Source: Fibrobacter sp. (GTDB taxonomy: Bacteria; Fibrobacterota; Fibrobacteria; Fibrobacterales; Fibrobacteraceae). Taken from it: a DNA stretch of 33,488 bases. Numbering within the stretch: the first letter of the stretch is position 1; each line of letters starts with the position of its first letter. A model generated the notes under the pieces. The model ran no database searches, was not told the origin of the DNA, and saw nothing but the letters and a program-made list of their open reading frames with translations. The stretch spans positions 1 through 33,488 of the forward strand of contig JAISUZ010000025.1 of NCBI GenBank assembly GCA_031271785.1, in the 5' to 3' direction. Positions 1-33,488 of this stretch are shown here, piece after piece. The translations under genes and the position numbers were made by a program.

Positions 1-1
1 C

Positions 2-643
2 ACTCATATTTCAAGTTACGACGATGTGGTGTTCCAAGTGAACCAGTCTTCGGGTGCGGATTTGCTGTTTACGATTTTAAGGGGGAAGGTTACCGTAAGA
101 GGAGCTGATACGATAAGAGGGGTCGATACGATTCCGATTACTATGCGTGCGGTATTCGATGAGGAATCCAAACGTTACATGGTGGGGATTCAAATGGCGT
201 ATGTAATGTTCCAGGAAACGCATCTTGTGCGCCGCAACCCGGTGGCGGCTTCCGTGAAAGCGGCAAAAACAAGCTGGAAAATGACTTCGAGCATTTTTAT
301 TTATTTCAAGCGGCTTGCGCAGGGGCAGGTGAAAGCGGATGCGTTCTCCGGTCCGGTAACGATTGTCGCGGTGATGGGGCGCGTGTGGATGAGCGGATTC
401 GATCAATTCCTGATGCTTCTCGCGCTGATTAGCGTTAACCTCGGTGTCATGAATTTGTTGCCGCTTGCGATTACGGACGGCGGGCTTTTGATGTTCCTCG
501 GCATTGAAAAAATTAGAGGGCGGCCGCTTTCGCAAGGGAAACAGGTGATCATTCAAAAGATTGCGATTTTGTTTTTTATTTCGTTTTTTGTGTTTATTAC
601 GATTCTCGATTTTGAAAAAATCGGATTGTTTCTTAAAAGGTAA
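2..643 (+). CDS. rseP: RseP-type site-2 intramembrane zinc metalloprotease, C-terminal part (5' truncated by window)
   Basis: The frame is open to the left window edge, so this is the C-terminal ~213 residues of a longer protein. What is visible is the tail of a PDZ-like domain (through about base 200), a linker, and a membrane region with the S2P second-aspartate motif NLLPLAITDGG near bases 449-484, then a last hydrophobic helix before the stop. In the M50/RseP family the HExxH zinc site lies in the missing N-terminal half, and the LDG-type motif supplies the third zinc ligand. Here the usual P-x-P-x-L-D-G-G is degenerate (Ala and Thr replace the second Pro and the Leu), but the Asp and both Gly are kept. 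The family cleaves anti-sigma factors or signal-peptide remnants in the inner membrane. The stop is 5 bases before purD, whose ribosome site lies in the last codons, so the genes are probably cotranscribed. Confidence 0.82.
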   Translation, partial: THISSYDDVVFQVNQSSGADLLFTILRGKVTVRGADTIRGVDTIPITMRAVFDEESKRYMVGIQMAYVMFQETHLVRRNPVAASVKAAKTSWKMTSSIFIYFKRLAQGQVKADAFSGPVTIVAVMGRVWMSGFDQFLMLLALISVNLGVMNLLPLAITDGGLLMFLGIEKIRGRPLSQGKQVIIQKIAILFFISFFVFITILDFEKIGLFLKR

Positions 644-648
644 GTGTT

Positions 649-1932
649 ATGAAAGTTTTGGTTATTGGCGGCGGCGGCCGCGAACATGCGATTGCCGCGG
701 CGGTAAAAAAATCTCCGCTTTGTTCCGGGTTGGTGTGCGCTCCCGGGAATCCCGGCATGGTATCGCTCGGGAAATGTGCGGACATACCGGTTTCGGATAT
801 TTCGGCGCTTGCGGATTTGGCTTTTGCGGAGCAGGTTGATTTTACGATTGTCGGGCCTGAAATTCCTTTGGTGGCAGGTATTGTCGATGAATTCAAGAAA
901 CGCGGGCTTCGCGTTTTCGGCCCCACGGCGGCCGCCGCGGCTCTCGAAGGCAGCAAGGCGTTTTCCAAAGACATTATGAAAAAATACGGCGTTCCGACCG
1001 CCGCGTATGAAACGTTCACCGACTTGGCCGATGCGAAAGCTTATTTGAAAGCGCACCCTGCGCCCATTGTAATTAAAGCCTCGGGGCTTGCCGCCGGGAA
1101 AGGCGCTGTGGTGTGTATGACCGATGCCGAAGCGGAAAAAACCGTAGAAGAAATGCTCGGCGATAAAGCTGTTTTCGGAGAATCCGGAAAAACGGTGGTG
1201 ATTGAAGAATTTATGGTCGGCGAAGAAGCTTCGATTTTTGCTGTTTGTGATGGAAAAGATTATGTACTGCTTTCTTCGGCGCAGGATCACAAACGCGTTT
1301 TCGACGGCGACGAGGGCCCTAATACCGGCGGGATGGGCGCGTATTCCCCGGCGCCTCTCGTAACCGAAGCTTTGCTTGAAACGGTAAAGAAAACTATTAT
1401 CGAACCGACTTTGTCCGGAATGAGAGCCGAAGGTGCGCCTTATACCGGCGTTCTTTATGTGGGCATTATGGCGACGGCCGCCGGTCCGAAAGTGGTGGAA
1501 TATAATTGCCGCCTCGGCGACCCGGAGTGCCAGATTGTACTTCCGCTTTACGGCGGCGATGTTCTTCGGCTTTTCGATTTGGCGGAACAGGGAAAACTTT
1601 CCGAACTGCCGGCTCCGCATGCTCGGGCGCAAAGTGCGGCGATTGTCGTGCTTGCAAGCAAAGGCTACCCCGGCGATTACGAAAAGGGAAAAGAGATTAC
1701 GGGAATCGACAAGGCGGAAGCTCTCGGCGCACAGGTGTTCCATGCGGGAACTGTTTTGAAAGACGGAAAACTTCTTTCTGCGGGCGGTCGCGTTCTCGGC
1801 GTGGTCGGTACCGGAGCGACTCTTCAAGAGGCGCTGGATCTGGCTTACGCAGGGTGCGAACAAATTCATTTCGACGGTGTTTTTTACCGCCGCGACATTG
1901 GACAAAAGGGGTTAAAAAGATGTTTGAAATAA
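649..1932 (+). CDS. purD: Phosphoribosylamine--glycine ligase (GAR synthetase)
   Basis: A 427-residue protein of normal PurD length. It catalyses ATP-dependent ligation of glycine to 5-phosphoribosylamine, the second step of de novo purine synthesis, in the cytoplasm. The N-terminal GGGGREHAIAAAV motif, the ATP-grasp segments LAAGKGAVV and NTGGMGAYSP, and YNCRLGDPECQ near the C-terminal third are all diagnostic. An AAGG ribosome site sits just before the ATG at 649. The 3' end overlaps the purE start by 13 bases in another frame, which suggests translational coupling. It lies downstream of rseP. Confidence 0.97.
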   Translation: MKVLVIGGGGREHAIAAAVKKSPLCSGLVCAPGNPGMVSLGKCADIPVSDISALADLAFAEQVDFTIVGPEIPLVAGIVDEFKKRGLRVFGPTAAAAALEGSKAFSKDIMKKYGVPTAAYETFTDLADAKAYLKAHPAPIVIKASGLAAGKGAVVCMTDAEAEKTVEEMLGDKAVFGESGKTVVIEEFMVGEEASIFAVCDGKDYVLLSSAQDHKRVFDGDEGPNTGGMGAYSPAPLVTEALLETVKKTIIEPTLSGMRAEGAPYTGVLYVGIMATAAGPKVVEYNCRLGDPECQIVLPLYGGDVLRLFDLAEQGKLSELPAPHARAQSAAIVVLASKGYPGDYEKGKEITGIDKAEALGAQVFHAGTVLKDGKLLSAGGRVLGVVGTGATLQEALDLAYAGCEQIHFDGVFYRRDIGQKGLKRCLK

Positions 1933-2396
1933 AAGCAGGAGCTCAAGTCGGTATTGTGACGGGCAGTGCGTCCGATAAACCGCTGGTGGAGAAAGTGACC
2001 GCCGTTTTGGATGAATTCGGTGTTGTGTGGGAATGGAATATTCTCAGCGCGCACCGTACGCCGAATAAAGTGGCGAAATACACCCAAGAAGCGGAAGCGC
2101 GCGGACTCAAGGTTTTGATCGGCATTGCCGGCCTTGCGGCGGCGCTTCCCGGGTGCCTTGCGGCTCATACGTTGCTTCCGGTGATCGGAGTTCCGGGAGA
2201 TTCGGGTCCGCTTTCCGGAGTGGATGCGCTCCATTCCATTGTTCAAATGCCGCCGGGAATTCCCGTGGCGACTGTCGGGATCGGAAACGGAAAGAACGCG
2301 GGTTACCTCGCGGTTCATATTCTCTCGTTATTTATGCCGGAACTTCGGGAACGTTTGAGAGCTTACCGTCGTTCTCTCGGGGATATTGAGGAATAA
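1920..2396 (+). CDS. purE: N5-carboxyaminoimidazole ribonucleotide mutase (PurE, class I-like)
   Basis: A 158-residue protein starting at the ATG at 1920 inside the end of purD. It rearranges N5-CAIR to CAIR in purine synthesis. It shows the substrate motif SAHRTP, a glycine/alanine-rich loop ending in ALPG, and SIVQMPPGIPV, which is typical of bacterial class I PurE rather than animal/Treponema-type class II. Class I enzymes need PurK to make N5-CAIR, and no purK is in this window. The frame stays open upstream to about 1506 inside purD, but similarity begins only at MFEIKAGAQVGIVTGS, so the short start is chosen. purD-purE is a two-gene purine unit; purN is separate, at 22851. Confidence 0.95.
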   Translation: MFEIKAGAQVGIVTGSASDKPLVEKVTAVLDEFGVVWEWNILSAHRTPNKVAKYTQEAEARGLKVLIGIAGLAAALPGCLAAHTLLPVIGVPGDSGPLSGVDALHSIVQMPPGIPVATVGIGNGKNAGYLAVHILSLFMPELRERLRAYRRSLGDIEE

Positions 2397-2399
2397 TCT

Positions 2400-3170
2400 T
2401 TGAAGTATTTCGTTTTTTTTATCGCCTTGTTTCCTTGGCTCTTGTGGAGCAGCGAGGTGAAGCCTCTGTGGCTGCAGGGTGAAAAACTGAATTATACCAT
2501 CAGTTGGGGTTTTATCACCGCCGGCACAGCCCTTATGGAAGTGCGCCCTCTCGCGGACGGAAAAACGGAAATTTGGTCTTTTGCCCGGAACAACGGACTT
2601 TTTGAACAGATTTACCCGGTGGCGGACACGGTTTATTCCCGCATGAGAAACGAAGAATTTTTGCCGGAAGTTTTCAAAAAAACTTTGCATGAAGGTTCTT
2701 ACCATAATAAGTCCGTGATTCGTTTTGACAGGGCAGGGGGGAAGGCTTGGCTTTCGGATACCGTTTTTACAGATCCCGTGAAGCGCAAAATTAAACGTTC
2801 GACCGATACCGTAATAGCTATTACGGGGTGGGAGCGCTGTATTCTGACGGCTTTTTACCTGGTGAGAACCATGGACCTCGAAGTGGGGAAAGAAACACGG
2901 TTTTCGGCGGTCAGCGGCAAGAAACGCTATGATTTGCGCGTAGTGGTGCACAGCAGGGAGAAGGTGAAAACGGATGCCGGTACTTTCGATTGCATTAAGG
3001 TGGAGCCGATTCTTGACGGCGACGGGCTTTTTAATGCTTCCGGGCGGCTTTTTATTTGGCTCTCGGATGATGAAAAACGGTTGCCGGTGCTTATGAAGAG
3101 TGAAATAACTCTCGGATCTATCCGTGCGGAACTTACGAATTTTGAATTGAAATTACCCGCCGGGAAATAA
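2400..3170 (+). CDS. DUF3108-like exported protein
   Basis: 256 residues from a TTG start 3 bases after the purE stop. The N-terminus (MKYFVFFIALFPWLLWSS) is a clear signal peptide or membrane anchor. The body reads as a beta-rich periplasmic protein: LNYTISWGFITAGTALMEV near the N-terminus, then DAGTFDCIKVEP and RLFIWLSDDEKRLPV near the C-terminus. This is the pattern I associate with the DUF3108 family, whose members are periplasmic and of unknown biochemical role, often found near envelope genes. The tight spacing to purE suggests cotranscription, although the functions look unrelated. The family call is from memory of the pattern, not a search. Confidence 0.75.
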   Translation: MKYFVFFIALFPWLLWSSEVKPLWLQGEKLNYTISWGFITAGTALMEVRPLADGKTEIWSFARNNGLFEQIYPVADTVYSRMRNEEFLPEVFKKTLHEGSYHNKSVIRFDRAGGKAWLSDTVFTDPVKRKIKRSTDTVIAITGWERCILTAFYLVRTMDLEVGKETRFSAVSGKKRYDLRVVVHSREKVKTDAGTFDCIKVEPILDGDGLFNASGRLFIWLSDDEKRLPVLMKSEITLGSIRAELTNFELKLPAGK

Positions 3171-3215
3171 AAAAGTTATATTGAGTGACAAACTTTCAAT
3201 TTATGGGCTAAAGGA

Positions 3216-4037
3216 ATGCTGAAGAAAGGTATCTTGTTTCTTTGTATGTGTGTGGTGGCGGGCTTTGCTCAAGATGATGAAAATATCGATAATGAAGCGG
3301 TAGAAGCCGAAGTTGTCGAACCTGTGCAGGAGTCCCGTTCGGCAGATGACCGGGCTCAGCGCCGTCAGTTTGAAGAAGACCAGCGCGCCGATGAATTTGC
3401 AAACTCTCTGCGCCGCCGTGACTGGCTGAAAGACCGTCTGATTCTCGAAATCGGCGCGGGTTCACGGAGTCCGGTGTGGGGTGAGAGCGGGCTTGGGATG
3501 GGTTTTGGTTTCGGTGCGGAATACATTACGCGCTGGCATGCCGGTCTTTATGCTTCTTTCGGTTTTGTTCCTTCCGGAACGGACACGGATTTTGATTATA
3601 TCTCCTTGGAAGGCGGTACCGGCTGGAAAGTGGGTTTGAACTATTATCTTTTCCCGAAAGATCAAATTCACTTGGGGCTTTCCGTTTCTTACGGAACGGT
3701 TTATTACGATCATAACATTCTCGCCGATGAATCCAACGGTTATATGCGTGAATTGATTATGCTCAATGGTTTTCAATTTGACGCGCTTGTGACTTATTTG
3801 ACCGACGCCTGGTATTTCCTGCAGTTCTCCGTAGGTTTCTACTACGCTCCGGATGCTAAGGAAAAATCGTTCCGTACGACTACCGACGGAAAGGAACTTT
3901 CCAAAGTGGTGAATAAAGACGGTATTCCGGATATGGGAATTGTCTTCGGCGTGACCATCGGTTTTGCATTCCCGGAATTCTTCCCGGATGATACGGAAGT
4001 ACGCCGCCGCGAACGCGAAGAACGTTATAACGAATAA
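3216..4037 (+). CDS. Putative outer-membrane beta-barrel protein
   Basis: 273 residues. The N-terminus MLKKGILFLCMCVVAGFAQ is a classical signal peptide with likely cleavage after GFA. Residues ~20-65 are acidic and charged (a run of Glu/Asp/Arg, possibly a short coiled segment). From ~70 onward the sequence alternates hydrophobic/aromatic and polar residues with many Gly/Tyr (LILEIGAGSRSP, YASFGFVPSG, GLNYYLFP, GLSVSYGTVYY, QFSVGFYYAP, GVTIGFAFPEFF), as expected for about eight transmembrane beta strands. It ends in a charged Arg/Glu tail rather than the usual terminal Phe/Trp. The AAGGA directly before the ATG is closer than ideal, but the signal peptide supports this start. Function unknown. 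Confidence 0.68.
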   Translation: MLKKGILFLCMCVVAGFAQDDENIDNEAVEAEVVEPVQESRSADDRAQRRQFEEDQRADEFANSLRRRDWLKDRLILEIGAGSRSPVWGESGLGMGFGFGAEYITRWHAGLYASFGFVPSGTDTDFDYISLEGGTGWKVGLNYYLFPKDQIHLGLSVSYGTVYYDHNILADESNGYMRELIMLNGFQFDALVTYLTDAWYFLQFSVGFYYAPDAKEKSFRTTTDGKELSKVVNKDGIPDMGIVFGVTIGFAFPEFFPDDTEVRRREREERYNE

Positions 4038-4093
4038 TTTTCATTAAAAGGTGCAAATTCCGGCCGAAATAATGTATTATTGGTTCCGAATTT

Positions 4094-4167
4094 GCATCCG
4101 TAGCTCAGCTGGATAGAGTGTCAGCCTCCGAAGCTGAAGGTCATGCGTTCGAATCGCATCGGGTGCA
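4094..4167 (+). tRNA. tRNA-Arg (CCG anticodon)
   Basis: A full cloverleaf can be folded by hand. Acceptor GCATCCG (4094-4100) pairs with CGGGTGC (4160-4166) with one T-G pair, and the discriminator is A at 4167. The anticodon stem is TCAGC/GCTGA around loop CTCCGAA, giving anticodon CCG, which reads codon CGG. The T arm is ATGCG-TTCGAAT-CGCAT. No CCA is encoded. It is a single tRNA followed directly by a strong terminator. Upstream, TATTAT at 4075-4080 is a plausible -10 element about 14 bases before the mature 5' end. Confidence 0.96.
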
Positions 4168-4170
4168 TTA

Positions 4171-4197
4171 AAGACTGCCAAGCGCAGTCTTTTTTTT
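4171..4197 (+). terminator. Rho-independent terminator of tRNA-Arg
   Basis: Perfect 8-base stem AAGACTGC (4171-4178) / GCAGTCTT (4184-4191) with a 5-base loop, followed by a T run on the plus strand. It starts three bases after the tRNA discriminator base. Confidence 0.9.
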
Positions 4198-4218
4198 GTT
4201 TTAAAAACCGGGCAAATA

Positions 4219-4248
4219 AAAACGCCTCCCCGTATGGGGAGGCGTTTT
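4219..4248. terminator. Bidirectional terminator between tRNA-Arg and gdhA
   Basis: Perfect 13-base stem AAAACGCCTCCCC (4219-4231) / GGGGAGGCGTTTT (4236-4248) with a 4-base loop. The A and T flanks make it work on either strand. It lies 14 bases past the gdhA stop codon and should chiefly end gdhA transcription. Confidence 0.9.
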
Positions 4249-4261
4249 ATAAAGTTTTAGT

Positions 4262-5614
4262 TTATACCAAACCTTGTTCCATCATGGCGTCGGCGACTTT
4301 AATGAAGCCTCCGATGTTTGCGCCTTTGACATAGTTCACCGTGCCGTCGGCTTCGGTTCCGTATTTGACGCAAGTGGCGTGGATATTTTTCATGATAGAG
4401 TGGAGTTTGGAATCGACTTCGGCTGCGGTCCAGGCGAGACGTTGCGAGTTTTGAGACATTTCAAGCCCGGAAGTGGCGACACCGCCCGCGTTCGAGGCTT
4501 TGCCCGGCGCGTAAAGGATTTTTGCTTTCAGGAAGGCTTCTACCGCTTCTGCTGTGGAAGGCATGTTCGCACCTTCCGAAACGCATTTGCAACCGTTTGC
4601 GAGTAGTGTTTTGGCATCGTCGCCGTTGAGTTCGTTTTGAGTGGCGGCCGGGAGCGCTACATCGCATCGGATGCTCCACGGTGTTTTGCCTTCGTGGAAT
4701 TCGCAGCCGAATTTTTCCGCATATTCCTTAATGCGCCCGCGCTTGACGTTCTTGAGTTCTTTGAGGAACGCGAGTTTGGTGGCATCAATGCCCGCCGGAT
4801 CGTAAATGAAGCCGCTGGAATCGGATGCGGTGACGCACTTGGCGCCCATTTGAATTGCTTTTTCGATAGCGTGCTGAGCGACATTGCCCGAACCGGAGAC
4901 AACGCAAACTTTGCCTTTGATGGTGTCGTTTTTGGTTTTGAGCATTTCTTCGGCAAAATAAATTTGTCCGTAACCGGTGGCTTCCGGGCGAATCAGCGAA
5001 CCGCCCCAATTGAGAGACTTTCCGGTGAGAACGCCGGTGAATTCGTTGCGGAGGCGTTTGTATTGCCCGAACATGTAACCGATTTCACGCGCGCCTACGC
5101 CGATATCGCCGGCGGGTACGTCGGTATCGGAACCGATGTGGCGGGAAAGTTCGGTCATGAAGCTTTGGCAGAATTTCATGATTTCGTTTTCCGACTTTCC
5201 TTTCGGGTCAAAGTCTGCGCCGCCTTTTCCGCCGCCCATGGGGAGCGAGGTGAGGCTGTTTTTGAACACTTGTTCGAATGCGAGGAATTTGAGCACGCTG
5301 AGGCTTACGGAAGGATGGAAACGAATGCCGCCTTTGTAAGGACCGATGGCGCTGTTCATTTGAACGCGGAACCCGCGGTTGATTTGAATTTCGCCTTTAT
5401 CGTCAAGCCACGGTACGCGGAAAAGAATGACGCGTTCCGGTTCGAGCATTCTTTCGAGGATTTTTGCTTTTTTGTATTTGGGGTTTGCTTCGATAAAGGG
5501 AAGCAGGGACTCCACTACTTCTTGCACGGCCTGATGAAAGACGGTTTCGCCCGGATTTCTGGCGATGACGCTCGCCATAAATTCGTTGACTTGTTCTTGA
5601 AATTCTTTGCTCAC
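4262..5614 (-). CDS. gdhA: NADP-type glutamate dehydrogenase
   Basis: Catalyses reductive amination of 2-oxoglutarate with ammonia to glutamate, the main low-affinity ammonium assimilation route. With the GTG start at 5614 the protein is 450 residues, the usual length of hexameric bacterial GdhA; an upstream TTG at 5683 would add 23 residues without family similarity and would sit inside the predicted -35 element. Diagnostic segments are GPYKGGIRFHPSV, LPMGGGKGGADFDPKGKS (catalytic Lys region), DVPAGDIGVGAREIG, the nucleotide-binding VSGSGNVAQHAIEKA and SEGANMPSTAEA. The overall pattern resembles enterobacterial NADPH enzymes, though coenzyme choice is inferred. Monocistronic, with its own promoter and terminator. 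Confidence 0.96.
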   Translation of the reverse strand: MSKEFQEQVNEFMASVIARNPGETVFHQAVQEVVESLLPFIEANPKYKKAKILERMLEPERVILFRVPWLDDKGEIQINRGFRVQMNSAIGPYKGGIRFHPSVSLSVLKFLAFEQVFKNSLTSLPMGGGKGGADFDPKGKSENEIMKFCQSFMTELSRHIGSDTDVPAGDIGVGAREIGYMFGQYKRLRNEFTGVLTGKSLNWGGSLIRPEATGYGQIYFAEEMLKTKNDTIKGKVCVVSGSGNVAQHAIEKAIQMGAKCVTASDSSGFIYDPAGIDATKLAFLKELKNVKRGRIKEYAEKFGCEFHEGKTPWSIRCDVALPAATQNELNGDDAKTLLANGCKCVSEGANMPSTAEAVEAFLKAKILYAPGKASNAGGVATSGLEMSQNSQRLAWTAAEVDSKLHSIMKNIHATCVKYGTEADGTVNYVKGANIGGFIKVADAMMEQGLV

Positions 5615-5654
5615 TGGATACCACCACAGGTTGAATTTTGGTGCCGGAAATTTA

Positions 5655-5694
5655 ATTATTTTAGTGTATAAAGTGATTGACAATTTATCACTTT
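5655..5694 (-). promoter_or_regulatory. gdhA promoter with operator-like inverted repeat
   Basis: Reading the minus strand, TTGTCA (5683-5678) and AATAAT (5660-5655) are separated by 17 bases, a good sigma-70-like promoter about 40 bases upstream of the GTG. An 8-base inverted repeat, AAAGTGAT (5670-5677) and ATCACTTT (5687-5694), with a 9-base gap, encloses the -35 element. This layout would suit a repressor or nitrogen regulator, but none can be named from sequence. Confidence 0.55.
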
Positions 5695-5966
5695 TTATTA
5701 CTTTTTTTTCGGTTTTCTAAAAATGTTTGCTTCTCTCATGCAAGCACAGACAGGGATTTTTCTTAGGGTTATCCGGGCAGGGGTGGTTTGAGAAAGTATG
5801 GCTCGTTTCTTGTTGTGCGGGTATGCGGATTATGCAGATACGGATATTGATTTTTTCGGGATACAGGAGTGTTACTTTTTATTAAAAAGGCGGGTGTTAC
5901 ACAAGGTGACGAGAATGAGCGCGGTTCTCAATGGTTTGATTGAGATCCAATTTGGCCCCTGACCAA

Positions 5967-6225
5967 GCGGCGGCACACACTTGGAAAATCTTACATGCAA
6001 GTGCGAACTTAATGGGATGGAAAAACCGGTTTCCGTCACTGCGAGCCGAAGGCGCGGCAGTCCATTTTCTGCCATGTCGAGGGCATGGCCCATGGCCATC
6101 CGGTCCCTGTATTCCTTACTGGATCGCCACACGCGTTCCGCGTTCACGATGACAAAAAAATGTAGCTCTTGATGACATATTGGAAAGTCTTTCATGCCTT
6201 AGCGAACTCAATTGATGCGATAAAC
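5967..6225 (+). repeat. Two copies of a dispersed ~45-base intergenic motif
   Basis: Copy A (5967-6020) and copy B (6176-6225) share the core TTGGAAA-TCTT-CATGC followed by GCGAACT-AAT-G-ATG. The same motif appears on the minus strand at 14971-15020 and 18568-18624 and on the plus strand at 32155-32205. All copies lie in spacers. The whole stretch 5696-6476 has no credible gene: small frames there have no ribosome sites and run across the repeats. A further repeat-like piece, GGAGATTCG to TCCGGA (6308-6335), recurs at 18785-18815. Confidence 0.7.
6035..6153. repeat. Imperfect long inverted repeat
   Basis: The arm GTCACTGCGAGCC to GCAGTCCA (6035-6064) is an imperfect reverse complement of the arm TGGATCGCCAC to CACGATGAC (6120-6153), with about 55 bases between. 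The arms resemble the GTCATTGCGAGC / CAATCCA type of palindromic repeat known from many bacterial genomes. It lies between the two 45-base motif copies. It looks like a small non-coding repeat unit; no transposase is nearby. Confidence 0.6.
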
Positions 6226-6421
6226 AACGTCAATACGCTTGCGTGCCGACAATGTTTGTGGAGGCATATGCGAATGCCTTAATGTGAGGGATGGTGACCC
6301 GAAGGGCGGAGATTCGCGATGAAAATTGAATCCGGAGAACAGACAAGCGAAGCTCCGTTTTGGGCGGGGGCTCTTGCGCTAAGTGACCGGAGCGCAAGTG
6401 GGCGCCACCCCCAAAATACAG

Positions 6422-6450
6422 CCCGACCCGCGCGAAGCGCGGGGCACGCC
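6422..6450 (+). repeat. GGCACGCC-type repeat end with GC-rich hairpin
   Basis: Contains a 7-base hairpin CCCGCGC (6427-6433) / GCGCGGG (6437-6443) and ends in GGGGCACGCC, the same end seen at 15126-15134, 26851-26860 and, inverted, at 14863 and 18495. It sits 26 bases past the stop of the minus-strand sugar transferase. There is no T run, so it is not a standard terminator. Confidence 0.5.
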
Positions 6451-6476
6451 GTTTTACTTTTGCATTGATTTGTTAA

Positions 6477-7640
6477 TTAATATGCGCCGTCGCCCTTGAA
6501 GACGACTTTGAAGGTTTTGGCGACGAGCTGGGCATCGGTATTGAGATTGCCGTGGCGGACATATTGGTTGTCGAGGCGCATCCATTCGTCGAACGTGACG
6601 TTGCTGCGCCCGCTGACCTGCCAGAAACAAGTGAGCCCCGGCGTGACGGAGAGGCGCATTTTATGCCAGGGAAGATATTCTTGCACTTCTTTCGGGATCG
6701 GTGGGCGCGGCCCTACAATGGACATGTCGCCGAGAAGGATGTTGAATAATTGCGGGAGTTCGTCGAGACTGAATTTGCGGAGGATTCTTCCGAACGGGTA
6801 AATCCGCGGGTCGTTTTTCATTTTGAATGTCGGACCGCCGGATTCGTTGTATTCTTTGAGTTCCGCTTTTCTTGCTTCCGCATCGACGTACATGCTTCTG
6901 AACTTGAACATGGTGAAGCGATTTCCGTTTTTGCCGACACGGGTTTGTTTGAAGATGATGGGCCCTTTCGGGTCGCTGATTTTTACGGCGAGCGCGCAGA
7001 AAAGGAACAGGGGAGAGAGGAGGAGGATTCCGAATAACGCGCCGAAGAAGTCAAAGCAGCGTTTGAATATCATCATGAGCGACCGGCGCTGTTTTTTCGG
7101 CAGGGTGTCTTCGTAAAAGAGTTTGGATAACGAGATATAGCCTTTGTTGTCGGTATTGAACCGTTTGATGCTGCGGTTGATTTTCTGTTCTTGTCTTTCC
7201 GTGAGTCCGGTGTAAATAAAGGTTTCGAATAAATTCACTTTCGGTAATTCGCGGAGTTCCTGAAAAAGTCCGGCTTCGTGAATGTTTCTGATGATTTGCT
7301 TGCGGACCTTATCCAGAAACGAGATGTCGGAATTGAGCCGGATGATGCCGATACCGTGCCCCTCTTGAAGATACCCGATGACATCGGTGACTTCGATTTC
7401 CGACATGAGGGTGAGAACGGCGATTTTCCAAAGTCTTAACAGTTTGGTGGTGCGTTTGGCGATTCCGAACGAGTCCAGGTAACGGGTTTGAATTTTGATG
7501 TAAAGAAACGGTTGCTGCGTCCGGTTCGCGCGGAGCAGTTCTTCTTTTAACCGCGATTGAAACAGTTCCGGAGGAAATACGGTATTGCCGATATCCTGGT
7601 GTGATAACAACGAATTGAGGTGATTGTCAAATATTTTCAC
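6477..7640 (-). CDS. Polyprenyl-phosphate sugar-1-phosphate transferase with GGDEF-like N-terminal domain
   Basis: 387 residues. The C-terminal ~200 residues are a bacterial sugar transferase domain (PF02397 type): one membrane helix (FFGALFGILLLSPLFLFCALAV, ~residues 196-217), then PKGPIIFKQTRVGKNG, FKFRSM, DELPQLFNILLGDMSIVGPRPP and TPGLTCFWQVSGRS. Such enzymes move a sugar-1-phosphate onto undecaprenyl phosphate to start O-antigen or capsule synthesis at the inner membrane. The N-terminal ~190 residues lack the usual four membrane helices and CoA_binding_3 domain. They start FQSRLKEELLRANRTQQPF and carry DVIGYLQEGHGIGIIRL where a GGDEF domain would have R-GGDEF, so I read this part as a degenerate GGDEF fold (inference). 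Divergent from hom, 53 bases apart. Confidence 0.85.
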   Translation of the reverse strand: MKIFDNHLNSLLSHQDIGNTVFPPELFQSRLKEELLRANRTQQPFLYIKIQTRYLDSFGIAKRTTKLLRLWKIAVLTLMSEIEVTDVIGYLQEGHGIGIIRLNSDISFLDKVRKQIIRNIHEAGLFQELRELPKVNLFETFIYTGLTERQEQKINRSIKRFNTDNKGYISLSKLFYEDTLPKKQRRSLMMIFKRCFDFFGALFGILLLSPLFLFCALAVKISDPKGPIIFKQTRVGKNGNRFTMFKFRSMYVDAEARKAELKEYNESGGPTFKMKNDPRIYPFGRILRKFSLDELPQLFNILLGDMSIVGPRPPIPKEVQEYLPWHKMRLSVTPGLTCFWQVSGRSNVTFDEWMRLDNQYVRHGNLNTDAQLVAKTFKVVFKGDGAY

Positions 7641-7693
7641 AAAAAGAAATATAAAATTTTCTAACTTGAGCGCAAAAGTTTTGGAGATTCTTT

Positions 7694-8980
7694 ATGAAGA
7701 TTGGATTGATTGGTACTGGAACTGTCGGTGGCGGTGTTGTTGAGATTTTGGAGCAGAAAGAGAAAGAGTTTCGCGATTTTTTGGGTGTCCGTTTGGAAAT
7801 TGCCTGCATTTGCGCGAAATCCGAAGAGGAACTCGCTCCTTTCAAAGCGAAAGGTTACACCGTTACGACAGACGCTTTCTCCATGATTCAAGACCCTTCG
7901 ATTCAAGTGATTGTAGAGCTCGCGGGCGGTTATGAGATGCCGCGGAAATGGATTACGGCGGCTCTCGAAAACGGGAAACATGTGGTGACGGCCAATAAGG
8001 CGCTTATTGCGAAATACGGTCATGAACTGTTTCCGCTTGCCGAAAAGAATCACTGTCATATTTTGTTTGAAGCGGCGGTGGGCGGCGGGATTCCGATTAT
8101 CCGGAGTATTCAGGAATCGTTTGTCGGTAATACGGTGGAGAGTTTGAGTTGTATTATTAACGGTACCTGTAATTATATTATGACGCGCATGAAAGAGTCG
8201 CCGCTTTCTTTTGAGGCGGCTTTGAAAGAGGCGCAGGAGAAAGGGTATGCCGAGGCCGACCCGACTTTTGATGTGGAGGGTATCGATTCCGCGCATAAAA
8301 CGGCGATTCTTGCAAGCCTTTGTTCCCGCCGGTATGTGGATTTCGAGTCTATTCATGTGACGGGAATTACTTCCATTACTTCGCAGGATATTCAAAACGC
8401 AAAAGAGCTGGATTGCACCATCAAACTTCTCGGGATTTTTAACCGGGTGGGCGAACGTATCGATGTGCGCGTTCATCCGTGCCTTATTTCCAACGATCAT
8501 TTGCTCTCGAACGTGAACGGTGTTTTGAACGCGGTGTTTCTCCGGTGCGATAATCTCGGGCCTACGCTTCAGACGGGCGCGGGCGCGGGGCGCCTCCCGA
8601 CGGCGAGTGCGGTCATAGCCGACCTGGTGTCGCTTGCCCGCCGGACGGATTCCGGAAAATCGGTTCCGCTTCCGATGGGTTGGTTCAATAAGGAAAATGC
8701 GGCGAAGCTTCTCCCGATGGAAGAGACCGAGGCGCGGTATTATTTCCGGTTTACCACGCGCGACCGGCGCGGCGTGCTTGCTTCGATTACCGGAATCCTG
8801 AGCGAGAACCAAATTTCGATTGAGTCGATTATTCAGAAAAACGTGAAGGACCCGGGTAAAGTGGATATTGTGGTGATTACCGAGAAAACAGCGGAAAAGA
8901 ACGCGGTGGCGGCGCTGGAAGCGATTGACGCTCTCGCGGAGATTTCCGAAAAGAGTCAGATGATCCGTTTCCTTGTTTAA
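7694..8980 (+). CDS. hom: Homoserine dehydrogenase
   Basis: 428 residues, the typical length of monofunctional Hom with a C-terminal ACT domain. Reduces aspartate semialdehyde to homoserine, the branch point to threonine and methionine. Visible: Rossmann motif GLIGTGTVGGGVVEIL at the N-terminus, TANKALIAKYG, INGTCNYIMTRM, the catalytic segment EADPTFDVEGIDSAHK, and an ACT-like end (FRFTTRDRRGVLASITGIL) that usually mediates threonine feedback. First gene of a compact operon; the next gene begins 17 bases after the stop. Its product feeds the cystathionine steps encoded at 27273-31009. Confidence 0.96.
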   Translation: MKIGLIGTGTVGGGVVEILEQKEKEFRDFLGVRLEIACICAKSEEELAPFKAKGYTVTTDAFSMIQDPSIQVIVELAGGYEMPRKWITAALENGKHVVTANKALIAKYGHELFPLAEKNHCHILFEAAVGGGIPIIRSIQESFVGNTVESLSCIINGTCNYIMTRMKESPLSFEAALKEAQEKGYAEADPTFDVEGIDSAHKTAILASLCSRRYVDFESIHVTGITSITSQDIQNAKELDCTIKLLGIFNRVGERIDVRVHPCLISNDHLLSNVNGVLNAVFLRCDNLGPTLQTGAGAGRLPTASAVIADLVSLARRTDSGKSVPLPMGWFNKENAAKLLPMEETEARYYFRFTTRDRRGVLASITGILSENQISIESIIQKNVKDPGKVDIVVITEKTAEKNAVAALEAIDALAEISEKSQMIRFLV

Positions 8981-8997
8981 TTTATCGGCAAGCTTTT

Positions 8998-10428
8998 ATG
9001 ATTCGTGCGGTAACTCTTGAGAAGACACTTTTAATCCTTTCGGATTTGGTTTCGTTCTTTTTATGCTTTATGCTCACGTTCCGGCTGATTGCCGAGCCTT
9101 TCGGCGCGGCGCCGTTCCCGGAATATCAGAATCTTGCGATCGGTTCCTGTCTCGGATGGCTCTTGCTTTTCACGCTCACAGGGCTTTACCGTTCGTGGCT
9201 TCTCAATTCGAGAACGCTTCAAGTGATCCGGATCGGAAGAACGGTGGTGCTTGGGGTGGTTTTTATTTTGGTGGGTCTTTTCGGGTTTGAATTTATCGGG
9301 AAACTTATTGCCGGCGATTCCATTACGGAAAATTACATTTACGGCGCGCATTTTCTTTGGATTTTTGTTTACGGCGCGTTTGTATTTGCGGCGGCTTCGT
9401 TTTTCCGGATGATCATTTACCTGTTTCTGCGTTACCTGCTCACGCTCGGTTACGGCGCAAGCCGCATTCTTATTTTGGGTGCGACGGATTCCGGGATTCA
9501 AATGGCGGAGCAATTTCAAAAGTCTCCGGAGCGCGGGCTGCGTGCGATCGGGTTTATGGATGAACGCTATCAGGTGATTCCGCATGATTATCACGGATTC
9601 CCGGTGCTTGGAAAGTATTCCGACCTCGCGCGCGTGATTCGCGAAAAACGCATTAACGGGATTGTTATTTCTCATGACAGTTCTTCGATTCAGGAGATTA
9701 CGCGCGTACTTGCCTGGCTTTGCGATATCCCGATTCATATTTATGTGATTCCCGGTTTATACGATGTGGTTCACGGGCATTTTAAAGCGAACCTCGTGTA
9801 CGGTTTTGAACTGCGCGAATTGTTTGCGTTTAATATGCCGCCGTGGCAAGTGCGGGTGAAGCGCCTCATGGATCTTTGCGTGGCTTCTTTCCTTTTACTT
9901 TGTTCTTCTCCTTTGATTCTTGCGGCGGCGATTGCCGTGAAGCTTGATTCCAAGGGCCCTGTGTTTTACAGTCAGGAACGCGTGGGGCTTTACGGAAGGT
10001 TATTTACGGTGCATAAGTTCCGCACCATGTTCACCGATGCCGAGAAAAACGGGCCGCAGTGGGCGACCAAATCGGATTCGCGGATTACGCGCGTGGGTCA
10101 TATTTTAAGACGGATGCGTATTGACGAACTCCCGCAGTTATTTTGTGTGCTGAAAGGCGATATGAGCATGGTGGGGCCGCGCCCCGAACGTGCTTTCTTT
10201 ATCGAACAGCTTCGGAAACAGGTGCCGTTTTATATCAGCCGCCTTAAAATGAAGCCGGGACTCACCGGTTGGGCGCAAGTGCGCCACCATTACGACACTA
10301 GTATTGAAGATGTACAGAAAAAATTGCAGTATGATATGTATTATTATGAAAATATGTCGCTGCTTCTCGATATTCAAATTCTTTTTAGAACGATTTATGT
10401 CGTGCTCACCGGAAAAGGAGCTCAATAA
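8998..10428 (+). CDS. Undecaprenyl-phosphate sugar phosphotransferase (WcaJ/WbaP type)
   Basis: 476 residues with the standard architecture of the exopolysaccharide polyprenyl glycosylphosphotransferase family: four hydrophobic helices in residues ~1-145, a soluble Rossmann-like CoA_binding_3 region (~145-270, e.g. RILILGATDSGIQMAEQF), a fifth membrane segment (~285-305) and the catalytic domain (GPVFYSQERVGLYGR, VHKFRTMFTDAE, DELPQLFCVLKGDMSMVGPRPE, KPGLTGWAQVR). It starts a lipid-linked polysaccharide by transferring a hexose-1-phosphate; the sugar cannot be read from sequence. It lies between hom and nadC with no gap to nadC. This is the second enzyme of this class in the window. Confidence 0.93.
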   Translation: MIRAVTLEKTLLILSDLVSFFLCFMLTFRLIAEPFGAAPFPEYQNLAIGSCLGWLLLFTLTGLYRSWLLNSRTLQVIRIGRTVVLGVVFILVGLFGFEFIGKLIAGDSITENYIYGAHFLWIFVYGAFVFAAASFFRMIIYLFLRYLLTLGYGASRILILGATDSGIQMAEQFQKSPERGLRAIGFMDERYQVIPHDYHGFPVLGKYSDLARVIREKRINGIVISHDSSSIQEITRVLAWLCDIPIHIYVIPGLYDVVHGHFKANLVYGFELRELFAFNMPPWQVRVKRLMDLCVASFLLLCSSPLILAAAIAVKLDSKGPVFYSQERVGLYGRLFTVHKFRTMFTDAEKNGPQWATKSDSRITRVGHILRRMRIDELPQLFCVLKGDMSMVGPRPERAFFIEQLRKQVPFYISRLKMKPGLTGWAQVRHHYDTSIEDVQKKLQYDMYYYENMSLLLDIQILFRTIYVVLTGKGAQ

Positions 10429-11286
10429 ATGAAAGATCTGTTTCAGTTCCCGGAAGAAGACGCTTTGGAACTCGTGCGCCGTGCGCTTTACGAAGATGTG
10501 AGAACGGGAGATGTCACCTCTGCTTGGACGATTCCCGCGGACCAAACCCAAACCGCAAAACTGATTGCGAAAGAATCGGGTATTCTTGCCGGACTTCCGG
10601 TGATTCCGCTCGTGTTCCGGGAATTAAAAACACCGGTTGAAGTGAAGTTTTTTAAAAACGACGGCGATGAAGTGCAGAAAGGCGATGTGATCGCCACTCT
10701 CACCGGAACCACGCAGGCGCTTCTTACCGGAGAACGCACGCTCCTCAATTTTATCCAGCAGCTTTCCGGAGTGGCTACGCTGACTTCCCGCTTTGTGGCG
10801 GCTCTTTCCGGTTCTCGCACGCAAATTTTAGATACGCGGAAAACAATTCCCGGACTCCGTACGCTGCAAAAATATGCCGTGCGTGCAGGCAAGGGAAACA
10901 ATCACCGCATGGGGCTTTTCGATATGGTCCTCGTGAAGGACAACCATATTGCCGCCTGCGGCGGCGTTCTCGAAGCGCTGGAAGTAGTGAAAAAAAATAA
11001 TACGCAGCATCTCCGTGTGGAAATGGAAGTGGAGAACCTTGAGGATCTCCAAAAACTTCTCCACCGCGGGCTCGATGTGATTATGCTCGATAATATGGAT
11101 AATGCGGCCATGGCGCGCGCGGTGGAAATCGTGCGGGAAAGCGGCGATTCCGTGAAACTCGAAGCGAGCGGAAACATGACGCTCGCGCGCGTGACGGAAG
11201 TTTCGGCTCTCGGGCTCGATTACATTTCCATCGGTGCGCTCACTCACAGCGTCAAGGCTCTTGACATTTCCATGAGGATTGCGTGA
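10429..11286 (+). CDS. nadC: Nicotinate-nucleotide pyrophosphorylase (carboxylating), quinolinate phosphoribosyltransferase
   Basis: 285 residues. Converts quinolinate and PRPP to nicotinate mononucleotide in de novo NAD synthesis. Signature segments are LNFIQQLSGVATLT, DTRKTIPGLRTLQKYAV, NHRMGLFDMVLVKDNH and the C-terminal LEASGNMTL...YISIGALTHS. The usual RxGGG loop reads RAGKGNNHR here. The ATG follows the preceding stop directly (TAA-ATG) and the 3' end shares 4 bases with coaX. nadA and nadB are not in the window. Confidence 0.96.
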   Translation: MKDLFQFPEEDALELVRRALYEDVRTGDVTSAWTIPADQTQTAKLIAKESGILAGLPVIPLVFRELKTPVEVKFFKNDGDEVQKGDVIATLTGTTQALLTGERTLLNFIQQLSGVATLTSRFVAALSGSRTQILDTRKTIPGLRTLQKYAVRAGKGNNHRMGLFDMVLVKDNHIAACGGVLEALEVVKKNNTQHLRVEMEVENLEDLQKLLHRGLDVIMLDNMDNAAMARAVEIVRESGDSVKLEASGNMTLARVTEVSALGLDYISIGALTHSVKALDISMRIA

Positions 11287-12107
11287 CCAAAGGGAATACG
11301 TTTGTTGTGGATATCGGGAACTCCCACACGGTCATCGGAATTTACCGCGGTCAAAAGATTGTGGATTACCGCCGCCTAACCACGCGCCAGCAAACGACTT
11401 CCGATGAAGTACTCAACCGGGTGAGCGGACTTTTTAATTTCTCGGGAGTCGCTCCGGAATCCATTCGCCGGGTGGGGCTCAGTACGGTGGTGCCTTCTCT
11501 GGAACGCCCTTGGGTGAAAGCGTTGAAAACGCTTTTTAACAAACCGATTCAGGTCGTCAGCGCAAAAAATTCGATTGACCTTCCGATCGCCTATACAAAC
11601 CCCATGACGGCGGGCGCCGACCGTTTGAGTAATATTATTGCCTTGCGCGACCGCGGCATTGAAAATGCGATTGTCGTGGATATGGGAACCGCTACCACTT
11701 TTGACGTGATGAAAGACGGCGGTTTTGCCGGCGGACTTATTATTCCCGGGATTAACGCCGGGCTTTACGCGCTTACCGAAAAAGCGGCGCGCCTTTTGCC
11801 GGTGAGTATCGAATGGCCCGACCGCTTGATTGCCGACAATACCGACGATGCGGTGCGCGCCGGTTTGCTTTACGGATTTTTGGCCGAACTCGAAACGCTG
11901 ATTGTGCGTCTCAAAAAAGAACTCGGAAAAACCGATGTCCCGGTTTACGCCACCGGCGGCTGGGGCAAAATGATTGCGAAAAAAACATCTTTCATTGACG
12001 TTTATGACCCTTATCTCACTCTCGACGGCATTCGCTTGGTTGCCGAACACGGGAACGGCGTGTCCGAAAGCAGTGAGGAAGAAGATGAAGACGGAGACGA
12101 TCTATGA
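11283..12107 (+). CDS. coaX: Type III pantothenate kinase
   Basis: 274 residues from a GTG that overlaps the nadC stop (GTGA), with AGGA six bases upstream. Phosphorylates pantothenate as the first step of coenzyme A synthesis. ASKHA-fold motifs are present: [12 protein letters not shown] at the N-terminus, AGADRLSN, and [12 protein letters not shown]. About the last 18 residues form an acidic Glu/Asp/Ser tail beyond the normal family end; its role is unknown. It overlaps uxs by 4 bases. Confidence 0.94.
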
Positions 12108-13045
12108 GAATTTTAGTGACGGGCGGCGCCGGTTTTTTAGGTTCGCACCTTTGCGAGCGGCTTCTCCGGGAAGGGCACGAGGTTATTTGCCTGGATAACT
12201 TTTTTACCGGGAACCGGAGTAACATTAAGCATTTGCTTCCTTTCCCCGAATTCGAATTGATCCGTCACGATATTATTGAACCGATTCTCCTTGAAGTCGA
12301 TTGGATTTTTAATCTCGCTTGTCCGGCAAGCCCGATTCATTATCAGCATAATCCGGTAAAGACCATCAAAACGAGCGTGATGGGAGCAATCAATATGCTT
12401 GGGCTTGCCAAACGCGTGCATGCAAGGATTTTGCAGGCGAGCACGAGCGAAGTTTACGGCGACCCTTCCGTGCATCCGCAGCCGGAATCTTACTGGGGCA
12501 ACGTGAACCCGATCGGTATCCGCAGTTGTTACGACGAAGGCAAACGCGTAGCGGAAACACTTTTCATGGATTACCACCGCCAGAATAAGCTGGATATTCG
12601 CATTGTGAGAATTTTCAATACTTACGGTCCGCGCATGCACCCGAATGACGGTCGCGTAGTCAGCAATTTTATTGTGCAGGCGTTAAAAAACGAAGATATT
12701 ACTTTGTATGGAAACGGGGCGCAAACGAGAAGCTTTTGTTATGTGAGCGACCTTATTGAGGGAATGTACCGCATGATAAAACAGGAATCTCATACAGGGC
12801 CTTTGAACCTCGGGAATCCCCATGAGTTTACGATCATGGAACTTGCCCGTAAAATTGTGGAAATGACCGGAAGCAAAAGCCGCCTTATATTTAAACCGCT
12901 CCCGGCCGATGATCCGCAACAGCGCCAACCCGATATCCGGCAGGCGTCGGAAGTTCTCGGCGGTTGGAAACCCGAAGTAAAACTCGAAAAAGGTTTGGAG
13001 CATACCATCGCGTATTTCAGCGATTTGCTGAAAGAGCACCTCTAA
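12104..13045 (+). CDS. uxs: UDP-glucuronate decarboxylase (UDP-xylose synthase)
   Basis: 313 residues, an extended short-chain dehydrogenase. The N-terminal [15 protein letters not shown] binds NAD; the catalytic Tyr-x3-Lys is in [51 protein letters not shown] and [15 protein letters not shown]-like segments (here [14 protein letters not shown]) are characteristic of UXS. It oxidises and decarboxylates UDP-glucuronate to UDP-xylose, a donor for surface glycans, which fits the two sugar transferases nearby. Last gene of the hom operon; its stop overlaps the convergent nth stop, so no terminator can fit between them. Confidence 0.9.
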
Positions 13046-13680
13046 AACGAATGGATCTGCCGGCAAATAGGGCAGTTTTCCGGAATATGACCGAGGGCTT
13101 TACAGTAGTTTCTGCCGAAGTAAATCAATTGCAAATGGAGCTTTTCCCAGTCTTTTTTAGGGAATAAACGCTTTAAATCTTTCTCCGTTTCCACCACATT
13201 TTTTCCGCTCGAAAGCCCCCAGCGGGCCGCGAGCCGGTGAATGTGCGTGTCCACGGGGAACGCAGGAATTTTAAACGCGTGCATCAGAACCACGCTTGCG
13301 GTTTTATGCCCAACGCCCGGGAGCAATTCGAGTTCCTCAAAAGTGGAAGGCACCAGCCCTTTGAAATCCGAAATCAATTTTTGAGAAAGCAGGAGAATAT
13401 TCTTGCTTTTGGTGAGAGAGAGTCCGCAGGAATGAATCACGGATTGAATCTTTTTTTGAGACAGCTTCACCATTTTTTCCGGAGTATCGGCGAGCTGAAA
13501 AAGAACGGGAGTGACCGCGTTCACGCGCTTGTCCGTACACTGCGCCGAAAGTAAAACGGCAATCAGCAGCGTGTAAGGATCTTTAAATGAAAGCGGAATT
13601 TCGGGGTTCGGGTAAAAATGATCCAGCGTTTTCCGGATAAAACGCACTTTCTTTTTTAACCGGGCATCTTCTTCATTCAT
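13042..13680 (-). CDS. nth: Endonuclease III-like DNA glycosylase/AP lyase
   Basis: 212 residues. Removes oxidised pyrimidines and cleaves the abasic site in base excision repair. The helix-hairpin-helix [15 protein letters not shown] carries catalytic Lys126, and [15 protein letters not shown] carries catalytic Asp144. The C-terminal iron-sulfur loop is incomplete: Cys193, Cys203 and Cys206 are present with C-x9-C-x2-C spacing, but the fourth position (residue 212) is Phe and the protein ends there. It overlaps the cysE end by 4 bases and the uxs stop by 3 bases, convergent. Confidence 0.93.
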
Positions 13681-14462
13681 TGGAAACAGCGGTTGAATTT
13701 CTGTTCCATGCTGTGACTCGGTGTATCTTCTTCCGGGATACCCACTTGTACCGCGGGCACTCCGGCATAGGTTGTGTGCGGCGGAACATCGTCTAAAACC
13801 ACCGCGCCGGCGCCGATTTTTGCGCGGTCGCCGATCGTAATGTTTCCGAGAAGCTGAGCATGCGCGCCGAGCAGCACTCCGTTCCCGATTTTCGGGTGAC
13901 GGTCGCCGATTTCGTTACCGGTGCCGCCGAGCGTCACTCCGTGAAGAATCGAAACATCGTTACCGACTACGGCGGTTTCTCCGATCACAATACCTGTCGC
14001 GTGATCCATTAAAATACCGTGTCCGATTTGTGCCGCCGGGTGAATATCAACCCCGAGTTTTTGACTCGAACGCGATTGAAGCATTTTCGCAAGAAAACGC
14101 TCCTCATTTTTCCAAAACTCATGAGCAATCCGGTGAATCTGCACCGCATGAAAACCTTTGTAAAATAAAATCGAATCCAGCGGATTACTGCAAGCCGGAT
14201 CTCGGTTTTGAATCGCGCAAATATCAAGAATCGCCGTATCCACAATGTCCGGATTTTTTTCAAGAACATCCTTAAAAGTCCGGTCGAAGTCTTCATAAGA
14301 AAAGAACTCCCCGCAAAGTTGAACAGCGAGCGTTTTCGCAAGAATCTCCGAAAGCGTTTTCGGTGTGAGAATAAACTCATTCAGCATTTTAGCCGTCATT
14401 GGGTGAGACTTCACCAAAAGTTCGGCATCCTGTTTTAATTGTTTTGTCAGAGTTGCATTCAT
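13677..14462 (-). CDS. cysE: Serine O-acetyltransferase
   Basis: 261 residues, full-length CysE of the enterobacterial type. Acetylates serine with acetyl-CoA to O-acetylserine, the acceptor used by CysK. The N-terminal helical domain contains CAIQNRDPACSNPLDSILFYKGFHAVQIHR; the left-handed beta-helix hexapeptide repeats follow (GVDIHPAAQIGHGILMDHATGIVIGETAVVG, LHGVTLGGTG). Ends with a flexible tail of Glu/Asp/Ser, as usual for CysE. The start lies 2 bases after the stop of orf124, and nth overlaps the 3' end, so the order orf124-cysE-nth looks like one operon. Confidence 0.96.
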   Translation of the reverse strand: MNATLTKQLKQDAELLVKSHPMTAKMLNEFILTPKTLSEILAKTLAVQLCGEFFSYEDFDRTFKDVLEKNPDIVDTAILDICAIQNRDPACSNPLDSILFYKGFHAVQIHRIAHEFWKNEERFLAKMLQSRSSQKLGVDIHPAAQIGHGILMDHATGIVIGETAVVGNDVSILHGVTLGGTGNEIGDRHPKIGNGVLLGAHAQLLGNITIGDRAKIGAGAVVLDDVPPHTTYAGVPAVQVGIPEEDTPSHSMEQKFNRCFQ

Positions 14463-14464
14463 AA

Positions 14465-14839
14465 TTAAAAAGGCTTTGGGGTGAGGGGAGGGAGGAAAGA
14501 ACGCCGTCGAAGTTCTCGAATAATCTCAAGCAGAGAACTCTCCGGAATATCATAAGATAGCAAATGCAAAATGTCCGGCGGGATTCTCTGCAGCGGACGG
14601 AATTCTTTCGGCAGCGTTTTAACGGCGGAAATTTGCCAAGCCACGAAAACCTTGCGGAGAAATGCCGCCCAAGGGAAAACGGAAGACGCATTCAGCCAAA
14701 ACCGCGCCGGTTTCCGAAAATCCCTTTCATCCAAAAGCAGGCTGCCGTTATCGTACGCCGCGAGCAAAACCGCTTGCCTCGGCATAAAACCGGTATCTTT
14801 TTGCGAGGGAATGTCAAGCACGATCTCCATTTGAGACAA
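14465..14839 (-). CDS. Hypothetical protein upstream of cysE
   Basis: 124 residues from a TTG at 14839, or 121 from the ATG at 14830. Neither start has a strong ribosome site. I recognise no domain. The sequence is amphipathic, with the segments RQAVLLAAYDNGSLLLDE, WAAFLRKVFVAWQI and a C-terminal helix PESSLLEIIRELRRRS. There is no signal peptide or clear membrane helix. The two-base spacing to cysE supports a real coupled gene, but coding evidence is modest. Confidence 0.5.
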   Translation of the reverse strand: MSQMEIVLDIPSQKDTGFMPRQAVLLAAYDNGSLLLDERDFRKPARFWLNASSVFPWAAFLRKVFVAWQISAVKTLPKEFRPLQRIPPDILHLLSYDIPESSLLEIIRELRRRSFLPPLTPKPF

Positions 14840-14862
14840 AATAGCAAAACTTTATTGAGACA

Positions 14863-15135
14863 GGGCGTGCCCCGGCGCAATCCTTTCCTGTCATTCTGAT
14901 CCTGATACCCCGTTATGCTGAACACACTCTCTGTCACCCTGAACTTGTTTCAGGGTCCACTCGGGTTACACACCGATTAGTTCGCGCTTGTATAAAAAGC
15001 TTTCTAAATGTGTGCCGCCACCTGGTCAGCATCCGAAACATGGATCCCGCATCAAGTACGGGATGACTGAAGCGCAAGTAGGCGCCACCCCACGACCCGG
15101 TACGATTTTCATGCAGGCGGTGTCCGGGCACGCCC
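14863..15135. repeat. Composite intergenic repeat with inverted ends
   Basis: Begins GGGCGTGCCCCGGCGC (14863-14878) and ends GTGTCCGGGCACGCCC (15120-15135), an imperfect inverted pair. Inside are a CCTGAACTTGTTTCAGG palindrome (14937-14956), the 45-base motif on the minus strand (14971-15020), and a second palindrome ATCCCGCATCAAGTACGGGAT split as ATCCCG (15044-15049) / CGGGAT (15059-15064). It fills most of the 14840-15247 spacer, in which I see no gene. The short palindromes are of kinds widespread in bacterial genomes; the composite is less familiar. Confidence 0.6.
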
Positions 15136-15247
15136 ATTTTTCTTATCATCCTAACCTTTGAACCGGGATGTAAACAAGAACAAAACTTTATTTGCTTTCT
15201 CACCCAAAAAAGCGTAGATTAAGGAAAATCCAGAAAAGGAGTTTTTT

Positions 15248-15454
15248 GTGCGCGATATTATTGAAAAATTGAACCATATGGGAATTACCGTTGTTTTTTC
15301 CGAAGAAGACAGCTATCCGGTGATTCGTTTATACAAAGGGAGCGACCGTGAAAAACCGCTTCGCAGTTGTATCCTCGGAGTAGGTACTTTCCGCGACAGT
15401 TCGGAAGATTCGCTTCAGGAAATGCTTTTAGACCTCGAAAGGCACCCGGCTTGA
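15248..15454 (+). CDS. Small hypothetical protein (68 aa)
   Basis: 68 residues from a GTG preceded by a strong AAAGGAG ribosome site 8 bases upstream. Reads as a compact alpha/beta protein: helix RDIIEKLNHMG, strand ITVVFSEE, strand YPVIRLYKGS, strand SCILGVGTF, helix SLQEMLLDLERH. No family recognised. A terminator follows 18 bases after the stop, so it is probably a short transcript of its own ahead of prfC. Confidence 0.62.
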   Translation: MRDIIEKLNHMGITVVFSEEDSYPVIRLYKGSDREKPLRSCILGVGTFRDSSEDSLQEMLLDLERHPA

Positions 15455-15472
15455 GCGTAATTTTTTATATTT

Positions 15473-15496
15473 GCCTCGTTTTGAACGAGGCTTTTT
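15473..15496 (+). terminator. Terminator hairpin between orf68 and prfC
   Basis: Perfect 8-base stem GCCTCGTT (15473-15480) / AACGAGGC (15484-15491) with a 3-base loop, followed by TTTTT. The 3' arm contains GAGG (15487-15490), the only visible ribosome site for the prfC TTG start at 15500. Confidence 0.82.
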
Positions 15497-15499
15497 AAT

Positions 15500-17092
15500 T
15501 TGTCTATCCATCCAGAAATCGCCAAAAGAAGAACTTTCGCTATTGTAAGCCACCCCGATGCCGGAAAAACCACCATTACGGAAAAGTTTTTGTGGTACGG
15601 CAATGTAATCCGGGAGGCCGGTCATGTGCGCGCGAAAGCGAACAGGAGCTATACTGTGAGCGACTGGATGAAAATCGAACAGCAGCGCGGTATTTCCGTA
15701 TCCAGTTCGGTACTGAACTTCCCGTTTGAAGGCTGTCAATTTAACCTGGTGGATACGCCGGGTCACCAGGATTTCTGCGAAGACACTTACCGCGCTTTAA
15801 CGGCGGTGGACGCCGCTCTCGTTCTTATCGACAGCGTAAACGGTGTGGAACGCCAAACGATTAAGCTTATGGATGTTTGCCGTATGCGCCGCACGCCGAT
15901 CATCACGTTCATCAACAAAATGGACTTGGACGGCAAAAACATTCTCGATCTTTTGGATGAAATTGAAACTATTCTGAAAATCAAAGTGGCGCCGTTCACG
16001 CTCCCCATCGGCTGCGGAAAACTTTTCAAAGGTGTTTATTCCATTGCGGATAACGTTTTCCATACCTTCAATAAGGAGGAAGGAAAACAGGAATTTATTC
16101 AAATGACCGGCGCCGATGATCCGCGGCTCGATGAATACGCCGGGGAAAACTGGATCCGGGAGTTCCGGGAACAATACGAAATGATTACGGGCGCGATGGA
16201 ACCGTTTAACCGCGATGCGTTCCTCAACGGGGAAATGTGCCCCGTGTTCTTTGGGAGTGCGGTGAATAATTTCGGTGTGCGTCAATTGCTGAATGCGTTT
16301 GCGGATTTGGCGCCGCCGCCCATGAAACGGGAATCCGACGTGCGCGTGATTTCTCCGGATGAGGATGCATTCAGCGCGTTTGTCTTTAAAATTCAAGCGA
16401 ATATGGACCCCAAACACCGCGACCGCACCGCGTTTCTCCGTATTTGCTCGGGTAGTTTTACCCGCGGCGAAAAGGTTTATCATTGCCGTACCGGCCGCGA
16501 AATTCGTCTCGCCGCTCCCACGGCGTTTCTTGCGAAAGACAAAGAAGTTATTGACCACGCCTGGGCGGGGGATATTGTAGGGATTAACGACCCCGGACTT
16601 TTCCATATCGGCGACACGCTTACCGAAGGCGAAAAGTTCAATTTTACTGGGATTCCCGATTTCGCGCCGGAATTTTTCGCGCGCGTAACTCTTTTGAATC
16701 CGCTCAAGTCCAAGCAAATGAACAAAGGGCTCGCCGAACTTTCCGAAGAAGGGGCGACCCAGCTTTACGAATCTCTCAAATCTCCGGTTCCGGTTATCGG
16801 AGTTGTGGGCGAACTGCAATTCGATGTGCTGCAATCCCGCCTGCTTGCGGAATACGGCGCGGAAGTCTCTCTCGACCGCGTGCCGGCTTACGGCATTCGC
16901 TGGATTTTCGGCGCGGAAAGCGATATTCAAAAATTCACCGCGGAATACGCCATGGACTGCATGTTCGATAAGGAGCGCCGGGTGGTTTGTTTATTCCCAA
17001 ACGAATACCGCCTGAACCTCGCTCTCAAAAATTACGAGAACCTAAAATTCAGCGAAACCTCGCAGCCGGAAGCGATGATTTTGCGCAGTTGA
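15500..17092 (+). CDS. prfC: Peptide chain release factor 3
   Basis: 530 residues, normal RF3 length. A translational GTPase that recycles RF1/RF2 from the ribosome. P-loop SHPDAGKTTITEKFLWYG, switch region with GISVSSSVLNF, G3 DTPGHQDFCEDTYRAL, G4 NKMD, then domain 2 (KIQANMDPKHRDRTAFLRI) and the RF3-specific C-terminal part with GVVGELQFDVLQSRL. TTG start at 15500; translation apparently relies on the GAGG in the terminator hairpin just upstream. Confidence 0.96.
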   Translation: MSIHPEIAKRRTFAIVSHPDAGKTTITEKFLWYGNVIREAGHVRAKANRSYTVSDWMKIEQQRGISVSSSVLNFPFEGCQFNLVDTPGHQDFCEDTYRALTAVDAALVLIDSVNGVERQTIKLMDVCRMRRTPIITFINKMDLDGKNILDLLDEIETILKIKVAPFTLPIGCGKLFKGVYSIADNVFHTFNKEEGKQEFIQMTGADDPRLDEYAGENWIREFREQYEMITGAMEPFNRDAFLNGEMCPVFFGSAVNNFGVRQLLNAFADLAPPPMKRESDVRVISPDEDAFSAFVFKIQANMDPKHRDRTAFLRICSGSFTRGEKVYHCRTGREIRLAAPTAFLAKDKEVIDHAWAGDIVGINDPGLFHIGDTLTEGEKFNFTGIPDFAPEFFARVTLLNPLKSKQMNKGLAELSEEGATQLYESLKSPVPVIGVVGELQFDVLQSRLLAEYGAEVSLDRVPAYGIRWIFGAESDIQKFTAEYAMDCMFDKERRVVCLFPNEYRLNLALKNYENLKFSETSQPEAMILRS

Positions 17093-17097
17093 GTTTC

Positions 17098-17337
17098 TTA
17101 CCGCACCAGCACAAATAAAGCAATTAGCGCACCGGCGATAACTGCGGTCGCAATTTTCCCAACCCCGGCTTTCTTTTTCGGGTCCCCGAATTCGTTTTCG
17201 AGAATCTCTTCGTAATCCGGTTCCAAATCTTCGGAATAATAGGCGTCCGACCAGCCGGTATGGGCATCGCTCCCGCAGGCCTTACAATGAATCGCTTTCG
17301 GCGGGAGAATTTCTCCGCAATGAGGACAAACTTTCAT
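17098..17337 (-). CDS. Zinc-ribbon membrane protein
   Basis: 79 residues. The N-terminal zinc ribbon has Cys4-x2-Cys7 and Cys18-x2-Cys21 (CPHCGEILPPKAIHCKACG). A central acidic stretch (EDLEPDYEEILENEFG) is followed by KKK and a C-terminal membrane helix (VGKIATAVIAGALIALFVLV). It is probably a tail-anchored small protein with the ribbon in the cytoplasm. Function unknown. It lies convergent to prfC, 5 bases from its stop, and downstream of nothing on its own strand but the fba terminator region. Confidence 0.72.
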   Translation of the reverse strand: MKVCPHCGEILPPKAIHCKACGSDAHTGWSDAYYSEDLEPDYEEILENEFGDPKKKAGVGKIATAVIAGALIALFVLVR

Positions 17338-17374
17338 GGTTACAGGTCTCCGCGTTGCATCCCATTTAAAATAA

Positions 17375-17405
17375 AAAACTCCGGCGCGGGAAACGCCGAA
17401 GTTTT
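17375..17405 (-). terminator. Terminator of fba
   Basis: Stem AAAACTCCGGCG (17375-17386) / CGCCGAAGTTTT (17394-17405), with one G-T pair, and a 7-base loop; on the minus strand it is followed by a T run. It lies 15 bases past the fba stop. Confidence 0.85.
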
Positions 17406-17420
17406 CGAATGTTCCTGAAA

Positions 17421-18428
17421 TTACTTGGCAAACGGAATGCGGTTCGCGGAACCGAGCACATTTTTATTCTTAGCCATGTAAAGTTCTTTAAGGGAGTCGC
17501 GCGCCGGGCCGAGATACTTGCGCGGGTCAAATTCGGCAGGCTTCGTGGCAAAAACTTCACGAATCGCAGCGGTCATAGCGAGGCGGCCATCGGAGTCGAT
17601 ATTGATTTTGCAAACCGCAGAAGCGGCAGCCTTACGGAGTTGATCTTCCGGAATACCCACAGCGTCTTTGAGAGCGCCGCCGTATTTGTTGATGATCGCC
17701 ACCTTGTCTTGCGGAACGGAAGAAGCCCCGTGAAGCACGATCGGGAAGCCCGGGAGTTTTTTCGTGATTTCTTCGAGAATATCGAAAGCGAGCGGCGGCG
17801 GAACGAGAATACCGTCGGCGTTGCGCGTGCATTGTTCCGGAGTAAATTTGTTAGCGCCATGGCTCGTGCCGATGGAAATCGCGAGAGAATCGCAACCGGT
17901 GCGGGAAACAAAATCCTGCACTTCTTCCGGCTTGGTATAGTGAGAAACTTCGGCGGCCACATCGTCTTCAACGCCTGCGAGAACACCGAGTTCGGCTTCT
18001 ACAGTTACGTCGAACTGGTGAGCGTATTCCACCACTTTTTTGGTAACCGCTACGTTGTCTTCGTAAGAAAAGTGAGAACCGTCGATCATCACGGAAGAGA
18101 AACCCATGTCGATACAGGATTTGCAAAGTTCGAAGGAATCGCCGTGATCCAGGTGAAGCACGATCGGAATGTTCAAGCCGAGTTCTTTGGCATATTCCAC
18201 CGCGCCTTGAGCCATGTAACGGAGAAGCGTTTGGTTCGCATACTTGCGTGCGCCGCTCGACACCTGCAAAATCACCGGAGACTTTGTTTCAACACAAGCT
18301 TGAATAATCGCCTGCATCTGCTCCATGTTGTTGAAGTTGTAAGCAGGAACTGCATATTTATTCTTGTACGCATCCGCAAACATTTCTTTTGTATTGACAA
18401 GACCGAGATCTTTATAAGAAACAGCCAT
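17421..18428 (-). CDS. fba: Class II fructose-1,6-bisphosphate aldolase
   Basis: 335 residues. Zinc-dependent cleavage of fructose-1,6-bisphosphate to the two triose phosphates in glycolysis and gluconeogenesis. Visible are AVPAYNFNNMEQMQAII, the metal site HLDHGDSFE, MIDGSHFSYEDN, AELGVLAGVEDD, AISIGTSHGANKF, HGASSVP and KINIDSDGRLAMTAAIRE. It resembles the longer class IIA-like aldolases of anaerobes. A good AAGAGGT ribosome site lies 7 bases before the ATG. Transcribed alone, with its own terminator. Confidence 0.96.
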   Translation of the reverse strand: MAVSYKDLGLVNTKEMFADAYKNKYAVPAYNFNNMEQMQAIIQACVETKSPVILQVSSGARKYANQTLLRYMAQGAVEYAKELGLNIPIVLHLDHGDSFELCKSCIDMGFSSVMIDGSHFSYEDNVAVTKKVVEYAHQFDVTVEAELGVLAGVEDDVAAEVSHYTKPEEVQDFVSRTGCDSLAISIGTSHGANKFTPEQCTRNADGILVPPPLAFDILEEITKKLPGFPIVLHGASSVPQDKVAIINKYGGALKDAVGIPEDQLRKAAASAVCKINIDSDGRLAMTAAIREVFATKPAEFDPRKYLGPARDSLKELYMAKNKNVLGSANRIPFAK

Positions 18429-18494
18429 TTGAAATACCTCTTAGCTTGAGTGTGAAAAAAATCTAAAAAAAATATAGTAAAAGTTAAGGATAAC

Positions 18495-18751
18495 GGGCGT
18501 GCCCCGGCGCCACTACCGTCACCCTGATCTTGAAACTGTCATGCTTATCCTGAAACAAGTTCAGGATGTTTTGCGCATCAATGAAGTTGTACTTTCATGT
18601 AAAACTTTCCAAATCTGCGCCGCCACATTCACCGTCACCCTGAACTTGTTTCAGTGTCCACTCTAAAGCGCCGGGTCGGCGTGTCTCCGGGCTACCCGCT
18701 GGTCGGTGCTCCGCACTGCGCGTAAACGCGCACCCTCCGCCGGCCTCACGC
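18495..18751 (-). repeat. Composite intergenic repeat (84-base GC-rich block plus 45-base motif)
   Basis: On the minus strand it starts with an 84-base GC-rich block (18751-18668), which by eye matches the block at 26736-26819 at about 78 of 84 positions. Then come two CCTGAACTTGTTTCAGG-type palindromes (18637-18657, 18547-18567) enclosing the 45-base motif (18568-18624), and it ends with GGCGCCGGGGCACGCCC (18511-18495). The rest of the 18429-19017 spacer holds other pieces shared with 5967-6335 (GGAAAAAC-GGTTTCCGTCA at 18880-18900; GGAGATTCG piece at 18785-18815). No gene is seen in the spacer. Confidence 0.68.
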
Positions 18752-18968
18752 AACAGCGTTCCTCTGGAATTGCAAACAGGAATTGGAGATTCGGGAATGA
18801 AAATGTGATTCCGGATTTCGATTCACAATTTGAAATAGGACAATAACGGCGGTAGGGGTCGAATATTTTCGACCAGGGCGGAAAAACAGGTTTCCGTCAG
18901 CGCGGCAGTTCAGGCGAGGTCATAGGCTTCCGGTTTGTGCCGCACGAACCCAAATCCGATCAACAAAA

Positions 18969-18996
18969 AAACTCCCGCAAAATATTGCAGGAGTTT
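18969..18996 (-). terminator. Terminator of the rpoZ-like gene
   Basis: Stem AAACTCCCGCAA (18969-18980) / TTGCAGGAGTTT (18985-18996), with one G-T pair and a 4-base loop; followed on the minus strand by TTTT. It lies 21 bases past the stop codon. Confidence 0.85.
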
Positions 18997-19017
18997 AAAA
19001 TGAAATCTTAAAAAAAC

Positions 19018-19320
19018 TTATTCGCCGAAAGCAGCCGAAGCCGCTGCATCCAAATCGGCAGAATTTTGAACGGCCGGTGCCGCTTCTTCCGTGGGAGCCT
19101 GTTCGGCGGTTTGACCTTTTTCTACGATCGTGAGTTTATCGCCCTTGAATTTGTACATGGCGATGGTGGTCGGTTTTTTGGTCAATTGAAGATAACCCAA
19201 GCGGGCCTGTTCGTTAATAAAACGAGCTTCTTGAGCCATCATCACCACGGCGCGGAATACGGAACCGCCGCATTTTTTACTGGCATAGATGTCATCAAGA
19301 TAAACTTTTTGGTCTGACAT
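19018..19320 (-). CDS. rpoZ: RNA polymerase omega subunit-like protein
   Basis: 100 residues. Residues ~8-60 (LDDIYASKKCGGSVFRAVVMMAQEARFINEQ) fit the omega pattern of two helices around a VxxAxxRAR-like core, here VMMAQEARF. Omega binds the beta' C-terminus and helps polymerase assembly. The last ~30 residues are a low-complexity Ala/Glu/Gln tail, often seen in omega homologues. A GGAG ribosome site is 8 bases before the ATG. It follows tRNA-Ser on the same strand and may share its transcript. The assignment rests on pattern only. Confidence 0.68.
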   Translation of the reverse strand: MSDQKVYLDDIYASKKCGGSVFRAVVMMAQEARFINEQARLGYLQLTKKPTTIAMYKFKGDKLTIVEKGQTAEQAPTEEAAPAVQNSADLDAAASAAFGE

Positions 19321-19347
19321 AGCGGATCTCCGTTAAAGAAGGTTAAA

Positions 19348-19432
19348 AAGAGGGAGAGGGATTCGAACCCTCGTTACAGTGAAGTAAACACGCTTTCCAA
19401 GCGTGCGCCTTAAACCACTCGGCCATCCCTCC
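19348..19432 (-). tRNA. tRNA-Ser (GGA anticodon)
   Basis: Class II tRNA on the minus strand. Acceptor GGAGGGA (19432-19426) pairs with TCCCTCT (19355-19349), leaving a G1-T72 wobble. The D arm has GGCCGAGTGG; anticodon stem CACGC/GCGTG encloses loop TTGGAAA, so the anticodon is GGA (codons UCC/UCU). A long variable arm with stem TTAC/GTAA and the T arm GAGGG-TTCGAAT-CCCTC follow. The discriminator would be T at 19348, which is unusual for serine tRNAs (normally G). No CCA is encoded. Confidence 0.92.
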
Positions 19433-19525
19433 GGATGGAATGATGGCAAATTTAGTATAAAGACTGCTTTTTTTCAAGTGAAAAAACCTAAAAATAAGGG
19501 ATTTTACCGGAATTTTCTCACACGG

Positions 19526-22051
19526 TTAAGCCGGCCGGTGTCCCAAATATTTAAGCAGAATTTTTAACAAATTATCCAGATGGATCGGTTTGCCCAAATG
19601 ATCGTTCATTCCGGCGGCAAGGCTGTTATCGATATCTTCCTTGAAAACATTTGCCGTCATGGCAATAATCGGAATCGTTTGGGCTTTCGGAATGTCAAGT
19701 TTGCGGATTTGCCGAGCGGCCTCATAACCGTCCATTTCCGGCATTTGTATATCCATGAAAATCAAATCGTATTGATCCGGCGTTTCGCTGAACATTTGAA
19801 CCGCTTCCAACCCGTTTTGGGCATTTTCGATTTTGATCCGGGTCGGTTCCAGCAGAGCTGAGACAATTTCTCTGTTTATTTCTATGTCTTCTGCCAACAG
19901 AATACGGCGCCCGGCGAAAATACCGTTCATATCCGCGGCGGTTCCCTCCGCTTTCTCATTGCCGATGCCGATACACTCGCTGATCGCATCGGCAATAGCC
20001 GAGGGGAAAAGAGGTTTTAACAGAAATTTGTCAACGCCCGCTTTTTTCGCGTCTTTTTCAACCGCGTTTAACTCGGTGGAAGAAATCATTATTACAACGG
20101 CAGTTCCCGGCTTCTTCTCTTTTGAACGAAGCTTTTGTGTTAAAGTGATTCCGTCCGTATCCGGCATTTTCAGATCCACAAAATAAATATCGTAGGGGCC
20201 GTTTTCCTCCACCGAATGCAAAGCGGCTTCCGCATTGCTTGCGGTTTTGCATGAAGCGCCGAGTCTCGATATAACTTCCTGAAAGTATTCCAAAATATAC
20301 GGGTCGTCGTCCACCACCAGAATGCGTACGTTTTCCCAATTTATATTCGAATCTGTTTTTTCATCATTTCCGCGCTTCACTTTCACGGTAAAGGCAAAGG
20401 TCGAACCTTTGCCGATTTCCGATTCGATCCAAATTTTTCCTCCCATCATTTCGATAAGGCTTTTGGCAATAGTAAGCCCTAAACCGGTTCCGCCGTATTT
20501 TCGTGTTGTTGAGGATTCGGCTTGCTGAAAAGAGTTGAAAAGTTTTATCTGCTGTTCCGGACTGATACCGATTCCCGTGTCGGTAACTTCTGTCTTGATC
20601 GTGCACAGGCCGGCATCTTCGCCTAAAAAACTTGCTTTTAAGAGTATCGAACCCTCTTCCGGCGTGAATTTGATCGCGTTGCTTAATAGATTCGTTATGA
20701 CCTGCATGAATCTTTGGTCATCCGCGATCAGGGTTTTCGGAATGGATTTATCAATATCGACCATCAACTTTTGATGTTTCTCATCTGCCCGGAAACTAAT
20801 GGTATTCACGACATTTTGGAGCATTTTTTCAAAATTAAATTCGACAGGAGAAAGTTCGATTTTGTTAGCCTCAATCTTGGAAATATCCAAAATATCGTTG
20901 ATAACGCTCAAAAGATGTTTGGAGGCGCTGTCGATTTTTTCAAAGCAGTAATCTTTGCGTTCGGTACTATCGGCGGATTTTCCTATGGCGGTCATGCCGA
21001 CGATCGCGTTGATCGGAGTCCGTATTTCATGACTCATATTGGCTAAAAACATGCTTTTCTGTTTACTTTGCTGAGACGATCTTTCCCTGGCCGCATCGAT
21101 ACGGATCAATATTAAAATCAATACTACTGCAAATGAAGCCCCAAGAAGCCAGAGTGCGAGCATCATATTGTCCATACTCTTATAATATTGTTCTTTGGGT
21201 ATTATGAGTCCCAAATACCAACCGTTATTAAGCTTGCGGAAGAAAGCAACGGCTTGTTCATCCTTATAAGATACCATAGGACTTTCGGAAACATTTTTTC
21301 CTTGCAGCAAATCCGTTCTAAATTTTGAAAAGGGAAGGTCGGGGTTATTTAAAGATAAACTTATAAATTTTTCATTTGGGTGCGACATTACGAGTAGATC
21401 TTGATTTAGAAGCATTCCGTAACCGCCCTGATTCAAAGCGGTATTTGTGATATCCTGACCGATTTCATTAACCCAAATGTCAGTACAGATACTGCCTAAC
21501 CGGCGTCCGTTTTCATCGAATATCCATTTGGAATAGGTGATTAAAAAAATCCCGTTGCTTATGTAAGGAATCGTTTCCGAGATACCGCCGCCGGACACAA
21601 TCGCTTGTTGTTGCGGGTTAAGTTCCTCCGGTTTACAATTATGTTGCGGAATCCAATTCTCGCTGTGTATGGAAACGGGTCCGCCGGGAATTGTTTCGAA
21701 ATAACCGTAAAAACCTTTGATCCCCGTTGTTCTGCTTGTGGCGAAAGAAGCGAATTGTGAAATGTCGTCAATATATTTTTTAAGATTCTCTGTCGTCTCA
21801 CCCTGCAAAATTTTATCATGAATTTTTTCGGAAAACCATTCCAATTTTGATTCGGATGTGGAAAAAGTTAATAAAACGCGCGATTCCGCGAAGTCCAGCA
21901 TATTATTGGCGTTTTCAACTAAGTTTTTGTTGATAATCCGGCTCATGAAGATATAACCCGATATAATCATGGCGATAAAAGCAAGTACTGTAAAAAGAAG
22001 CTGCAGAAACAGCATTCGATTCAACTTTATTTTAGGAAGAATATATTTCAC
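19526..22051 (-). CDS. Hybrid sensor histidine kinase with extracytoplasmic sensor and two receiver domains
   Basis: 841 residues from a GTG start. Membrane helix 1 (~12-37), a ~255-residue periplasmic sensor resembling dCache (FYGYFETIPGGPVSIHSENWI, GYGMLLNQDLLVMSHPN), helix 2 (~295-318), HisKA with phosphorylated His341 in FLANMSHEIRTPINAIVG, HATPase_c (NLLSNAIKFTPEEG, DTGIGISPEQ, GGTGLGLTIAK), receiver 1 (~575-695, Asp626 in YFVDLKMPDTDG) and receiver 2 (~715-838, Asp767 in IFMDIQMPEMDG). Cache domains usually bind small solutes. No HPt domain and no partner response regulator are nearby, so the output is unknown. It lies 98 bases after rnhB. Confidence 0.93.
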   Translation of the reverse strand: MKYILPKIKLNRMLFLQLLFTVLAFIAMIISGYIFMSRIINKNLVENANNMLDFAESRVLLTFSTSESKLEWFSEKIHDKILQGETTENLKKYIDDISQFASFATSRTTGIKGFYGYFETIPGGPVSIHSENWIPQHNCKPEELNPQQQAIVSGGGISETIPYISNGIFLITYSKWIFDENGRRLGSICTDIWVNEIGQDITNTALNQGGYGMLLNQDLLVMSHPNEKFISLSLNNPDLPFSKFRTDLLQGKNVSESPMVSYKDEQAVAFFRKLNNGWYLGLIIPKEQYYKSMDNMMLALWLLGASFAVVLILILIRIDAARERSSQQSKQKSMFLANMSHEIRTPINAIVGMTAIGKSADSTERKDYCFEKIDSASKHLLSVINDILDISKIEANKIELSPVEFNFEKMLQNVVNTISFRADEKHQKLMVDIDKSIPKTLIADDQRFMQVITNLLSNAIKFTPEEGSILLKASFLGEDAGLCTIKTEVTDTGIGISPEQQIKLFNSFQQAESSTTRKYGGTGLGLTIAKSLIEMMGGKIWIESEIGKGSTFAFTVKVKRGNDEKTDSNINWENVRILVVDDDPYILEYFQEVISRLGASCKTASNAEAALHSVEENGPYDIYFVDLKMPDTDGITLTQKLRSKEKKPGTAVVIMISSTELNAVEKDAKKAGVDKFLLKPLFPSAIADAISECIGIGNEKAEGTAADMNGIFAGRRILLAEDIEINREIVSALLEPTRIKIENAQNGLEAVQMFSETPDQYDLIFMDIQMPEMDGYEAARQIRKLDIPKAQTIPIIAMTANVFKEDIDNSLAAGMNDHLGKPIHLDNLLKILLKYLGHRPA

Positions 22052-22149
22052 AATAAATTACCTGCCGTACTCAATATAAGAAAAATTCCGAATCTGTATT
22101 TAATCCAAAAATAAGATATATTGATTTTAGGAATGAAATAGTCCATTAA

Positions 22150-22854
22150 TTACCCCAAACTCTTTGGTTTGAAGCTTTTTCGGTGAATAGGGGAAAGTCC
22201 CTTTTCGCGAATTCCGTCCAAATGAAGTTTTGTGCCGTAACCCGCATTTTTTTCAAAACCGTAGCCGGAATATTCTTTTGCGTAATCCGCCATCAGGCGG
22301 TCACGGAAAACTTTTGCGAGAACAGAGGCTGCGGAAATGCTTGCAATCCGGGAATCGCCTTGCACTACCGGAAGTTGAATTTCTGCGGGTAAATGAGAAA
22401 TTTTCAGGTTTCCGTCCACCGCTATTAAAACCTCCGCTTGGGCGGGTAATCTTCCTTGAACTTCAAAAACCATTCCGGAATCGTTTTCATTTGTACCGAA
22501 TCCGAGCGCGCCGAGGGCGCGCCGCATGGCAAGAAACGTAGCGGCGAGAATATTATGCGTATCGATTTCTTCGGCGGAAGCTCCGGCAATGGCGTAGCAC
22601 TCGCACGCCGCTTTTACCGATTCAATCAGGGATTCCCGTTTTTTGGGAGTCAGTTTTTTGGAATCATTGAGTCCCGGAAGGGTTATATTTTTTTTCAAAA
22701 CCACAGCGCCTGCGACTACCGGCCCTGCAAGCGGTCCGCGCCCGACTTCATCAATGCCGATCAGGATTTTCTCCGGAAATTTTTCGTGCAGAATTTTTTC
22801 CCCGTCTTCGGGAGAATTCACTTCTTTTAAAAAATCCGGTAAGGGAAATTTCAT
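22150..22854 (-). CDS. rnhB: Ribonuclease HII
   Basis: 234 residues. Removes RNA primers and single ribonucleotides from DNA. The catalytic start IGIDEVGRGPLAGPVVAGAV gives the Asp-Glu pair; other signature parts are LNDSKKLTPKKRESL and QGDSRIASISAASVLAKVFRD. The N-terminus has ~30 extra residues before the core. It overlaps the purN 3' end by 4 bases (ATGA), so it is translated from the purN transcript. Confidence 0.95.
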   Translation of the reverse strand: MKFPLPDFLKEVNSPEDGEKILHEKFPEKILIGIDEVGRGPLAGPVVAGAVVLKKNITLPGLNDSKKLTPKKRESLIESVKAACECYAIAGASAEEIDTHNILAATFLAMRRALGALGFGTNENDSGMVFEVQGRLPAQAEVLIAVDGNLKISHLPAEIQLPVVQGDSRIASISAASVLAKVFRDRLMADYAKEYSGYGFEKNAGYGTKLHLDGIREKGLSPIHRKSFKPKSLG

Positions 22855-23444
22855 AAGGATTCCAGTTTTTGAAATTGTTCGGCAAGCACGCGAAAGTAAA
22901 AATCGTGTTCGACTTTGTGGATTTTTTCCGCGAGCGTTTCCGCCGTGTCACTCTTTTCCACCGGCGCTTCGCGCCGGGCAAGCACCGGCCCTTCGTCGTA
23001 ATTTTCCGTCACCAGGTGAACCGTCACGCCGGACACCGTATCTCCGGCGTCAATCACCGCCTGGTGTACGCGGTCGCCGTAAAAGCCGGCGCCGCCGTAT
23101 TTCGGGAGCAGGGAAGGGTGAATATTGAAAATCCGGCCCGGGTAAGCGTGAATTACCGCCGCAGGCAATGCTTTCATGTAACCGGCGAGGATAATCGCCC
23201 GAATCCCGTACTTTTTCAAAACGTTCAGGAGAGCGGTTTCGTAATTATCCGGATCCGGGTGCGTTTTTTGTGAAAGGTGAACCACCGGGATTTGAAACTC
23301 TTCTGCGATTTTAACCGCACCGCTACCGCTGTTGTTTGTGATGAGCACACCGCAAATCGCTTTTAAACTTCCGTCTTGAATCCGCTCTAATATCGCTTTA
23401 AAATTGGTTCCGTTACCGGAAGCCATCGCGCCGAAAATAATCAC
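22851..23444 (-). CDS. purN: Phosphoribosylglycinamide formyltransferase (GART, folate-dependent)
   Basis: 197 residues from a GTG at 23444, with GAGG 7 bases upstream. Transfers the formyl group of 10-formyl-THF to GAR, the third step of purine synthesis, directly after PurD. Visible: MASGNGTNFKAIL, ITNNSGSGA, GYMKALP, the catalytic NIHPSLLPKYGG and VTVHLVTENYDEGP with the catalytic Asp. First gene of purN-rnhB. Divergent from the GH116 gene with 112 bases between. Confidence 0.95.
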   Translation of the reverse strand: MIIFGAMASGNGTNFKAILERIQDGSLKAICGVLITNNSGSGAVKIAEEFQIPVVHLSQKTHPDPDNYETALLNVLKKYGIRAIILAGYMKALPAAVIHAYPGRIFNIHPSLLPKYGGAGFYGDRVHQAVIDAGDTVSGVTVHLVTENYDEGPVLARREAPVEKSDTAETLAEKIHKVEHDFYFRVLAEQFQKLESL

Positions 23445-23556
23445 TAAAACCTCAATTCCGAACTGTTTCTCCGCAAATATAATTTTATTAAAATTCCTCT
23501 TTGCTAGATTTGTCGATAAGTTTTCACAAGGGCTCCCTTTTTTCAGGAAAGAAAAA

Positions 23557-26500
23557 ATGAATTTTGACCGTTATCTTGAATCTTCCAAATTGAATGGTTC
23601 CGTAAAACATTTGATGACTCCGGGACTTGCCGTTGAGTTTATTCAGCCTTGGTACACTCCGCTTTCCACCACGCCGTCCACTACGGGGATTGCCGTCGGC
23701 GGTGTCGGCAGTACCTTTACGGTCACTCCTGCCGGAACAACTCCCGTGATGAATGTCGTTCCCGGGCTTCAAGTGCGTGCGGACCGTCCGGAAGATATCC
23801 GTTTGAACGATTTCTTTTTCCGCGAATCCGTTGTTGCCGCGGCTTCTCCGCTTGTGATTGAAAACTTTTCTTCGTTTACAAGAAAACTCGCGACTTATCC
23901 GCTGCTCGGTAAAAACGGCGCGCCGCTTTTCACTCAAACAAAACAAAGCGAAGCGGAGAAAAAGCTCAATGAAATTCTCAAAGACAAAAAGTTTTATGAA
24001 ACCAATCAGGCGGCGTTTACCCGCTGGCATGTAGAATTCAGCGATTTGACAAAGTCGCTTTTGGAAAACGGCGACCGGTCTTCTCCTTTGCTCAATCGCG
24101 CGGTGCTGATCGATTTCTTTGACGGCGTAATCGGTGAAAAAATCGCAAGGAAAGGCGCTCTCACCGCTGCTTGGGAAAGCGAAAGCACTTTCCTGAATGA
24201 AGATGGTTTTGATGCCGAGAAAATGGATTACGCCGCTCTTTACCCTGTGAGCCGCACCGAATTTAAAAACCCGAAAGGTGTCGCCATCAAGCGTTTTCAA
24301 TACAGTTATGTAACTCCCGGAAACGAACGTTTATCGAGCCTTCCTTTATCTGCCACCCGTTACGAACTTTCCAACCCCACCCAAGAAATCCGCGAAGTGA
24401 CGATCGTTCAAATGCAGAATAATTTTTGCGGTTACCAAGTGGCGAAAGACCGTCAAGGCGTGCAGGATTCTTCGTTTGTCTTGATTCTTGCTGCAAGAAA
24501 CCCGAGAGGCGTGGAGTTTTCGTTTGATTCCGCCGGCGGCAGAAAAACCAAAGGCGTGGAATTTTACAACAAAAATACGCTTACGGAAAGCGATTTTAAC
24601 GGTTGCATGAGTATCAGCGTTACTTGGAATTCCAAGGATTCCGTGAATGTTTCCGCGAAACCGATGTTTTATCAAGACGATGCGAAAACGGTTTTGAGAG
24701 GCGCGCTTCAAAGCGGGCGTTTATCTGCAAATTTTTCGAAGAACGTTTACAGCGGAAGAGAAACTCTCGCCGGCGCCCTCGCGGTCACGGTTCGTTTAAA
24801 ACCGAAAGCAAAAGTTTCTTTTCAGTTTAATACGGTTCTTGATTTTCCGCATATCAGATTGAACGGACTCACGAGCGAAAAAAAATATACGGCTTTCTTT
24901 CCGGAGGCTTACGGGCGCATTCAAGCGATGCTCACGGAAGTATTGAATCTCGAAGATTCCTGGCTTTCCGAAATTACCGGTCTTTATGCCGGCAAAGTAC
25001 CGCCGAAAGAAGTGCGGAAACTTTATCCGAAAAATAAAGCGGGCGGGGAACATTTTAAATCCCTCGCGATCAACACCATGAGTTTCCTTGCCGAAGCCAC
25101 GGTTTGGGATAAAGAAGACCGGTTCCTGGTGCGTGAATGTGCGGATTACCCGTTTTTTAATTCCCTCGATGTTTATTTCTACGGCAGTTTCTCGCTCCTT
25201 GCGCTCCTGCCGCGCCTGGACGGCGCGGTGATGCGCCGCTTTGCCGATGCGATTCTTGCGGTGGATACCAAACACCGCCGTCATCACGAGTATGTAAATC
25301 ATCCTTTTGCCGACTTGCCCGATCCAAAACTCGAAGGAGAACGCGCTGTCCGCGGCGCGGTGATTCACGATCTCGGGAGCCCCTTTGACGCCAAGCCCGA
25401 TGCTTACGATTGGCATAACGTAAAAGAATGGAAAGACCTCGCGCCGAAATTTGTATTGATGGTACTCCGTCATTACCGCATGACCGGCGATAAAAACGTG
25501 CTTTCGGATACCCGCGAAGCCGTGTACGCTTGTATGGAATACTTGGGAGCGATGGTGGAGCCGGGGCAAAACTTTCCCCTCACTCACGGTACCGACGATA
25601 CCTTTGATAATTTATCTTCACACGGGATTTCAGTGTATTGCGGTTCGCTTTGGATTGCGGGGCTCCGCGCTGCCGCCGAAATTGCTGATATTCTCGGTGA
25701 TGAAACCCAAAAGAATCTTTGGAAGAATGCCGCAGTTATCGCTGCCGAAGAATTCCATCTTGCCCTTTGGGATGAAACGGAAGGCTACTTTCATTTCTTT
25801 GTAACTCCGGCGGAAACCAAAGATTTGGTTGAAGCCAATTTAGGCGCGCTCCGTAAAGCGGCGAAAACCGTTTTGGATATTCCGGAAACGCCGGTAGAAG
25901 CCGTTAAAGCCATCAATGCCTGGCTCTGTGACGAAAACAGGATTTCCGGGAAAAAGCTTTCCCGCAGAGAAGTGCGTGCGGAGAAAAAAGCATGGCTCAC
26001 CGGGCAATGCCCGCAAGCGTTTATGGAGTCCTGGAACGCCAAACTCACTCTCGATAACGACGATGTTTTTGTCGATACGATGCTTGCGGACACTTACCTC
26101 CGTCTGCTCGGGCTTGAACCGGTGACGGATTCCGAAAAGGCAAAACGCACCTTAAAACGCATTTTCCTGACAAACTACAAGCAGAACAGTCCGCTTCTCG
26201 GCGCGGCGAACCTTGTGCATAAAAACGGCGAACCGCTCGATGAATTTAATTTTCAGGCGCACGATGTCTGGATCGGGATTCAGTACAGTATCGCTACTTC
26301 CATGATCATGCACGGATTGAAACCGGAAGCCTGCGATATTCTCGAAAGTATGGTTCGGAACCTCTATGACGAAGCGCGTATTCCGTTTGCCGCTCCGGAA
26401 GGGTTCAACGGAAGCAGTCGTTTACACCCCGAACAACTTGAGAAAAATTTCGGCATATCCAAACCGGTTGCTAAAAAACTTCATCAAAACCTGATGAAAG

Positions 26501-26715
26501 CCGCGGCACTTCTTCCGGATTCGAGAATTTCTCCGAAACTTTCCCGTAATTTGTCCGCATTCCAAAAGACATTCGGGAAAATGGCGCGCGAAGCGAAGGT
26601 GGATGTCAACGAACTCTTTACTCTGCTTCACCATACCGCGCTTAAATACACCGCCGGAAAATATTTCCGTCCCGGAATGGTTTTTGCGGTGATTGAAGCG
26701 GCGAAACAGATTTAA
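23557..26715 (+). CDS. GH116-family beta-glucosidase-like protein (GBA2/DUF608 type)
   Basis: 1052 residues from the ATG at 23557, with AGGAAAG 7 bases upstream; the frame stays open to 23404 but that part is antisense to purN. The N-terminal ~450 residues form the beta-rich GH116 N domain. The catalytic (alpha/alpha)6 domain follows. By comparison with the family, Glu527 in RECADYPFFNSLDVYFYGSF is the likely nucleophile and an Asp in DDTFD (680-684), shortly before SVYCGSLWIAGL, the likely acid/base; these assignments are inferred. Also typical: DWHNVKEWKDLAPKFVL and FQAHDVWIGIQYSIA. There is no signal peptide, so it probably acts on imported glucosides or glycolipids in the cytoplasm. Substrate unknown. 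Confidence 0.87.
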   Translation: MNFDRYLESSKLNGSVKHLMTPGLAVEFIQPWYTPLSTTPSTTGIAVGGVGSTFTVTPAGTTPVMNVVPGLQVRADRPEDIRLNDFFFRESVVAAASPLVIENFSSFTRKLATYPLLGKNGAPLFTQTKQSEAEKKLNEILKDKKFYETNQAAFTRWHVEFSDLTKSLLENGDRSSPLLNRAVLIDFFDGVIGEKIARKGALTAAWESESTFLNEDGFDAEKMDYAALYPVSRTEFKNPKGVAIKRFQYSYVTPGNERLSSLPLSATRYELSNPTQEIREVTIVQMQNNFCGYQVAKDRQGVQDSSFVLILAARNPRGVEFSFDSAGGRKTKGVEFYNKNTLTESDFNGCMSISVTWNSKDSVNVSAKPMFYQDDAKTVLRGALQSGRLSANFSKNVYSGRETLAGALAVTVRLKPKAKVSFQFNTVLDFPHIRLNGLTSEKKYTAFFPEAYGRIQAMLTEVLNLEDSWLSEITGLYAGKVPPKEVRKLYPKNKAGGEHFKSLAINTMSFLAEATVWDKEDRFLVRECADYPFFNSLDVYFYGSFSLLALLPRLDGAVMRRFADAILAVDTKHRRHHEYVNHPFADLPDPKLEGERAVRGAVIHDLGSPFDAKPDAYDWHNVKEWKDLAPKFVLMVLRHYRMTGDKNVLSDTREAVYACMEYLGAMVEPGQNFPLTHGTDDTFDNLSSHGISVYCGSLWIAGLRAAAEIADILGDETQKNLWKNAAVIAAEEFHLALWDETEGYFHFFVTPAETKDLVEANLGALRKAAKTVLDIPETPVEAVKAINAWLCDENRISGKKLSRREVRAEKKAWLTGQCPQAFMESWNAKLTLDNDDVFVDTMLADTYLRLLGLEPVTDSEKAKRTLKRIFLTNYKQNSPLLGAANLVHKNGEPLDEFNFQAHDVWIGIQYSIATSMIMHGLKPEACDILESMVRNLYDEARIPFAAPEGFNGSSRLHPEQLEKNFGISKPVAKKLHQNLMKAAALLPDSRISPKLSRNLSAFQKTFGKMAREAKVDVNELFTLLHHTALKYTAGKYFRPGMVFAVIEAAKQI

Positions 26716-26735
26716 ATCGGACCCGTAATCCGAGT

Positions 26736-26860
26736 GCGTGAGGCAGGCGGAGGGTGCGCGTTTACGCGCAGTGCGGAGCACCGACCGGAGGGTAGCCCGG
26801 AGAACAGCCGACCCGGCGCGGTTTTCATGCAGACGGTGCATGGTGGCGCCGGGGCACGCC
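26736..26860 (+). repeat. Intergenic repeat, short complete copy of the GC-rich family
   Basis: Consists of the 84-base block (26736-26819), a 24-base linker (GGTTTTCATGC...), and the end GGCGCCGGGGCACGCC (26845-26860). The block contains nested hairpins such as TGCGCG/CGCGCA (26754-26769) and GTGC/GCAC (26771-26781). It separates GH116 from the convergent rrf2 gene, whose stop is 9 bases away. No gene is in it. Confidence 0.68.
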
Positions 26861-26868
26861 GAAACACT

Positions 26869-27276
26869 TTATTTTTTCGGCATCAAATCCGAAAGTTTCG
26901 TTGAATCTATGTAATCGTTGATGGTTTCGTGCAAACCTTTCCAAAAACGGAGCGTTCTGCAAGAATGCTGCCGGTCACAGGAGTTAAAATTGCTTTCAAG
27001 GCAAGCTACCGGCGCGAAATTCCCTTCGATCGCCCGCAGAATTTCTCCGACGGAATAATCTTCGGGCGCTTTCGTGAGCACATAGCCGCCTTGCGCGCCG
27101 CGAACACTCCGGAGCAAGCCCGTTTTTGTCAGGTGAGTGACAATTTGTTCCAAATATTTCGTGGAAATTTTCTGCCGCTCCGAAACATCTTTCAGCGCGA
27201 CACATTTTTCATTGCCCTGCTCGGCTATATCAATTATCATGCGAAGGGCGTACCGACCCCGGGTTGAAATTTTCAT
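26869..27276 (-). CDS. Rrf2-family transcriptional regulator (CymR/IscR-like)
   Basis: 135 residues. Winged-helix start MKISTRGRYALRMIIDIA, recognition region ISTKYLEQIVTHLTKTGLLRSVRGAQGGY and the dimer helix, all Rrf2 hallmarks. Cys92, Cys100 and Cys106 sit where IscR has its iron-sulfur ligands (C92, C98, C104), so cofactor sensing is possible; CymR itself lacks them. It overlaps the 3' end of the cystathionine enzyme gene by 4 bases, so the two are cotranscribed and the regulator probably controls sulfur amino acid genes, its own operon included. Target sites are proposed at 28469, 29757 and 31061. Confidence 0.9.
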   Translation of the reverse strand: MKISTRGRYALRMIIDIAEQGNEKCVALKDVSERQKISTKYLEQIVTHLTKTGLLRSVRGAQGGYVLTKAPEDYSVGEILRAIEGNFAPVACLESNFNSCDRQHSCRTLRFWKGLHETINDYIDSTKLSDLMPKK

Positions 27277-28421
27277 TCGCGGCCTCCCATGGAAAAAGCC
27301 TGTTCCAAATCTTGAATTAAATCTTCGGCGTTTTCAATGCCTATGGAAAGCCGGAGAAGTTTGTCGTTAATCCCTTTTTTATCGCGTACTGCCGCCGGCA
27401 CATCCGCATGCGTCTGCAAAAACGGATAAGTGATGAGCGAATCCGTGCCGCCGAGACTTTCGGCAAAATAAATCAGTTTCACATGATTCAGAATATGTTC
27501 GGCTGTTTCGCGGGAATCGACCTCAAAACTGATCACGCCGCCGAAACCTCTCGCCTGACTCTTGGAAATCGCGAATTCCGGATGATTTTCAAAACCCGTG
27601 TAATACACTTTTTTCACCTTTTTGCAATTCAAAAGAAAATGCGCGATTTTCCGCGTGTTCTCTTCGATTTTATCCATCCGGACGGCGAGAGTCTTGATAC
27701 CGCGAATCAAAAGCCACGCATCGAAAGGAGCGAGCATGGAACCGACGGTCTTGGAAATAAAGCGAATTTTTTCAATCAACTCTTCCGAACGCGTTACGAG
27801 GAAACCCGCGAGCGTATCGTTGTGCCCGCCGAGAAACTTAGTTCCGCTGTGCAAAACAATGTCGGCGCCGAGAGCGAGTGGTTTTTGCAAATAAGGCGTG
27901 AGAAACGTATTATCCACCGCAAGCAAAAGCCCGTGTTCTCCGGCAAGCGCCGCGCATGCCGCAATATCTGTGACCTGAAGCATCGGATTCGTAGGCGTTT
28001 CCACATAAATGGCTTTCGTATTCGGCTTAATATTTGCGGCAATCTCCGGAAGGTGAGACGTATTCACAAAGTCAAATTCGATCCCGTTCTTGGCGGCAAT
28101 CGTATGAAAATACCGCACCACGCCGCCGTATAAATCATCGGAAACAATCAGGTGATCGCCCGGAGAAAAAAGCGCCGTCATCGCGCTGAAAGCGGCCATC
28201 CCGCTCGAAAACGCTGCCGCGCCCGCGCCGCCTTCCAGCGTACCAATTAGTTCCTCGAGTTTCTCCCGCGTTGGGTTTTGTACCCGCGAATAATCATAAC
28301 CGGTACTCTCGCCCACGCCTTTATGGGCAAACGTCGCCGTCTGATAAATCGGCACCGAAAGCGAACCCGTATAATCGGGATTGTTTCCGGAGCCATGCAC
28401 GCAAATGGTATCCAAATTCAT
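27273..28421 (-). CDS. Cystathionine gamma-synthase / gamma-lyase family PLP enzyme
   Basis: 382 residues, full-length Cys/Met metabolism PLP enzyme (MetB/MetC/MccB family). PLP Lys195 lies in LHSGTKFLGGHND; other signatures are GYDYSRVQNPTREKLE, FSSGMAAFSA, YVETPTNPMLQV, DNTFLTPYLQ and ESLGGTDSLITYP. The family either joins cysteine to an activated homoserine or splits cystathionine. Sequence alone does not separate synthase from gamma-lyase here. Neighbours rrf2, patB and cysK place it in transsulfuration. A good AAGGAAG ribosome site precedes the ATG. Confidence 0.93.
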   Translation of the reverse strand: MNLDTICVHGSGNNPDYTGSLSVPIYQTATFAHKGVGESTGYDYSRVQNPTREKLEELIGTLEGGAGAAAFSSGMAAFSAMTALFSPGDHLIVSDDLYGGVVRYFHTIAAKNGIEFDFVNTSHLPEIAANIKPNTKAIYVETPTNPMLQVTDIAACAALAGEHGLLLAVDNTFLTPYLQKPLALGADIVLHSGTKFLGGHNDTLAGFLVTRSEELIEKIRFISKTVGSMLAPFDAWLLIRGIKTLAVRMDKIEENTRKIAHFLLNCKKVKKVYYTGFENHPEFAISKSQARGFGGVISFEVDSRETAEHILNHVKLIYFAESLGGTDSLITYPFLQTHADVPAAVRDKKGINDKLLRLSIGIENAEDLIQDLEQAFSMGGRE

Positions 28422-28468
28422 AGAAAACTTCCTTTTCGGGGCACAAGATAGTAATTTTTCTCGAAAAC

Positions 28469-28490
28469 ATAGTATTTATATAGGAAAAAT
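28469..28490. promoter_or_regulatory. Proposed Rrf2 operator upstream of the cystathionine enzyme gene
   Basis: The 22 bases here end TATTTATATAGGAAAAAT and match the site at 29757-29778 at 21 of 22 positions. On the minus strand the sequence overlaps a possible -10 (TACTAT) about 50 bases upstream of the start codon. A related sequence covers the cysK start region. Regulator assignment is inferred from gene context. Confidence 0.55.
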
Positions 28491-28564
28491 ATCTGAAATT
28501 AAACCGGTTGAAGAAACCGGATTTGCTTTTTCATGGTAATGCTCCCCAAAACATAAAAAATGGA

Positions 28565-28735
28565 TAAAAAAACCTGCCGGGGAATTAAAATTTCTCCCGG
28601 CAGCTCCCTTTCGCTTGGCGAAAGGGACCGGGCTCGCATTTTGCCAAGCAGCAAGCTGCTGAACAAAACGGAGCCGCTCTCGCTATAGCGCGCGTCTCCG
28701 CCCATACGGGTGGAGATCCCTGCTGCAGAAACAAT
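28565..28735 (-). other. Highly structured spacer, possible small RNA or repeat, ending in a minus-strand terminator
   Basis: Three strong hairpins: CTGCCGGG (28574-28581) / CCCGGCAG (28596-28603); a perfect 10-base stem TCCCTTTCGC (28605-28614) / GCGAAAGGGA (28618-28627) with a 3-base loop; and AGCAGC (28647-28652) / GCTGCT (28655-28660). On the minus strand the first hairpin is followed by TTTTTTT, a canonical terminator. There is no minus-strand gene upstream of it, so it is either a non-coding transcript, an attenuator leader, or a dispersed repeat. The 68-codon frame across it is not credible. Confidence 0.5.
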
Positions 28736-28807
28736 GTTTTACAATTCTCAATTTTAGATATTATCTTTTATTTGAAATCTTTATAAAAAAATTAAGAGAA
28801 ACCTATC

Positions 28808-29704
28808 ATGCCGCACCATCATCACGATCATCATTCTTCACCGGCTGAAAAAAGTAATATCGGGCTTGCGTTTTTCCTGAATTTATCGTTTACCGTTATT
28901 GAATTGATCGGCGGTTTTTTAACCAATAGCGTCGCTATTATTTCGGATGCGGTTCATGATTTCGGCGACAGTTTATCGCTTGGGCTCGCGTGGTATTTTC
29001 AAAAACTGTCCCGGAAAGGGAGTTCGAAACATTTTTCTTACGGTTATAAACGTTTTTCGCTTTTAGGAGCTATTATCAACTGCATTATTCTCGTTGTCGG
29101 CAGCATTTATATTCTGTCGGAAGCGATTCCCCGCTTATTTGCGCCGCAGGAGACAAACGCCAAAGGAATGTTTCTCCTGGCTGTTTTCGGAATTGTTGTT
29201 AACGGCATTGCCGTACTGCGCACGCGCAAAGCAAAGTCCATTAACGAAAGAGTGATTTCGCTGCATTTGCTCGAAGATGTTTTGGGCTGGGCGGCGGTTT
29301 TATTGGGTTCGGCAGTCATGTATTTTACCGGTTGGACGATTATTGACCCGATTCTTTCCCTGTTCATCGCTTGTTTTGTGTTATTCAATGTTTTTAAAAA
29401 TATTAAACTGGTGCTGCCGATTTTGCTGCAAGGTACGCCGGCGGAAATCGATCAGGAAAGCATCGCTCAAAAATTGAAGGAATTTAAAAACGTAGCGAAC
29501 ATCCATGATTTGCATATATGGTCGTTAGATGAAGAATACGCGGTTCTCACCGTTCATATTCGCCTGAATGAAAATTTGTCGATGGAAAAGCTCGCGGAAT
29601 TGAAAAGTCAAATTCGTTCCGTTCTCGAAAAAGAAAAAATACCTCATGCCACTATTGAATTTGAAATGCCGGATGAAAAATGTGTTTTTGAGGAATGCAT
29701 TTAA
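28808..29704 (+). CDS. Cation diffusion facilitator (zinc/cobalt-type exporter)
   Basis: 298 residues. His-rich N-terminus (MPHHHHDHH) typical of zinc CDFs, then six predicted membrane helices, ending with a soluble C-terminal metal-binding domain from ~residue 205 (IHDLHIWSLDEEYAVLTVHI). Metal-site residues are visible in SDAVHDFGDSLSLG (helix II) and HLLEDVLGW (helix V). It exports divalent cations in exchange for protons across the inner membrane. It stands alone between the two arms of the sulfur cluster. TTTACA (28738-28743) and TTATCT 17 bases on are a candidate promoter. Confidence 0.93.
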   Translation: MPHHHHDHHSSPAEKSNIGLAFFLNLSFTVIELIGGFLTNSVAIISDAVHDFGDSLSLGLAWYFQKLSRKGSSKHFSYGYKRFSLLGAIINCIILVVGSIYILSEAIPRLFAPQETNAKGMFLLAVFGIVVNGIAVLRTRKAKSINERVISLHLLEDVLGWAAVLLGSAVMYFTGWTIIDPILSLFIACFVLFNVFKNIKLVLPILLQGTPAEIDQESIAQKLKEFKNVANIHDLHIWSLDEEYAVLTVHIRLNENLSMEKLAELKSQIRSVLEKEKIPHATIEFEMPDEKCVFEECI

Positions 29705-29756
29705 AAGGAAGATTTTTATTGGGAATTCCTTAAATTTTCTTGAATTTTTCAAATTC

Positions 29757-29778
29757 ATACTATTTATATAGGAAAAAT
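29757..29778. promoter_or_regulatory. Proposed Rrf2 operator over the patB promoter
   Basis: Second copy of the motif at 28469, with the same TATTTATATAGGAAAAAT end. TTGAAT (29740-29745) and TTTATA (29763-29768), 17 bases apart, are a plausible promoter, and the motif covers the -10. It lies 59 bases before the patB start. Confidence 0.55.
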
Positions 29779-29836
29779 GTTTTATATTTTCGGCGGAATT
29801 TTCAGCGCTGTTATTCCGTAAAAATAAAGGAAAAAT

Positions 29837-31009
29837 ATGGAAGATTTTAACTTCGATACCGTTCAGGAAAGAAAGAATACGAATTCTATTAAATACGATT
29901 TTGCCGTTGCCCGCGGGAAACGCGAAGGGCTTTTACCGCTTTGGGTAGCGGATATGGATTTTCAAACGCCGCCGGAGGTGAGGGAAGCTCTTGTGAAGTG
30001 CGCCGAACATGGGATTTTCGGTTATTCCGAACCGCAGGCGGGGTATTATGAGGCGGTTTGCGCCTGGTTCTCGAAGTATTTCGGTTACGATACCAAACCG
30101 GAGTGGATTGTCAAAACGCCGGGCGTGGTTTTTGCCATTGCGGTAGCGGTGCGGGCTTTTGCCGAAAAAGGCGATGCGGTTATGATTCAGCGCCCGGTTT
30201 ATTATCCGTTTTCGGCGGTGATTCTTGAAAACAAATGCAAACTTGTCAATAATCCGCTCGTATATCAAGACGGAAAATACGGGATTGACTTTGAAGACTT
30301 TGAACGGAAAATGGTAGAAAACCGTGTGAAACTTTTTATTTTGTGTAACCCGCATAATCCTGTCGGCAGAGTCTGGACCCGGGAAGAATTGGAGAGGATA
30401 GGGGATATCTGTTTGAAACACGGCTGTCTGGTGCTTTCCGATGAAATTCACTGTGATTTTGTTTATGCTCCTCGGAAGCATACGGTTTTTGCAACGATCA
30501 AACCGGAGTTTGGGGAAAACTCCATTATCTGCACGGCGCCGAGCAAAACCTTTAATCTGGCGGGTTTACAGGTTTCCAACGTTTTTATCCAGAATGCAAA
30601 ACTCAGGAAAAGATTTGAAACGGAATCAATCAAAACAGGTTACTCACAACTGAACACTATGGGAATAGCCGCCTGCGAAGCGGCTTACCGTCACGGAAGC
30701 GGGTGGCTTCACAGGTTGAAAGAATACCTCTCCGAAAATATTAAACTGGTGGGGGAATTTGCCGAACGAAACGGAATTAAGTTAATCCCGACAGAGGGAA
30801 CTTATTTGGTGTGGCTTGATTTTTCTCCGCTTGGTTTTTCCGATGACGAACTGGATCACTTGATTGAAAATAAAGCGGGTTTGTGGCTCGACGACGGGCG
30901 TATGTTCGGTAAAGAAGGTTCCGGTTTTCAGCGTATCAATGTGGCGTGCCCGCGTTCGATTTTAGCAGACGCGCTTTCCCGGTTGGAAAAAGCGATAACC
31001 GGAAAATAA
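29837..31009 (+). CDS. patB: PatB/MalY-type C-S lyase (cystathionine beta-lyase)
   Basis: 390 residues, class I/II fold aminotransferase-like. PLP Lys237 lies in APSKTFNLAGLQ; LPLWVADMDFQTPPEV near the N-terminus, FGYSEPQAGYYEAV, CNPHNPVGRVW, LSDEIHCDFVY and QRINVACPRSIL are MalY/PatB hallmarks. It splits cystathionine (or cysteine) to homocysteine or sulfide, pyruvate and ammonia. AGGAAAAAT precedes the ATG. Located between the CDF gene and cysK, 86 bases upstream of the latter. Confidence 0.93.
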   Translation: MEDFNFDTVQERKNTNSIKYDFAVARGKREGLLPLWVADMDFQTPPEVREALVKCAEHGIFGYSEPQAGYYEAVCAWFSKYFGYDTKPEWIVKTPGVVFAIAVAVRAFAEKGDAVMIQRPVYYPFSAVILENKCKLVNNPLVYQDGKYGIDFEDFERKMVENRVKLFILCNPHNPVGRVWTREELERIGDICLKHGCLVLSDEIHCDFVYAPRKHTVFATIKPEFGENSIICTAPSKTFNLAGLQVSNVFIQNAKLRKRFETESIKTGYSQLNTMGIAACEAAYRHGSGWLHRLKEYLSENIKLVGEFAERNGIKLIPTEGTYLVWLDFSPLGFSDDELDHLIENKAGLWLDDGRMFGKEGSGFQRINVACPRSILADALSRLEKAITGK

Positions 31010-31027
31010 AAAAAACGGAAATATCGT

Positions 31028-31081
31028 TTGACAGTATTTGTTTTATAAACTATCTTACAATTCATATAGTTTTACTATGAA
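31028..31081 (+). promoter_or_regulatory. cysK promoter with overlapping dyad
   Basis: TTGACA (31028-31033), 17-base spacer, TATCTT (31051-31056): the best promoter in the window. Just downstream, at the expected start point, lies a near-palindrome TTCATATAG...ACTATGAA (31061-31081). Its reverse complement, CATAGTA-N4-TATA-GAA in outline, matches the sites at 28469 and 29757. A repressor bound here would block initiation. Confidence 0.65.
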
Positions 31082-31095
31082 ATAAAGGAAGTATT

Positions 31096-32028
31096 ATGGC
31101 AATCGCAAAGAAACTCACAGACCTGATCGGGAACACACCGCTTCTCGAACTTGGCAACTATTCAAGCAAAGCCGGTGTGAAAGCGCGCCTCGCGGCAAAA
31201 CTCGAATACTTCAACCCGCTCGGCAGCGTGAAAGACCGTATCGCCTTTGCGATGATCGAAGCTGCAGAACGTGCCGGCAAGATCAACAAAAATACGGTGA
31301 TTATTGAACCGACCAGCGGAAATACCGGGGTAGGACTTGCGTTTGTTTGTGCCTCTAAAGGTTACCGTTTGATTCTTGTGATGCCCGAAACCATGAGCGT
31401 AGAGCGCCGCCGTTTGGTGAGTGCGCTCGGCGCGGAACTCGTGCTGACCGAAGGCGCTAAAGGCATGAAAGGCGCGATTGCGAAAGCGGAAGAACTCGCG
31501 AAGGAGAACCCCGATTCGTTTATCCCGCAACAGTTTGAAAACCCGGCGAACCCGGAAATTCACCGCAAAACAACCGCCGAAGAAATTTGGCGGGACACAA
31601 ACGGCGAAGTGGCGGCATTTGTGGCGGGCGTTGGAACGGGCGGAACGCTTACCGGTGTGGGCGAAGTCTTGAAAGCAAGGAATCCGAACGTGAAAATTTT
31701 TGCCGTGGAACCGTTCGATTCTCCGGTGCTTTCGGGCGGCGCGCCGGGGGCGCATAAAATTCAAGGCATCGGCGCGGGGTTTGTGCCGAAGGTATTGGAC
31801 GTTAAAATCATTGATGAAATCATCAAGGTGAAAAACGAAGAAGCCTTTGCGGCTTCTCGCGCCCTCGCGAAAACGGAAGGTTTGCTTGTTGGGATTTCCT
31901 CGGGCGCGGCAACGTTTGCAGCTACAGAAATTGCAAAACGTCCCGAGTTCGCCGGAAAACTCATTGTGGTGCTTCTTCCGGATACCGGCGAGCGTTACCT
32001 CTCGACTTCGCTTTTTACCGAAGAATAA
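31096..32028 (+). CDS. cysK: Cysteine synthase A (O-acetylserine sulfhydrylase)
   Basis: 310 residues. Combines O-acetylserine with sulfide to give cysteine. PLP Lys46 in [23 protein letters not shown] for PLP phosphate and substrate; [49 protein letters not shown] near the C-terminus. Family length is normal. AAGGAAG lies 5 bases before the ATG. The substrate comes from CysE, encoded at 13677-14462. Confidence 0.97.
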
Positions 32029-32061
32029 TTTGTTTGCAACCCGGACCGAATCTTCACGAAA

Positions 32062-32370
32062 GCGTGAGGCAGGCGGAGGGGCGCGCCTTTGGCGCGCTGT
32101 GCCGGATTTTCCGGTTCTTCGGATACGGAACTTTCGGGACAAAGTTGCGGTACAGACAAAGAAAATCTTACATGCCGAATCGAACTTAACTTATGTGCAA
32201 AATGGGATAAGGGATAAGAAGACTCCGTTTTCATGTCCCCTGTCCCGTTTCCCATATCCTTGATATTCATACTTGCTTGCAAAAATCCGGCACCGACCGG
32301 AGGGTAGCCCGGAGCCCCGCCGACCCGGCGCGGTTTTCACGCCGGCGGAGCATGATGCGCCGGGACACGC
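32062..32370 (+). repeat. Interrupted copy of the GC-rich intergenic repeat, with a 195-base insert
   Basis: The left half of the 84-base block is at 32062-32098 and the right half at 32294-32330, followed by a linker and the end GCGCCGGGACACGC (32357-32370). Between the halves, 32099-32293 starts with GTGCCGGATTTT and ends with the exact reverse complement AAAATCCGGCAC. The insert carries the 45-base motif (32155-32205). No coding sequence is seen in the 32029-32448 spacer. Confidence 0.62.
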
Positions 32371-32448
32371 ACAAATTTTGAAGAAACATTTCATTCCCGG
32401 CGGATTTTAACTATTTTTTGAACAGTCATTTTTGCGACGGAGTTTAAA

Positions 32449-32766
32449 ATGCCTGCACTTCACATTGATGAAAACAGTTTTGATAAAGTCATCGGTCAGA
32501 GTTTGCCGGTGCTTGTGGATTTTTGGGGAGCGGGTTGCCGTCCGTGCCAAATGATGGGGCCAATCGTAGATGAGCTTGCCGATGAACTTCAAGGGCGCGC
32601 GCTCGTGGCGAAAGTGGATGTGTATGCACACGGCGCTCTTGCGAACCGTTTCGGCATTACGAGCATTCCGAATTTGAAGATTTTTAAGAACGGTGTGGAA
32701 GTCGGCAATATTGTCGGCGCCGTTCCGAAATCAACTTTGCTTGCCGCTCTCGAAAAACATTTTTAA
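32449..32766 (+). CDS. trx: Thioredoxin-like protein with CRPC active site
   Basis: 105 residues, one thioredoxin fold. The active site is FWGAGCRPCQMMGP with Cys30 and Cys33, instead of the usual WCGPC: Gly replaces the Trp before the first Cys and Arg replaces Gly between the cysteines. The buried Asp24 (LVDFW) and the cis-Pro loop (TSIPNLKIF) are normal. Expected to act as a cytoplasmic disulfide reductase with a shifted redox potential, or on a special partner (inference). GGAG lies 8 bases before the ATG. The next gene starts 9 bases after the stop. Confidence 0.92.
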   Translation: MPALHIDENSFDKVIGQSLPVLVDFWGAGCRPCQMMGPIVDELADELQGRALVAKVDVYAHGALANRFGITSIPNLKIFKNGVEVGNIVGAVPKSTLLAALEKHF

Positions 32767-32775
32767 GAGCGGTTT

Positions 32776-33488
32776 GTGGGTCGGATTCCTCCAAAGCTTC
32801 CGGATAAGCATGAGAGAAAAAAGAAACGCCGCGTCCGTGCCGGACTGGTGATTGTTTCTGTTTTCTTGGCGGTGGGTTTTATCGTTTATCTGTTTTTGTC
32901 GCGCAGCGGTTTTTGGCTCGTGCAAGATGATTCGTTTGAGCATGTACCCTGGGTTTTCGTTCTTGACGGACAGACTGCCGATTTGGAACGCACGCGATTT
33001 GCCGGAGATTTACTTCTTTCGGGGCGCGCGGATTCCGTTCTTATTTACGGCCGACGGATTTTTTGGGATAAGAATAACGCGGATTTTTACGCCGAAGACC
33101 TGATGCGTTCCGGAAATATCGACGCTTCCCGTATTTTTTTATTCCGCCACGACGATCCTTCTACGATTGAAGAAGCGTATTCTTCCATTCCCTGGATGAA
33201 AGAGCGCGGGATCGATTCGGTGCTGCTCGTGACTTCGGCAGCGGCGTCCAAGCGGGTGAAACAAATTTTTGAAACTCTCGGCGGCGATTCGATTACTTTC
33301 CTCACGACCGACATTCATCACTACCTCTACAACCCGGGAAATTGGGCGTTCGAAAGGGAATCCCGGAAAATCTGGCTTCGCGAATGGGCGGCGCTTCTTT
33401 ATTCCAAGTGGGATCTTTTGTGGGCAAAACCGGCGGTCGCTGTTCCCGGGCGTTTGTATCCGGCGGTTCCTTTGGAAAGTGCCGGTGA
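32776..33488 (+). CDS. YdcF/ElyC-like (DUF218) membrane protein, 3' truncated by window
   Basis: 237 codons are visible from a GTG at 32776 and the frame runs off the window. A basic N-terminus (KHERKKKRRVR) precedes one membrane helix (AGLVIVSVFLAVGFIVYLFL, ~22-41), so the rest should be periplasmic. The soluble part has the DUF218 pattern: WVFVLDGQTADLERTRFAGDLL, DSVLIYG, then a D-x-STIEEAYSSIPWMKERG segment and DSVLLVTSAAASKRV. The family is linked to envelope polysaccharide metabolism without a firm reaction. Probably cotranscribed with trx, 9 bases upstream. Confidence 0.75.
   Translation, partial: MGRIPPKLPDKHERKKKRRVRAGLVIVSVFLAVGFIVYLFLSRSGFWLVQDDSFEHVPWVFVLDGQTADLERTRFAGDLLLSGRADSVLIYGRRIFWDKNNADFYAEDLMRSGNIDASRIFLFRHDDPSTIEEAYSSIPWMKERGIDSVLLVTSAAASKRVKQIFETLGGDSITFLTTDIHHYLYNPGNWAFERESRKIWLREWAALLYSKWDLLWAKPAVAVPGRLYPAVPLESAG

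Follow-up and report, generated by a model that had tools for sequence, protein, structure and literature searches.

A conserved set of predicted operators in a Fibrobacter sulfur gene cluster, most likely those of the cluster-encoded Rrf2 protein, a regulator of CymR/IscR type

The window, that is, the whole stretch of DNA analysed (33,488 nucleotides of Fibrobacter sp. contig JAISUZ010000025.1), contained sulfur genes clustered with a gene for an Rrf2 regulator, and the locus raises the question of whether three similar sites lying before these genes are operators of that regulator. The original prediction had proposed this, together with a small sulfur regulon, and the proposal was supported by conservation and genome-wide specificity. 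It is highly probable that the three dyads are operators of a dimer of the cluster's Rrf2 protein, which most likely represses patB, cysK, and its own operon under ample cysteine and is released once cysteine, or the dependent iron-sulfur (Fe-S) status, declines. The computation supports the sites with their common geometry, their specificity within the genome, their retention 5' of the same genes in relatives, and the predicted link to Rrf2; control is most likely by repression (not activation), with cysteine acting upstream as the variable.

The three sites and the genes around them

The genes and the predicted promoter of the cluster were as follows:
26869..27276, minus strand: rrf2, Rrf2 regulator of 135 amino acids with Cys25, Cys92, Cys100, and Cys106, assigned by domain and curated-family scores
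27273..28421, minus strand: cystathionine gamma-lyase/synthase-type PLP enzyme (Cys_Met_Meta_PP), leading the operon that includes rrf2
29837..31009, plus strand: patB, PatB-family C-S lyase (TIGR04350, 468 bits against a cut-off of 340)
31028..31056, plus strand: predicted cysK promoter TTGACA-17-TATCTT, by consensus match only
31096..32028, plus strand: cysK, cysteine synthase A (TIGR01139, 467 bits against a cut-off of 351)

The predicted operators were as follows:
28467..28485, no strand: operator 1, ACATA-GTATTTATA-TAGGA, centre about 55 bp 5' of the start codon of the cystathionine enzyme-rrf2 operon (minus strand)
29755..29773, no strand: operator 2, TCATA-CTATTTATA-TAGGA, centre about 73 bp 5' of the patB start codon
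31062..31080, no strand: operator 3, TCATA-TAGTTTTAC-TATGA, centre about 25 bp 5' of the cysK start codon

The start of rrf2 and the stop of the upstream cystathionine-enzyme gene overlapped by 4 bases. The score of that enzyme reached none of the equivalog cut-offs that would fix its exact reaction. A cation efflux gene sits between sites 1 and 2. A serine acetyltransferase gene (13677-14462) in the same window had no operator of this type nearby.

The near-identity predicted for 28469-28490 and 29757-29778 was confirmed, with 21 of 22 bases matching, and these were the sole two matches in the window at up to 3 mismatches (0.00 expected from shuffles). Searched for as a 23-mer, with 3 mismatches allowed, the two sites had no further copy elsewhere in the 2,279,514-base genome. 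The third site (31061-31081), described earlier as a related dyad, indeed contained a perfect dyad, TCATA-N9-TATGA. The 22-bp outline proposed for all three, CATA-(G/C)TA-N4-TATA-(G/T)GAA, was incompatible with site 3 (CATA-TAG-TTTT-ACTA-TGAA) and was abandoned. A 19-bp dyad, WCMTA-N9-TAKGW, was common to all three sites and gave 3 matches in the window against 0.10 expected, with at least 3 matches in none of 100 shuffles. This pattern was defined with the sites already known, so that a motif derived independently from relatives is the stronger test.

The resemblance of the sites might also be due to chance, or to AT-rich promoter DNA having been duplicated locally, with no protein binding them. 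They do lie in AT-rich intergenic DNA, and the longer identical stretch in sites 1 and 2 could be a recent duplication. This explanation is nevertheless very improbable given the shuffle expectation above, the perfect dyad at site 3, which lacks that long identity, and the selection of the same three positions by a motif from other genomes (below).

Operator 3 begins 6 bp downstream of the predicted cysK -10 element, and since the predicted promoter ends at 31056, the operator would cover the likely transcription start. At sites 1 and 2 the promoter scan gave nothing above its threshold; the expectation that all three sites overlap a core promoter therefore held for cysK only, where a consensus-match promoter stands beside operator 3. 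Rfam matches in the window comprised two tRNAs only, so no known T-box or S-box explains the control of these genes.

Conservation and genome-wide specificity

The long motif returned nothing useful as a query in relatives, where the degenerate dyad succeeded instead. Genomes of the same family carried the operator 5' of cystathionine enzyme-patB genes (loci L141, L142, and L143) and 5' of cysK (L115 and L116). In genome G058, TCATA-N9-TATGA stood 44 bases 5' of the cysK match in a cysK-cystathionine enzyme-patB cluster, and rrf2, whose product was 70% identical to the window Rrf2, was preceded by a site with one mismatch. The operator also preceded rrf2 itself at many loci. Conservation before the same genes, the check set by the original prediction, was thus found for cysK, cystathionine enzyme-patB, and rrf2, and no clear site was found in three relatives that carry orthologs (G057, G059, and G026). 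A like site (L061:2200, 16.9 bits) lay 5' of a methylenetetrahydrofolate-reductase-like gene, which may be a target in the methionine pathway.

Rrf2 orthologs were also gathered from relatives and public genomes, mostly Clostridial metagenome-assembled genomes, and many adjoined cysK or an O-acetylhomoserine-sulfhydrylase-like gene. The top exact dyad, ACCTA-N9-TAGGT, occurred in 18 of 94 promoter regions of Rrf2, cysK, and related genes (0.03 expected), a set in which the site of a divergent rrf2/cysK or rrf2/sulfhydrylase pair counts for two promoters and which includes the three window promoters, none with this exact dyad. A palindromic matrix was built from 40 distinct sites, each counted once and the window left out. 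With this matrix the three sites took ranks 1 to 3 of all positions in the window at 10.8, 10.2, and 6.9 bits, followed by a position at 5.8. Operator 2 was the top-scoring position, and operator 1 was in the top three with every window-free matrix. Site 3 was weaker with the Clostridia-trained matrix, and its 6.9 bits taken singly would be indistinguishable from shuffles (median best 6.8). Ten split-half tests matched about half of the held-out promoters and almost no shuffles, and placed sites 1 and 2 in the window's top three in 10/10 tests and site 3 in 7/10. Target promoters, 27.8 kb in all, held 49 high-scoring sites, against 13 in 692 kb elsewhere.

With a matrix from the relatives' sites, the three window operators scored 24.3, 18.8, and 17.5 bits and the next position 6.5, with mild circularity from two G058 sites chosen with the window-derived pattern. 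A covariance model of the relatives' sites, without base pairs, was run on the 2.28-Mb genome, where it scored 150 of 516 candidates and returned only the three window sites at E <= 10, so that the motif was not met at random places in that search. Across the genome the loose dyad showed no enrichment (12 places, compared with 16 for a reversed control), and the core letters alone are therefore insufficient. A sequence at L103:2510 (G000 contig 95, near 79,330), GTCGCATATAAGAACAATAGGTTAT, scored 10.0 bits with the 40-site matrix and was absent from the later model search. In the stretches of the genome read, L210:4326 was the sole other match of that strength beyond the window sites.

The candidate binder

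The window Rrf2 scored 132.8 bits against Pfam PF02082 (cut-off 30) and 136.1 bits against TIGR00738 (cut-off 73.3), which places it in the Rrf2 superfamily, and it was the only Rrf2 gene product found in the genome by Pfam search. It fell under the NCBIfam equivalog cut-offs of CymR (118.5 against 195) and IscR (126.2 against 207.55). The closest relative of the protein (70% identity) came from another family of its phylum, and identities within its own family did not exceed 56%, a pattern that suggests horizontal transfer or hidden paralogy.

Another sulfur regulator might bind the dyads, with rrf2 merely one of its targets; an example is the LysR protein encoded beside rrf2 in several relatives, some of which have the operator 5' of the adjoining LysR gene. 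Cysteine genes are under LysR control in other Firmicutes (PMC2940859). No such LysR gene was found at E <= 1e-20 in this genome or in G058, though both carry the sites, and LysR was rejected as the binder in this genome. The measured operators of SifR/HypR are 19-bp palindromes of 5-N9-5 geometry, TGTAA-N9-TTACA (PMC9218516). The window sites share this Rrf2 operator geometry and differ in the letters of the half-sites, and SifR/HypR differ from the window Rrf2 in having other cysteines and in responding to quinones and hypochlorite. The geometry, the operator before rrf2 at many loci, and the missing LysR gene make another binder improbable and the cluster's Rrf2 the best candidate.

In the proposed mechanism, an Rrf2 dimer made from the second gene of the operon would sit on or beside the promoters when cysteine is abundant, would repress the cystathionine enzyme-rrf2 operon, patB, and cysK, and would dissociate on a fall in cysteine or in the Fe-S status dependent on it. 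CymR works in a complex with CysK, sensing O-acetylserine. Candidate routes for the signal here would be a cluster or metal held by Cys92, Cys100, and Cys106, which are conserved, thiol chemistry, or CysK and O-acetylserine as for CymR.

Cysteines of the regulator and the Fe-S connection

Cys92, Cys100, and Cys106 had been described as placed like the cluster ligands of IscR. The cysteines are real and conserved, being kept in 77 of 79 distinct orthologs, but their placement differs: the spacing is C-x7-C-x5-C where IscR has C-x5-C-x5-C-x2-His, and the position of IscR His107 is Leu109 (orthologs mostly Leu, His in 0/79). The position of NsrR Asp8 was Arg in all orthologs aligned (ligand positions of IscR and NsrR from PMC9218516 and PMC5411485). 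Judged by alignment, the window Rrf2 belongs to a three-cysteine Rrf2 subgroup that lacks His107, the fourth ligand of IscR. Cys25 aligned with the oxidation-sensing Cys25 of Staphylococcus aureus CymR and was found in 3 of 79 orthologs.

The CymR proteins of Bacillus subtilis and S. aureus share the Rrf2 fold and are among the nearest solved structures, but the aligned CymR chains lack the three C-terminal cysteines, Cys25 of S. aureus having its counterpart in the window Rrf2. CymR represses cysteine genes, including cysK (PMC3828012), and the window has predicted operators 5' of cysK and other sulfur genes. An Fe-S cluster is not bound by CymR (PMC9338935). IscR of Escherichia coli shares the fold, and its three cysteines lie in the connector region as they do in the window Rrf2. 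Its operators stand before Fe-S assembly genes, some of which are also preceded by the present operator in Clostridial relatives; the predicted targets here are cysteine genes. Two Clostridial Rrf2 genes, those of Cpe1786 and CAC2236, resemble the window rrf2 by description, being tied to cysteine limitation and to cysK or isc genes. Cpe1786 was proposed to connect the supply of cysteine with Fe-S assembly (PMC2940859) and CAC2236 to act as CymR (PMC3828012); the available parts of these two papers report no test of binding by either protein.

Strong operators (24-32 bits) were found at Clostridial loci 5' of sufC (L052:5042) and of nifS-type cysteine desulfurase genes (L043:5912 and L079:8119). 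In addition, the gene immediately after rrf2 encoded a desulfurase in L034, L039, and L066; in L065 it was sufC. No good operator was found near the sufB, sufC, and sufS genes of this genome. A joint role in cysteine and Fe-S metabolism is hence plausible for the family and, for this genome, a candidate only.

One possible but doubtful reading is that Rrf2 binds the sites and senses Fe-S cluster status, as IscR does, the cysteine genes being controlled as suppliers of cluster sulfur. The retained cysteines and the operators before Clostridial sufC and nifS-type genes would agree with it, while the operator-free suf genes of this genome, the missing His107 and Asp8, and the score under the IscR cut-off argue against it. 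Tentatively, the three-cysteine Rrf2 proteins may be a widespread subgroup, neither CymR nor IscR, that uses a cluster with a ligand set other than that of IscR and so couples cysteine synthesis to Fe-S assembly; both arms would then be under its control in Clostridia, this lineage having narrowed to cysteine genes with a change of the half-site from CCTA to CATA.

The operator and its regulon are predicted for a large Rrf2 subgroup of gut and rumen Clostridia and this lineage. No characterised member of the three-cysteine subgroup was found in the literature searched. A link between cysteine production and Fe-S demand was suggested for Clostridium perfringens and left open there (PMC2940859); one protein may balance the two.
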